Source: Mytilinidion resinicola (taxonomy: Eukaryota > Ascomycota > Dothideomycetes > Mytilinidiales > Mytilinidiaceae). Taken from it: a stretch of 64,000 nt of DNA. The stretch is from positions 2,748,479-2,812,478 of the forward strand of contig NW_022985439.1 in the NCBI RefSeq assembly GCF_010093595.1, written 5' to 3'. This document shows, piece after piece, positions 1 through 64,000 of this stretch. Under the pieces are notes generated by a model that had not been told where the DNA came from, did not search any database, and saw only the letters and a list, made by a program, of their open reading frames with translations. Made by a program: the position numbers and the translations under genes. Each line of letters starts with the position of its first letter. Position 1 is the stretch's first letter.

Positions 1-1
1 T

Positions 2-1350
2 CCGCGGTTCTTAGCTTCAATTCTTATCGCAGTCCGCTCCGTGCTTCTTGGATTCACAGCCTCCAACTGCATTGTTTTCGGCGAGTACGTCTTATATGCT
101 CTCAAACGAGAACCGTCGCAGTTCGAAGGGAAACTTCTTGGTCTTGGATTGCTCACCACTGTCGTTATCATGCACAGCTGCTTTTTGAAGACAGGAATAC
201 TTATACAAAATGTGCTCGGCTGGGTCAAAATCGCTTTGGCCATCTTTATGGTCTTTACAAGCATCTTCGTGGTTCTTTTCCGGAGCAACGAGGGTATAGA
301 AGGCGCTTCCCAAATCAAAACTAACAGCAGCTATATCTGGGAGGGTTCTGTGTGGAACTGGGGAATCATCTCCACTGCAATGTTCAAGGTTTCCTACTCG
401 TATGCCGGCCTTTCCAACGTCAACAGTGTTCTCAACGAGGTGAAGAACCCGGTTAAAACGCTGAAGTCAGCAGCTACAACTGCACTCATAACGTCTTGTG
501 CTCTATATCTCCTAGTCAACGTTGCCTACTTTCTAGTTGTGCCAATCGAGGATATCAAAGATTCCGGGGAGTTGATCGCTGCGTTATTCTTTGAACGCGT
601 ATTCGGCACCGATGTTGGAAGGGTACTGCTGCCACTGGCAATAGCGACCTCGGCGGCGGGAAATGTCATGGTTGTAACATTCAGTCACGTAAGTATGAGA
701 GGCCGCTCACTCCGCGAAGCATTCTGACATGGAACAGGCTCGAGTTGTGCAAGAGATAGCACGGCAAGGATTTCTTCCGTTCTCGCAATTCATCTCTTCC
801 TCCAAACCATTCGGAGCGCCAATGGGCGCTTTGATTACGCATTACATCCCGTCTTTTCTGGTCATCATCATTCCTGCCGGCAACATCTATTCCTTTATCA
901 TGGACGTTGAGGGTTATCCAGGGCAGTTCTTCTCCATAGCCAGCTCCGCTGGCTTAATCTGGCTCCGATTCAAAAGACCAGATTTGAGAAGGCCATATAG
1001 GGCGTTTCTTCCGGCCGTCGGGTTTCAGATCGCGCACTCGATTTCCGTGATATTTGCACCATTCATACCACGAGAAGGCTTGAATTGGAGGCAACATCTC
1101 TCCGCAGTCAGCTACGCCTTTGTCGGGACTGCTATGTAAGTTCTGTTTCGAAACATCAAGTCTCAGCTAATTCTTCTATAGTCTTTTGTTTGGCGTTTTA
1201 TATTGGTATGTTTGGACAGTATGGTTACCACGCCGGAATGGCTGCACTCTTGAAGAGACAGTAGCAACTTTAGATGATGGCACGACGGTCACGCAGCTTG
1301 TGCATATTCCTATAGGATCAAAGCCGGTACCAACGACATACGATGAATGA
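2..1350 (+). CDS. MUP1-type amino-acid (methionine) permease, 5' partial
   Basis: A plasma-membrane amino-acid/proton symporter of the APC superfamily, LAT branch, like yeast high-affinity methionine permeases MUP1/MUP3. The reading frame is open from base 2, so the N-terminus lies outside the window. Exons are 2-688, 738-1135 and 1182-1350, joined by GTAAGT...CAG and GTAAGT...TAG introns that keep phase, giving 417 visible residues. Hydrophobic helices alternate with short loops. The phrases FGEYVLYALKRE, FKVSYSYAGLSNVNSVLNEVKNPVKT (shown here only as the conserved helix-6 to loop region) and the C-terminal RRPYRAFLP segment are typical of the MUP family. The substrate is inferred from family only. 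No lesion is seen. Confidence 0.85.
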
Positions 1351-1807
1351 TGAGATGTTAATGGGAACGATTCATAGCGTGGGGGCAAATAGAAACGGAT
1401 CCAATGGTATACGTTGTAGATATGAATCATGTACTACTCGTCAGTACGATATCGCTGATTCCCCGCAATTTGATTTTAAAGAAAACAAGGTTATGCTCAG
1501 CAATTCAAGATAATTGGTAGGTCTTCCCACAACCGTTGAGTGATCAAATCGGCTGATTCTCACTGGCGGGGTCAATGCGAGTAGACAGGTAGCTCAACGA
1601 CATGTAAGACGATCTCCTAGGCATGGCATGCTTTTTGCAGGCATTGCGTGCTAGGTGGACGGTCACATTACAAATCCATGCTTGTGCAGCGGAGGCTTTT
1701 GCCGAGGAACATATAGCATCTTGAAGCTTCATCGAAGCTTGAAAGCAAAACCTTTTTTCAACAACCCCACTTCTTCTAATAAAAACTGTCTGTAGATATA
1801 TCCAATC
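1351..1807. other. Intergenic region between permease and oxygenase genes
   Basis: This holds the 3' flank of the permease and the promoter/leader of the oxygenase. A small inverted repeat (gaagcttcatcgaagcttg) lies near 1723-1741. No RNA gene or coding region could be supported. Confidence 0.5.
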
Positions 1808-2875
1808 ATGGCTACCGCTGCAGTTCAACATAGTCCTGGCAATACCCTTGACCAAGTCGTCGAACCTCTGGCTCGGGAAACTAAACCTGCGAAACATGAC
1901 GTTCCTACGGAGCTGTACTATTACGATGATCCCGGTGACGGAACCCCGCCAACTCCCTCTTACGTTGGGTGAGTACTCAGTCGATATAAAGGGAACTTTC
2001 GTTCTAAGACGAGAGTATCAGTAAGCCAAACAGTTACGAACGCCCTCACGTCGCCCAGAACGTCATCATCCACGACATCGCCGGAGACGAGAGTAAATAT
2101 AACATCGACAGCCATGGCTTTCAATTTGTGAAGCATGAAAGCAAAGAGAAGGATTTCGTCGATGACGAGAAGATCAAGGCGGAATACTACCCAGAAATCG
2201 AACAACTCCTCAAGGATACGTGAGTATTGCTTCTGTTTTGAGCAGCAAATAAGGCGTACGCTAACTTCCTTCTCAACAGCTTCGGCGCATCCCGCGTCTT
2301 CATCTTCGACCACACAATCCGCCGCGCAACCTCCGACGCCCGCAACATCGCCGGCCAACTGCGTGGCCCAGCCCGCCGCGTGCACATCGACCAGTCCTAC
2401 GCCGCCTCCGAGAACCGCGTCAAGCACCACCTCCCTGACGAAGCCAACGAGCTTCTCAAGAAACGCTTCCAGATCATCAACGTAAGTCCCCACCACCATC
2501 CCCTTGCCCCACTAAAGCGTCGCGATTGACTCACCTCACGTACCATAGGTCTGGCGCCCGATTAAGACTATCCTTCGCGACCCCCTGACCCTCGCCGACG
2601 CGCACTCCGTGCCCGACAGCGACCTCATCCCCGCCAAGCTTATCTACCCAGACCGCGAGGGCGAGACTTACGTCGTCAAGCCGAACCCGGAGCACCGGTG
2701 GTACTTCAAGTACGCACAGCGGCCTGACGAGCCGTTGTTTATCAAGTGCTTCGATTCTGTGGACGATGGGCGTGCGAGGCGGATCCCGCACACGGCGTTT
2801 GTGAATCCGGCGCATGTGGACGATGCGCCCAGGGAGAGTATTGAGGTGCGGACGTTGGTGTTTTATGATTATTAG
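1808..2875 (+). CDS. CmcJ/AsaB-like hydroxylase-desaturase family protein
   Basis: A member of the fungal CmcJ-like family (cephem 7-alpha-methoxylase P8-related, AsaB/CTB9/NvfI type). Several members are Fe(II)/2-oxoglutarate-dependent oxygenases of secondary metabolism. Four exons (1808-1968, 2022-2219, 2280-2481, 2549-2875) join in phase to 295 residues, close to the family length. Visible hallmarks are the N-terminal ELYYYDDP segment, TFGASRVFIFDHTIRR, the RRVHIDQSY motif that supplies the HxD metal pair, WRPIKT, and RIPHTAF with the likely distal His. The C-terminus ends SIEVRTLVFYDY. The substrate is unknown. It stands just upstream of a regulator and MFS pump on the same strand, with a mobile element between them, so co-function is only a possibility. 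Confidence 0.85.
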
Positions 2876-3227
2876 GGGGGTTTTGAGCTATTGGGTGTAT
2901 GTGAAGATATGGAAAAGTCCTGTGATGTTCTTATGCCTGGATGCAGGTGGGCGTCTGATGCCTTGGAGGAACTGGCCATGAACAGCCACAAGCTTCTGCT
3001 CACTCACATAAACATTCTTGTCATAGTTTAGTTTGAAAGCGAAAATACGTGAGATTTTGGCGAAGAGAACACCGCGTATGGATTATCGACTACCTTGTCT
3101 CCTCCTATTTCCCCTGTGAGTTAACTCCGTATCCCCTGTTTGTGAGCAGAATTACGCCCGGTGAGCAGCAGTAAGAGGGAAAGTGAATCAAGACAAGATG
3201 TGAGCCAAAAGCTGTTGTATAAATGAG

Positions 3228-3808
3228 GGGGAGCGCTACTCTTACACCCCCTTTTCACTACACGTACACCCCCTAATCGCTGCACGTACACCCCCCTCCT
3301 CTTGGCGCTTCACCACCTTCTAATCGGCTCGGAGAGCCCGGAGCTTCCTCCGGGCATTCACCTTTACGTCTCTCTACACGTGATGCTATATACGAGGCCA
3401 TACGTGATGCTATACGCGAGGTCGTACGTGATGCTATACGCGAGGCTGTACGTGATGCTATACACGAGGCCGTACGTGATGCTATACGCGAGGCCGTACG
3501 TGATGCTACACACGAGGCCGTACGTGAGCTCGTACGTGAGCTCGTACATGAGGCTATACATGAGCTCGTACGTGAGCTCGTACATAAGGCTATACAAATT
3601 GGCATTATGTGATTGCTTGTGTTGTACATGGCCGCATTTGGAGAGAGCATTCGGAATTAGTAAGCGAGTTAAGCGAGCGAATCGGAGGCTACGGAACAGT
3701 GTTCCGAGCCAATTAGAAGGTGGTGAAGCGCCAAGAGGAGGGGGGTGTACGTGTAGCGATTAGGGGGGGTACGTGTAGTGAAAAGGGGGTGTACGAGTAG
3801 CGCTCCCC
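3228..3808. mobile_element. Non-autonomous DNA transposon (hAT-like MITE) with 106-bp TIRs
   Basis: A 581-bp element with near-perfect inverted repeats: the left arm 3228-3333 matches the reverse complement of 3703-3808 with about four mismatches. It starts GGGGAGCGCTAC and ends GTAGCGCTCCCC. It is flanked by the identical octamer TAAATGAG at 3220-3227 and 3809-3816, an 8-bp target-site duplication typical of the hAT superfamily. No transposase is encoded. Its centre is a minisatellite. A truncated end of the same family lies at 40116-40182. Confidence 0.85.
3377..3597. repeat. 24-bp minisatellite inside the MITE
   Basis: About six copies of a 24-bp unit (acgtgatgctatacgcgagg plus ccgt) run to about 3523. 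They are followed by degenerate 12-bp derivatives built on acgtgagctcgt to about 3597. Because 24 is a multiple of three, several frames stay open on both strands; these are not genes. Confidence 0.85.
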
Positions 3809-3885
3809 TAAATGAGTGTCAGCAAGTCTAAAAAGTATGCCCAGAAAGCCATTACCCGTATAGGCAGGTCTCGTAAAGTGTGGAA

Positions 3886-4064
3886 TTTTGTTGTAACATC
3901 CGCCAAGCACTGCTGGGATAATATTAGACCGGGCCGCGCAAATATCTCTTGGCGGATATGACAACAACAAACCTCTGCACTTTTGCGCCTGGCCGCTAAG
4001 CCCTGCTGAGTTGGGTGACCCTGTCACGTGCCAGAAATTTTGCTTGGCAGATATTACAACAAAA
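3886..4064. repeat. Short inverted-repeat element (possible MITE)
   Basis: The segment starting TTTTGTTGTAACATCCGCC (3886) is matched in reverse complement by GGCAGATATTACAACAAAA ending at 4064, about 22 of 24 positions over the arms. A third related copy (ttggcggatatgacaacaac) is inside near 3951. No convincing target duplication was found. Confidence 0.5.
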
Positions 4065-4296
4065 CTAGCTATTGAATGGCAGGAGGAAGATATGCACAAG
4101 CACGTGACAAGACGCTGAGTAACCTGTTAGACAGGCCTACCTTGTGGGTGGCCCAACTTCGGGTCAACCGCTACATCTCAGGGCTCGCACCTTCAATTCA
4201 CCTTTCTGTCCAACGTCCGTTAACTAGTCCCTTTAGAGTGCATGCGGAAGTCGACCCGACCCAAAGGTCCAACAAGAGTTTTCGCTTATCCTAAGG

Positions 4297-4352
4297 TTCC
4301 GCCGAAATCACGTCCCGAGGCATGCCAAACAATACCGCCGAGTTCGGCGGAG
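4297..4352. promoter_or_regulatory. Candidate Zn2Cys6 operator upstream of the regulator
   Basis: Two elements stand 150-210 bp before the regulator's start codon: ttccgccgaaa at 4297-4307 and ccgccgagttcggcggag at 4335-4352. The second is an inverted repeat with arms CCGCCGA/TCGGCGG. Zn2Cys6 dimers bind inverted or everted CGG triplets, so this fits autoregulation. A near-identical site lies at 7559-7574 before the MFS gene. Confidence 0.5.
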
Positions 4353-4503
4353 GAACGAGCAACAAACGTCGTCGCTCGCAACTTATCCCACTGATTTCAT
4401 ATCGACAGTCCACTCCAGATGGCATCTCCGACGAGCACCGGGACCGAGGTAACCATCAAGGAAACGACCTAGCCGCAACTAATAGCTTCATCCATCCGGA
4501 AGC

Positions 4504-6912
4504 ATGGATCCGGACGAGTATGAGGACCTTGAGCCTGAAACTAAGCGCAGGAGACTGCGGAAAGGAACGCGCAGCTGCTGGGAATGCAAACGGAGAAAAG
4601 TTCGATGCACCTTTGCATCAGCAACAGATGCAACGTGCATTACCTGCCGCCGGCGTAGCGTAAAGTGCATCAGTCAGGAGCTCCCTGAAGAGCCCACTCG
4701 GGAAGAGGACAGCGTCGGCCGCATTGTGCGCGTCGAAGCTCTACTGAACCAGCTGGTCAACAAGGTCCATCACGGTGCCGCAATAGGTGTAGCCCAATCG
4801 ACGTCTGAGGAAGGCCGAAGACCTGAACCTGCTGCTCCCACGCCCACCAGTGACTCTGAGCCCATCTCGTCTGTATCATTTCATGAGCCTTCGCCGGTGG
4901 GTTCAAATACTTAACCTTCCGTCACTAATGGCTAATTTCCGCAGGAAACAGTCCCTCGACAGAGCGACGGCGCACGTATACACCACTCAACGCCAGCATT
5001 TCGCACGCCAAACTCTCAGACGCCCATATCAGCCAGGGCTGCCCCTTCTGATGCGGGTAAATATGAAAAGATCTCGCATCTTCTCCTTGCAGCTTTTCCC
5101 TCCCAAGAAGACATGTATATCCTACTCAAGGCGGGCAACGGATCCTCTATGTTTTGCCACAACGTCAACGTCAAGTCGGGCAGCCAACTGGATCGCGAAG
5201 CAATCGAAGACGACGCCAAGCTAGCGGAAATCCCTATTCCTAGTACTCATCCAGTTCTGTTGGCCAGACAAATGCTCCTAATTTCATCATTATTGCTGCA
5301 TTTTGCCCCCAATGAACATATACACGGCCTATCTGAACATCATCGCATCGTCATGGAAAGACTTTCAGATACAGCTATCAACCAGGTGACCACAAACGAA
5401 GCGCTATTAGGGACTATGGAGAGCCTAGAGTGCATTCTACTGGAGGGGTTCTTCCACTTGAATTGTGGGAACATCCGACGAGCCTGGCTCGCACTCAGAA
5501 GAGCCATGGGAGCGGCGCAGTTGATGGGCATCGATCGCCCATTCAATTCTCCGGTGAAGGTTCTTGATCCTAGCACCAATATCGACCCACGATTCATGTG
5601 GTTTCGGATCGTCTACATGGACCGCTTTCTCTCTTTGATGCTCGGTCTTCCTCAAGGCAACTCTGATGTGAGCATGGGGTCTGACACAGCACTAGCGAAC
5701 AGCGCGCCTAGTGAACGTCTAGAACGTTTCCATGCCGTGATCTCGGCGAGGGTGCTCGAACGCAACCAGCTCGGGCTGACGCAGCGCGCTATAGCCATGA
5801 CGAAAGAAATTGACACGGAGCTGCTCAATACGGCCGAGTGTCTGCCGGCCAAATTCTGGGGGCCGCCGAATTTTGCTGGATTAGAAAAGGACTCGCAGGA
5901 GGCCTTCTCGGAGAGTATGCGCGTTAAGGACCAGATGTTTCACTATACCTTGCTCAACCAGCTGCATCTGCCGTTTTTGCTGTGTCCCAGCGATGACCGC
6001 AAGAACGACTATTCCAAGATTACCTGCGTAAATGCCAGCCGTGAGATCCTCACACGATTTGTTGACTTCCGCACATTCAACCGTATCACAGCCTGCTGCC
6101 GGCTGGCCGATTTTCTCGCTTTGGTGGCAGGCATGACTCTGATTCTCGCGCACCTCGTCAGCCGGCGCTTCAAAGAGACGGACAATCTGTTGGCGCATCA
6201 GCGGCTTGGGGATCGTGCCACTGTGGAGCAGGCGCTGGAGAATATGGAAGTAAATTCCAAGTTCAACGAAGACATGCTGGGCGTCAGGTGCGCAGATTTG
6301 CTGCAACACATGCTGAAGATCGAGGCAGACGCGGCCCAAGGACAGAGATACAGTACGCAGAAGGTCCAATGGGCTGAGAGCTACCATGAGGACGAGCGCA
6401 ACGTGCTGATTATCAATGTCCCCTACTTCGGCACTATCAGAATCGCCCGCGAGGGTATCAGGTCTATCGAAACGCTCAGGATGTCCCCTCATTCGCAGGA
6501 CCTTGGAGGGCCCATTACGATAGGCGGCATTGGGTCCGTCCACGTTCCCAATCACATATCAACGAATGATTTCGGCCAACCATCCGCCAATGTTTCAGCA
6601 AGTCTTGTTGATGATACTGAACTCGACAACGTTTCGCCCCCGTCCCACCAGCGACCGGAACAACGGCGGACTGGGGAACTACAGGCTGTCTCGGACGCTG
6701 TACAGCTTCCCGGTGCCGTTATCGGAGACGAATTCATGCAGCAGCAAGATCTATACCCTGGTGTAGCTGCAGGCATGAATGATTGGGTCTTCCAGGGCGT
6801 TGACACCGCCTTCTTTGACAGCTTGATGAAGGGGACAAGTGGCCAGATTGGTGATGGAGGCGGGGATGCCGACTGGGGCCCAACTTGGCAGGGCGATCTA
6901 AGTGGATCCTAA
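4504..6912 (+). CDS. Zn2Cys6 transcription factor with fungal-specific TF domain
   Basis: A nuclear DNA-binding regulator of 786 residues from two exons (4504-4896, 4945-6912), spliced in phase 0. The binuclear cluster is near residues 23-55: SCWECKRRKVRC, then CITC and VKC, six cysteines in the right order with a 9-residue central loop. It is preceded by a basic KRRRLRKG stretch. The fungal-specific middle homology region follows (roughly residues 230-420), with ECILLEGFFHLNCGNIRRAW, LMGIDRP and FRIVYMDRFLSLMLGLPQG. I chose the ATG at 4504 because it directly precedes the cluster; an upstream in-window ATG at 4322 leads to unrelated sequence. The target is inferred to be the adjacent MFS pump because of the shared upstream motif. 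Confidence 0.88.
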
Positions 6913-7872
6913 ACTTGGAAGACATAGGGTTTTCTATATACTGCTCGCAATGGTTCAAACCCTGACGAGGATCGGAAGAAAATGACAGAATGTGTTGTGC
7001 CTAGGTCACGGACAAGAATGTAGGCGGTGGAGAGAAGAGCGGCATTCAATATCTGGCCTGAACAGAAGAATGAGATGGAGCTGTACACGTATCCATCGTC
7101 TTCCGGATAGTTTCAAAGCCGCTGCGTCTTCTGCACTCTATAGCTAGATTGTTATAGGCGTCCCCGCCAAGGATTACAACCAGAGCTTGGATAAGACAGA
7201 AATCATTGCATTCGGGAACTGGCCCTGGATCGATTTTACTACGCCAGTTGCCTCGATATGCAGACTTTCCAAGGCCAACGAGACATCACTAACTTTTTTG
7301 CTTTCTGGCTTTCGTCGAGTACAGCTTGCAGTGCAGCTGCTACTCGAATGGCGAATGTCTACGCTCTATGTCCAAGGAGTCCTTTCCCCTGTCAGCCCTC
7401 CTTCTATCAGGTAGTCAACCGACTCAGCACTTTTTTATCCAGACCTCGGAGCTCGACTGAATTCTTGCATTAGTTTCCGTTTGCTTAATTGTAGTGGGGA
7501 AGCTTACATATACGCAGCTCGCATAGCCCACCCACCATCACGCCTCTCAGCGACTCCCCCGAGGTTCGGCGGAGCAAAAAAGATAGCTTGCAGCTCCTCC
7601 GCGTCATGACACAGGCCCATGCGCCCGACTTCTCACCCGAGAAACCCCTTGCTTTCTAATGGGTAAGATCTTTCGAGTTAAAATACTTCTTAAGGTCCGC
7701 ACCTGGATTCTTTTAATCAACCCCTGAAACCTCTTTCCTAAGAGTTGAGAATCTGAGGCAGTATCGTAAAAGAAGAGAAAGAACCCCAACAGTCGATAAA
7801 GCTTCTACGTCAGTGCAACCAATTCGCTAGATTTTATCTTTCTCAACGACAGGACAGCATACCAAGAGGGTG
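6913..7872. other. Intergenic region between regulator and MFS gene
   Basis: This holds the regulator's 3' flank and the MFS promoter. Apart from the motif at 7559-7574 I see no coding region, tRNA or repeat here. Confidence 0.5.
7559..7574. promoter_or_regulatory. Candidate operator before the MFS gene
   Basis: CCGAGGTTCGGCGGAG, about 300 bp before the MFS start codon, matches the core CCGAG-TTCGGCGGAG of the site at 4335-4352 apart from one inserted G. This suggests common control by the neighbouring Zn2Cys6 factor. Confidence 0.5.
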
Positions 7873-9726
7873 ATGGCGAGTCCCGATTTCGAGACCGAAA
7901 AGGGAGCGCATAACGATGACCTCTCCCAAGATTTGAAACCACTGGACACCGAGAAAGCAGAGGAAAATGCCAGACCAGTCGAGCCACTAGATGCGCCCAC
8001 GAGCGAGTACCCCCATGGAACGCGCCTCGCCATTATTGTACTCTCTCTCATGCTCAGCACCTTCTTGATAGCCCTCGACAACGTAAGCGCTTGCTTCCCT
8101 CTCCAAAGATAATGACGGCTGACCCTCCCTCTCCTCAAAAGACTATTATCGCCACCGCAATCCCCAAAATCACAGACGAGTTTCACGGCCTCGACAAGGT
8201 AGCATGGTATGGCTCCGCCTACTTTATGACCTTCGGCGCTTTCCAATCAACCTGGGGCAAATTCTTCAAATACTTCCCTCTTAAAACCTACTTCATCGCC
8301 GCCATGGTCATCTTCGAAATCGGCAGCCTGATCTGCGCCGTGGCCCAGAACCCCACAACCCTAATCGTCGGGCGCGCCATCGCAGGCTTCGGCGGCGCGG
8401 GCATTGCCACTGGCGCGTTCACGATTATCGGGTTTGCGGCCGAGCCGCAGAAGCGGCCGCAGTTGATCGGCTACACGGGCGCGACATATGGGATTGCTGC
8501 TGTGCTGGGCCCGCTGCTTGGTGGCGCGTTCTCGGATAAGGTTAGCTGGCGGTGGTGCTTCTATATCAATTTGCCGATTGGGGGGTTGGCAGCCTTGATG
8601 GTGCTGCTCTTCTTTCATACCCCGAAGGACGCGAAGCCGGCGGAAGCTAGTTGGAGGGAGAAGCTGCTGCAGATGGACCTCATCGGCGCGGCGCTCGTTA
8701 TGGGCTTGATAGTCTCATACATCCTGGCGCTCGAGTATGGTGGGCAGACGAAGCCTTGGAAGAGCAGCGTTGTAATCGGTCTGCTGGTTGGCTCCTTCGC
8801 GCTCACCGTTACCTGCGTCGTTTGGGAGATCTTTCAGGGCGAGCGTGCCATGATAGTACCACGCTTGGTACGTTATCCTTTAGTGCTCTCTTGAAAGCAG
8901 AATCCGGCTAATTTTGTTCCCCCGTAATTCAGTTCAAACAACGCTCGGTGTGGGTCAGCTGCATCTTCCAATTCTTCTTTGCCGGCTCCTACTTCACCAT
9001 CCTCTACTACCTCCCGATTTACTTCCAAAGCGTCTACAACGTCAGCCCTATCGGGTCAGGCGTGCGCAACCTCCCCCTCATCATCACGCTCACCATAGCG
9101 GCCACTCTCCAAGGCGTCGCGCTATCCAAAGCCGGCTACGCCACTCCATTCATGGTCGTGGGCGCTGCAATCGGAACGATCAGCTCCGGCCTTTTCTACA
9201 CGCTCGACGTCGACACCTCTGCTGGCAAATGGATCGGCTTCCAGATCCTGTGCGGCTTTGCCGCAGGGGGAACGTTCCAAACCGCCATCGCCGTCGTACA
9301 GGTCAACGCGAAACCTGAGGATATGTCGTCTGCCACGGCTATAATTTTCTGTGAGTATCTCTCTCTTTCACGACCTCCCCCTTAAAGAACGATCAATAAC
9401 CAGTGTGCTCAGTCTTCCAAATGATCGGCGGCTCGTTCTGCCTCTCAGCAGCGCAGTCGGCATTCAACAACAGAATGATCTCCACCCTAGCCTCCACGGC
9501 TCCTGGAGTGAATCCCGCGATAGTCCTCGCGACCGGCGCCACGCAGATTCGCTCGGCGTTCACGGCGGCTCAGGTGCCGGATATTGTCGCGGCGTACATG
9601 GCGGGCCTCAAGGTCGTCTTCGCGATTACGGTCGGGACGTTTGGATTCGCTTGCCTGATCGGCTTTTTCGGAAGCTGGAAAAGGCTCCATGCCGAGGATT
9701 TGAAGAAGGCTAGCGGTGCCGCCTAA
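7873..9726 (+). CDS. DHA2-type MFS drug/metabolite efflux transporter
   Basis: A plasma-membrane proton antiporter of the 14-helix DHA2 group, which exports toxins, drugs or secondary metabolites. Exons are 7873-8082, 8142-8867, 8933-9350 and 9413-9726, about 555 residues. The last acceptor could also be nine bases earlier at 9404, but 9413 gives the more typical FFFQMIGG. Motifs are [14 protein letters not shown] at the end of helix 1, [11 protein letters not shown], and motif C with [10 protein letters not shown] then [13 protein letters not shown]. The N-terminal 50 residues are acidic and cytosolic. It lies on the same strand as the Zn2Cys6 gene and shares an upstream motif with it, a common pump-plus-regulator arrangement. 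The substrate is unknown. Confidence 0.88.
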
Positions 9727-10618
9727 GACACCTAGCGCAAACCAGAGATTAACATTGTTGGTCTTTCCAAGAGGGGGAATTGGTGAAAAACGGCACCGCG
9801 AAGAGCTCGAATCAGAGAGAGTGCAGTTGTATAATGTGAGAGTGTGTTTTCGGCGACTTTGATGCCGCAGCCGTAGGATCCGTCCTTTGTATTCCTTTTG
9901 TCCTTTTCTCATAGTATTCGTGCCTAGAATTTGGCTCATTTGAAGCCGAAGTTTATTCTTTTATTGCGTATAGAGCCTGGAAATCCGCCATTCGAGAAGC
10001 AAGTGCGCCGTAAGCTGGACACAACTAAAGCTAGATAGCATTGAAGTTAGTAATGTCTGTTTAGCCGGGAAAGGTTGCGTATTGAAGCAGCCGGTGCGGT
10101 AAGAATGACCCTGAGCTAAGTCGCCTGCAAAAAGTAAGCTCCAGTAAGTACTGTCTTCATTTCACAATATGCCATCTCGTCTTAGCAGTTATCGACCATC
10201 CCTCTACCAAAGCCAAAGCTTCTCGTTGTAGACTAGCTACAAGACCCTCAGACACTACACGGCAAACGAAGACCCCGGAATATTTCCGCTATCTTACGAA
10301 CTCGCTTACGAATCTGTCTCAGTAGCGATGAATCCTCTTTCTTGGTGGTGATTGCTTTATATGTTGTTTACTGATTGCAATCTTAAGCCTCGGATCAATG
10401 ATGACAAATAAAGGCCGAATCGCTGTGCGAGGTCGCGGAGGAACAAGGGAGGACACGACTGAAGATAAAGGAGTTGCGAGTGAACTTCGCGAAGCTCCGT
10501 AAGCTTAATTGACAGTCGAAAGACCAACACTTCAAGCGAAGCACTTTCATGCCATCAATCAGGTTGTTACCGCATATGAAATCAAACAACTCCCTGTATC
10601 GAAATCCTGTCGTTTAGA
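9727..10618. other. Intergenic region
   Basis: The 3' flank of the MFS gene and the promoter of the NmrA-like gene. No gene, RNA or convincing repeat was found in these 890 bases. Confidence 0.5.
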
Positions 10619-11691
10619 ATGTCCAACATCAAGAACGTCGTCATCATTGGTGTAGGTATTTTCCTCTTAGATTGTAGTGACCATAGACTAAAAAACACCT
10701 TAATCCAGGCTTCTGGAAATCTAGGTCCAACAGTGCTAAATCAGTTCGTCAACTCGCCCTTTAATGTCACCGTCTTCAGCCGGAAAGAATCCAATGCCGT
10801 CTTCCCAGAGTCGGTTAAAGTTATCAAGACCGACTTCAGCAGCGAATCGCTGTCCCAGAATCTCGCAGGCCAAGACGCCGTCATTTGCACCCTTGGCGGC
10901 GTCGAAGGTTTCCGAGACCAGGCTCGAATCATTGATGCCGCTATCGCAGCAGGTGTGAAACGTTTTATACCTAGCGAATTCGGAAGTGATACCACCAGTC
11001 CCGAAGTTTTGAACATCGTCCCGGCTTTCGGGCCAAAGGTGGAGACCATTGACTATCTGAAGAGTAAAGAAAGCGAAGCGTTTAGTTGGACGAGTGTAAT
11101 CCCTGGCCTATTTTTCGACTGGGTAAGTAATGGGCGTTTCCTTGATATCAAGCCTAAGAGCTGACGAGAACTTCCTAGGGCAGCAAGTTTGGCTCAATAG
11201 GGTTTGACTTTCAGAATCGCAAGGCAGCGATCTGGGACGGCGGCGACGTCGCCTTTTCTGCTACCAACACTAGCACAGTCGGGCTTGCGCTCGTGAGAAG
11301 TCTTTCGGCTCCAAATCTCGAAGCTACTAGGAACCGGCACGTCTTTCTGGCCTCTCACACTGTCACCCAAAACGAAATGGTTACGGCGCTGGAGAAGCTC
11401 ACCGGACAGTCTTGGGAAATTTCAAATGTGGACTCCGCACTTGTTATCGAGGGAAAGAGCAAAGAGTTCCGTGATGGTAACAGCAAGGCTGCTTTTCCGC
11501 TCATTCAATCTAGCATCTTTGGCAAACCTGGATTCTGTAATTTCACTGGCAAGACCTGGAATGAGAAACTGGGGCTGCCTAAAGAAGACTTTGAGGCCGA
11601 TCTAAAGGACATCTTGGAAGGTAGAAAACCGGAACCATTTGGTCGACAAGTTGGTCGTTATCCTGATTGGTCTGATCCTGGCTCTAAATAG
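10619..11691 (+). CDS. NmrA-like/isoflavone reductase-like NAD(P)-binding protein
   Basis: A cytosolic atypical short-chain dehydrogenase of the isoflavone reductase (CipA/PCBER) group. It is either an NAD(P)H oxidoreductase on small aromatic substrates or a redox sensor like NmrA. Exons 10619-10651, 10709-11122 and 11179-11691 join in phase to 319 residues. The Rossmann motif is split by the first intron: VVIIG then ASGNLGP, giving the GxxGxxG pattern at the N-terminus. Further marks are VFSRKES after beta-2, AVICTLGGV, and AAGVKRFIPSEFGSD with the conserved FxPSEFG. The C-terminal half is a plausible substrate lobe. The exact reaction cannot be told. It lies downstream of the regulator and pump on the same strand. 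Confidence 0.85.
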
Positions 11692-12202
11692 TTAGTCCCG
11701 CACAAGATTCTCTAGTATCCAATTGATCGATTCGGAGCTCAGTGTCGTAGAAGGCTGTGGGTTGCAATTCAAGTTCGTGATAGTGTTCCGGAGATTCAAA
11801 TATTTTGAGAAGCGTCTCAGGGGTACGTACGACAAAAGTCACAGGTATTTAATGGAGCTTCAGAAATACTTTGGGATTGACGATAAGACTAGGTATCAAT
11901 TCGAGGTAGTTTCTGTGACATCATGATGATACATCTGAAAGATGAGATGTGCTATTCAGTCGCTTTACATCTGTCGATTTCTGATTATTTTAAGCAGACA
12001 TCGGAGCGGTTCCTCAGAAGTCGGGAATGCTTTTCCCAATATTCAAAGTTATTTTTAAAACCGCAAGACCTACGACTATTTACTCCGCTGCTGAGTTTTC
12101 TGAATCGCACCTTGTGAGTCTTTCGACGAGGAAAGACACTTTTCAAGTCATGAAAAATCTCGTCCGATTTACGAGAGGCTGGAATTCGGACTTCTATTCT
12201 AT
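11692..12202. other. Convergent 3' region
   Basis: This separates the converging NmrA-like and SDR genes. It is AT-richer than the flanks, and nothing coding is supported. Confidence 0.5.
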
Positions 12203-13198
12203 TTACTTCTGCGTCGCTAATATAAAAGGAATCTCGTCTTCCTCTAAGCTAGACCAAATATCTTTCTCCTTATGCTCCCAACCAAGTTGCGACAACCTAA
12301 TCGCGCGATTCCTGGCGTTACCGCCGAGAACAATCGGGGTTCTAGGACCATAGACATCCCCGAAGTCAGACTCGACAAATGCTTTAGGCTCAGGACTCGG
12401 AATCCTGCCCAATTTATAGAGCACCCGGCTAACGTGCTCCGCCGCTTCACGCCATGAAAACTCTTGTCCACCAGTAAAGAAATAGGGATTCTCCAGCAGA
12501 GCCGATGAGGCTGTAGTCTCTATATATGAAAGCAGCGTCGTATATGCGCGTCCAAGATCAGCGACATGGGTCGCGTTCCACACGTTACGACCCTCGCCCA
12601 CATAACCCGAAAAGCCGTGCTTCAGCGCAAAGCGCACCAGCTGTGGCAAGGCAACTGAGAGGCGGTTGTGGGCAGGGTTGAATCCATGGACCGCCGGCGG
12701 AATGATGATAGCAATCTGAGCTTTGTCGCCAAAGTCGCGTGCTGCCAGGACGATGGCTAGGTCGACGTGGCGATGCGGCGCCGTGGGTGGCAAGGCGTCT
12801 ATGTCTGCTGGCACGTCGTCGCGGTAGACTTTGTCGCTTTTGTACGCCCCCTTTGCTTCATCGGTGAGTAGAAGCGTCCCGCTGGTGTGTATGTAGATGC
12901 TCGGCTGGCGTGCGAGAACGCGCTGTCGTATGCCAGCTAACACTGCTTTCACGCTCGGTAGGTGATCGCAGGAGGCCGTGTTGATGGCTACATCGTGTTG
13001 CGCGGCTTGCTCTGTTATCAACTCGGTGTCGTCGAGAGTGCCGAGGACGGTTTTGATACCCGCTTTCTCGAATGCGGCAGCCTGCTCTGCTTTTCGGATA
13101 AGAGCTGTCACTGGGTGTTTGGCAGCAAGGAGTAGATCGATGATGTGTTGTCCAATGTAGCCTGCGCCGAGGAGAAAGACAGACTTAGGAGCTGCCAT
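12203..13198 (-). CDS. Extended SDR / NAD-dependent epimerase-dehydratase-like protein
   Basis: A single-exon gene of 331 residues. The N-terminus SVFLLGAGYIGQHIIDLL is a Rossmann GxGxxG nucleotide site. It is followed by a short beta-alpha repeat, VAINTASCDHLPSVKAVL, and IYIHTSGTLLLTD in the position of the catalytic Ser/Thr strand. IIIPPAVHG and NVWNATHVADLGRAY are typical of extended SDRs that act on sugar nucleotides or small carbonyls. The classic YxxxK is not obvious, so activity may differ from the textbook reaction. It is convergent with the NmrA-like gene. The start is the first ATG, directly before the Rossmann strand. Function is assigned at superfamily level only. Confidence 0.8.
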   Translation of the reverse strand: MAAPKSVFLLGAGYIGQHIIDLLLAAKHPVTALIRKAEQAAAFEKAGIKTVLGTLDDTELITEQAAQHDVAINTASCDHLPSVKAVLAGIRQRVLARQPSIYIHTSGTLLLTDEAKGAYKSDKVYRDDVPADIDALPPTAPHRHVDLAIVLAARDFGDKAQIAIIIPPAVHGFNPAHNRLSVALPQLVRFALKHGFSGYVGEGRNVWNATHVADLGRAYTTLLSYIETTASSALLENPYFFTGGQEFSWREAAEHVSRVLYKLGRIPSPEPKAFVESDFGDVYGPRTPIVLGGNARNRAIRLSQLGWEHKEKDIWSSLEEDEIPFILATQK

Positions 13199-13835
13199 AG
13201 CAATGCAAGCTCGGGATCAACGGAGTCTTCGATTCGAGAATGGGAATTGGAGCATAAAGTGGTAAACGATGATTGGAAAGGGATACTAGAAACTAGAATC
13301 TGGACATGAGGACTGGAAATGCGGTTGGAAGGAAGCGCTGATGACTTGTATCTCGGTTCGGCGACTGCTTTGAAATCATGATGCTTGACAGGCGGGTGTG
13401 CCCCCCAAAACACCAATCCACGAATATTGCCGATTTTCCCGGATTATTGACAATCGAGAACTAAATTGACCAACTAACTAGACATCGGTTATTGCTTGAA
13501 TGTTAGTCTAATTAGCTCAGTTATTGAACAGGGTGGTGGCATAGATCCCCAATCGCCACGGGAGGGTGTATGAGCCAAGAATTGCGAATTTTTGGCTGCT
13601 AATTAGGAGGAAATTTTAGCCCATAAGAATTACACAATCTCTACACTACCTGCATTACATGCAACGACCTCCTGAACATCTTCTACATAAATAAATATAC
13701 GATGCATTAGAAGAGAAGTATAAGGTCGGAAAAGAATGCTGTTAACTCGTAGTTTCTCGGCTCGAAAGCTTCTTAGAAATCAACACTGATCTTTTTTACG
13801 CGAAATGACCTCTATAGCTCCTCCTGCCCGGTAAT
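13199..13835. other. Intergenic region, AT-rich
   Basis: The promoter of the SDR gene and the 3' flank of the NLR pseudogene. The text around 13500 has a tRNA-like phrase (tagctcagtta) but no clover-leaf, so nothing is annotated. Confidence 0.45.
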
Positions 13836-16800
13836 TCAGCAGGGGATTGTCCTATCACATCTAGTTACTCTACCCCGGCCTTGACATTCTTTACAACACT
13901 TCAACTCTTGTTTATCCTCGAAAGCGAGCACCTCCTCGCAGGCGATGATACTCCTCTCGCGAACGAGTTTCCAGCCAATGTCGTGTTTCTGTAGAGCAGA
14001 ATGACACTGTGATTCGCAGGCCTCTTGGTGACGAAGTACTGTGTCAATATCGAACCTCCAGACATTTAAGTTGAATGCTCTGGCAACGTAGAAAATTGTG
14101 TCTTCTGACCAAACAGTATGTCTCGTCGGCATTAAGTCGTAAGGCAACCAGACAGTGGGTCTTCCGTTTATGTATATCCAATCGTCCCTCATTGTTACAC
14201 GCCGATACGTCTTACGCTGAGGCATTAATATGATTATTTGAGTGGTTTCTTCTGATGTCTCCAAAGTGGTACCGCCGGGGCCGAACGCTAGCTTCTCATG
14301 GTATGGAAGGTTGTAGCATGGTAGAGAAAGGATTGATGCTTTCTGCTCGCTTTCTTCAAGCCTGTAAACAAACACATCCCTGGACGACGAGTATGCCAGC
14401 AGTATGCTGTCTTCTGCCGCCGAGTAGTGCACAGCCACATGATCGCATTTCGTATCATGATAGACGACCTCGTGCTTTAGGGGCAAGCCATGCTCATCAA
14501 GCTGCCATACCTGCACTATGCCTAGGGTCGGCCGCCCTGCGATATTCATAACAGTGTCGAAATTCGTAGCGATCCACACTTTACCACTTTCTTCACTTGC
14601 GCTCATATCGATGAATCCCTCTCCGGCATGATATGTGAAATCTTTGGTCAAACTAACCTTGCTCATCAGCTGAAGGGGGTCAGCATCGAAATTCCATATT
14701 TCGATTGAGCAGTGCTTGAGCAATGCTAGACGGACTTTCTCCTCGCAGCCGTCTGAAAATGAAGTTACCGACACGTCCAAAACGCCTTCGGCCCGGATCC
14801 TTCGCAATAGCTTCGGCACACAGTGTACGGCAGAGCGGTCAAGTTGCCACAGTTCAACTGTTTCGCTGGATATGTTGTTTCCATTTAGAGTTGCCAGAAG
14901 AGCAGTTCCGTTTGTGACCGTTAGGTCAACCAGATGCGCTTCAAAGCGGCGGCTCCTTGATTTTTCAGCTTCTAGTCGTGCAAAAGTCCCCAAGTATGAG
15001 CGAACATTCTATATTTTGACTGGAGTGCTATGGTCACGCGGGCCTTAGGACCATAAAAGGGTTCTTCCATTTCCAGATATTAGACCCAGGCGAACAGGGC
15101 TGAAGATGAACTGAGTGTTGATGGAACATAACAAAATGAGCGAAGTCAAACTGACATCCCAAAGCTCTACACGCCCCTCACTGAGGGCCAAGGCAAGTAG
15201 CAAAATGCCGTCGAAAACACCAAGGGCTAAGGAGCATATCCCTGTCGGCTGGTCCACGCTTCTGGAGGTCTCGAATGACGGCAATTTGAGCGGCGCTTTC
15301 GATCGATCGCTGCGATCCCATAACTCCACCCGAGTTTTCCAAGTCCTTACAAGCGTGTTTTCATCAGGAGATAATGTTACATTCACAGGTTCGGAGTAGC
15401 GCCATGGATGTCGATCTAAGTTCCTGTCATGATATAGAAGATTGAAAGTCTGTTCAAGCCTTTCTGGATGTATTTTCCAGATACATATGTCTCTAGTTTT
15501 CATAATCGCGAGGAGATCATCATTCGCTGGGGCAAATTGTATATCCACCACCCTTTCAGGATGATCGCCAGTGGATGAGGGCGTCAAGAACTTTGTCGAG
15601 TTGACCCCCAGCTGATACAATAGCACACGTTTTCCGACCCCAACTGCGAGCATTTTACCGTCAGACGAAGACGTTGTGATGCCTAAGGGATTGGAACCAG
15701 GTGTGTTGCAGCCCTCGTGGTACTGGTCAAAATACTTCAAGGTAGTATCAAGTTGATATTCTAAGTGCTGCTCATACTGGAGAATCTGCGGACTTGCGGT
15801 TTTCCTCATCTGCAGTATCCGATAAGCTCCTCCCGCAATAGTGAGAATATTGCCATCAATTGAGAAATTGGCATATACACATCTTTGATCGTCGAATGGA
15901 CATATTTCTTGGATCAGAGACAGCGAGTAAAGATTGAAACGCCACAGGCAGATTATGTTGTGTATTGCATGCGTCACCAGCAAGGTGCCATCTGGTGAGC
16001 AAGCCAACAAATCTTGATTCTCAAGAGTTTGGAACAAATCGCCGTTCCACAACACATCTGGCTCGGGATATTACAATATCCAGGTGGGCAACAGGCTGCA
16101 GAACTGTTGTCGTACCAACCTTGATTTCGGAGCTCGAAGAAGAGCAGATATGGAAGCCTGTCGAGGCGCCAAATCGATGAGAGTTTCGTTTGCCAATACG
16201 AATTTCGCGGCATCAGAAATGAACGCATAGAATCGGACATGCTTGGGCTGTGGTTTTATTAACGACGTGAAATGATTTAAATGAACTGCTTCAACCTACC
16301 TCAACACGAGAGCGAATTTGGGAAATACCCCAAGATCCCTCCCAAACAGCAGACAGAAGCCCGAGGCATTCTAGCCAATGTAGAAGAGACCCTTGAAGAA
16401 AATTGTGAACAATATCAGTCTCGTGCAAAGCAAGACCGCTATCGCATAAGTGACCAATCCAGTCTCGACAGCAATATTGGATGTGGCTGGGCAGTGTTTC
16501 GTCGAGACACCGTTCCCTTGATTCTGGTGACAGCGGCCCGAGTGGCAGCCCTTTTCGCTGCTTGCAATGAAAATGGGTTTTCATCAGCGTGAGCATTCGT
16601 TCAAGTATATACTGATGGCCTTGTTCCTTGGCAATGCCAGTGGAGGCTTTTGAGAAAGGCTCTCTGCCGATGAAGCAGTGACCATGAGGCCCTGTCGAAA
16701 TTTGTGATGGCTTTAAAGAGCGAAGAATATGCGAAGAATCCAATCGTCGTGTTTCGATGTAGGTAGTCGGCCGCCACGAAAGCAAGGATAGCAAGAATGA

Positions 16801-18372
16801 GAGTCGTGCGCCAGTCGCAACCAGAATATTGGGAGTACCAGATTATGAATATGACTAGTAGTGTAATGATTTGGGAGCACCAGCGCCGTAAAAAGGGGCT
16901 TACTGCCAACATCAAATCTAGGGCCCAAAGCAGCATCTCCCGCGGCATGAGACTGTTCGAAAAACGGGAAGCACTAAGACCGAGAAGATGTTCTTTGAGT
17001 GAGAAGTGAACCAGCCTGTAAACACCAGCGTTGTGGTCTAAAGCAAGAAGATTTCCACATTGTCCTAGCCAAATGTCTATTTTGTCATCTGGTATATCGG
17101 CAAACGCTGCGATTTCGTTTGCTGATAAAGGTCGATGAGCTGAGCCAACACAGCGCAGGATCCTGGCAACCTGAGACCGGCTTCCTTGAGGTATACTTCC
17201 GAGGATGCGGTGGTAGATTGGGTCTAGTCCTTGCGGTAAGAAAGATTGAACAATATTTCGGTCCTTCAGGATACTGTCCATCAGATGTGGGGTGCCCTTT
17301 AGCACTGATATGGTCAATGACAACCAAAGGTACCTGCCTTCCGCGTGGGATACGAGAATGTGTACCAGCTTTTCTTGGTTCGATTGGCTAATGGATAAAC
17401 AATTTCGTAAATAGCTTCTTGCAAAGAGCTCAAGTTTCTTTTCTCGTTTTGTATTAGGTTGATCCAAGTCAATCTTCCGGGCGCATTCTACGGACTGACG
17501 GAGCCCCCGACTGACGATAATGGTACCAATCTTCTGGACCTAAGCTTTCGTCACTGTCGAGTATAGATGCTGCAGCTTTATTTGAAGGAAATTGATCGAT
17601 GCATCTTCGCATTCATCAGGCCCATCAAGCACGAGATACACCTGCCACTTGACGCGACCAAGCATCTTCACAACTAGCCCCCACATCGCTTCTTGGTTGT
17701 CATTGCTAAACAAGTCGTCTTTCCGTGCTTCGTGGTCTCTGAAAGCGGGAGGAACGTCCTCATAGAGGGATCCATCGGCCTCGGGAAGCTGCGCTAGGAG
17801 GCTTCGGACGACGAAAACACTAACAGTGCGTTCGATGTTGGCATAACTGCAGAAGAATGTAAGGACTAAAGGTCTGGGCAGTCCAATCAATGGCTGGCGA
17901 AGATGTTGACCTTTCAGATACTCTGTCAAATGTATAGAAAGAAACGTCTCGCCCTTGCCAGGACCTCCGCGGATCCAAAGAATCTTGTCGCTTTGGCGTC
18001 TCCATTCCCTGAAATCATCATCTTCTTCAATCCACCGGCAAGTACCGTTCAACACGTTACCCCGATCTGTAATGATGTTTTGATAGCCATGATTCGAATA
18101 AGGGTTTGTTTTGGAAAGAGCTTTACGACATCGCTCTTGATCAGTTTCCGCAGACTGGCCTATCCGTTGTCTGTCAGTCACAAGATGGCCCGATAATATT
18201 ACCGAGGGAATGGACGAGGAAGACTACCTGTTGGGCCGAAGTTGACCTGATTCTTTATAACATCTCTTCCTACGGGAGCGTTGACCTGGAGAGCGCTGCC
18301 CGCAGCCCGGTTATTCGAGACTTGATTTTCGGACAGGTTGATCCATCTTTTCCAAGCAAGAATTCGAGCGTA
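13836..18372 (-). pseudogene. Decayed NACHT-WD40 NLR (STAND) gene
   Basis: A fungal NOD-like receptor: an N-terminal motif, a NACHT NTPase that oligomerises, and a WD40 sensor. These control heterokaryon incompatibility or immune-like cell death. In order on the minus strand: a motif segment (18372-18241), NACHT with WIRGGPGKGET (Walker A, 17968-17945) and YLVLDGPDECED (Walker B), the winged-helix and linker phrases YRLVHFSLKEHLLG and LPSHIQYCCRDWIGHL, then WD40-like repeats from about 16050 to 13836. Lesions: an in-frame TAG at 17542-17540 with homology continuing in the same frame, the Walker A lysine replaced by Glu, frame changes near 16.6-16.8 kb and 16.05-16.25 kb, and stops between 15045 and 14995. 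It cannot make a full receptor. The first exon was not resolved. Confidence 0.8.
18241..18330 (-). other. Amyloid-like signalling motif at the NLR N-terminus (inferred)
   Basis: In the frame that opens at 18372 after a TTCAATTAG acceptor, the minus strand reads NNRAAGSALQVNAPVGRD and then VIKNQVNFG. It lies just before the NACHT domain. The core ALQxNxPxGxDxxK recurs in the protein encoded divergently at 20021-20083. Position and sharing match the prion-like motifs of fungal NLR-effector pairs. The amyloid nature is inference. Confidence 0.55.
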
Positions 18373-19375
18373 CTAATTGAACAAAGCTGCAAGTCGTTAT
18401 AGGAACTGATGATAGGGAAGAGTGCAACTGCGCGCTGTTTGCGCCGATACGTTTGTTGTCTGTTGCTGAGAAAAACGAAGACGGGCTTGGCTACAAGCGT
18501 ATAATTGGCTAGATGGACGATTCTCAGCCGCAAAATGCAAGGTCTATTCGCCAAAAGTATGCCAAGTACCGCGCTGCCTATATGAGAAAAGAAATACACA
18601 GTAAAAGGCAGATTCGCGGTTCGATCGGGGATTGGACAATTCTGATTGGTCTGCGAGTTGGGATACGAGCCTGAAATCGAGCCTGCATTTCTCAGCCGAA
18701 GAGTCGCGTTCGTAGTTATAATCAGACACTTAGGCAGCAAAGGCGAAACATGTACAGCCTCGTGTTCGTTTCAGCCAAGGCACAATGTTGGAGGCAATAT
18801 CATTGCCTATGTTATTGGTGACGATTCGAAATCGCACGCATGCACTACGCCACAGTGACCCAGAGACTGTGGTGTGGCCGCTGAGTCTTCTCGAAATATT
18901 TGTCATCATGGTATTATACGTGAATTCCTTTGTTTCAAAAGACAAGCTAACTATTCGTGGTAGGCTGAGATCTTTGCCACCGTAGCTGCCGCATCAGGAG
19001 TCCTTGAGCAGAGCATCAAATTGATTAGGGGCATTTGAGATGCTCGAAAAGAAAGCAAAAGCCACTTCGAAGACATTTCAGCATCCCTTGCTAGCCTCGA
19101 GATGACGAACGGAGACCTGAAAGTAGACCTGGAACTAATCGGAAAGATTGACACCTTGAAGACAGACCATGTGGGTAAATGTGCAGACAGCATCAAAAAG
19201 AGAAGCTAGGAGCTCCGTAAGCTCATCGACGACACCTCTTCAAAAGGAGGGGTTTGGCATAAATTTGTGTTTGGGAAAAGTGAAAGAAAAGAGTTTGACA
19301 AGACGATGAATGAGCTTCGTAACGCGGAGCAGTACTTGAACGGCGCACTGCTCGCAGTCAATGTTGGACTCTCAG

Positions 19376-19754
19376 CAGTGTGAGGAGTAAGCCGACGAAG
19401 CGAGTTAGAGGGGTATAGCTCGCAATCTATTCCTAATCGACCACTTAGCACTGTTTATTAGAGAGGGATTATGACCGGCCTGAACCATTTATATACTGCG
19501 CACAGACCTCTATTCACCCTGTGCCTAGAAAAGGGGTACCTGTAGGGGCCGTGGGGGGATTAAAACAACGCGTGAAAAGCCACAGAACGCGTCCTAAAAC
19601 GCGCATGCGGGGTCAATTCACTGGATTACAACCCGATCAATCCAGGTTGGACCTTGGCCTGGTCCTTGATTGGATTGTCCAGGTCCACTAACATGGTCGA
19701 TTGCAACGGATCGCTCACGTTGGTTTAGTTACGGTCGGCTTACTCCTCACGCTG
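19376..19754. mobile_element. hAT-like MITE inserted in the effector-like gene
   Basis: The left end CAGTGAGGAGTAAGCCGAC is matched inverted by GTCGGCTTACTCCTCACGCTG at the right end. Flanking octamers are actctcag (19368-19375) and gctctcag (19755-19762), an 8-bp target duplication with one mismatch. Termini starting CAG and the 8-bp duplication fit hAT. Removing the element and one octamer restores the interrupted frame. No transposase is present. Confidence 0.75.
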
Positions 19755-20020
19755 GCTCTCAGTGGATATTCACAAAAATAGAATCGTAGATAAACCTCTC
19801 GTTGTCAAGACGAACGCCGAGGTACAGAAAATCATGGGAAAAGAACGCGAACTGAACATCGCCAATTTAGTAAAAGACAAAATCCCCGAGGGTATGTCGT
19901 AACCTCGTCATTGCGCTGCAAGGCTAACAAAAGCTAGACAACGGGAAGGTCATTCTGACCCAGGAAGATCTCGACAAGTTGGCGGGAGCTACGAGTGGCC
20001 AAAAGATAACCACACGGAAC

Positions 20021-20170
20021 AATACTACGAGTCACCAAGCACTCCAATTCAATGGGCCAATCGGAACCGATCTGTGGAAAGACCTAGATCAGCTTGACAT
20101 CCATGACAATACGGCAGAAACCCAATCTCGACAATTCAACTACACCCAGACAATGGACGTATATCACGAT
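20021..20170 (+). repeat. Two imperfect 21-residue repeats in the effector-like protein
   Basis: Repeat 1 (20021-20083) reads NTTSHQALQFNGPIGTDLWK with a final D. Repeat 2 (20108-20170) reads NTAETQSRQFNYTQTMDVYH with a final D. They match at N, T, Q, QFN and two D positions, with similar V/L and Y/W, at a spacing of 29 residues. A two-repeat layout is also found in HET-s-type amyloid motifs, though the sequences differ. Confidence 0.55.
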
Positions 20171-20266
20171 CAGATGGCCAGGGCTCCAAAGCTTTTGGAC
20201 TATAGTCTCCTCGCACTTCTCGTAGCTGCTGTTGCTGCACTATACATCCTCTACGGCGGCAAGTAA

Positions 20267-21348
20267 CCAAAGCCTAGACAGCTCCCAGCAGGGTCATTTG
20301 CGTAGAAGGTTGGGAAGTGGGTAGTGTCGCAGAGTGGACAGTTGGTCGACAGTTGGTGGGCGCCGGTCTCTTTTCCATGGACTATTTCCAATCAGGCATT
20401 GGACTCCAGGGTGTATTTCATGATCGCTTAGGTTCCGCACGGGGACAAGTCTTAAGCAAACTTTGTACGCTGCAGCGAACACCGTAAGGTGTTGGGACTG
20501 CTCTGGGAATATGTCAGCCTTGTTGCACAATTAGAATTTCCTACCCGTACAGTCTTTAAGCCGTAATCCCAAACGGAGATCGCACAACCCTGATCCCTGA
20601 TCAAATATTGTCCGGCGTTCAAACATGGTGATGATGAAATCTTCCTGCGAGTTTTCCGCGTCCAAAGGGCTAGATGGCACTCCTAAGAGAATACACTGCT
20701 CAAAGTCTTGGCCTCGCATTTGTCCATGCTGACGAATTCCTCGTAAACAGAGCCTCAAGCCTCAAGCACCGTCTTTCCGCTGCAAGTACCAGGGCCCTTG
20801 TCCTCCGTCGCAGGGATCCAACACGCACGATTTCGTACGTAATCTATGCAACCCTCGGCTAGACCTCACCTCTCCATGACACAACCCTGTGTCAGCAGAG
20901 TCTCGGGCTTGGTACCAGCCTCGTGCTTTGACTACCTCCCCTCGCTCGAGCTGTAAAAACTTTAACTTCTGGAGTCGACTCCACTATCCGTGTCAGCTGC
21001 ATTGGCGGATGTGGGGAAGCATCCCGCCAACGGCCACGCTGTTCCACATGCGGTGTGTGATAATTCGACGGCAGCGAGAAACTTCACGAGAAGTGTATCA
21101 CCAAGACCTTACCAAGCGAACTGTCTCCACGCATGCAATATGGATGCATGTCGCCTCGGTGGAGCGAGCAAGGCCGAGGAATTGGGACCTTCCTGAGATT
21201 TGGAATCATTGTGCCGGTTCCAGGGGTGTTGGGGCACTATAAGGGAGAGAGAGAGCTGCATTAAATATTCTTCAAGCCAGCAGATCCCTCGGACGCAAGA
21301 TAGAGAAGAAAGGAACTACTCCCACGAGCATATCCAACTTCCTCAAGA
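20267..21348. other. Intergenic region
   Basis: About 1.1 kb with no supported gene. A TATA-like attaaatattc follows a (GA)n stretch at 21246-21271, about 80 bp before the isochorismatase-like start codon. Confidence 0.5.
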
Positions 21349-22478
21349 ATGAAATTCGGAGCTCTCTCTTTCCTGGCCGCCCTCGGGCTTGCTACGGGTG
21401 TGTGCGCGAACAGTAAGTTGACGACACTCGGAAGTCCCGTCTTACATACAGTCTCTGATCTTCCGATAGCCGTGGTCTCATGGGAGCGTTTGAACAAGAA
21501 TGATTCCGTATGACTCTCACCTCCTACAGTGCCTCGTCATTGATCCATGTACACTGTTCTGCCACTGCTTGTGGTGCTTCAACATATTCATAGAAGCCGG
21601 AAGCAACACACAACACAGCTAAGTGTGTACTCCTATCAGCCACTGCCTGAGGTGGCCCGGCAAGCTTATTGAAGGTTCTGATGAAGAAAGTTCGGACCTT
21701 AAAAAATGCCTTAAGGAGCTTTAAGCAGCGGCATACAAGTGTACATGGATCTGTGACGAGTTATTGAGCCTTCTCGAACAGCTCTCACACCCACCCCAGG
21801 TTCTCGTGGTCCTCGATCTCCAAGTCGGTCTCTACACAGTCGCCCGCGACATGGACCCGACCGTCTTCCGCGACAACATCATCGCGCACGCCTCTATCGG
21901 CAAATTGTTCGACCTGCCCGTCGTCATGACCACGTCCGCTCAGACGGGTAGTTGAGCTCCCGAATCCTGTGTTCCCTACGTCTACTAATTAACAACCTCT
22001 AGGCCCCAACGGCCCCCTCCCCAAAGAAATCCTCGAAATGTACCCCAATGCCCCCCTCATCAAGCGTCAAGGCGAAGTCGACGCCTGGGACAACGCCGAC
22101 TTCCGCGCCGCCATCAAAGCCACCGGCAAGTCCCAAATCATCATTGCCGGCATCACGACGGACGTCTGCACGGCGTTCCTCGCTTTGTCTCTCCGCGCCG
22201 AGGGCTACAGCGTGTGGGCGAACGCTGAAGCATCCGGGACGACGAGTACGCTGATACGGGATATCTCCAATGACCGGATGGCGAGGGTGGGCGTGCAGAT
22301 CGTTAGTTTGTTTGCGATTGTTTGTGATTTGATGAGGGATTGGAGGGCAACGCCTGGTTCGGCAGAGGTGATTCCGTTTTTGGATCGGTATTTCCCGGTT
22401 TATGGGTATTTGGCTAGGGGGCACGGGGCGGCGATTGAGAATGGGACGTTGATTCCTGGGGAGGCGGGGTTGATTTAG
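21349..22478 (+). CDS. Secreted isochorismatase-like cysteine hydrolase
   Basis: A member of the isochorismatase-like hydrolase (nicotinamidase-related) superfamily, 241 residues. Exons are 21349-21412, 21470-21507, 21800-21947 and 22003-22478, all phase consistent. The N-terminus FGALSFLAALGLATGVCANN is a good signal peptide, so the product is probably secreted or vacuolar. Catalytic landmarks are the Asp in VVLDLQVGLYTVARD, the Lys region KATGKSQIIIAG, and the nucleophile in TTDVCTAF; NAEASGT is also conserved. The second intron is 292 bp, about five times the local norm, and holds repeat fragments. The substrate is unknown; secreted members in some fungi hydrolyse salicylate precursors, but nothing here proves that role. 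Confidence 0.8.
21560..21660. repeat. MITE remnants within intron 2 of the isochorismatase-like gene
   Basis: Two related fragments, ctgccactgcttgtggtgct near 21572 and cagccactgcctgaggtggc near 21635, match the terminal sequence of the dispersed MITE seen at 46832-47057 and 57852-58086. Their insertion explains the enlarged intron. Confidence 0.45.
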
Positions 22479-22753
22479 GGCGTCGTCGATGGAGAGGGGC
22501 CGGACAGGTAGTTAAGGGAGAGGGAAATGGAGGGTAAGAAGGGTTTGGAATGTAAAGCTTGGAGACGATGGGTTTGCAGTGGTGGAAAATCAGAGTCTTT
22601 GAAGATGAGAACAAAAGCATACGCAGTAGATCTTGCCATTGGCTCCATTGAGCCAGATAAGAAACGAGATATAGATTCGGATCATGACATACCGTGCACA
22701 TTGAGAGATTTGACATCTCATGTAAACACCACTCAATCTCCCTTATAATATCT

Positions 22754-23320
22754 TCATGGCCCCACATTAACCGCCTTTCCCCCAAGCCAAAGCATCCGAA
22801 AACACACCGAATTCCCCGCCCACCACGCCACACTCCTCAGATAACCCGCCTTATGACTGCTTATCCCCAAATACAGTCCCGCATACACCACCCTCACAAC
22901 CGTGTAAGCCACAGCACTCGTATTAATTACATCGAACGGCACCCCCGCCTGATGTGCCTACAGCAAACTCCCCACAAACATAGGGAAGTTCTCGGCCGCG
23001 TTCGCGTGCGCGCCCTCGTTGCGCTTTAACATGTTCAATTGCTCCTGGGTGATTTTGCCGGACGCGACGGCTCGCTCGCCGTATTTGAAGACGTCTTCGC
23101 GCGGGGAGACATTGTGGTCGAGTTTGTAGGCGTTCTTGAGACCGCGCGAGGAGAGCGCCGCGTAGGCGAAGATGAAGTTTAGGATGATATAGTGGGCCGT
23201 GTAGGAGGAGATGGGGGTGGTTGGGGACGCGGCGCGCAGGCCGAAGCTCGTGAGGAGGGAGGACCTGGGAGGAGGGGTGTTAGATGGGGATGGTGTGGAG
23301 CGATCGAAGATAACTTACAT
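22754..23320 (-). pseudogene. MAPEG-family membrane protein gene with in-frame stop
   Basis: MAPEG proteins are four-helix membrane enzymes of eicosanoid and glutathione metabolism. The start codon seems split by an intron (AT at 23320-23319, donor gtaagt, acceptor cccag, G at 23264). The main exon reads SSLLTSFGLRAASPTTPISS, a helix YIILNFIFAYAALSSRGLKN, then GQ-like loop KRNEGAHANAAENFPMFVGS, where the RNEGAHANAAEN(F)P phrase is the family hallmark. A TAG at 22960-22958 interrupts the frame. Coding-like sequence then continues in the same frame (VINTSAVAYTVVRVVYAGLY) to the real stop at 22754. A product ending at the TAG would lose the last two helices. Confidence 0.65.
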
Positions 23321-23950
23321 ATTGAATGAGCTTCAATGGCCTTTCTGGGTAACGAAGAGAATACGGGGTTTGAAGAAGTTGGGTATCTCGGTGGGTATTG
23401 TCGTCAAGTCAAGGAGGTGGTGATGTGGAATAGAGAGGTGTCCAGGGACCCGATGTCATAGCTGCGGCGGGTTTAATGATTCTAACTTAGTCTGGTCAAT
23501 TCCTCGATGGTAGGAGTCTTCTAGCTCTACTCCGTATTTGATTTGGCGTTGCAGTTGGTGTCGTGAAGCTCGGAGGGTGGCCGAGGCTGGAGGTGGATTC
23601 TGTGGCTCGGCTGGCTCCCTGCGCCACACCGTAGATCCCTGCACTACCTAGGTACCTACAAAGTCCACGTAACTTGCACTTCCGACAAACTACCATCTCT
23701 TGCTTCATCAATCAAACACAAAGCCGAGTAAAAGCACGTGAACCACTGCTTGAAGGGCCATCGTAACGTGTCCATAATCCCGTTTGCTTTTAAGTCTTGA
23801 TTCCGACAGAGCTGGGGGTGTAGCCTGACATCTGAATTAGTGTCATTGGATATCAATTCTTTCAACCAAGCAGTCACCATCAGGAGTTTATAAGTACCGT
23901 AATCAAAGGTAGCTCTCCCTGTCTGGCCACAATCATATCGGATCGCAGTT
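23321..23950. promoter_or_regulatory. Divergent promoter region
   Basis: This separates the MAPEG gene (minus) from the F-box-like gene (plus). No other gene is supported. Confidence 0.4.
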
Positions 23951-25126
23951 ATGTCAAACCCTATTCCAACAGCGAGTGCTAGTCGGAGACGTCCTAGGCA
24001 GTCCCGGCCGGAGGATATGGACGAGCTCGTTGCAGGCACAAACGATCTTCTCTCACAGTTTCCTACGGCATCGTTCTCACGAAGAGCTGCCCGAGTTAAT
24101 AGAACCCGAAATGCAAGATTCTCCATGGACTCTAGAGGACCATTTCGATTCCTCCATCTCCCTGTCGACATTCGCATCATGATCTACGAGTGCATGTTGG
24201 GGCCTCAGCCAGGACTTGAACTGACCTCTATCAACTACACTACGGACTGGCCCTATATCGACTTCAAGGGCGTTGTCAAGGTTGAAGAAGATGCCATGTG
24301 CAGCTGTCCACGGCCAGACAGGAATGGGGAGCATGCATATATGAGATACACATGCCCAGGACCCGAAGTTCGTCTCTCCACCAGCAAAAGGCTCGACGTA
24401 TCTGGCGCCCCGAGAGGCCCTAGCATGAGTATACGAAAGCCTACTCCCGCCGAGCTTGCTAGTAGTCGGCCTGGCACCTCGATCCTCCGAGTCAGCCGAC
24501 TGATCTACAACGAGGCTTTCCAGTATCTATACAAAGGCCGTACGTTCCACGTTCTCGATGGGGCTTCAAGTGGACATGGACTGGGACGGTACCAGTGCTA
24601 CGCCACCGTCGCCTGGCTGAACATGCTCTCACAGGAGGCCCGGGCTCGGGTTGAAGGGATCAAGATTCTCCTCGCCCCATACGAGCAGGATTGTGTACTA
24701 AAAGTCGGGAGGCGATCTAGCGCCGAGCTCTGCCAGTACGTTATCACAAATCTAGAGCGCTTGCAGCGAGTAGAGGTAGAGCTATACAACGTCGGACGTC
24801 CCCACATCCCTGCAGATATCGGTGGAGGCATGCGCGCTGGGCCCGCGCTGGATCTGATACAACCTTTCTGGACCGTTCTGCGCCGTGAAGAGGTACAGTT
24901 GTCAGTGTCGGTCACATCATGGGAGTTCATGGCGGGGTTCCAGCATATCAACTACAACCCAGAGAACCTGGCGCGCATTCGATCGGAAATGCTGACGCAG
25001 GTCGATGTCGATCGATTGGCGTTTCAAGTCAAGGAAAAGCGGAAGGCAAGGCGTCTTAAGGCTCAAAAGCTAGAAGAAGATGATGAGGTGGTTGAAGGAG
25101 TTCTAAGCACCATCCAATCAATCTGA
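23951..25126 (+). CDS. F-box-like/DUF7730-type protein
   Basis: A single-exon 391-residue protein of a large Pezizomycotina-specific family. Residues about 60-80 read FRFLHLPVDIRIMIYECML, the LPxDIRxxIYE core of F-box-like domains. Further on, SILRVSRLIYNEAFQYLYKG is the repeated partner motif of this family, which usually reads CRQIYxEaxxlLY. The N-terminus is basic and disordered, and the C-terminus has a charged helix, KEKRKARRLKAQKLEEDDE. By analogy it may be an SCF ubiquitin-ligase adaptor, but the motif is weak and no ligase partner is seen. No lesion is visible. Confidence 0.7.
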   Translation: MSNPIPTASASRRRPRQSRPEDMDELVAGTNDLLSQFPTASFSRRAARVNRTRNARFSMDSRGPFRFLHLPVDIRIMIYECMLGPQPGLELTSINYTTDWPYIDFKGVVKVEEDAMCSCPRPDRNGEHAYMRYTCPGPEVRLSTSKRLDVSGAPRGPSMSIRKPTPAELASSRPGTSILRVSRLIYNEAFQYLYKGRTFHVLDGASSGHGLGRYQCYATVAWLNMLSQEARARVEGIKILLAPYEQDCVLKVGRRSSAELCQYVITNLERLQRVEVELYNVGRPHIPADIGGGMRAGPALDLIQPFWTVLRREEVQLSVSVTSWEFMAGFQHINYNPENLARIRSEMLTQVDVDRLAFQVKEKRKARRLKAQKLEEDDEVVEGVLSTIQSI

Positions 25127-25558
25127 ACACTGAGCCGGCTCGACGACGATGAAAGCGCAGTCCGTTATTAACATTAGTGGGTCAGGATAGGACGGCTGTT
25201 CTAATAACAGTATTACATTAGACTAAATGCTGTTTGGATATGTTGGGAGAATTGAGGTGGTAATTCGGGAGAAGAGCATGGTTTCGGCTTGTTTGATTCG
25301 ACATGGAAGGGCCACTCACTGAATCTTTGAAATATCCCACGGGTCCGATAGCTCCATAGTGAAACTACCACCGCTGTAGAGAGACCGCAATGAACCTTTT
25401 GTTATAATCCTACGAATGCTGGAGAAACGTGACATGAGATGATAATCCAGAATTGATCCCTAGCCAAATGCGCTAAGCCTGATTGAGACATAGAGATTGG
25501 CCGGACGTCTCTCCCGAAATTTTTGGCATTCAATGCGCTTCAACCATCAACGACAACT
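25127..25558. other. Intergenic region
   Basis: The 3' flank of the F-box-like gene and the promoter/leader of mitochondrial IF-2. Nothing else is supported. Confidence 0.45.
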
Positions 25559-28500
25559 ATGAGGAGTTCCAGTCTCGTGAGGGTAAGTTAGTCTGGTTAT
25601 CATCTATACAATTCTTGCTAATAGAATGTAGGGGCCACCTACCCGGAACATCTGCATCTTTTGCGCGAATCGAGGTGGCTTTGATGGCATCATCCCATCA
25701 ATTCGCCGCTCAACCGTAGCTCAACAGCGCAACCTTCATTACTCTAATAACGCGCCCCAGTCGGCCTCTGCTACACGAGTACGACATGATGATCATCAGC
25801 AACCTCCGGCTGCCTCGAGCGATGGATGGGGCCAATCGTTCGGCGCGGCTGTAACACGCTTACCCAGACTGACTGCGGAGGAGCAGAGGATAAGGGACAA
25901 TCTACAGAAGCAACGTCAGGGACAGGCGGTACAGCAGGCTGCTCTTGCAGCCAGGGGCGCACCAGCTCCGCAACGGCAGGAAAGAGGCGGGCTTGGACTG
26001 AGTACTCCTCTAGGCGGACTGACACGGGAAGAGCAGAGGATCAGGGATAACCTCCAGAGGCAGCGGGCACAGAATGCATCAAGGACACCGCAGAATACAA
26101 ACAGTTCGCAAGGACACGATAGAAGGGGATTCGGACTGATCAGCCCCGCTCGAAGAGATCCAGTTAAACCGCCATCGAGGCCCCCGGGCGGACGATTGAC
26201 TGTCCGCCGAATTGACTCAACCCACTCTCATGGCCCTCCCACGCCAGAAGCATTCCCGATGGATCCAGAAGGAGCGTTTAATTGGACACATTTGAGAAAG
26301 AGGGGCGAAAGTGGTCAGGCTTCTGGCAGTCGAGATGGATCACAAGCTTCAAATTTCAGGAGAAGCGAGTCTACGGCTCCTAGCAGAGGCTTGGGAGACT
26401 TCCTAAAGAGTATGGAAAAGAACCCTCAGCGCAGCGAGCCGCGACGGCAGAGAGATGATAGCGAACTGGAACGGTTGCTAGGGGGGTTCACGCAGGCGAA
26501 TAACCAGCCGGACAAACCACAATCAAGACCGTATGTGCCCTTGGCAAGGGAATCCATAGGAGGTTTCAAATGCTTCAGATGTGGGGAGCCAGGACATAGA
26601 GGAAGTGACTGCCCCACCGTACAGCAGTTTGTACCCGTGTCACGTTTGAAGGATGTTGGCCAAAATGCACCACTCCAAGAAGGGCGCAACGACGGGCTAT
26701 CGGGCGTCAAGGAACGAAATTCAACGGCTTCGGTAGAGGCCTCGAGCATTGTATCCGCCACTGATCATTACGATGCAGAGAAGCGAGCTGCAGCTGAAGC
26801 ATGGCGGCGACGCTCTGCGCGTTTCACCCAGAAAGAGGAAGAGCCGGCATATGAGAAGGATCGTCGTAAGAAGGGAATGCGGATCGCGCGATCATCGGCC
26901 CAGGAGGACGAAATGGACGAAGGCATGGCTAGGGCAGAACGCAAACGACGAAGGAAAGAGGAGAAGAGGAGAGCTCAGTTGACAAAGACCGAGCCAACTC
27001 CAATCCAGCTTCCAGAGTACATCAGCGTGACGAATCTTGCCTCCGCACTGAAGATTCGAGTGGAAGACTTCGTCCATAAACTCGAAGAACTCGGGTTCGA
27101 GGACATCCAAAATGATCACATTCTCAACGCGGAGAACTCGGCTCTGGTGGCTATGGAATACAACTTTGAGCCCATAATACAAACCGCGGAAGAGGACATC
27201 GACTTGCATCCTGCTCCTTTACCTGAGGACGTTTCCATACTACCGGCTAGACCTCCGGTCGTTACTATCATGGGTCATGTTGATCACGGCAAGACTACTA
27301 TCCTGGACTTCTTGCGAAACTCGAGTGTAGCCGCATCTGAATTCGGTGGCATCACCCAGCACATCGGCGCTTTCAGCGTACCTCTGGAATCTGGAAAGAC
27401 CATCACGTTCTTAGACACGCCTGGTCACGCCGCCTTCCTATCTATGCGACAGCGCGGAGCAAATGTAACTGATATTGTCATCCTCGTCGTCGCCGCCGAC
27501 GACTCCGTCAAGCCCCAGACCATCGAAGCGATCAAGCACGCCCAATCCGCCAACGTCCCCATCATCGTCGCCATCAACAAAATCGACAAAGAAGAAGCGA
27601 ACCCAGACCGCGTGAAGCAAGACCTCGCCCGCCACGGCGTCGACGTCGAAGACTTCGGCGGCGAAACCCAGGTCGTCTGCGTCAGCGGCAAGACAGGCAC
27701 AGGCATGCCCGAGCTCGAAGAATCCATCGTCACCCTCTCCGAGATCCTCGACCACCGCGCCGACCCCGAAGGCCCCGTGGAGGGCTGGGTCCTCGAAGGC
27801 ACAACCCGCAAGTCCGGCCGCGTCGCCACCCTCCTCATCCGCCGCGGCACACTCCATGTTGGCGACATCCTCGTCGCCGGCACGACCTGGGCGCGCGTCC
27901 GCACGCTCAGGAACGAAGCCGGCGCGCACATCGACGCCGTCAGCCCCGGCATGCCCGTCGAAGTCGACGGCTGGCGCGAGCAGCCCCTCGCCGGCGACGA
28001 GGTCCTCCAGGCCCCTGACGAGCAGAAAGCGTCCGCTGTCTCTGAGTTCCGCGCAGATGCTGAGGAGCGCATCCGCCTCGCGAAGGACATGGAAGCTATC
28101 AACGAAGCCCGCCGATTTGAGACCGAGCGCGTAGAGAAAGAGAAGGCTGCCGCCGCCGCTGCCGCCGAAGCCACAGGCGAGGCCGACCCGGCCGCTGTGG
28201 AGGAGGTGGTCGCGAAAGCCTCCGGGCCCGAAATCATCCCCTTCATCGTCAAAGCCGACGTCTCGGGCTCCGTCGAGGCCGTCACCGACTCCATCGCGCC
28301 TCTCGGCAACGCGGAGGTCGCTTGCTCGATCCTGCGCTCGGGCGTGGGCCCACCGTCCGAGTTCGACGTGCAGCATGCTGCGGCTGCGAAGGGGCACATC
28401 ATCAACTTCAACACGGCGATCCCGCCGCAGATTGCGGCGCTGGCGGAGGAGAAGGGGGTGAAAATTCTAGACTCGAATATTATTTATCGGCTGTCTGAGG

Positions 28501-28914
28501 ACGTGCGGGCGCTGTTGAGCGAGCGGCTGCCGCCGAGCGTGGTCAAGCGCGTGACGGGGGAGGCGGAGGTGGCGCAGATGTTTAGCATTACGCTCGCGGG
28601 GCGGAAGAAGATGGTTATTGCCGGGAGTAAGGTGCGGAATGGGGTCATTAAGAAGGGGGCGCTTGTGAGGGTGGTTAGGGGGGAGGAGAATGTGTATGAA
28701 GGTGAGTTTGTTCTTTGTTTCTGACAAAAATGGGGGTTGGGGCGACTGCTAATGGTGATTAGGTACGCTGTCGTCGCTGAAGAACGTCAAGAAGGATGTG
28801 CTCGAGATGCCGAAGAATAGCGAGTGCGGCATTGGGTTTGAGGACTGGGAGGGGTTCGAGGTCGGGGATAAGGTGCAGTGCTATGAGGAGACGAGGGAGA
28901 AGAGGTACTTGTAA
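25559..28914 (+). CDS. IFM1: Mitochondrial translation initiation factor IF-2
   Basis: A GTPase that brings formyl-methionyl-tRNA to the mitochondrial ribosome. Exon 1 (25559-25582, MRSSSLVR) begins a basic targeting peptide; exon 2 is 25632-28701 and exon 3 is 28763-28914, about 1080 residues. Two copies of EEQRIRDNLQ(K/R)QR lie in the disordered N-terminal region. A CCHC zinc knuckle (26571-26612, CFRCGEPGHRGSDC) follows, then the IF2_N fold (ISVTNLASALKIRVEDFVHK). The G domain has all boxes: GHVDHGKT, GITQHIGAF, DTPGHAAF and NKID. Domains II-IV include KADVSGSVEAV. I chose the start because it makes a mitochondrial presequence and joins the long open frame in phase. The zinc knuckle is unusual for IF-2. 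Confidence 0.92.
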
Positions 28915-29337
28915 TTGTATATGTTCGGCCTCCTCAACTTGTCGATAATACGTCGTTTCGTCGATGTGTATGAAGAGTCAGCTGCATATGGGACTGGTGG
29001 GTGTACGATAGATGGAAGAAAAGCCGGATATGCATGCATCGGCGCAGGAGGAGGTTAGTTGTAAGAGTTGGAACCCCCCTTTTCACATGTAAATATATAG
29101 TAGCATTGCGGGTGTAGAATAGACTGAACGATATCATTATGCTTTTCCCCTGATTCCATTAGACGCCATGTGGCACTATGAACGCCCCTAATGACCCAAA
29201 CCCAAGCTAAATAACGCAACGCTCAGATAATGTACAACGGGCCTACCTGGCCCTCCCCTTCAAAACCCCACCTCTTCCCCACCAACTTATACAAGCTCCG
29301 TTCTACACGATTTCGCCCAGACAAGCACGTATCACTA
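28915..29337. other. Convergent 3' region
   Basis: The gap between the converging IF-2 and UNC-50 genes. No gene or repeat is supported. Confidence 0.5.
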
Positions 29338-30338
29338 TCATACCCCTTTCCTCAACTTTGCGCCCGCCCACAATACTGGCGCGAGGTGTTTAGGTAGGTT
29401 CAGCCCGAAGAGGGAGGCGAACCACAGGATCGCGAGGACGGCGATGGGCGCGAGGAGAAGTTCGGTGTGGTGCAGGAAGGGGAGCGTGTTGTAGCCTAGG
29501 AATGTGATGATGAAGTAGTAGATGAAGGCGGCGAGGTAGAGGGAGTTGCCGACGAGGAGGGAGACCCAGTGGGAGCTGGCGATGAGCGGCATGAGGAGGA
29601 ACTGGATCACGTAGAGGAAGACCCAGATGGGGACGAAGGCGCGGATGGAGACCTGGAGGGAGTATTGGAGTTTGCGGAGTTTAGGGGGTTGGTTTGAGGG
29701 AGAGGGGGCGTACGTCAAAGCAGTATCCAAATTCTAGCTGCTCTTCTTCCCCGGGCTGGGTGAAGAGGCCTTGTCGCCGACGCCCTGGGAGGCCGGGCAC
29801 GCCGGGCCCTAGTAGTCGGCCGACGAGGAAGTAGAATGCGGTTGCTACGAGGAGGGAAAGGGCGAGGAAATGGATGAAGATGAAGACGAGGGTTATGCGG
29901 ACGGTTTTGCCGAAGCCGTCGGCGTAGGCGAGGCCCCAGGCGAGGGATGTGAGGAGGAGAAAGAAGGAGAGGAGGTAGGTGAAGGAGGGGTCGGGGCGGT
30001 GCCAGGTGTTTTTGGTCTCTAAGAGGGGTGGTCAGTGGGTGGGTCGAGTTGTGGGTTTGGCTGTAGCTGCCTACGTTTCTGTATGCTCTGTCAGTAGCAG
30101 TTCGTGAAAGAGAGAAAGAGAAGCTTACGTGATAGTATATTGACCTGAAGACTTTCTTGGGAGCCCATATTAGACTTGTCATCTCCCATATTGCCATCTC
30201 GAAGTCCATCTGGGGGAACTTGAATAGTCGCTTGAAGAATCGTGGCATCCGCAGGCCCTCGCTGCGACTTGAGGGAGTAGTTCCTCCGAAGGTCGAGGGC
30301 CCGCCTCCTGGCCGCGGTAATGATATGTGTGGATTCAT
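29338..30338 (-). CDS. GMH1: UNC-50 family protein (GMH1)
   Basis: A Golgi/inner-nuclear membrane protein needed for receptor trafficking, and an Arf-GEF interactor in yeast. Exons on the minus strand are 30338-30129, 30078-30075 (4 nt), 30018-29714 and 29652-29338, totalling 277 residues. The N-terminal cytosolic part ends with FKRLFKFPQMDFEMAIWEM, the family signature. The four-base exon completes YYHKQTKNTWHRPDPSF, which matches the conserved KQTK motif of UNC-50 proteins. Then come several membrane helices, FGYCFDVSIRAFVPIW (the YCFDV motif) and YFIITFLGYNTLPFL. It is divergent from RNA14. Confidence 0.88.
30075..30078 (-). other. Four-nucleotide micro-exon of the UNC-50 gene
   Basis: On the minus strand, catacag precedes AAAC and gtaggc follows. 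Only by including AAAC does exon 1 (ending ..TAT CAC) join exon 3 (AG ACC AAA..) in phase as HKQTKN. A 13-nt alternative using acceptor ctgacag would insert three residues not seen in the family. Confidence 0.65.
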
Positions 30339-30907
30339 GCTGTGAAGGTTGGGAGGGGTCTCGGCGGTATTAGAGGAGGAGGAGGAGGAGGAGGAGGGGG
30401 AGGAGGTTGAAGCCTGGATGCTCCCAGGGCTGGGTCTGGGCGCAGTTGGAGGAGAATGAACGGGGGATCCGCGAAGTATCCGCAGGGGGAATGTATAACG
30501 TCTTGATTCGCAGCTCCAGGGCGGAGGGTGCAATCGCTGGGATGAGGTCGGGGTCGGTCTCTATAATACAGGCGCAGGCGCTGGCCGATGAGGCTGTGGT
30601 GTCTGGCAGTCTCCGCCGGCCCAAGCTTTGTCACTTCCGCGCTAGCGGCTGGCCGTCGTCTTCAATCTCGTCGTCGCCAACAATCCTCAAACACTTTCTC
30701 TCACCACTCCCACCCGCACACCTCGACCTGTGCAGACAAAGCACCCGACGCCTTGTCTTGCCCGCGTCGCTCCAGCGCCCGACACAGTCCTCGCGCGCAC
30801 GACTGCTCACTTCACTGTACGTGTCGCCTGCCGGTAGCTTCATCCTCGCGCGACCACCACTGACCCTCATCCTCCACCGCAGAACCGCAACACACCTCCT
30901 CACCACC
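30339..30907. promoter_or_regulatory. Bidirectional promoter of UNC-50 and RNA14
   Basis: 570 bp between the start codons of two divergent housekeeping genes. It includes a (GGA)n run at about 30373-30406 that lies in the UNC-50 leader. No TATA box stands out. Confidence 0.5.
30373..30406. repeat. GGA microsatellite
   Basis: An uninterrupted gaggagga-type tract with one GGGGG variation, some 35 bp upstream of the UNC-50 start codon; on the transcribed strand it is (TCC)n. Confidence 0.8.
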
Positions 30908-33900
30908 ATGGCTGAGTACAATCCCGAGCGCGCATTCCTCGAAAGCCTGGCCGCAGACCCTTCTGGTGGCTACGCGACCGACAGTCCTGGCCAGCAGCAG
31001 CCCGTCACATCTGACGAGGACGAGGATTATGATCCCTCTAACCTCATGCCTTCCACAGACTACCCCTCCCATCTCCCCAAATCTGCAGCCGGCTCTGTCT
31101 CTCCAGCACCGTCAGCTTCAGTACCCGTGAGCCCGCCGGCGGACGCAGACTCCCCGACCAACCAGGCGCCCTCCGAGGCCTCTGAGCCAGTGACCCAACA
31201 GCGGATAGTGGGTGGTTTTGTCGTTGAGAGCTCAGACGATGAGGGGGATCTCCCATCAGTGAAGCCACGGGCGGCTGATGCTGCGCTCAGAGTGGGCGGG
31301 AGGGCTTCACGATCTCCACAGCGTTCTATATCTTCAACTCCGTCAAATACACTTCCGAAGACAAATGTACACATACATAGTGCCTCACAAGATCAAGGTG
31401 GCTCAGGTGCTCACTCCACTGGCCTCTCTGACCCTGCTCCTTCACTTGCTTCTGTCGTTCCTGTTGCGGCTGTTTCCGCTCATGAAAATCAAAAGTCCCC
31501 TCCAGTTGCTTCCACTCCTGTTCCGGAAGCTACACCAGCTCCTCAGGCAGCTGCGTCCTCTCAGCCACAAGCTCGTCTTCCTCTTGACCGAATTGGTATT
31601 CTTGAAGATCGCATCAAGGAAGATCCGCGTGGTGATATGGACGCGTGGTTAAGTCTAATCAGTGAATATCGCAAGCGCAACAAGTTTGACGAGGTCCGCG
31701 CAGTCTACGATCGCTTCTTCAAAGTCTTTCCTACAGCGGTAAGCTTGCTTTTTCCTTTTAATCTCAAGTTCGAAGACTCACTGATGCCCGTCATAGGCCG
31801 AAGAATGGGTCAACTACTGCAATATGGAATTGCAGAACGACGATTTCTACCGCGTCGAACAAATCTTCATGAAATCCATCCAGTCCAATCACCATCTCCA
31901 GCTTTGGTCGACCTATCTAGACTACGTTCGTCGGCGCAACGATCTTAGCTCAGACCCCGAAGGCAAAGCTCGCGCAATTGTACAGCAAGCGTTTGATTTT
32001 GTCCTTGGTAACGTAGGAATCGACAAGGACGCCGGCAATCTGTGGCAAGAATACCTCTCATTCATCAAGTCCGCCCCTGGCAGTCATACCAGCGGCGATT
32101 GGCAGGATCTGCAGAAGATGGACCGGATGCGGAAAGCGTACCAACGAGCTATCTGCATTCCTACCCAGCAGGTCCAGAACATCTGGAAGCAGTACGATCA
32201 GTTCGAGATGGGCTTGAACAAGGCAGCAGGCCGAAAATTCCTGCAAGAGAAGTCTGCTGCGTATATGACAGCTCGGAGCGCAAACATCAAGCTTGAGAAC
32301 ATCACCAAAGATCTTATCCGTACAACCCGCCCTCACCTACCCCCAGCGCCCGGATTCGACGGAGATGTAGAGTATTTGCATCAAGTCGAGATTTGGAAGA
32401 ACTGGATCAGCTGGGAGAAGGAAGATCCTCTGGTGCTGAAAGAAGATGACCCCCCCGCATTCCACCAACGCGTTCTGTATGCCTACAAGCAAGCTCTCAT
32501 GGCACTTCGGTTCTGGCCTGAGATGTGGTATGACGCAGCGGAGTTCTGTTATCAAAACGACCTGGTGCAGGAAGGGGATGCATTTCTGCTTGATGGCGCC
32601 AATGCTAATCCCGAGAGCTCCCTGTTGGCATTCAAGAGGGCGGATCGCATCGAACTTACGCATGAACCGGAAGAAGGCGAAGAGGGTGTTAAGCGTCGAG
32701 GTGATGCAGTGAGAGAACCATATAACAAGCTACTCGACGCGTTGTATGATCTTGTCAAGAAGACCAAGGAGCGCGAAGAACGAACAATTGCAAGAGTCAA
32801 GGAGATGCACGCGCAGAATGCACCACAAGACGACTCGGCCGATGAAGATGATGACGATGAGGAGGAAGGTGCCCCAAAACCGAATGCCAGGGAGGCTGCA
32901 CTTCAGATGCAAATCCGTGCCATCGAAGCTGGAAACAACGCGCAGACCCAACTTCTCAGCAAGATCATCTCTTACGCCTGGATCGGCTTGATGAGGGCGA
33001 TGCGACGTATTCAAGGCAAGGGCAAACCCAATGGAAATGTCGGAGGTTTCCGCCAGATCTTTGCAGAGGCTCGCAAGAAGGGACGTGTTCTCAGTGAGGT
33101 ATACGTGACCAGTGCCCTCATCGAGTACCATTGCTACAAAGACCCCGCTGCTACGAAGATCTTCGAGCGTGGTATGAAGCTGTTCCCTAACGACGAGAAC
33201 TTTGCTTTGGAGTATCTAAAGCATCTGATTGCCATCAACGACATTACCAATGCTCGCGCAGTCTTTGAGACAACCGTCAGCAAGTTGACGCAGAAGCCAG
33301 AAACGGTCCCACGAGCCAAGCCAATCTTTTCCTTCTTCCACGAATACGAGTCTCAGTATGGTGAGCTGAGCCAGATCACCAAGCTCGAAAAGCGTATGGG
33401 CGATCTCTTCCCCGAAGACCCACAACTGGCCCGCTTCTCGCACCGATACTCGTCGCCTACCTTCGATCCAACCATCGTTCGCCCAATCATTTCTCCAGCC
33501 ACACAATCGAAGCCCAAGGGAATGCCACCTATGCCCATGCCCATGCAGCAGCCATCGGCGCCCCCCATGGCGGCCCCGATACAGATGCAGATGCCATTAC
33601 CACCGAATCCAATGGCTGTTCCGACAATCGAAGAGACGACGCCCGCTATGAACCATATCAATCAAGCTCACTCAGATCCGTCACGGTTCCAAAACGGCCA
33701 AAATATGAATTCGCCCCGACCTCCTCCAGCCGTTGCCGCTATCTCAAATTCTCCGAAGCGACCGTTCATGTTTGACGACGACGATGGAGATGCTCAGCCG
33801 AGGAAACTGCAGCGGGGCGAGTCGCCACTGAAAGGCGCAGCGGGACGTAGACTTGATGCAGCGAGGCGGAATCAAGCTCAACAGGGCGGACAGTCTCATT

Positions 33901-34232
33901 TCAACGTCCCTCAAGCACCCCAGCCATCTCTACCACGAGAACTCACGTTCCTCTTGAGCATCATCCCGGGCGCTCATACCTACCGAGAGACTCGATTCAT
34001 CCCGGAAAGACTGGTTGATCTCATTCGCAACACCGACATGGACCGTACTGGCCCGCCACCAGTTGTGGGTCCTTCTCCTGTCTATAACCCACAATATGCA
34101 CCGCCCCCACGAGTTCAATTCCCCGGAGCTCCAGCAATTCCACCCTATCCCGTGCCCGGTATGTATCCACTCAACAACTTCATGTCACCATGGGCGGCTA
34201 ATGGGCCCCAAGGCTTTCCGTATCAACGATGA
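30908..34232 (+). CDS. RNA14: mRNA 3'-end-processing protein RNA14 (CstF77 homologue)
   Basis: The scaffold of cleavage factor IA, which binds Rna15 and directs pre-mRNA 3'-end cleavage in the nucleus. Exons are 30908-31738 and 31797-34232, 1088 residues. The N-terminal 240 residues are acidic and disordered. HAT repeats start at DRIGILEDRIKEDPRGDMDAW, continue through YDRFFKVFPTA|AEEWVNY across the intron, and include LWSTYLDYVRRRND and IWKQYDQFEMGLNK. An acidic DDSADEDDDDEEEG loop interrupts the array near 32830-32870. The C-terminal tail carries LTFLLSIIPGAHTYRETRF, in the place of the monkeytail that contacts Rna15. It is intact and divergent from UNC-50. Confidence 0.92.
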
Positions 34233-36144
34233 GTCACTACAGAATGACTACATGGCGGGTAGGCGGAAGCAACTACTGTACAACTAGTTTCCAGTGGGTG
34301 TTTACGTTTCATTTTTCTTCCCCATGGACTGCAAACACTATAGCGGGTGGCTTGCGCGGAGGACTAGCGGCTTTCCTTCCTGGACTTTTGGCGGCTTGGT
34401 CTCTCCTAGACCACGGATCTTGCATACAATCGGCGTCTGGTCTTTTCTCTGGGTACACTGGTGGCGATCGTGGCCTTCGGCTTGTCGTCAGATCCTAGCT
34501 GGATGATGAGCGATGTTTCACTCGGTTGATCCACTCCCTGGAGCGATGAGAGGCGATGGAGCTGGGTGTCGGCGGCTGGGACATGGATTGCATTTGACTG
34601 CGGGCTTCTTCCTGATATTGGAGGCCGATTACCCCTTTCTTTCTGTTTTATACTTGTGAAGCGATGAGAGATGGATCCCGCTGGGAGGTTGCTGGTTTAG
34701 GGGCTACATTTGCTTCACGATCTTCCTATTGCTCCTTCGAGCGACGAAGGACGAATTGCACTAGGAATCCCGGTTGGCTTACGGGTTGCATTTGCTCGGT
34801 TGTCATACTACTGATGGTAGTACTGGAGGCGAGTTGCCTCGAATAATCAAAAGTTCTCATGAATGAATCTTTCTTCCTTGTGAAATCTGGTCTTGCTTGT
34901 GCAGTCTTTGTGATGCATTGTGAGTTTGATAGAGTAATTTGAATGGCAGCAGCATGTCCACGGGCTTTCTGCATGGTCCCATAGCTGCCCTATCGCTGTT
35001 ACACTACTTCGTACTTGGCTATCTGAACGTGGTACCGCTAGCCAGTTGCGGGTTAGACAGGGCGTCTCGTGTCCCTAGGTATCTCCACTTTTCGTCACGA
35101 CATTCCAACACCATCCATCATGCTGTCTGGACGCGGGATGCGATTGCCATCGTCGCAAGGAAAGCAAGACTATCTATAAACTTAATGCGTGGTTAAACAC
35201 GTAAATTATGGCAAAGAGTGCTGGGATGGTCCTGAGGGCATCAGGTAGGCGCGTTTACGCGGTAGAATGTAGGATTGTTATAGAACCTCTTGATAGTGCC
35301 CCTGAAGGAATCTAAGGCATGCTCGTGACAAGAGCTCTACCATTAGTTGAGGATGTAGTAGCTCGTGTACACAACGCGAAAATCAAGTTGTCATATCGTC
35401 AATTTCATGGTTTCCCGTCCCGTGGGCCTGCCTGCAGCTTCCCGTTTCCCAACCTCATTTCGAAGTCACGATAGGCCATTTTTCACTTCCGTTCTCACCT
35501 CATCATTAGGCAGCAGCCGCCGTTCTCGCGAGATACGGAGCAATTCGATTGCAGCAGCCCTATATAAACACCCTCCACCACCCTCCTTCTGTCTCCTCCA
35601 CAATCAACACACTCTTCCTTCCTTCTTCCAACTCTTCCTTCTCTTCCTTCATCAGCTCGTGCAGGTCACTACCATCTACACATCACAATCCTTTCCACCA
35701 ACAGCTCTTAGAGCTCACTAGCCAGGTACGTTTGCGTTGCTGATGGCGCGCACTTGACGCGCTCGTTGCTGAGTCAACCGACGCGTTTGCAGCTGTCACT
35801 CAACATCAAGCACGCGAACTGACCTCACCTTCTCCAGAGCTCCGAAGCCTCAGCAACCGACACCTCGCCAGCTGCACGGCTCGAGTCAAGACAAAAGTCG
35901 TCCGCGTACGTCTCCTTCCTCTCCATTCTCCTCACTTGCACGTCCGCCGGCCTCAATCACTCCGTTTCTCCGACAGAGCTTCCACCTCGCCATCTCACTC
36001 ATTCACCATCCTCCTCCATCATCACATCTTCCACCCGCACATCATCTCTACAAGCTATCGAAGCTCTTCGCCTGCCGTCGCCCGCACTTCGTCTCTCGAC
36101 CTTGATTTCTCATCACTGACTCTCCACTAGAAGCAACAAGAACG
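34233..36144. other. Intergenic region with pyrimidine-rich Argonaute leader
   Basis: 34233-35540 shows nothing coding. 35545-36140 is strongly CT-rich, typical of the promoter and long 5' leader of an abundant fungal transcript, and likely belongs to the Argonaute gene. A TATA-like tatataaac is at 35561-35569. Confidence 0.5.
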
Positions 36145-39100
36145 ATGGCTGGCCCAGCGAAAAAGCGCGCTCAGGCGGAGCAGAGCAGCAGCAGCTCCTC
36201 CGACCATCAGAAGTCGTCTCGCAATGTCGGTCGTGAGGGCCCTACCCGATCGTCCCCGACCACCCTCCAGCGCGCCTCGCCGCAATCCATTCCACGCGTC
36301 GATGGCAACAAAGACACGCAGGGCGGCGTCGGTAGCCGTAGGCCATTGCCAATTGAGTACTCCAACCTACGCAATCTCTCTGATGCTCTGGGTATGATGG
36401 GATGGGCCGTCGCTCGCGGAGTAAGTTCATATTTTCTGTTTGTCTCTTGGTGTTGTCCATCGTCCTCTCTGTTTGCTGTCGCGCATCTGCATATGATTGC
36501 CATCACCAATGCCCACTCCCACCGTCATACCTGGCCTCCTGTTAGTACCCCACCAATCATGTCACGCCCTCAGCTGCCCGGTGTTACAATCTGCGGTACC
36601 TCGCGGTCGCAGACGGTATCTGTCGCGGTCCTGAGTGGGACAATCTGCGGTACTTGCCCGTGCACCAATTCCCCCTGGCATATAAGAGACCGTTGTATGA
36701 CAGTCCTACATCGATTTCTCCATCACACACTTCTCATTCTTCCTCCCTTTTTTCATTTCCCCCATTAGTTTCCTATCCCTCTGGCATCCAATCCCGCCCC
36801 ACTCAACATGTCTATCAATGTCACCACGTCTGGGCCCGAGCCCAACAATGTCCGCTGCTGTGTGGACTATATGGCATTTGTAAAGGTCGACAAGCTGACC
36901 GGAGAACGCAAGGTTGAACTGCAATCGACTTGCCCACCTCGTCCCAAGAAGGCCAGCACCTTGGGCCGCGAGATTGCCGTCACCCTCAACACCTACAACC
37001 TCTTTGGCATGCCCACCAAGACCGCTTATCAGTATGATATCACCATTGTCAGCCAGAACCCAGCCAAGGGTACCACTGCCACTGATCCTCCCAAGCGTGG
37101 TCTCGTCAAGAAGATCTGGGAGTCCAAGGCTGTGAAGCAGGAGCTCGGCGATGGCCATATGTGGCTTCACGATGGCAATAAGCTTGCTTGGTCATCGTTC
37201 AAGCTTCCTCGCCCTGAGCATCGCATCCAAGTCGACCTTGATCAGGAAGAGGGCCGCGCCAACGTTAAGAAGGGCAAGGAGAACCGTCACAAGATCTTCG
37301 TTCGCTTCACCAAGGATGTTGACTTCTCTGGCCTTCAAGCCTTTTTCGAGGGCCAGGCTCCTTGGTCCGAGGCCTGTATCGACACCATCAACTTCTTCGA
37401 CCATGCCATGCGCGAGAACCCCTCCCATCGCTACACGCAAATTAAGAAGAACTTCTTCCAGCGTGGCGAGAAGCGCTTCGCCCTCGGCAAGGGCATCGAA
37501 GCCTTCAAGGGAGTGTTCTCCTCCATCCGACCTTCCCTCTTCGCCAACGGTGTTCGTGGCCTTTCTGTCAATGTCGATGTTGCCAATGGAACCTTCTGGA
37601 TTGCGCAAGATCTCGGCAAGGCCCTGCTGGATGCCTTTGGTTGCTCGCAGGTCGCCCAGCTCCAGCAGAAGTTTGCCCAGGCCAAGGCCGGCAAGGAGGG
37701 TTTCGACGGGTCTCTTTTCAGGCGCGATCTGAAGCGCTTCTCTAAGCTTCATGTTGTTGACACCCATCGTTCGGAAGTCGGCCAGTGGTGCATTGACAAG
37801 TTCATTGCCCAAGACTGCACGGAGAAGAAGTTCCAGCTGGGCGATAAGAATGGCGAGAAAGGAGAGTGGATCACCATTTTCGACTACTTCAAGAAGACGT
37901 ACAACATCACCTGCACCCGCGGCATTCCTCTTGTGAAGATGACCAAGGGAAAGGAGACTTACTTGCCTGTCGACGTTCTCCGTATTGAAGCAAACCAGCG
38001 CTACAACTCTAAGCTGGACGAGGGACAGACCTCCAACATGATCAAGTTTGCTGTCACCTATCCCAAGGAGCGCTGGGCTGCTGTTGAAGCCGGGGTCAAG
38101 CTTCTCGACTGGCAGAATGACCCTTACCTTGCCCACTATAATGTCAAGATCAACCCACACCCTGTTGAGGTCAAGGCTCGTCTCTTGCCATGCCCGGATG
38201 TTACGATGACTGGAGGTTCGATCAAGGCTGGAGCTGGCCCAGCGAAGGGACGCTGGCGCATTGACAAGATGAAGTTCCTCACCCCCAACACCCAGCCTCT
38301 TCGGTCTTGGGGTATTTGCGTCATTGGCGGTCCGCGTTCCCTTCCGCCTGATGCGGCCAAGAAGTTTGCTCAGCTCCTTATTACAACCTACAAGGGCCAC
38401 GGCGGCAAGTTCGGACAGGGCGGCGAGGACCCTTGGATCGGCCCCGGCAATCTCGCCCAGGGCGGCGAGATGATCAACTCCGTCTGGCAGGCAACTGGCA
38501 ACAAGTTCACTGCTCGGCCTCAGCTTCTGGTCTTCATTGTTAATGACAAGAACATCGATGTCTATCGTCGTATCAAGAAGTCGTGCGACTGCCGCTTTGG
38601 TGTTGTTTCTCAGGTTCTTCAGTCAGCTCAGTGCGTTAAGCTCGACTCCCAGTACGCCTCCAATGTCTGCATGAAGATTAACGCCAAGCTGGGTGGATCG
38701 ACCTCCAGGGCCACTGGAACTGCCCTCGCCCGAGTGAATCCCAAGTTTGCGACAACTTCGATGATGTGCGTTGGAGCCGATGTCTCTCATCCCGCTCCCG
38801 GATCCGGTTCTTCTGAGGCTGCGTCCTTTGCCGCGATTACCGTCTCTCAGGATTCGCACTTTGCTCGCTACACTGCCGAATGCAACACCAACGGTCGCCG
38901 CCTCGAGATGATCACCACTCAGAACATCGACACTCATTTCAAAAACCAGGCCAAGACCTGGATCATGAACTGCGGCAAGGGCAACCCTCCCAAGCGCATC
39001 TTGTACGTTCGTGATGGTGTCTCTGAGGGTCAGTACCAGTATGTCCTTGAGCAGGAGGTCAAGGACATGAAGGCTGTCATGAAGGAAGTCGCTCCCGGAT

Positions 39101-39621
39101 CTGACTGCAAGTTCACTGTTGTTATTGCAGGCAAGCGCCATCACATCCGCTTCTTCCCCAAGGCTGGCACTGGAGACCAGCGCACCGGAAACGCCATGCC
39201 CGGCACTCTCGTCGAGAACGGCTGCACCCACCCCTTTGAATGGGACTTCTACCTTTGCGCTCATGCCGCCATTAAGGGTACTGCTCGCCCGATCCACTAC
39301 CAGGTCATCTTGAACGAGGGTGATTTCGGCGGGGAGGAGCTTCAGCAGTTTATTTTCGAGCAGTCCTTCCAGTATGCTCGCTCCACGACTCCGGTTTCCC
39401 TCTTCCCGGCTGTGTACTATGCCCATCTGGCTGCCGACCGTGCACGAGCCCACGAGAACACTACTCCGGTTTCTTCGGGCAAGAAGGGAGACAAGAAGGG
39501 CGAAGACGGCAAGACCGAGACTTCTGGCAGCTCCAACACCGGCAAGCCGTCCACTGAGGTCAACCCACTTGTCCCTCTCAACATCTCTGGCGGCATCCAG
39601 AACGTCATGTGGTTCATCTAG
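36145..39621 (+). CDS. Argonaute (QDE-2-like), catalytic
   Basis: The slicer of the RNA-silencing pathway, loaded with small RNAs. Exon 1 is 36145-36420 and exon 2 is 36769-39621, joined in phase 0 to about 1042 residues. The N-terminus is Ser-rich, followed by MMGWAVARG|FPIPLA. Argonaute N, linker-1 (GVRGLSVNVDVANGTFWI), PAZ, linker-2, MID and PIWI follow. The catalytic Asp-Glu-Asp-His set looks complete: GADVSHPAPG, a Glu region after SFAAITVSQ, YVRDGVSEGQYQ, and CAHAAIKGTARPIHY. Near the C-terminus a Lys/Gly/Ser-rich insertion (KKGDKKGEDGKTETSG) precedes the ending NVMWFI. The 348-bp intron is unusually long for this locus. No Dicer or RdRP is nearby. Confidence 0.92.
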
Positions 39622-39817
39622 ATGGACCATGACAAGCCCTCTTCGTCTCTCGAGGCAAGGTTTTTGAGGATAGCTGGGTAAAAGTCTTTGGCGGATATGG
39701 TTCTGGTATGGGTTTTTCAACCAGATAGTTGAGGTTCATAGTTAAACTCCTCATTAGGAGTACCAGAAATAAAATGATTTGATCAAATCTTGGGCGCGGT
39801 TTGCTGTGATGATAGTA
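39622..39817. other. Argonaute 3' flank
   Basis: The presumed 3' UTR; no gene is seen before the repeat block that follows. Confidence 0.4.
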
Positions 39818-39988
39818 GCTGTCTGCCACTGTTTGAGGTGCTTCCATGCATTTTCAGGAATCTGAACGAGATAGAACCCTTTGTCTTGGACTATGTGGGA
39901 ATTTGTTGATGCACTTCCTGCAGTGGGTTAGGGTGTACACACGAGCTGAGTAGTTGATGAGTGTGCCCCTTTTTTCGTGCCTCGCGTG
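39818..39988. mobile_element. MITE copy (family of 57852), truncated
   Basis: gtctgccactgtttgaggtg starts a stretch that aligns with the reverse complement of the element at 57852-58086 up to the terminal gtgccccttttttcgtgcc. The first inverted arm is missing. Confidence 0.6.
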
Positions 39989-39992
39989 CTGC

Positions 39993-40112
39993 GGTGGGTG
40001 TACACCTATCTGCCACTGCTTGGGTTGCTTCAATGTATTTTCAGAAATGTAAAGGAGAAGATAGATGGCTATGTGGAAACTTGTTGAAGCTTCCTGCAGT
40101 GATAAACAGGGG
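39993..40112. mobile_element. Second MITE copy, cut by a hAT-like end
   Basis: gtgtacacctatctgccact through aacttgttgaagcttcctgc repeats the same family in the same orientation as the copy just before it. It stops where the next element's terminal sequence begins. Confidence 0.55.
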
Positions 40113-40115
40113 TGA

Positions 40116-40182
40116 GGGGGCGTATGTGTAGTGAAAAGGGGGTGTACGTCTAGTAAAAGGGGGTGTACAGGTAGCGCTCCCC
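40116..40182. mobile_element. Terminal fragment of the 581-bp hAT-like family
   Basis: gtgtagtgaaaagggggtgt and the terminal gtagcgctcccc match the right end of the element at 3228-3808. There is one extra repeat of aaaagggggtgtac. No left end was found nearby, so this is a truncated copy. Confidence 0.65.
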
Positions 40183-40603
40183 CAACAGTAATGTAGACAA
40201 TAGCAAGGACAATAATAGGAATACAGGCTTTAAATAGATTGGAGAGAGAGTTAACAGTAGTTTGAGAGGGCTTTTTTTTGGGATCGGGAAGGCTATGGGG
40301 CTTGGAGCATTTGCGTCACCGTATGCGAGAGGTCAACGAGAAGAAATTAAAGGCTCTTTGTGCCTTATTATCTATCACGGAGTCGGATGGCGAAGCGGAT
40401 GCGAAGCAGAGCTTGGCTTGTGGATACTTCGGCGAAGAACTCTCACAAAAACGATTGCAGAGGTTATCGGAACCTCTACGCTACAACACCATCACACGCC
40501 GAGAACTCCAGTTTCCGCAAGACTCGTCCGATTCGAACCACACGATAACCTCGAGAAGCGCTCAGCCTCTCAACCCACCCCTTCCCCTCCCTTCGTATCC
40601 CCC

Positions 40604-41466
40604 CTATGCCTTCTTCCACCTCACCCTTCCCACCCACTGAACCCAGTCCCCCACATCCTCCCTCCCCATCAACAACTCCACCGTATACCACTCCCTCGCC
40701 AACTCCTCGTTCCCCGCGCACCGATGCACAAACGAGTGACACGCTCGACACAACCACGCCACGCTCCCCAGCGCCTCCTCCTTGTGCCACCCGCGCTTCA
40801 GGACCCGCGCATGCGTGCTCTTGGGGATCAGATGATGGTACGTCAGTGGGATCCAGCTCCTGCCACACAGCTCGCAGGCGTCGGCGCGCGTCGAGGCGTA
40901 GGGAGGGGGCGCGGCGGTGGCCGTGGTGATGTAGGCGGATAGGATGGGGGCGAGGAAAGGGGGCAGGTCGACGGACGGGTTGTAGTGGGGCGAGGTGATG
41001 AGGGCGTAGGAGGTTAGGGAGTCGGCGATGGAGACGGGGACGGAAGCTACGATCGAGGCGAGGGTGGAGGCGGAGAGGGGGAGGGCGTAGGTGGACTGCA
41101 GGGAGGGGGATTTGGTGTAGAGGGCGTGGTTTAGGGAGCGAAGGGAGGCGGGGAGGGAGGTGAAGATGTCGTGGGAGAGGTACTGGAAGGTTGTTAGGGC
41201 TGGGAGGATGAGTGAGAGGATGGGGGGTTTACGTCTATGAATTCGCCCAAGTCTTCAGCATCGTTCGGTTCCTCGTCTGGCTTGTCGAGTCCTCCGGTCT
41301 GGTCACCATCTATGGCTTTAGATCCCTTCTTGATCCGTTTCTCCTTCCTCCGCTTCTTCGGCTCCTTCTTAGGCGGTGCAGCTAAAATGCGCAAGACAGG
41401 CTCAGAGACGCAGTCGCGGAAGATTTCGTAGTTTGCTTGGTCGTCGGCGGGGATCATGGCGGCCAT
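40604..41466 (-). CDS. HNH-domain protein of unknown role
   Basis: Exons on the minus strand are 41466-41233 and 41182-40604, with 270 residues. The N-terminal third ends in a basic stretch (KKEPKKRRKEKRIKKGSK) that could be a nuclear signal, then an acidic linker. The C-terminal domain has CELCGRSWIPLTYHHLIPKS followed by WLCRACHSFVH, the CxxC...HH...CxxCH pattern of HNH zinc-finger nucleases. The HH pair and the last His could form the metal site. Similar single-domain HNH proteins are common in fungi without a known role. Many predicted residues of the first exon are disordered. Splice joining is phase 0 with GTAAAC donor, less canonical than its neighbours. Confidence 0.7.
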
Positions 41467-42140
41467 TGTTGTTCAAGAAGGTAGCTGGCTTTGCAATTGA
41501 ACAGGAATGCGATAGAGGAACGCATGGCCGAAGGGTTGGGGCGGTGATATATATGAATCGGGATGGGAATCGAGGAGCTGAGGTTGATGATGGTTGGTCG
41601 TTGGGAAGGGCAGAAGAAGGGCGGCGCCGCGGGCCAATCAGAGAGCGCGGGTTCGGATTGGTAGTAAGGCATACTTTCGTAGTTATAGCTAGAAATCTAT
41701 GGAATACATAGGGCGTACTTTCAGCTTGTACTCGACGTTGAAGGTTAGAGGTGATTCATAATTAGCTGCGTGGTGCTTTATGGGACTTGTTCCTACAAAG
41801 GTACGTGAAGGGCTGAGATGCGGCACAAATGGATGCCTGGAGCTGCGAAGGGGAATGAAATATGTTTTAGAGCGAGGGGAGACGAAGCTGTAGGTTAGCA
41901 AATCGAAGCAAGGATCCCAAGTAAGAGCTAGATATTTCTCAATCAAAACCTGCAGTAGAGAACATCTATTCATTGTTATTCCCTTTGCTTCGACATATTG
42001 CCTAGCCACCCTATGCAAGAAAAGGAGATCGGCTTCCCTCCTCCATACCCTAACCTCCCCCGTTCCATCAAAATCAACAAAGGAGACCCATCCATCGCCA
42101 TGCAAACACCATCTCTCTAAGACCGTCAAGGTGTAAGTAT
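41467..42140. other. Intergenic region
   Basis: The 3' flank of the PP28 gene and the promoter of the HNH gene. An open frame at 42144-41689 overlaps the PP28 stop but has no recognisable domain, so it is not annotated as a gene. Confidence 0.45.
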
Positions 42141-43107
42141 TCATGGCTTCTTCTTGCCACCCTTCGCTCCCTTCTTGCCTAACGCCGCCTCCCTCATCCT
42201 CTTCTCCCTCTCTAACTGCTCGGCCTTGCTCTTGTCCTGCTCGGCCTTCTCTTCGGCTTCGGCCTTCTTCCGCGCCGCCTCCGCCGCCCTTCTCTCCCTC
42301 ACAAGCGACAGCCTCTCCAAATCGGCCCTCGCCTCGTCCGTCTTCCCCTCCGCATGCAACTTCTGGTATCTCTCCTTCGCCTGCTGTGCCTGCAGCGCCT
42401 CCCTCTCCCGCCTGCTCAACTGAGAAACCGGTGTCTTCGCCTTGTCCTTGCTGATGGCCTCAGCATCAGCGGGGGTGGCCAAGGTCGCAGCCTGCGTGCG
42501 CGCCTTGGCACTGTGGTTGGGGTTGGCGGGCATATCGCCGTCCTCCTCGTCGTCGTCTTCCTCTTCGGACGACGAGGGCATGTCGCCGGGAGCGGCAGAC
42601 TTCTTGTTCTGTTTCGCGATGGCGGCGAGCTTGCGGGCTTTGGCGGCGGCTTTGCGTTGTTCGCGACTTAGAGCTTCTTTTGGGTTGGATTCGTCTTCCG
42701 AGGACTCTTCTTCGGAGGATTCGTCGTCTTCGTCGTCATCTTCGGATTCTTCGTCGAGGGTCTTGGGTTTGGCGTCCTGCGAGAGAAGGAGGGTCAGCGG
42801 TGTTCTTTGAGAGCTACAGAATAGTCCGTGAGAGGGGTAGCAATTTTCCCGGGTTTGGAGACCATCCCGAGACTTCATGAAGGGAAAAAATGTGAAAGCA
42901 GACTTACACCCCACATGCCCATGACCTCCCCATCAGCGTTCAGCGGCTGCAGGTCCCTCGAGAAGTGCTTTCCACCTACAGTGACACTCTGTGTTAGCCA
43001 TGGTCCACTATAATTCGTGCTCCTCTGTGGACGGGGATTCACTCACCACCACGCTTAGGTTTGCTGAATTTTCCGCCACGGCCACGGCCTCCTGCACTGG
43101 ACGACAT
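42141..43107 (-). CDS. PP28/PDAP1-family casein-kinase-substrate phosphoprotein
   Basis: The fungal counterpart of the 28-kDa heat- and acid-stable phosphoprotein family. Minus-strand exons are 43107-43047, 42975-42908 and 42776-42141, with 254 residues. The start [20 protein letters not shown] and [13 protein letters not shown] match the family N-terminus. Acidic serine blocks ([20 protein letters not shown]) are likely CK2 sites. Then [19 protein letters not shown], the NPNHS motif, [20 protein letters not shown] with the conserved REREAxxxQxAKxRYxKLH core, and a lysine-rich end. The role in fungi is poorly known. The last exon abuts no other gene. Confidence 0.88.
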
Positions 43108-44647
43108 GATGTCCAGGTATTCCTTCTAACAAGTATCTCAAGAGGGGTATTGGTATCGGCCGTGGGAGGTCGTCGTGTGCGTTTGAGGTCGAGGTCGCGG
43201 GTGTTGTGGAGGAGTCACGGTGGTGTGCGGTGTGGGGAGATGCAAGCAGGCAGCGTGGCAGGCTTCAAGGCGTTTGGACCCTGTTCAACACTGCTCAAAT
43301 TTGTCTATGAATGTGCTTTCAACGTACATAGTAGAACATACATCAATCTCAGCATTTAAACCCACTGCTCCTGCATCATCCCTCTGCCAACGCATAAACA
43401 CTCCACCCCTCTATTCAACCCCACCACGTGCCCACCTACCCAGCAGGCCAGCCGTGCCAGCCTAACCAAGTCCATCCCATTTTCTGAAGGCCCGCCATGC
43501 CCAATCGACACTAGCCGCCCGCTTACCTAATGGCCGAACGGCCCCAAATCCAAAAAATTCTCGTGTCTCCCTCCTCTCTATTACATAAAACTAAACCCTC
43601 CATATTCACTCTGCGCTCCATCCTCCCTGGGGCTGACTGGAGGGGAAAGTGGAGGGAAGAGGGAAACACCGTTCAAGACTTACCACCCGGCTCCGTGTGT
43701 CCTCGGGCTTTGGGGGCTGGGTAAATTTGTATGGACGCGACAAGTTTTGCGGTGGAATGAAGATTCGCTGCTTCGCGTCAACGACGAAGGGCAACAAGAC
43801 GATTACTATGCAGATGGTTTTCCATTCAGGACGATTCTCCCGGACCCGCATGTTAGTAGCGTGAACTGCGAGATTGACGACGGTGGTGGCAGCAATACTG
43901 GCCACGGCTTCGACCCTTCGATGCAACGGCATCGTGTGAGGGCGAAACGAAGATGCGTCTTTGACTTGGCGTCGTGGTTGTATGGGGCATGCATTTTTGA
44001 CGGGCTTGCTCGTGTCTTGACGCGGACACTGTACTGTTGACGTCGTAATTCTTCTGATTCCACAAGGTGGGACTTCAGACATGGCATTGAAGACAGTCAC
44101 GCTGAGAGTTCGTAAACGGAGTTACAATAGCCCGGAGTAACGCCCTCGAGTTCGAGTCTATGGAAATCCCGTATGCGTGCAAGCCCAGATTGCACGCCTT
44201 TCGACAAGCATTCTGAGATCAGACAAGTTGAAGCAGCGAAGCCAGTTTGATGGCTCCAAGACGTAGCGCTCCTTCTGGTTGTTGCGACCTGCATCTTCCA
44301 GACTATATGATTTGTTCCCTGAAGGTATAATGGAGATGTATACTCTCTGTGAATTTAGTGAGTATTGGCAATGGTCACGTGAGCAATATCGGCTCCAACA
44401 TGTACCGAGAAATTGAGGCTGCTCGGCTGCAGGGCTTACGCGTCAAACCCATTCGCTATCGCGAGAATAGCAAGCCGAGATAGAACCGTAAGATTGATAT
44501 ACGACGCTTTTGCCGTCTCTGTGCCCATGGTACGACTACATGGACAGCAGCATATACCCTAGAACCGCCCTCTTATTATCGTTGTCTGCCTGTGCCTCTG
44601 CTGCCTGATCTCTGCCCACAATTTTCCTCTCTACTCCATACCTCAGA
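43108..44647. other. Intergenic region of 1.5 kb
   Basis: Open frames exist on both strands around 43600-44100 but overlap each other and have no domain or splice logic. A TATA-like element was not found. No gene is called here. Confidence 0.45.
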
Positions 44648-46405
44648 ATGAAGCTCTCCTCGCTTATTTCTTTGCTTAGCACCTTTTCTACTGCTCTCTC
44701 AGCTCCAACACCCCCAGGCTCCTCCTCGGACGAAGTTCGAAATGCAAACCACATCTTCAACGCGATTCACTCATCGATGCGCCAATGGGGATCTTCCTTG
44801 AACCATAATGGGATGTCATTTTTCCTAGCAACAGTACCAGAGGGGACGCAATTGTATCATGGCACGTGGAAAGAGGAGCGTGTGGATGGCATGGAGTGGT
44901 TGGCGTTTGAACCAGAACACTCTCTTGTTTTTACGCATAGGAGACCTAGTCGTGGAGGTCCTAGAAGAGGACGGCCAGGGAAGTCTCCTGGTGGGGATAT
45001 GGAGGTAGCATCAGAAGAGAGACATCCGCCGCCTCCTCCTGGACATCCGCCGCCTCCTCCTGGACATTGGCCGCCTCCTGGGCATCCCCCACCCCCACGC
45101 CCTCCTATGGCGCTGGCTGGAGAGTCTCAGACCTTCCCACACCCTCTTCCACATGACTCACAGCGTCCATTCCATGAAGGCCCCGGTAGTGGTCATCCCC
45201 CCGATTTCATCCCAGGCTGGCTGCACACGTACAAAGCCAACAAGGACCTTAGACTCCTATATATAGACGGCATGTCTGCCGGGAAAACGGACAACGGTAC
45301 TCTTGACTCCCAAGATCTCGTCCTCCTCAATTCCACTGAGCCACACCGTGGCATGTGGGAATATGAGCGCGCACTAGGTTTGTGCGAAATGGCACAGAAA
45401 GAGTGGGAAGGACGCATTTACGGCATCGTTCGCATGGAAGCCGGCTTCGAGATCATCCTGTGCAACTTTTCAAAAGATGTCGACCTTGTGCGTGTTACGC
45501 GCGCTGCAGGACCTGACGATAGGGATTTCGACGGCTTCTCCAATAAGATAGGCCATTTTCGGTATATGGAGGCCGTCGCAGCCAGATATCCAGGTATAGG
45601 AGGCGATAGAGTACGACTCGACTATGACAATTTCGTCTCAGCCTTCGCATACCCTCTGGAACTCTTTATTTCAGCCTCAGAAATCGACGAAGCGCCGCCA
45701 CTCCCACGACTCGTCAACATCTCGTCCGACGATCTCGCCATCGTACGCTCAGACGTCCGGAATATGATCCTCTCCCAAGACGCCGTCACCGCCACGCGGG
45801 AGTCCTTTAACTGGCAAAGAGCCGCCGACATGATAGTCGCCCGCTACTCCAAGCCCCTCCAATATCTAACCTCCGACCTCGTCCGCAAGAACACCACCCT
45901 CCTCTCCACGTACCTCGAAGTCCTCCTCCGACCCTTCATCGACTACTCCGCCCGCCTCCCCCTCGACGAAGCCGCTCGCTGCTCTGCTCAGTTCGCTTCC
46001 AACGTACCTGCCGCCAACACTTCCCTAGCCGCCGCAGCCGTCCACGCCATCGCCGACAAGATTTGCAGCGTGCTATCCTCTGCGCTCTCTTCCATCTCCG
46101 ATGAGAGCGATGACGATGCCGCGGGTCCGAAAATTAGAAAAGCGGGGCTAGCGAATGCTGTGTTCAAGCTAGATGGATTGGTGGATTATCTGCAATGGAC
46201 GAGTTGGAAGCAGTGTCGCGGGTGTGGGGATGATGAGATTTGTTTCGTACCAATTTGGCCGTTTGGAGCTGTCGAGGATCATAAGAGGCCTCGGTGTCTA
46301 GATGCGGACAGCCTAGTGAGCAGGATGGGGTATTGGGGAATATGGTGGGGTAGACCACCGCCTGACAAAGGAGAAAAGGGAGGAAAGAGGGGGTTGGAGA
46401 TATAG
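44648..46405 (+). CDS. Secreted proline-rich protein, fungal family of unknown function
   Basis: A single-exon protein of 585 residues. The N-terminus (SSLISLLSTFSTALSA, cleavage around residue 19) is a good signal peptide. GTQLYHGTWKEERVDGMEWL, FEPEHSLVF and, later, PGWLHTYKANKDLRLLYIDG look like a conserved globular core. Between them sits a low-complexity insert with three PPPPPGH-type heptads coded by a 21-bp tandem repeat near 45030-45090. The C-terminal part contains CRGCGDDEICFVPIWPFG, with paired cysteines suited to disulphides. I do not recognise a named domain. There is no transmembrane segment, so it may be secreted or wall-attached. Confidence 0.7.
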   Translation: MKLSSLISLLSTFSTALSAPTPPGSSSDEVRNANHIFNAIHSSMRQWGSSLNHNGMSFFLATVPEGTQLYHGTWKEERVDGMEWLAFEPEHSLVFTHRRPSRGGPRRGRPGKSPGGDMEVASEERHPPPPPGHPPPPPGHWPPPGHPPPPRPPMALAGESQTFPHPLPHDSQRPFHEGPGSGHPPDFIPGWLHTYKANKDLRLLYIDGMSAGKTDNGTLDSQDLVLLNSTEPHRGMWEYERALGLCEMAQKEWEGRIYGIVRMEAGFEIILCNFSKDVDLVRVTRAAGPDDRDFDGFSNKIGHFRYMEAVAARYPGIGGDRVRLDYDNFVSAFAYPLELFISASEIDEAPPLPRLVNISSDDLAIVRSDVRNMILSQDAVTATRESFNWQRAADMIVARYSKPLQYLTSDLVRKNTTLLSTYLEVLLRPFIDYSARLPLDEAARCSAQFASNVPAANTSLAAAAVHAIADKICSVLSSALSSISDESDDDAAGPKIRKAGLANAVFKLDGLVDYLQWTSWKQCRGCGDDEICFVPIWPFGAVEDHKRPRCLDADSLVSRMGYWGIWWGRPPPDKGEKGGKRGLEI

Positions 46406-46831
46406 GGGAATGCTGATTGAGTAGGATTACAAGATCGCTCGTTGTTTTTCTTCGTTTTCAGCGTGCTAATTGCTTCCACAAGAGTTTTTGATATATTTTC
46501 TCGTTCGGATACCCCTCTAGGTCAAGTGGTCTCTCATGTATACACATTCTTCCCTATAACTTCTATCACTTGCGATCTAGTTGCTTTCCGATTGCGTTCT
46601 CTCTGCCTTAAGTTGCTATTCTTTACCTTTTATCTACAGTATTTAAAACAGGTCTGTGAACAAACGCGTGCCATCGTCTAAAGTCCTTCGATACATTTTC
46701 AAGAGCCTGCATGCTTGGAAAAACGTCGCTCAGATTGCCCCAAGAGGATGTTATATACTTCGCCATGGCTGGCTGGGGAAAGAACTGCAACTTCCAAGAT
46801 CTCACGTAAGCGATGTGATGACCTACAGTCG
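46406..46831. other. Intergenic region
   Basis: The 3' flank of the secreted protein gene; no other gene is seen. Confidence 0.4.
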
Positions 46832-47057
46832 CACACTGGGCATGAAAATAGCGGCACACTCATCAAGCATTAGCCCATGTGTACACCTGTCTGCCGCTGC
46901 ATGAAGTACTTTAACAAGTTTTCACATAGTCCAAAGTGATGGGCTTTTATCTCGTTCTAATTCCTCAAGGTTCTCCTAGGCACCCCCAGCAATGGCAGAC
47001 AGATGTACACACAGGCTAGTACTTGATGAGTGTGCCACCTTTTCCATGCCCAGCGTG
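46832..47057. mobile_element. MITE of the CACGCTGGGCA family, full length
   Basis: A 226-bp element with inverted ends cacactgggcatgaaaatag and, reversed, cacgctgggcatggaaaagg. Its interior contains the paired phrases ctgtctgccgctgcatgaag and cagcaatggcagacagatgt. It is homologous throughout to 57852-58086. A target duplication is not evident. Confidence 0.65.
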
Positions 47058-47262
47058 AGATTGAAGCCGCGAAACTACACATGATTTTCTTCGCGTTTTG
47101 AGGTGTGTAATCGGACTATTATTGGTTCTGGTGAGATCGCAAGCTATGTAAGCGCTTGAAAATATGGGCTCGATATTTTTGTTACCCTTCTACATATCCA
47201 CTTAGATTTGGTCATTGTAACCTAATTCTTCAAAATACGAGCCAAATAATTGGGATTAGATC

Positions 47263-49041
47263 ATGATCTATTCCGAAGAATCGTTCGATTTCGTCATAAT
47301 CGGCGGCGGCACCGCTGGCGCAAACCGCAACTTGGATCCAAAGATCCAAGTACCAGGATCTGTGACACAACTATTCAGAGATGTGGAATATGACTGGTCT
47401 TTCAACACCGTGCCTCAGGAATCCCTCAATGAACGAGCGATAAACCACCCTCCGGGGAAAGGTGCGAACGACATCCCATCGCTTCCTCCATTCTAATCAC
47501 CACATGTAGTTTTCGGCGGTTCCAGCGCCACCAACGCCATGTCAGCAACCTTCCTTCAAAGGAAATCTTCGACCTCTGGACTGAGCTCGGTAACAGTGGC
47601 TGGAACCGCGACAACATGACCCGTACTACAAGAAGTTCCAAACCTTTCATCAGCCCAGTTCTAAGCTTAAAAAGGAGCTCGACTCGACATCGATTACATG
47701 GATTATAAGCTTTATGGGAAGGACGGGCCAATTCAAACCGCCATCTCCAATTTCACCATGCCCCTGACGAGACTCCTAGGCGCGACGCTGAAGAATCTGG
47801 GCCACAAGGCGACGAAAGACCCTATTTCTGGCGAGGCGGTTGGTGCGTATAGTTGCCCGAGTTTCATCGATCCGAGATCTGCTACGAGAAGCCATGCGGG
47901 AGTGGCATATTACGACCCGGTTAAGTCGAGGCCGAATCTACATCTAAAGGAGAATGCGCTAGTCGAGAAGATTGTCCTCGAGAAACTAACGGACGGATCT
48001 GTTATCGCCACTGAGTCCAGTATACCATCAACGGCGAGCGTCACGTTTCCCACGCAAGCCGAGAAGTCATCTTATGCGCCGGAGCATTCGGCAGCCCAGC
48101 TCTCCTAGAGCTCTCCGGAATCGGCGACCCAGCTCTCCTCACATCTCTCGGAATCGACGTCGTCATCCCAAACCTAAACGTCGGCGAGAACCTCCAAAAC
48201 CATGTCATGACCACCGTAACCGCCGAAGTCCTCAACCCCGACGACTCCCTCGACTCCCTCGGCGACCCAGCAAAACTAGCCACAGCCATCGAAGCCTACA
48301 CAACCCACCAAACCGGCCCCCTCTCCGCCGGCTTCAGCGCAACATCCTACCTCCCCGTCCCCTCCTTCTCCCCTACAGACAACGAAGCCCTCCAATCCCT
48401 CATCTTCACCCACCCACCAGCCCACCCCAACCCCTCTCCCCCGCCTAGCAAATCCAATCCCACCGCCTCGCCACCACCCTCCTCTCCCCGATCGCCACCC
48501 CGCTCTCACTCAGCGCCGCCGCCGCCGAGATTTACCCCGTCTACTCCCCTCCGGCACAAACCTCATCTCCCTCGTCCCCGCCCTCATGCACCCCCTCTCT
48601 CGCGGCACCGTGCACATCACTTCCGCCTCCCCGACCGTCTATCCGGCCATCAACCCAAACTACCTCTCGCACCCGCTCGACCTCGAGCTCTTCGCGCGCG
48701 GCCTGCTCTACTGCAGCACCGTCCTCGCCCCGCAGTCCCTGGCCGCGCTGCTTAAAGAGGGCGGGAAGGGGATGCCCGAGCGGCGGCTCGCGACGCTGGC
48801 AGAGGCGCGGGCGTATGCGCGGGAGCGCGCGGGGACGATGTTCCATCCGTGCGGGACGTGTGCGATGATGCCGCGGGAGGGGGGAGCGGTGGTGGGGGAG
48901 CGGTTGGTGGTGCATGGGGCACGGAATTTGAGGGTTGTGGATGCGAGTGTGTTCCCGGTGATCGTGAAGGGGCCGGTGACGAGTAGTGTGTTTGCGGTCG
49001 CGGAGCGGGCTGCGGATCTGGTGAGGGGAGAGTTGGGGTAG
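47263..49041 (+). pseudogene. Degenerate GMC oxidoreductase gene
   Basis: Once an FAD-dependent glucose-methanol-choline oxidoreductase of roughly 550-600 residues. It begins SFDFVIIGGGTAGA, the FAD dinucleotide motif, but the following 30 or so residues are missing. DWSFNTVPQESLNERAINHP and, after an intron, VFGGSSATNAM are recognisable. Frame changes follow around 47560-47700, near 48030-48110 and near 48420-48540. The C-terminal part is recognisable again as HPLSRGTVHITSASPTVYPA, FHPCGTCAMMPREGG and NLRVVDASVFPVI, with the catalytic-domain His in FHPCGT and its usual partner His in the final segment not evident. Multiple independent lesions make a sequencing artefact unlikely. Confidence 0.8.
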
Positions 49042-52000
49042 GGGGATGGGATGATGGGATGATGGGATGATGGGAAGCTGGGTAAATCACTGCTTAGATC
49101 TGAGCTTGCTCACTCGAGAGCATTGGGAGGGGTGGGTACTGAGTAGGCAGTTAGTTGGTAGGGAGTCTGATTTTATGAAATGCTTGAGATCGGACGTCGT
49201 GCCTAGATTCTTGGACTTCGGTCGGAGTACCTCGAGAAGTCGCAACCGAGTGTGCACAGGTTTTTGTCCTGGCGCTGTACCACAAGCGAGCGCAGGGCGT
49301 GCGCGCTGCGTACTGCTGTAGAAGGGGGTTTTGGCTGGGGGGTAAGCTGGTTAGTCGACATGTAGCCTCGTTTCTAATTTTCTCTCTGTCACGTTGGATT
49401 GGTAGTTCTGAGAGCATAGGGGTGAGTATCCCAGGCAGTCGACAAACGGAGATGCCAAGGCTATTGCTGAGACTGGGAATCTTTGGACGACATGAGGACT
49501 GAGCCGAATATACTTGTCTAGGGGTTCTAAAGCTTTTCTTCTCGCAATTATTTCTCTTTATGATGTACTCAAATGACATGCAGGACATTGACGGGTGAAT
49601 GCTGCGCCCCCCTGTCCCGCCCCAGTGCATGAATACGCCGAAGGATACGCCTGATGGAAGAGTCTGCGCCCTGGGTTGGCTGAGCACTTATTTTTTTGCT
49701 ACGAGAAGCAGTTGCATAGCCTTGCGCAGCGAGATTTAGAGTGGGAATTCGTGACGAAATCCGCTGAGTACTTGATGGGGGCCAACGGGGGCGGAATAGA
49801 CTATGCCAGACTTCAAGTTTGAGGCTTAGCGTTGGTTATATCTGCATTACTCAGCTTGCCATCGAATTTCGCATGGAGGGGTCGATTTAAGAGGCTGGAG
49901 AAGATATAGCGGAGGAAGTGCTCCGCCGGCCAGAGTCTAAGCCCTTGAGTGATAGCCACTGTGTCAAGACTTAACTCATGCTCTTGCATTTTTGGGGTGA
50001 AACATACCCAGTTGACGGATTAGAAATCTGCTTTCCAAGCGCACCTCCAATGGTGGTGATTGATAGTCGTCTCATGTATGACAGTTGTCCTGAGACCTCC
50101 AGAGACCTCCAGAAGGGCTCAGGTCAGCATCTGGCGCCAGCAAAACCTTGCTCCGACTCGCTGGATGGAGAGTGCGCTGTTTGACGTACGATGTGCGCAG
50201 CTGCGTTGTTTAGCATTGATTGGTGGGTTTCGTACACGCGGTCGGGAAGAGGCGTCGTCTAGCGTTGTCTCAATGAGATGGCCCTAGATGTTCCATCGGC
50301 TTCAAGTATCCGAAACGGAAGGTGAGATAGTGGGATAGGCTGAGGAGGCAACACCTGGTGAATCAAGCCTGGGAGTTTTTAGCATTTATTATGACTGAAT
50401 CAGTATTCTACTCATCCTCTAGCCAAAATAGGTTATTCGGCGTTGATTGGGAGCAAATGATTATTCCTCTTTTAGCCGAGGCAAAGACGAGATAGGTGCA
50501 GTAGATTATGCGGCCATGGGAACTGAGCACGCGAGATTCCCAGACAGATGACGGAGAAGGAGAGTTGAAATGTAACCATCTTTCATCACTTTAACACTTC
50601 TGGGACTTAGCCGGGAGATGATAGGGTAGGGACGTCCTACTTTTGCTCTGGTTCTTTCGTTGATCATTAAACCACTTTGCATATTGGATAGACTCAAAGC
50701 CTTGCCAATTGAGATGCACTCCCAACATTAGGTAATGGTAAGATTACCCTAGACTAACTACCACACCCGGATGAAAACTTTCGACTTCGTCAAAGCTCTC
50801 GTGGCATCACCATCGAATGGAAGGTAGCTAATTTGAAGTCCTATGTTGAAGCTTTCAAAATGAAAAGCTTAGGCTCGAACTGGGCAATCAGGCCTTCACC
50901 TTGGAAGCCATCTCTCAGGAATAGCCTCATCTTAGACTGTGTGAAGAGAGTGAATATAGTGCATCATGAGGCCGTGCTGGAACGTAAGACGGCAATCTCG
51001 CTCCCACAGGCTGTCGAAGGAGCACTAAACATGCCAATGGATGCTGCTATGCTCGCCAGGCAAGCCGGCAGCCGGCAGCGCCAAAGGATGTAGCCGGTGT
51101 ACATAAATAGAGGCGGGAGGAACCGTAGGCCCAGACGTTCGAACCTGGACGAAGAACGAAGGATGAAGGATGGGCGGAGGTTGGAGCCGAGAGTTCGACC
51201 GGTAAGCAGAAGCGGACACGTGATTCGTATTCGGTTATTAGACCAGGCTGAGGCTGCATTACTGCGCGAAGCCACCGATGGTTCTCGTCTCTAGGCCATC
51301 TTTGAGGGGCCGTGTGTTAGCTTATTTGGGGGGGGAGAAGCAGGCGATGTACAATGGCTTGACTTCGCTGTTATGTGGGTGAATAGGGAGTATTTGACGA
51401 CCGGAACTGTGGACCGGAGACAGGTATTAAGTCACTGCGGAGATATCTTCGAAAACCGACGTAGATTTTGAATCCGAATTAGTAATCCAAAATCTTGATG
51501 GAGCGAGCGTTTTCCTATTCAAGGCGAATCGATGTATTAGCGCACGAGGCAGACACGTGATGATAACACGACAGAGCGTCTATGGAGTACCAGTGGGGAG
51601 CGGCTCAACGACCTTCGCACATCCAAGCAATGGCCCCCTTGAGCATTTCGGCACCTACTTTGACCGCAGAAACTCTGCTCATCCTCCTCACGGCCCAAGA
51701 GGAATCTGACTCTGGCGTCTGCTAGCTGCTGACGCCAGCTAAGATAGGCAGTTATCCACCACCACCGCCACAATCCCCAAACTAATTCCAGTCCAATAGC
51801 GAGAGCTGTTCGATCGGCATTGCACCAGACCGCTGCATTTCCGCTGATTTGTTGACGCTCGAATTGTAAGCGCAACGGCTTTCCTGGGGTTGAGTGCCCT
51901 GACACCGCTTTTTCTGTTCAGCCCTGTTGACTTTGACGGTAAGGCCTCCCACTAACCGGCGCTGTTTCATGGCCACGAAAGCCACTTAAGCGGTACCCAG

Positions 52001-52535
52001 CACCTTCGATCCCAAGCATGATCAGCGCGAGGCGAAGGCAAACGGAAGGTCCGAGCATACTTGGGGAGCTGTCAGAAATAGAATTTAGCTACGAGTTGCG
52101 ACGGGAAGCTAACGTGATGCTAATCCCAGTCATGGTTACTTCGAAGTTAGACGGAGTTGCCGCACTATAGCTACTCTTTCGCTGCGGAGGTGCTGATCAG
52201 TGGAATTGCCTAGTTCACGGTTTCCAAAAATGCCGTGAGAATGTGCGAGACGAAGTAAGAAATAGAACGGTGAAATCCGACCCGGCGCTTTCTAAATGCA
52301 CGTTCCAGCTCTTGCCGTTTGCGATGCCCTAAATGCGAGAGAAAAAATGCGATGCCGTCAAAACGAGGGGCTGATCCATAAAACTTCAATACCCGGTACT
52401 TTCCCCAACGATAGTGTTCTCGCGGCGTACAGCCGTATCCAAGTCAAGAACGAGAGTCGTAATGCGCAACTCCGAACTCCAGGCCCTATCGGCTAGATAA
52501 CTTCCAAAAGCTAAGTCATGATCCAAGGCTGCTAA
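49042..52535. other. Gene-poor tract of 3.5 kb
   Basis: An 8-bp tandem motif (atgatggg, about four copies) lies at 49047-49076. Beyond that, open frames are short and overlapping, with no domain, signal peptide or clear splice pattern. No tRNA or rRNA could be recognised. Confidence 0.45.
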
Positions 52536-53385
52536 TCACTGCTGAGGCGGTGTTTGGGCGCCTTTCAGGTGTATCCTTTTGACGTGATCGCGCTGGCGAT
52601 TTGTTAGAGAAGCGACTGTTGTAAAAGATGAATGAGCTTACCATATTGTCGACTCGGCTGAAGACTCTATCGCAGCCGCTCCATTCGCACAGAACACCTG
52701 GGTTGTGCTTTGCTTCGTGTCTCGCGAGATCTTTCTTGCTCGAAAATCCGCCACCCGTGGATTGCGGACATCCCTCATGGCGGCAGAAAAATGACTTCGT
52801 GTGACGCTTGTGGTGCTTTCTTAGGTCGCAGCCTCTTGTGAAGGCTGCTCGGGATGTGCAGCCTGGGTACGCACAGGTCCAGGTGCCGTTCTTGTTGAGA
52901 TAGCCGTATTCACGGAGGTCTGGCGCGTTTGGTGATAGAGATCGCGAGTACGTAGCTCGTGTGCCGTCTTCCCTTGTGTAACTTCCAAGAGAAGCTGCGG
53001 ATGGTGACCGTGATGCCCGCGTTTGGCCCATATGCTGGGTTGAGTACATCGAGGACCCGACCGTAAGGGAACTTGTCGGAGCCAGCGTTCCAGTTGGTTG
53101 CGGATACGTTGCATACGACATTGGAACTGAATGTGTCGACGAATGTTGCGGGGCCCATAATGATTGAGGAGGATAACTGGAGCTTATGTTGGGACCATAT
53201 TGAGGCTGTTGGTAGTATTGTGCTTGGTGGGGTTGGACCATAGGTAAACTCTGCGTTGATTGAAGAGGTGGGGAATATACAATGCTTGGTGTCGACTGCC
53301 CGACGCTCGTCGTATAGTAGTTGCCATAACCATCGGGCTCGCTCATCAGTGGCATATCCGCGTCGGGAAAGAAGAAGCTGGACAT
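52536..53385 (-). CDS. C2H2 zinc-finger transcription factor
   Basis: Exons on the minus strand are 53385-52642 and 52592-52536, with 266 residues. The N-terminal 150 residues are Ser/Pro/Gln/Tyr-rich, like an activation domain. Fingers follow: WTCAYPGCTSRAAFTRGCDL then KHHKRH; FFCRHEGCPQS with GGGFSSKKDLARHEAKH; and VLCEWSGCDRVFSRVDNM|RDHVKRIH, where the bar marks the intron. The last finger is completed only after splicing, which decides the C-terminus. The same fingers and the same intron position occur in the gene at 58526-60329. Nuclear regulator, target unknown. Confidence 0.82.
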
Positions 53386-56300
53386 CCTGAGGTGTGTCGG
53401 TACGAGGAGGACAGCAAGAAGATGGGCCTAGCGCCGTTGTCGCCACTGGGGGAGAAGGTGATCTTGGATAGAGCACTCTGGAGGGGGTGGACTTAATTCC
53501 TAGTGAACGTCGAGTTGCTGTTGATGGTATTAATGGGCCGATGAAGCACAGTGGGTGTGGTAGATGACAAGTCGGTGATGAGATAGATAAGGGTAGGTGT
53601 AGTCGAAAGCAAGTGTTGAAAGTGGCTGGTGGACTCTTTTGATGTTAAATTAAGATGAAGGCGCCAGCAGGAGTGGTGCTAAGGTATATGTTTAGTGCAG
53701 TGATAAGCTCAGTGCACTGACCGCGGTAATTATAAGGCTGAAGAGAGTCTTCCGTACGTGGCGAGCAGTGGCGGAGCTGCCTAGGTGTCTCGCAGAGTCT
53801 CCCTTGCGTGATTGGTGCGATGCCGGGGGACCTATCGATGAGCATAGGCGCCGAAACAAGAGTAGTTAGTTTGAAGAATGCTACCCATGTTCCCATATGG
53901 CCTTCCGGCGGATGAGCTTTACTGCGGATGACGATCTTCAACAGATGCATTGCATATTTCACGCAGATGATGTTACTGCGGTAGAGTATTGCGGGCGTGG
54001 ACAGGTCACCAAAAGGGTCCCACGCTCCGTCAAGGCACTCCCTGATGTGTAACTCTTTTGAGTCCGCCGCATCTACCCATGCATTAATGTTCAATGTTGA
54101 AACAATGCAGTTGAAATCGCTGTTGTCATGATGCGTATGCAGCGGGTAAATCTCAGCAGTCAGCTCCTAACAAGTGTTGGGAGCTCGATAGTCGTATTGT
54201 ACGGCCATTGGTTCTCGACTCCCATATGGATGCAACGTGTGCAGAGGGAAACCTTTCATCTCCCCCAGAGGCAGCTCACGCCTCATCCCAGAGCGCTGGA
54301 AGCCTTTCATCGGTACACAACCGTGTTGATTCTTCCAGAATCTGGACTGGCGTCCCGCTCATTTGGCCTGGGCCTGCCAGCAAAGAGCCAAGAGCAGCAG
54401 TAACAGGAATGAGATGGTTTCAGGACTGATGCAGACATACCAGCGAATGTTGCTGCACTGTTGAGAATGGTAGGCTCTGGGAACCGGCATGCTGGCCGGT
54501 GAAGCTGACTTACATTCTAAGCTAGCACAACGAGCAAGTCCCGTTTCCACGTGTTGGAGGCAGAGGAATATCGGAATTAGGGATTCGCTTACTCCATAGG
54601 TTCCATGGTGCTGGGCTAGCATAAAGCGGCAGCCGATCGAGCGTGCTCTCGAATGCGACGCCATCCAAGGACGGCTTTGAGAGCTGACGTAAGCAGCGTA
54701 CTGTGTTGTGAAGGTGAGCACTCTCATGTGCTTGCTACCACCCAAGTTCCTTAGCCGTGTGCAGGGTTCCGGCTTCAGCGTTAAGATCGCGCTTGTGTCA
54801 TACTCGCCCTGCGCCGGATGTGACGCAGTACCTTCCCTGGGCTCGACTCTACATTTGGGTGAAGGAAGCATACTTAACGATGGCTTTCCGTGGATTCGTT
54901 AGCCCTGTCTGCTTTCGGGCAATGCTTGGCCACCATGCTGCCAGCAGACGCTGGGGCGGTTGCCATGTTGTTGCCGGCTCCCGCTCTAAAACGTGTTAAC
55001 CTCTGACGCGAGGGGCGCTCAGCCCTGTGGCTGGCACCGGCTATGAGACTCTAAGCAGGGCGAGGTCGTGGCGCTTTCCAGAATAGCTTGTTCAAAGTGT
55101 TTCGAGAAGATGTCGTTGTATGCGGGAGGATGGACGCCTGGCTCTATAACGGGCACGCTTTCAACTTGGAGACAAGTGTGGGAGGAGCAGAAGTGGAGCC
55201 AGATCGCCTCGCTGTGATTGGCCAGATGCACTCACTCCCTTCTATACAACGACATTTTGGTAAAGCCTTCTTGGTCTATACGCGTAGACTCAGAGATCTC
55301 TGTTATGAGAATCTCGTCCTCTAGAAGATTTCAATGATCATTCTGAGACCTGACTGTTCGCGACACGTAAAGGCACTCGGATGTTTTTAATCCATATCCA
55401 GCATATGTCTACCTCCCGTTCTATTACCAGCCTCACCAACCCGACCCAACCTTAGTGTCGCCCTCATCCCGCTCTCCCGCACCCGCACGCTCCTCTACCT
55501 TTGCTGGGTAACCTCGTGGCAGCCCTCAGTCCAAGAAGATGGGCTCTACTAACCCAGACTCAGGCGGAGTCGTACATCGAGGCTCTGTCCCAAGCTCTGG
55601 CAGGGGACCGCAGGATGTCCCAGACCGTTGCTGCTGGCAAACTTACGCGCCTTGCTATTGGCTAGCTATTCCGAGCATTCAACGCTCCACGTCGAGCTTG
55701 TGGATCGAAGGATCTCCGTTGAGGGACGAATAGACTCCGATGGCATGCCTGATGACTCAGTGAGACTCTCTCAAAGTGCAATGCTGCCTCCGCGGGGGAG
55801 AGGAAAGTCGAATCCAAAGAGCCGGATACCGGTATGAGCCTGTGCTTGTGAGCGGCATGCGGAGCGGGTGGCACAGCCCTGGGGTGCAGTTCTCTCCGGC
55901 CCCAATTGCTGTGGTAGTCCGATCTAAAGCCCTCCTAGCAATGTAGCCAGTGCCTCTTCTTCCACTCCATTCCAGTGCCATAACGGTAAAGGCACCCCGC
56001 AGCCGCAGCCCCAACCAAGGAAGCCTATTCTATTATAAGCATCAGCCTCACACCGTGCGGTGGCCTGAGTGGCTAGCAAGGCGAAGTAGACGGACTTTCT
56101 TTCCAATATATAATCACCTTCCCTAGTAGTATTGTGAGTTGGAACTCTTCGTGATTGTTCTTCTGTGGATTTTGTTTCGCGTGCCCTCGCGCATCGTTCC
56201 GTGCTGGGCCAGTATAGTGGCGCAGTAGACCGTAGATGGCGCGAAGGCGGGTCGTGGCAGTGTATAAGCTAGCGCTGTTTGCATGAATTCAGATTCAAAG

Positions 56301-57427
56301 TGGGGGCGATTAATGATTTGGCAAAGAGAATAAGCATCCATTCTTCTTGGTCAGTGTTCAATCCCTTCAGAACATCCACTTCAAAATCTCTTTCCGGGTT
56401 ATATATGGTAAAGACTCAAATATGAGCGTGGCAAAGCTCTTCAGCTCGATGTTTCGTTACAAAGATACCTACAGTCCTGCAGTATAAATTTGGGCACTCT
56501 CTTACCACTGCTTGGGGTACCCTATGGGCTTTCAGGACTCCGAACACGATGACGATGACGATGCAGTGGGTATTGGGCAGCCTTTCGACTGGCTGGATAC
56601 ATGCTAGCTAGGCTAAACTTTGCGGTGGTTTCGAGCGATTAAGAGTGAAACCCGTGCAGTGGTATATCCAGGTGCCCAAACTTATGACCTTCAAAGGTAG
56701 TCCTGTACCAGCCCAGCCAAGCTCTTGTAGAATTCCACCTATACGCGACGAGGGCTGAATGCTTCGAAAGACCGCGAATTAAAGCAAAGGGATCTTGATG
56801 CCGCTATTCCATCTACTTCAATTCCAAGCCCCTCAAAATCGTTACTTTAGTGTGAGATTCGCCATCGAGTTACTGGTAGCCTTGCAATAGTGCTTGACGT
56901 CCCCTGGGATATCACTGAAAACTGCAACGCAATGGTTTTGGTAAACTTCATAGCTCTCCAGGCCACTTCAGACGGTGCTAGACTGTCACACCGTGTTCAA
57001 AGGAGCCGCCTGAGATACATTGCAACTCTTCCTTCGGTTTTCCTTCACTCAGCTTCGCCGTACGTGAAAGCTCAAGTCCGAGAAAGATAACTCAGGGTTC
57101 AGGACGTGGTTGTTGGCGGACCGGAAGCTGAAGCATGCGGGGTTCGATGAAGCTTTGGACTGCGTTTGATCGAGTCAGCTAGGCTACTTCCCGTCCAGGC
57201 TGCGCGCTTGTCGAATGCCATTGAAAGCTTCGAATCCATCTCAATTTCGTCACAAGAATCCCAAAAAGAGGAACACCAGTCGCGATATCAAGCAGACGCA
57301 TAGGTGTCGACAATCTCGTCGACGTAAGGGGGACAATGTATAACCTCCCAAGCGGTCTAATCGGTCGAAGCGAAGAGTAGCTGGCGTGTCCATATGCCGA
57401 AGGGTCTGATCCCATCAGATACAATTC
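53386..57427. other. Gene-poor tract of 4 kb
   Basis: No frame here shows a domain, and the longest (about 170 residues near 54359-54871, minus) looks random. A fragment of the dispersed MITE family (taccactgcttggggtaccc) is at about 56505-56524. Confidence 0.45.
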
Positions 57428-57802
57428 TCACTCCTTCCGCCTCTCTGTCATAAATGGCTCCTCTCCCTCTTCCTCAATTACCCGCCAGAACGCGTACAGT
57501 ATACCCAGAAAGCAGAGCACCACGAGCGCCTGCCCTACCCACTCTGGCAAACTCCTAGGACCCGCCTCGTGCGCGCTGCTCGTGACAGAACTATGGGTCG
57601 ACGCGGGAGGACTTGGGTACGCGCGCTGGTGGGTACCATAAGTGGGAGGAGGGCCCGAGAGGAGAGGGGCCGTCTCGGATTGGGTCGCGACGGCGTATGA
57701 AGGGGGTGATTCGTTTATGGGCAATTCGCTAGGTAGTAGTAGTGAGCCAGATTCGGAGGGAGGACGACTTTGGTAGGCGGGAGGGCGTAGGTCGGTAGCC
57801 AT
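57428..57802 (-). CDS. Small single-pass membrane protein with three PPxY motifs
   Basis: A 124-residue intronless protein. The cytosolic N-terminal part carries PPAY, PPSY and PPTY, the ligands of WW domains in Rsp5/Nedd4 ubiquitin ligases. A 20-residue hydrophobic helix (QALVVLCFLGILYAFWRVI) sits near the C-terminus, followed by an acidic tail EEEGEEPFMTERRKE. This architecture fits a membrane adaptor that recruits Rsp5 for sorting of membrane proteins, but no homologue is recognised, so the role is inference. I chose the ATG at 57802 rather than upstream codons because the latter lie within the MITE that begins at 57852. Confidence 0.6.
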   Translation of the reverse strand: MATDLRPPAYQSRPPSESGSLLLPSELPINESPPSYAVATQSETAPLLSGPPPTYGTHQRAYPSPPASTHSSVTSSAHEAGPRSLPEWVGQALVVLCFLGILYAFWRVIEEEGEEPFMTERRKE

Positions 57803-57851
57803 TTCGAGGAATTGAAGAAGAGTGTGGTGGGCTTTGGTGAAGCTGGGCTGG

Positions 57852-58086
57852 CACGCTGGGCATGAAAAAAGTGGCACACTCTCACCAAGTACTTTGCCTG
57901 TGTGTACTGTACACCCGTTTACCGCTGCATGAAGCGCTTCAACAAGTCTCCACATAGCCCAAGGTAAAGAGCTTCTATCTTCTTTAGATTTCTGAAAATA
58001 CATTGAAGCAACCCAAGCAGTGGCAGACAGGTGTACGCACGGGCTGAGTACTTGCTGAGGGTGCCACTTTTTTCGTGCCCAGCGTG
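57852..58086. mobile_element. MITE of the CACGCTGGGCA family, full length
   Basis: A 235-bp element. Its left end cacgctgggcatgaaaaaag is matched in reverse by cacgctgggcacgaaaaaag at the right end, and the match extends some 40 bp. It sits in the 720-bp divergent promoter between the PPxY gene and the C2H2 gene, about 50 bp from the former's start codon. Copies at 46832-47057, 39818-39988 and 39993-40112 belong to the same family. Confidence 0.75.
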
Positions 58087-58525
58087 GCTGCCATGGCTGG
58101 GTAGTGAGGTTGAATGGGATGAGGCTCTAGCTGAAACCGGCTTAGTGACATTTTGCTCCTCCATGCAGCAATCTCTCATCCTCAACACCATTCCTCCAAC
58201 TGCGAATCCATCGTCAAGTTTCTTTCAACGAATGGGCACAGCAAGGTGCTTTTTGTCTGTTTATATATATCTGGCTCGTTGCTTTATCCAGTGTATGGGA
58301 CTGCTAGCGAGGTGGCTGGGTGCTCCTGCCACCAATAAAATCAGGCGGATTTCCTGTTTGTCTACAGCACGTGAACTACTTCCATTCACCCCACGGCGCG
58401 ATTCGAGTGATTGCTTCTCCTTCCAATCTTGACATCGCCTTGTTCTCTTCCCTTGCTCCGCCGATTGATCTTCTTGCTCGCATCCAATTTTCCAACTTGA
58501 AAACACGCGTCGCCCAAGACTAGCC
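58087..58525. promoter_or_regulatory. Promoter and leader of the C2H2/AT-hook gene
   Basis: About 440 bp between the MITE and the ATG at 58526. A tatatatatct stretch near 58262-58272 is a possible TATA box. Confidence 0.4.
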
Positions 58526-60329
58526 ATGGGGCCTCCATTTACGAAAGGCTACACGCCTGTTTCGAGAAGGGGCGGCAAACGGCCGGGCTCTGGGCGAAAG
58601 AAGAAGGCGACTGCTCTGAGGCAGCAGAAAAATACAATTTCCCCCGAAGATGTGCCCCAGCCAAGTATGGAAGTAAACGAGTTTGGGATGCCTTCAAATC
58701 ATCAGGTACGTTGTCAATCGATCCCCAAACGGTGAACTCTAGGCTAACTTATGGCTAGGACACCGGAAGGCCGACCAAGAGAATGAGAATCAGTGATATG
58801 ACGTTTGGTGGTGAGCATGATAATAGCAAGGTCCGTTCATCCAATGATGCTCTTCTAAGGATCGTCGCGAGCCTGAAGGCAAATGCAAGAGCTTGGCCCC
58901 GTTGCTGACGAAGCCCAGGAAGCAATCTTCGACAAGGCATTATACGACCTGGAAGATTATGACGTTGTGGACAGTGATGAAGTGTTACGTTTAAGTCGCA
59001 TAGGCACGGTGCCGATGGATGAGGACCTGGATGACTCCGAGGAGGATGAGCTGTCAATGCTGCCTACTCCTAAAAAAGCCCCGTATCCAACGCGACGATC
59101 CCTCGGGTCAAACCACGATGAAGGACTATGGACGGATGAAATACCGAGCGAGAGTCTATATGCGCCAACACGGAGCACGAAAAACGAAATACCGAGGTTC
59201 TTCTGCTCTTACGAGGACTGCCCGCAGTCGAAAGATGCAGGTGGCGGATTTGCTACTAGGTCCCAATTGGAGAGACACAACGGTGTCCATGACCCCAGTG
59301 CCAAGTGCGTATGGAGAGGCTGCGACAGAGTCTTTAGTCAAGTTCATTCTATGGTAAGTAAGGCTCGCTAGTTATTTGAACTGGCCTCCATCTACTAACA
59401 CATTCGTAGCGAGACCACATCAAGCGAATACACTTGAAAGGCGCACAAGATGGTACGGTCGAGAGCGATGTCGACAATGCAATCAACGACGAGGCTGTAA
59501 ATATTTCTGAAAATGATAGAGACGAAGAGCTGGACGACGCTGTCACCGGAGGCGCGACGGATGGTCCCACAGAGGTATCACAGAACGGGATATTTCCATT
59601 ATCTGAGTTCCGTTGTAGCTACAAGGAATGCCCACGGTCTAAGGCTATGGGTGGCCGCAAGTTCGCCAGTAGACAGGCACTCCAGAATCACGAAGCGACG
59701 CACAACCCGAGTATCAAGTGCATATGGGCCGACTGCGATAGAATCTTTGCTAGAATCGATAACATGGTGAGTAACAAGCCTTGTTCCCGCAACGAGCCCG
59801 TCTCTAACACGCTATGCAGATGACCCATTTCAAGAAAATACATTCGAAAGACCAACAAGCGCTCCAGCCCGATGTGGCTACTACAGCTGATAACATGACT
59901 ACAATCGCTCCACAACAATCCACAATGTCGCTAGACAGCACCGCAGAACCTGCGCGTAGGCGAGGCCGGCCGCGAAAGGGTGCTGCTAAGACTCCAAAAG
60001 AAGCTCCCGAAGAAGGACCTCAAACGCGAAAGAGGGCATCACAAGAAGAGAAAGACCTTTCTCAAGCAGCCAAAGAAGCGGCTCAGCTGCTGAACCAAGC
60101 TGCCAATGCTCCAGCTCCCCCCCTGGGCGCGAGGCCAAATCCGATACCCACTCCAATGCCGCCCAGATCAGACGCGCAAGCTATGTTGGAGGTAATGAAG
60201 CTACAAGGGCAAGCGGTGGCCTTGGAGGCAGAAGCTAAGAAACTACAGGCAGATGCTTGGAACTTGAGGATTCAGGCGAGGGAGTTGGAGTTGCGTTTTC
60301 AGAGTCGAGAGGGGCAAAGTGCAGTATGA
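58526..60329 (+). CDS. C2H2 zinc-finger and AT-hook transcription factor
   Basis: Five exons (58526-58705, 58759-58810, 58890-59353, 59410-59766, 59820-60329) give about 520 residues, phase consistent. The N-terminus has a GGKRPGSGRKKK basic stretch. Two tandem finger modules follow. Module 1 is RFFCSYEDCPQSKDAGGGF, then CVWRGCDRVFSQVHSM|RDHIKRIH. Module 2 is FRCSYKECPRSKAMGGRKF, then CIWADCDRIFARIDNM|MTHFKKIH. A bar marks an intron in both. The C-terminal half carries an AT-hook RRRGRPRKG and a long Ala/Glu/Gln-rich coiled coil (about 60180-60310). The splice choice for exon 2-3 (donor gtgagc, acceptor tgcaag) is the only one that keeps frame. It is paralogous to the gene at 52536-53385. Confidence 0.78.
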
Positions 60330-60686
60330 GCTCTTCATGTCCAGACATGTATTATCGATGTATGAATCAATGCAAATGAAGTACACAGGTAGCCATCCTT
60401 GAGTATTTCCCCAGGTTTGGATTTTTTCTCAAGGTAGGGCCTATTGGCTCCTCGACTCTAGAGACGGTTCAGGTTTTCCGATCAGTGCGGAGAGAATCCG
60501 GGGCGAGTTTTCCCCACAATGCAAAGCCGGGAACCATTTAGAAGGCCGAATTTCTATTTTAACATCAAGGTCCCGAGGACTACGGGTGAAAACATTTAGT
60601 TTCCTAGGTGAGACCTTTGGCTTTGATATTTCTTGGCGTTTGAAAAAACTCAATCAGTCTTTACAGTCAACCACGAACTCTTCAAG
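60330..60686. other. Intergenic region
   Basis: The 3' flank of the C2H2 gene and the SDR promoter, with no further feature seen. Confidence 0.45.
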
Positions 60687-61672
60687 ATGGCAGAATCTCC
60701 AAAGGTAGCCATAATTACTGGTGGAGGTACGTCGTGCTCTCATATATTTTAGTTCAGATTGGATGCTACGTCAATAGTGTTTATTTGTCAATTCTCCAGC
60801 AAGACGTTATTCTTTCTCTCAACCAAAAAGAGACATCAACCCAACACCCCAACTGACCCCACTACACCAAAGCCTCCGGCATGGGCCTCGCTGTCGCCCG
60901 TACTCTCGCCAACCGCCCCGACTGGCACGTCGCCATCCTCGATCTCCACGAGCGCGACGCTCTCACCACTCTCGGCGCCGCCTCATCATTCCACCGCGCC
61001 AACGTCTCCTCCTACGACTCCCTCGCCTCAGTCTTCCACGAGATCTACACCACGCACAAGCGCCTCGACTTCGTCTTCGCCAACGCCGGCATTGCCGAAC
61101 ACGCCAACTTCTACGCTATCCACGACGTCGACGGACCCCCGCCCCCCGTGACTGGCCTTGACCCCATCGTCGATATCGACTTGAAGTCTGTGGTCATGAC
61201 AGCTTATCTGGCGCTGTACTACTTCCGGAAGAGTCCCGGTGAAACGCGGGACAAGAGCATCGTCATGACAGCGAGCTGTGGCGGTCTCTACCCCTCGTAC
61301 TACTCGCCCATCTACACGGCCACCAAACACGGCGTCGTCGGCTTCATGCGCAGCATCGCGCGCCATTTCTTCCTGCAAGAGGGGATCCGCGTGAACGCGG
61401 TGTGTCCGGGCATCGTGCGGACGAATCTGCTGGATGCGAAGGAGTGGGCGAATTTCCCGGATGCGTATTTCACGCCGGTGGAGAAGATCGCGGAGACGGT
61501 GGTTATGATGGTGGATGGGATGGATGAACAGGTGAAGGTGGAGGGGCAGATTTGGGGGAAGGCGGTCGAGGTGAGTGGGGTCAAGCATTATTATAGGGAT
61601 GCGCCGGAGTTTTGTGATGAGGCGATGCGGGCGGTGATGGGAGCGACAGATATTGTGGAGTTGAAGACTTGA
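60687..61672 (+). CDS. Short-chain dehydrogenase/reductase (15-PGDH-like)
   Basis: A classical SDR of 279 residues. Exon 1 (60687-60726) and exon 2 (60873-61672) meet inside the cofactor loop: VAIITGG|ASGMGLA gives TGGxxGxG, the NAD(P) site. LDLHERD after beta-2 favours NAD(H). FVFANAGIAE is the NNAG-like motif; MTASCGG has the catalytic Ser and PIYTATKHGVVGF holds the YxxxK pair. The PG motif follows in AVCPGIVRTNLL. The tail is acidic and not membrane-bound. The intron is 146 bp, and the substrate is unknown. It is intact and downstream of the C2H2 gene, with no sign of shared control. Confidence 0.88.
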
Positions 61673-62211
61673 TGGGTTGGTGGGTGGTAAAGGGGGGGCA
61701 GATTGGGATACCCTAGTTAGTACGACCTGAGATAGAGTTATGTAGCATATAAATGTATGCTCGTACCTATGAAATGCCTCTTGAGCGACTCAGCTTGTTT
61801 CTTTCTTCCGAGGAAGATGCTGGATTGCGGTAGATCGCTCCTTGCAAGTGGCGCAAGAAGGCAAATCAATGGCACTACTGCTGTTAACACAGAGCAAAAA
61901 GAAGTAACAATCAAAAGATTAAAGAAAGAGTAAAAGATCACCCTCCCGGTGGAGAGTGTAGAAAACCCCGAACGGGTTTATGTTTCTTCGCTGCGGCTTT
62001 TCAGACGATTTTTCGGGAAACAGCCATAATGCCAATTCCTAAAAGGTCTGGATTTAAACTCATAATACATAGCGGCACCCTATGCATTCGTAGACGAGTG
62101 CAATTGATGACGTACCCATCTCATCCCATCCGGTTTCATTCCATTCAATTCTCATTTCCCCCCCCACCCACGACGCTTTTCTACCAGGCATTCAACTCAT
62201 CGCTATCTACC
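61673..62211. other. Intergenic region
   Basis: The 3' flank of the SDR and the leader of the small membrane protein. Nothing else is supported. Confidence 0.4.
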
Positions 62212-62470
62212 ATGGGATTCTCTTGCGGCTTCGGTCCAGAAAGCTAGGCACTTATCGCCTGCTACGCCCTTTTCATCATCGCCTACTTGATTGCGATTGC
62301 GGCGGCCTTCATCACTGCATCCAGGAAGAAAGCCATGACCCCCACTTTGCTTGTTGCTATTGCAGCACTAGCAATGGTGTTCTACTGCATGTAAGTCGGC
62401 TAAGCCCGCTGGGGCACCTCAGACAGTGGCAAAGAAGTACACAGTTGACGACTAACGAAGCTGCAGTTTG
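62212..62470 (+). pseudogene. Small two-helix membrane protein gene with early stop
   Basis: ATG at 62212 reads MGFSCGFGPES, then TAG at 62245-62247. The same frame then continues with two membrane-like segments, ALIACYALFIIAYLIAIAAA and TLLVAIAALAMVFYC, separated by the basic loop TASRKKAMTP. A donor gtaagt at 62391 and an acceptor ctgcag at 62466 would end the frame with TGA at 62468. The sense codon replaced is unknown. I recognise no family. The second ATG (62329) would produce only the second helix. Confidence 0.45.
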
Positions 62471-62489
62471 AACATCTTACCAGGAGGGT

Positions 62490-62504
62490 GGGGGGGGGGG
62501 GGGG
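62490..62504. repeat. Poly-G run
   Basis: Fifteen consecutive G residues, a likely site of slippage or assembly error. Confidence 0.9.
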
Positions 62505-62725
62505 CGGCGAGGGCTACGGCAGGCGCATGGCACCTCTTGTATATAGCCTCACCTTCCTCTAGACCTCTCCTTCTCCTCTACATCCTTATTATCAAATACA
62601 ACACGTAAAACAGGCACCCTATACAGTCGTGGACGAGTGCAACTCACAAACAAGATAATGCAGTGCCGGAGATGTACAGCGCCTTGCTATAGGTATCCGT
62701 ACACTTTCCTGCCACTATCTGTGGG

Positions 62726-63597
62726 GCTCTAACATACTAATAGAAACTAGGGGCAGCTTCTAAGCTGCGTACACCGTGTTAACGCAGTCTAAGGTGCTCT
62801 AGTAAGGCTGACAGGATATATAAACTGTCTTATTTGACTTTTCTAGAAGGTGTTAAGGCAAGTTATATAGCGGTAAACCACTTTAAAAAAGAGTATATAG
62901 GGTGAAGCACGAGCTTATTAGGGCTAGGAAGAGGTTTTATTAGCTAATATCATGTAGGGTAAGGGGTATGTAAAGGTTTATAGCTATGTAGATCCCGAGC
63001 CTAAAACGGCGATGTAGACGAGGTAGCCAAAGAGCTGGAGGGGCTGTGGATGAGCTAGAGGTCTCGAAAGAAGGCGAGGCGGATGAGGATGCCGCCGGTT
63101 GGGAAGAGATTACGAAGGCGAGGGCGGCGAGGACGGCGTGGGCGATTAGGATTCTTAGGTCTAAGGTAAAGAAGGTGAAGAAGGCAGAGAAGTTGATGCC
63201 GTTGCGGTCGTTGGAAGAGTTGCCGCGGCTGGGGTTAGAGTAGGGGTGGTGTAGCGAATTGGAAGAGTCGCCGCGGCTGGGGTTAGAGTAGAGGTTGGTG
63301 TAACCCCCGCCGAGATTGAAGTCGCCCTAGGCTGTACATGTTGTACTTAATGATAAGAATAAGGATGTAGAGGTAGAAGAGCGTGGTGGGGGTGAGAATT
63401 GAGTGGATGTTTGACTGAAGAGTATAGAAAAGAAGAAGGCCGGGCAGGCAGACTTTTATATTTTTGCAGGTACACTTTCCCACCATAAAACGTGCAGTTA
63501 CATAGGCTTGTCTTGAGGCAGATGGCCACTTTAGACAACTTTAACACAGTGTACGTAGATTAGAAGCTGCCCCTAGTTTCCATTAGTACATTAGAGC
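62726..63597. mobile_element. Inverted-repeat element, about 870 bp
   Basis: The left arm (62726-62782) includes tagaaactaggggcagcttc, and the right arm (63538-63597) is its reverse complement with few changes, over some 57 bp. The interior starts with an AT-rich stretch full of tatat and ttatt. It later has a lysine/glutamate-coding open frame (63046-63243) without a known domain. A direct repeat of gtacactttcc is at 62698 and 63470. There is no transposase. Confidence 0.6.
63213..63303. repeat. 49-bp tandem duplication
   Basis: ggaagagttgccgcggctgg followed by ggttagagta recurs 49 bp later with one change. It lies inside the inverted-repeat element. Confidence 0.75.
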
Positions 63598-64000
63598 TAT
63601 TGCGCCCGACCGGCCTCCTGCTCGAGTTAGTTGGAGGATAGCAGGTTGAACCCAAATATATACCCTTACTCAAGGAGCCTGCTAATGTCACATTATACCT
63701 TGATGGTTTCGTCGCATACCAGCTCAATAATTTTGTCTTAATGATTCTTTTTCATTTCGCCTTGAAAAAGTAATTATATCACAGCTCAGTTAGCTCGTCC
63801 CGACTCACCTCTATGATTTCGTCTCTTTTCACCTCGACGTTTTCGTCGTGGATGACGTCAACCACCCCATCTACATCCGCTTCACCATTTCATCACCTCA
63901 CCAAACCGTAGCTATGCTGTACTGGACCAGGAGTTGTAGCACCAGGGCCTGAACTTGTCGGAGAACTGTATTCCACAAGCTCCGGAGCAGCTTCGAAGAC
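63598..64000. other. Right edge of the window, no gene recognised
   Basis: Short frames only. The text is pyrimidine-rich with repeated ttcgtc phrases (63707-63850). It may be repeat-derived or part of a gene beyond the window. Confidence 0.35.

Follow-up and report, generated by a model that had tools for sequence, protein, structure and literature searches.

A Candidate Decayed NLR and Effector Gene Pair Sharing a Short Motif in Mytilinidion resinicola

Introduction

Among the fungal motif classes surveyed in PMC9815663, only a few are supported by paired effectors, namely HRAM, PP, sigma, and PUASM, together with a PNP-related motif in four pairs; the same survey describes two unassigned ascomycete NLR classes, NLR34 (28-residue profile) and NLR19 in Tuber (27-residue profile). 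In HRAM pairs the motif is single in the NLR and doubled in the effector, and its signature comprises G at position 19, hydrophobic residues at positions 5, 8, 10, 16, and 18, and a preference for R or K at position 15 (PMC4518210). Instead of pairing with a separate effector, an NLR may have a domain fused at its own N-terminus, which is a known arrangement (PMC3321046).

The locus analyzed here lies in a 64,000-nucleotide stretch of the Mytilinidion resinicola genome (the window). Like NWD2/HET-S and the HRAM pairs, it combines an adjacent NACHT/WD40 NLR carrying one N-terminal motif copy with an effector carrying two. Unlike them, its repeat has a period of 29 and departs from the HRAM positional signature, a C-terminal membrane helix follows the motif, the effector domain is not recognized as HeLo, and the NLR has a predicted hairpin. 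With PNT1/HELLP and the PP pairs (RHIM-like) it shares a divergent NLR and small helical effector with one short motif in common. Elsewhere in the same genome is a divergent PP pair (G000:C15:1107111-1108261), from which the present pair differs in that the PP effector has a PF17111 domain and terminates in its motif, the PP NLR is of the NB-ARC/TPR type, and the Ses_B model misses the present motif. Similar to sesA/sesB/het-eN (sigma), the present pair has a QFN core triplet (by eye) and a short motif common to effector and NLR, whereas sigma consists of three tandem units (AAA, ABA, or ABB) and the NACHT_sigma model has no match in this genome. PUASM pairs are likewise described as short-motif NLR/effector pairings in Pezizomycotina (PMC9815663), but their pattern FxGxGxQxxGxGxF is absent here and the present effector is not PNP_UDP. 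Finally, the motif of described amyloid-signalling effectors is a C-terminal extension, whereas in all four of the present effectors a tail follows it, which counts against the parallel.

Based on these comparisons and the analyses below, the locus is probably what remains, in decayed form, of a two-gene immune unit of the NWD2/HET-S type, in which an NLR signals to an effector by templating.

The Receptor Gene

The NLR pseudogene occupies the minus strand in the order motif exon, NPHP3_N/NACHT, WD40, with the following features:

18228..18372, minus strand: motif exon, an open stretch (frame reading; donor CAG/GTAGT)
18253..18315, minus strand: NLR motif r0, NNRAAGSALQVNAPVGRDVIK (segment comparison)
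18160..18227, minus strand: predicted 68-nt intron between the motif exon and the NACHT exon (GT...AG, branch-like ACTGAC, placed by eye)
17543..18159, minus strand: exon with NPHP3_N/NACHT (domain 17579-18046; NPHP3_N E 4e-25), closed by an in-frame stop
16604..17539, minus strand: frame continuation past the NACHT core, hairpin included (frame reading, P0004 alignment)
16757..16882, minus strand: predicted two-helix membrane hairpin (helices 16832-16882 and 16757-16807; hydropathy)
13839..16070, minus strand: WD40-repeat region in two frames (15048-16070 and 13839-15008; WD40 families and position)

The motif precedes NPHP3_N at the putative N-terminus of an NLR that has no effector domain. 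The frame of its exon contains no ATG, and the coordinates given (18228..18372) are those of the open stretch. The closest relative, P0004, is 52% identical over 511 aa to the NACHT exon and its continuation, and begins about three residues or less from the acceptor side of the intron, just past the expected motif exon. Pfam WD40 families match 15048-16070 with a best E of 4e-7, below their cut-offs, and have no match on 13839-15008, which was assigned to the WD40 region by position. The best-scoring NACHT paralogue in the genome is 34% identical.

The predicted hairpin is common to the window NLR and P0004; its first helix exceeds a hydropathy of 1.6 over 19 residues, and both helices do so over 17. 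At the same position it is absent from P0005, a related NLR with an N-terminally fused PNP-like domain (Pfam, below cut-off). P0005 bears a hydrophobic segment of its own close to its end, which counts against the proposed reading of the pair. The structure prediction for P0004 was too poor for use (mean pLDDT 40.8).

The Effector Gene

The plus-strand neighbor lies in divergent orientation to the NLR, and the two motifs lie 1770 bp apart. Its pieces are as follows:

18964..19380, plus strand: helical domain at the N-terminus, interrupted by two in-frame stops (43% identity to P0002 residues 2-124)
19376..19754, plus strand: MITE inside the effector (inverted ends of 21 nt; the two copies of the flanking duplication agree in 7/8 bp, by eye)
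19756..19896, plus strand: linker after the MITE (55% identity to P0002 residues 122-168)
19928..20266, plus strand: C-terminal frame of 112 aa and a stop, shifted relative to the preceding piece (relatives P0001-P0003)
20018..20080, plus strand: motif repeat r1, NNTTSHQALQFNGPIGTDLWK (segment comparison)
20105..20167, plus strand: motif repeat r2, DNTAETQSRQFNYTQTMDVYH (29 residues past r1)
20195..20251, plus strand: C-terminal hydrophobic tail, predicted membrane anchor (Kyte-Doolittle 19-residue mean 2.19)

The last residues of the N-terminal piece overlap the border of the MITE, which has 12 matches in the genome, itself included, and which we take from its ends to be hAT-like. Stops and frame changes interrupt both genes, and the MITE interrupts the effector, so that both are pseudogenes at this locus, as the sequence-only reading had it; the hydropathy of the tail likewise agrees with the C-terminal hydrophobic helix proposed there. 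The doubled effector motif, the MITE as the gap between the effector halves, the separate NLR motif exon, and the NLR hairpin are additions to that reading.

All three homologues, P0001-P0003, have two copies of the motif at a distance of 29 residues, followed by a hydrophobic C-terminal tail (Kyte-Doolittle means 1.66-2.58), so that a hydrophobic C-terminus is found in four of four effectors. Homologues lacking the motif would have spoken against the proposed pairing; none was found among the three, although the search started from the half of the effector that bears the motif, which biases the comparison. The offset of 29 is the top repeat offset in each of the four effectors, attained by 5, 6, 31, and 0 of 300 shuffles. 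Counting against the repeat are the weak signal in P0002 taken alone (31/300) and an r2 without the P and G present in r1. The four effectors share 76-83% identity over the 58 residues of the motif block (six pairs), and the N-terminal pieces share 35-44% (four comparisons). The block is the best-conserved part of the effector, pointing to a function for it.

The genome holds no effector copy beyond the locus: the C-terminal and N-terminal pieces each match only themselves, and all three matches of P0002 fall at the effector locus. Scans of genome-contig and viral-contig collections yielded no relative. The homologue search overlooked P0002 despite 12 five-residue words in common with the query, and absence of matches in it therefore means little.

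No Pfam model of a known effector-domain class (HeLo, HeLo-like, sesA, PNP, and others) matched the window pieces or P0001-P0003. A HeLo-like label for the N-terminal domain was consequently dropped, since no HeLo-family model matched it, whereas the effector of the PP pair does match PF17111 (E 5.6e-15). Compared directly with that PF17111 domain, the window N-terminal piece scores 23 (2616/3000 shuffles) and P0002 scores 36 (139/3000 shuffles). A weak match to CREPT (E 1.5e-4, below cut-off) was taken as one of helical composition. The AlphaFold2 model of P0002 was too poor for use (mean pLDDT 42.5; helix placed over r2 with very low confidence), Foldseek with this model returned no E below 0.6, and PDB sequence searches gave nothing useful.

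The Shared Motif

The segments that the sequence-only reading had singled out are where it placed them, NNRAAGSALQVNAPVGRDVIKN on the minus strand from 18315 and NNTTSHQALQFNGPIGTDLWKD on the plus strand from 20018, and the core it listed was recovered in an ungapped comparison with 10 of 22 residues identical (N, N, A, L, Q, N, P, G, D, and K). The Smith-Waterman score of r0 against the window effector is 53, attained by 0 of 5000 shuffles (extreme-value p ~1e-5), which supports the proposal of a divergently arranged NLR and effector whose motifs are homologous. When the six frames of the window are cut into 10,644 segments of 49 residues, r0 ranks first once the effector itself is set aside. 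It also matches P0001, P0002, and P0003 with scores of 59, 58, and 51 (0/5000 shuffles each). All three homologues, from outside this genome, have Ala for the Gly of NGPIG in the window effector and so stand nearer to NAPVG of the NLR. The 47-Mb genome contains eight codon-level occurrences of ALQxN..xG, a pattern less strict than the motif at L and P (reversed-pattern control, 2); two of the eight are the present pair, where 0.002 pairs 1770 bp apart would be expected if the eight fell randomly. Counting against the pairing, a search of the window and of 70 loci covering part of the NLRs of the genome found the motif solely in the present pair.

Comparison with Described Motif Classes

None of HRAM, PP, sigma, or PUASM could be assigned to the motif. 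With the sole G of P0001 r1 set at position 19, positions 5, 8, 10, and 15 are N, R, Q, and N (by eye). Ses_B (PF17046, PP) has no match to the pair at E<=10, and the pair is not among the seven first-look candidates of a Ses_B genome scan, which include the PP pair. NACHT_sigma (PF17106) likewise does not match the pair and yields no candidate in the genome, which offers no sigma pair as a positive control. The PUASM pattern has no occurrence in the window and the 70 loci. The absence of Ses_B and NACHT_sigma matches agrees, as far as these Pfam models go, with the earlier reading, which could not assign the motif to a named class. The motif lies outside the four classes tested and is left unassigned, at most a candidate new class.

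Alternatively, the motif may have diverged widely within a class already published, whether PP/RHIM-like or sigma or one still unassigned such as NLR34, and would then not be new; we regard this as rather unlikely. Read with A in place of both G, the PP core GLQLxG comes close to ALQFNA, and the sigma A unit contains QFN (both by eye, against consensuses in PMC3321046). The window effector scores 39 against the PP effector of the genome (0/3000 shuffles), whereas P0001 scores 23 (697/3000) and r0 scores 22 (1119/3000), so that PP kinship is suggested by the window effector alone. Against this reading, Ses_B detects the PP pair of the genome and not the present one, and NACHT_sigma detects nothing there. 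Speaking for the templating reading, the PP pair reaches 60 in a motif test of this type, close to the 53 of the present pair.

If the unit is real, its motif could still be a folded or helical homotypic interface and not an amyloid, an alternative to which we give limited weight. The conserved block is long and contains several charged residues, which count against an amyloid, whereas fungal motifs in the literature are relatively charge-poor and have 17-27 residues (PMC3321046); the helix modelled over r2 with very low confidence would also suit a folded interface. However, N/Q and hydrophobic residues flank each QxN core, and the double motif in the effector and single motif in the NLR recall HRAM pairs (PMC4518210). 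Common ancestry of r0 and r1 by the earlier fusion or fission of a single gene, the two products not signalling to each other, seems improbable: the clade has NLRs with a fused N-terminal domain (P0005), but the conservation of the motif block points to function and the doubling is confined to the effector side. Least probable is chance resemblance within decayed DNA; a short motif in only two broken genes invites it, and we reject it on the shuffles, the window segments, the matches of r0 to homologues from other genomes, and the genome-wide pattern count.

Proposed Mechanism and Implications

Established for the pair are adjacency, divergent orientation, similarity of r0 and r1 above chance, two motif copies in the effector, a motif block that is strongly conserved in homologues, and hydrophobic segments in both partners. 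Both proteins are predicted to be membrane-tied, by the hairpin in the NLR and the tail in the effector. The receptor of the proposed unit would carry r0 as a short N-terminal motif, followed by a NACHT ATPase, the membrane hairpin, and the WD40 repeats, and the effector would comprise an N-terminal helical domain, r1 and r2, and a C-terminal membrane anchor. A ligand bound by the WD40 domain may cause the receptor to oligomerize, and the clustered r0 segments could then nucleate a cross-beta, amyloid-like assembly. This would template r1 and r2 of effectors already in the same membrane, whose assembly may allow the helical domain to damage the membrane and kill the cell.

We tentatively suggest a membrane-tethered amyloid signalosome with a distinct motif class, in which a hairpin NLR and a tail-anchored effector template on the target membrane and no soluble effector is recruited, a possibility that we hold with some reserve. 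P0001-P0003 and P0004 are uninterrupted proteins available for tests, and the PP pair of the same genome provides a built-in comparison for seeding specificity. If the suggestion is true, this would be a further class with both partners in the membrane, in which templated assembly can replace membrane recruitment and not drive it.

Structure of the Gene Pair

The Mytilinidion resinicola genome (47.1 Mb, 44 contigs) carries an NLR and a divergent candidate effector in the window (G000:C3:2748479-2812478). Both genes had been read as broken from the sequence alone, and this is borne out: the NLR has an in-frame stop and a frame change, and the effector has two in-frame stops and a MITE. An uninterrupted effector relative, P0002, matches all three effector protein pieces.

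Features of the gene pair
18228-18372, minus strand: NLR motif exon, open stretch with no in-frame start codon
18160-18227, minus strand: predicted NLR intron of 68 nt (GT...AG, branch-like ACTGAC), placed by eye
following the predicted intron, minus strand: NPHP3_N/NACHT exon of the NLR (NPHP3_N/NACHT match, E 4e-25)
17540-17542, minus strand: in-frame stop in that exon
to 16604, minus strand: further NLR frame after the stop
near 16600, minus strand: NLR frame change, by eye against the NLR relatives P0004 and P0005
from 16070 on, minus strand: NLR WD40 sequence, family matches below cut-off
18964-19380, plus strand: effector N-terminal helical piece with two in-frame stops
19376-19754, plus strand: MITE of 379 bp inside the effector, with 21-nt inverted ends
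19756-19896, plus strand: effector linker piece
19928-20266, plus strand: effector C-terminal frame

The MITE (19376-19754) has a flanking duplication matching at 7/8 bp and 12 genome matches, itself included; five other copies are full-length at 69-90% identity. Elsewhere in the window, a long open frame (25632-28724, plus strand) was judged by eye to resemble mitochondrial translation initiation factor IF-2.

Motif Match between Receptor and Effector

The motif that the sequence-only reading saw in both genes stands up to comparison, with 10 identities in an ungapped 22-residue alignment between NNTTSHQALQFNGPIGTDLWKD of the NLR and NNRAAGSALQVNAPVGRDVIKN of the effector. The NLR motif (r0) scores 53 against the window effector, a value reached by 0/5000 shuffles, and 59, 58, and 51 against the effector homologs P0001, P0002, and P0003 (0/5000 shuffles in each). 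The effector itself excepted, the NLR segment ranks first among 10,644 six-frame window segments. With a BLOSUM-averaged profile built on five motif rows it scores 62.4, a figure inflated by the inclusion of the NLR row itself in the profile. The best unrelated segment among 600,500 from the window and 70 fetched, overlapping loci scores 30.0 and lies in a locus fetched for its fit to a short motif pattern; the reversed-DNA control reaches 24.6. No second NLR with the motif was seen, and the match rests on two decayed genes and three effector homologs. By eye, the NLR motif exon (18228-18372, minus strand) has three Q-V-like steps spaced 12-13 residues apart (NQVSN, LQVNA, and NQVNF), which could form successive beta-arcs.

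The same genome provides a natural comparison pair. The Pfam PP model Ses_B has seven genome matches at E<=10, two of which lie on contig C15, divergent and about 1.1 kb apart (E 0.003, over cut-off, and E 0.39, under). They mark a PP-type pair of divergent NLR and effector (L071, G000:C15:1104800-1110800). The NLR combines TPR repeats with an NB-ARC match that narrowly misses its cut-off, and has a PP-like segment N-terminal to it; the effector has a PF17111 domain (E 5.6e-15) and the PP motif at its C-terminus. The L071 motifs score 60 (0/3000 shuffles) and the C3 pair 53-59 in the same kind of test; the C3 match is therefore comparable in strength to that of a recognized pair, and the layout is the same. 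The motif had been left unassigned to any named class, and neither Pfam motif model recognizes it: the C3 pair is not among the Ses_B matches, and the sigma model NACHT_sigma has no match anywhere in this genome.

Effector Homologs

A search with the effector C-terminal half returned one protein from 105 candidates, P0001 (220 aa), and a search with P0001 returned three from 372, namely itself, P0002 (295 aa), and P0003 (135 aa). P0003, BU16DRAFT_556120 of the dothideomycete Lophium mytilinum, is the only named homolog. In each of the three the motif is present as two copies spaced by 29 residues; the set itself is skewed toward proteins with the motif, since the search began from the effector half that contains it. 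The C-terminal hydrophobic anchor proposed for the effector likewise recurs in P0001-P0003 as a hydrophobic tail after the motif. Within the family, pairwise identity runs at 76-83% across the 58-residue motif block (six pairs), 54-73% over the tail (six pairs), and 35-44% over N-terminal domain pieces (four comparisons). The best internal repeat offset is 29 in 4/4 effectors; for P0002 alone, 31/300 shuffles reach the offset-29 signal. The motif core is ALQFNAPIG in the homologs and ALQVNAPVG in the NLR; the second A of this core is G in the window effector, which leaves the homologs closer to the NLR motif than is the local copy.

Neither the effector nor its homologs match a Pfam family above cut-off; present evidence therefore does not support a HeLo-like label for the N-terminal domain. 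Structure models of P0002 and of the NLR relative P0004 were poor.

Receptor Relatives and Hydrophobic Segments

The NLR search returned three proteins from 1019 candidates, the third of which, P0006, matches weakly (E 3e-4, 29%). P0004 (675 aa, JGI) is 52% identical to the NLR read-through frame over 511 aa. Its N-terminus falls no more than about three residues from the predicted exon boundary (VETDEDRCC vs. QSAETDQERC), so any motif exon of P0004 would lie outside its known sequence. P0005 (883 aa, JGI metagenome), named a nucleoside phosphorylase in its source, has an N-terminal PNP_UDP-like domain (PF01048, E 1.4e-4, 21.8 bits, with the cut-off at 25.1); its NACHT part is related, sharing 49% identity with P0004. 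Passages of PMC3321046 describe fusion of a domain to the NLR as a known substitute for a separately encoded effector. Domain fusion (P0005) and, probably, motif pairing both occur among close receptors.

One segment, a predicted membrane hairpin, is common to the window NLR and P0004; its two hydrophobic stretches have 17-residue means of 1.81 and 1.71 in the NLR and of 2.51 and 1.81 in P0004. P0005 has a gap at this place and no such hairpin. Averaged over 19 residues at a threshold of 1.6, both stretches pass in P0004 and only the first in the window NLR. Hydrophobic segments do occur at other places in P0005, namely at 669 (shared NLR part) and 852 (near the end). From 30 NLR loci of this genome (L033-L062), one without a frame and L053 read on the wrong strand, 29 frames were taken; three contain any hydrophobic segment past residue 250, and two separate ones occur in none, with only 13/29 judgeable (open for at least 400 residues). 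The NLR repertoire of the genome is large, with 121 NPHP3_N and 59 NACHT model matches, counted exon by exon with overlaps and not as genes.

Proposed Mechanism and Relation to Known Classes

For a pair with the observed layout, motif similarity, doubling, conservation, and hydrophobic segments, we predict that ligand binding would cause the NLR to oligomerize, that r0 would template the two effector repeats (r1 and r2) in a cross-beta fold, and that templating would activate the effector helical domain, which would then damage the membrane. The same steps are described in passages on HET-S/NWD2 and HELLP/PNT1 (PMC5485727, PMC7889193, PMC7885112). The predicted anchors in both partners suggest that templating is located on the membrane. 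Passages found on fungal effectors in PMC5485727, PMC7885112, and PMC10197012 concern the N-terminal HeLo helix, and PMC4986451, PMC12258605, and PMC9815663 do not use the word "transmembrane" in their main texts. No title in the literature searched concerns membrane-anchored NLRs or effectors, which is no proof that none is in print, and five exact motif strings do not occur in that literature.

As described in part of PMC9815663, classes with paired effectors are HRAM, PP, sigma, PUASM, and a PNP-related motif in four pairs, and the unassigned ascomycete classes NLR34 and NLR19 (Tuber) have no paired effector. The motif of the C3 pair may be that of NLR34 or NLR19, in which case the present pair would supply the missing effector of that class.
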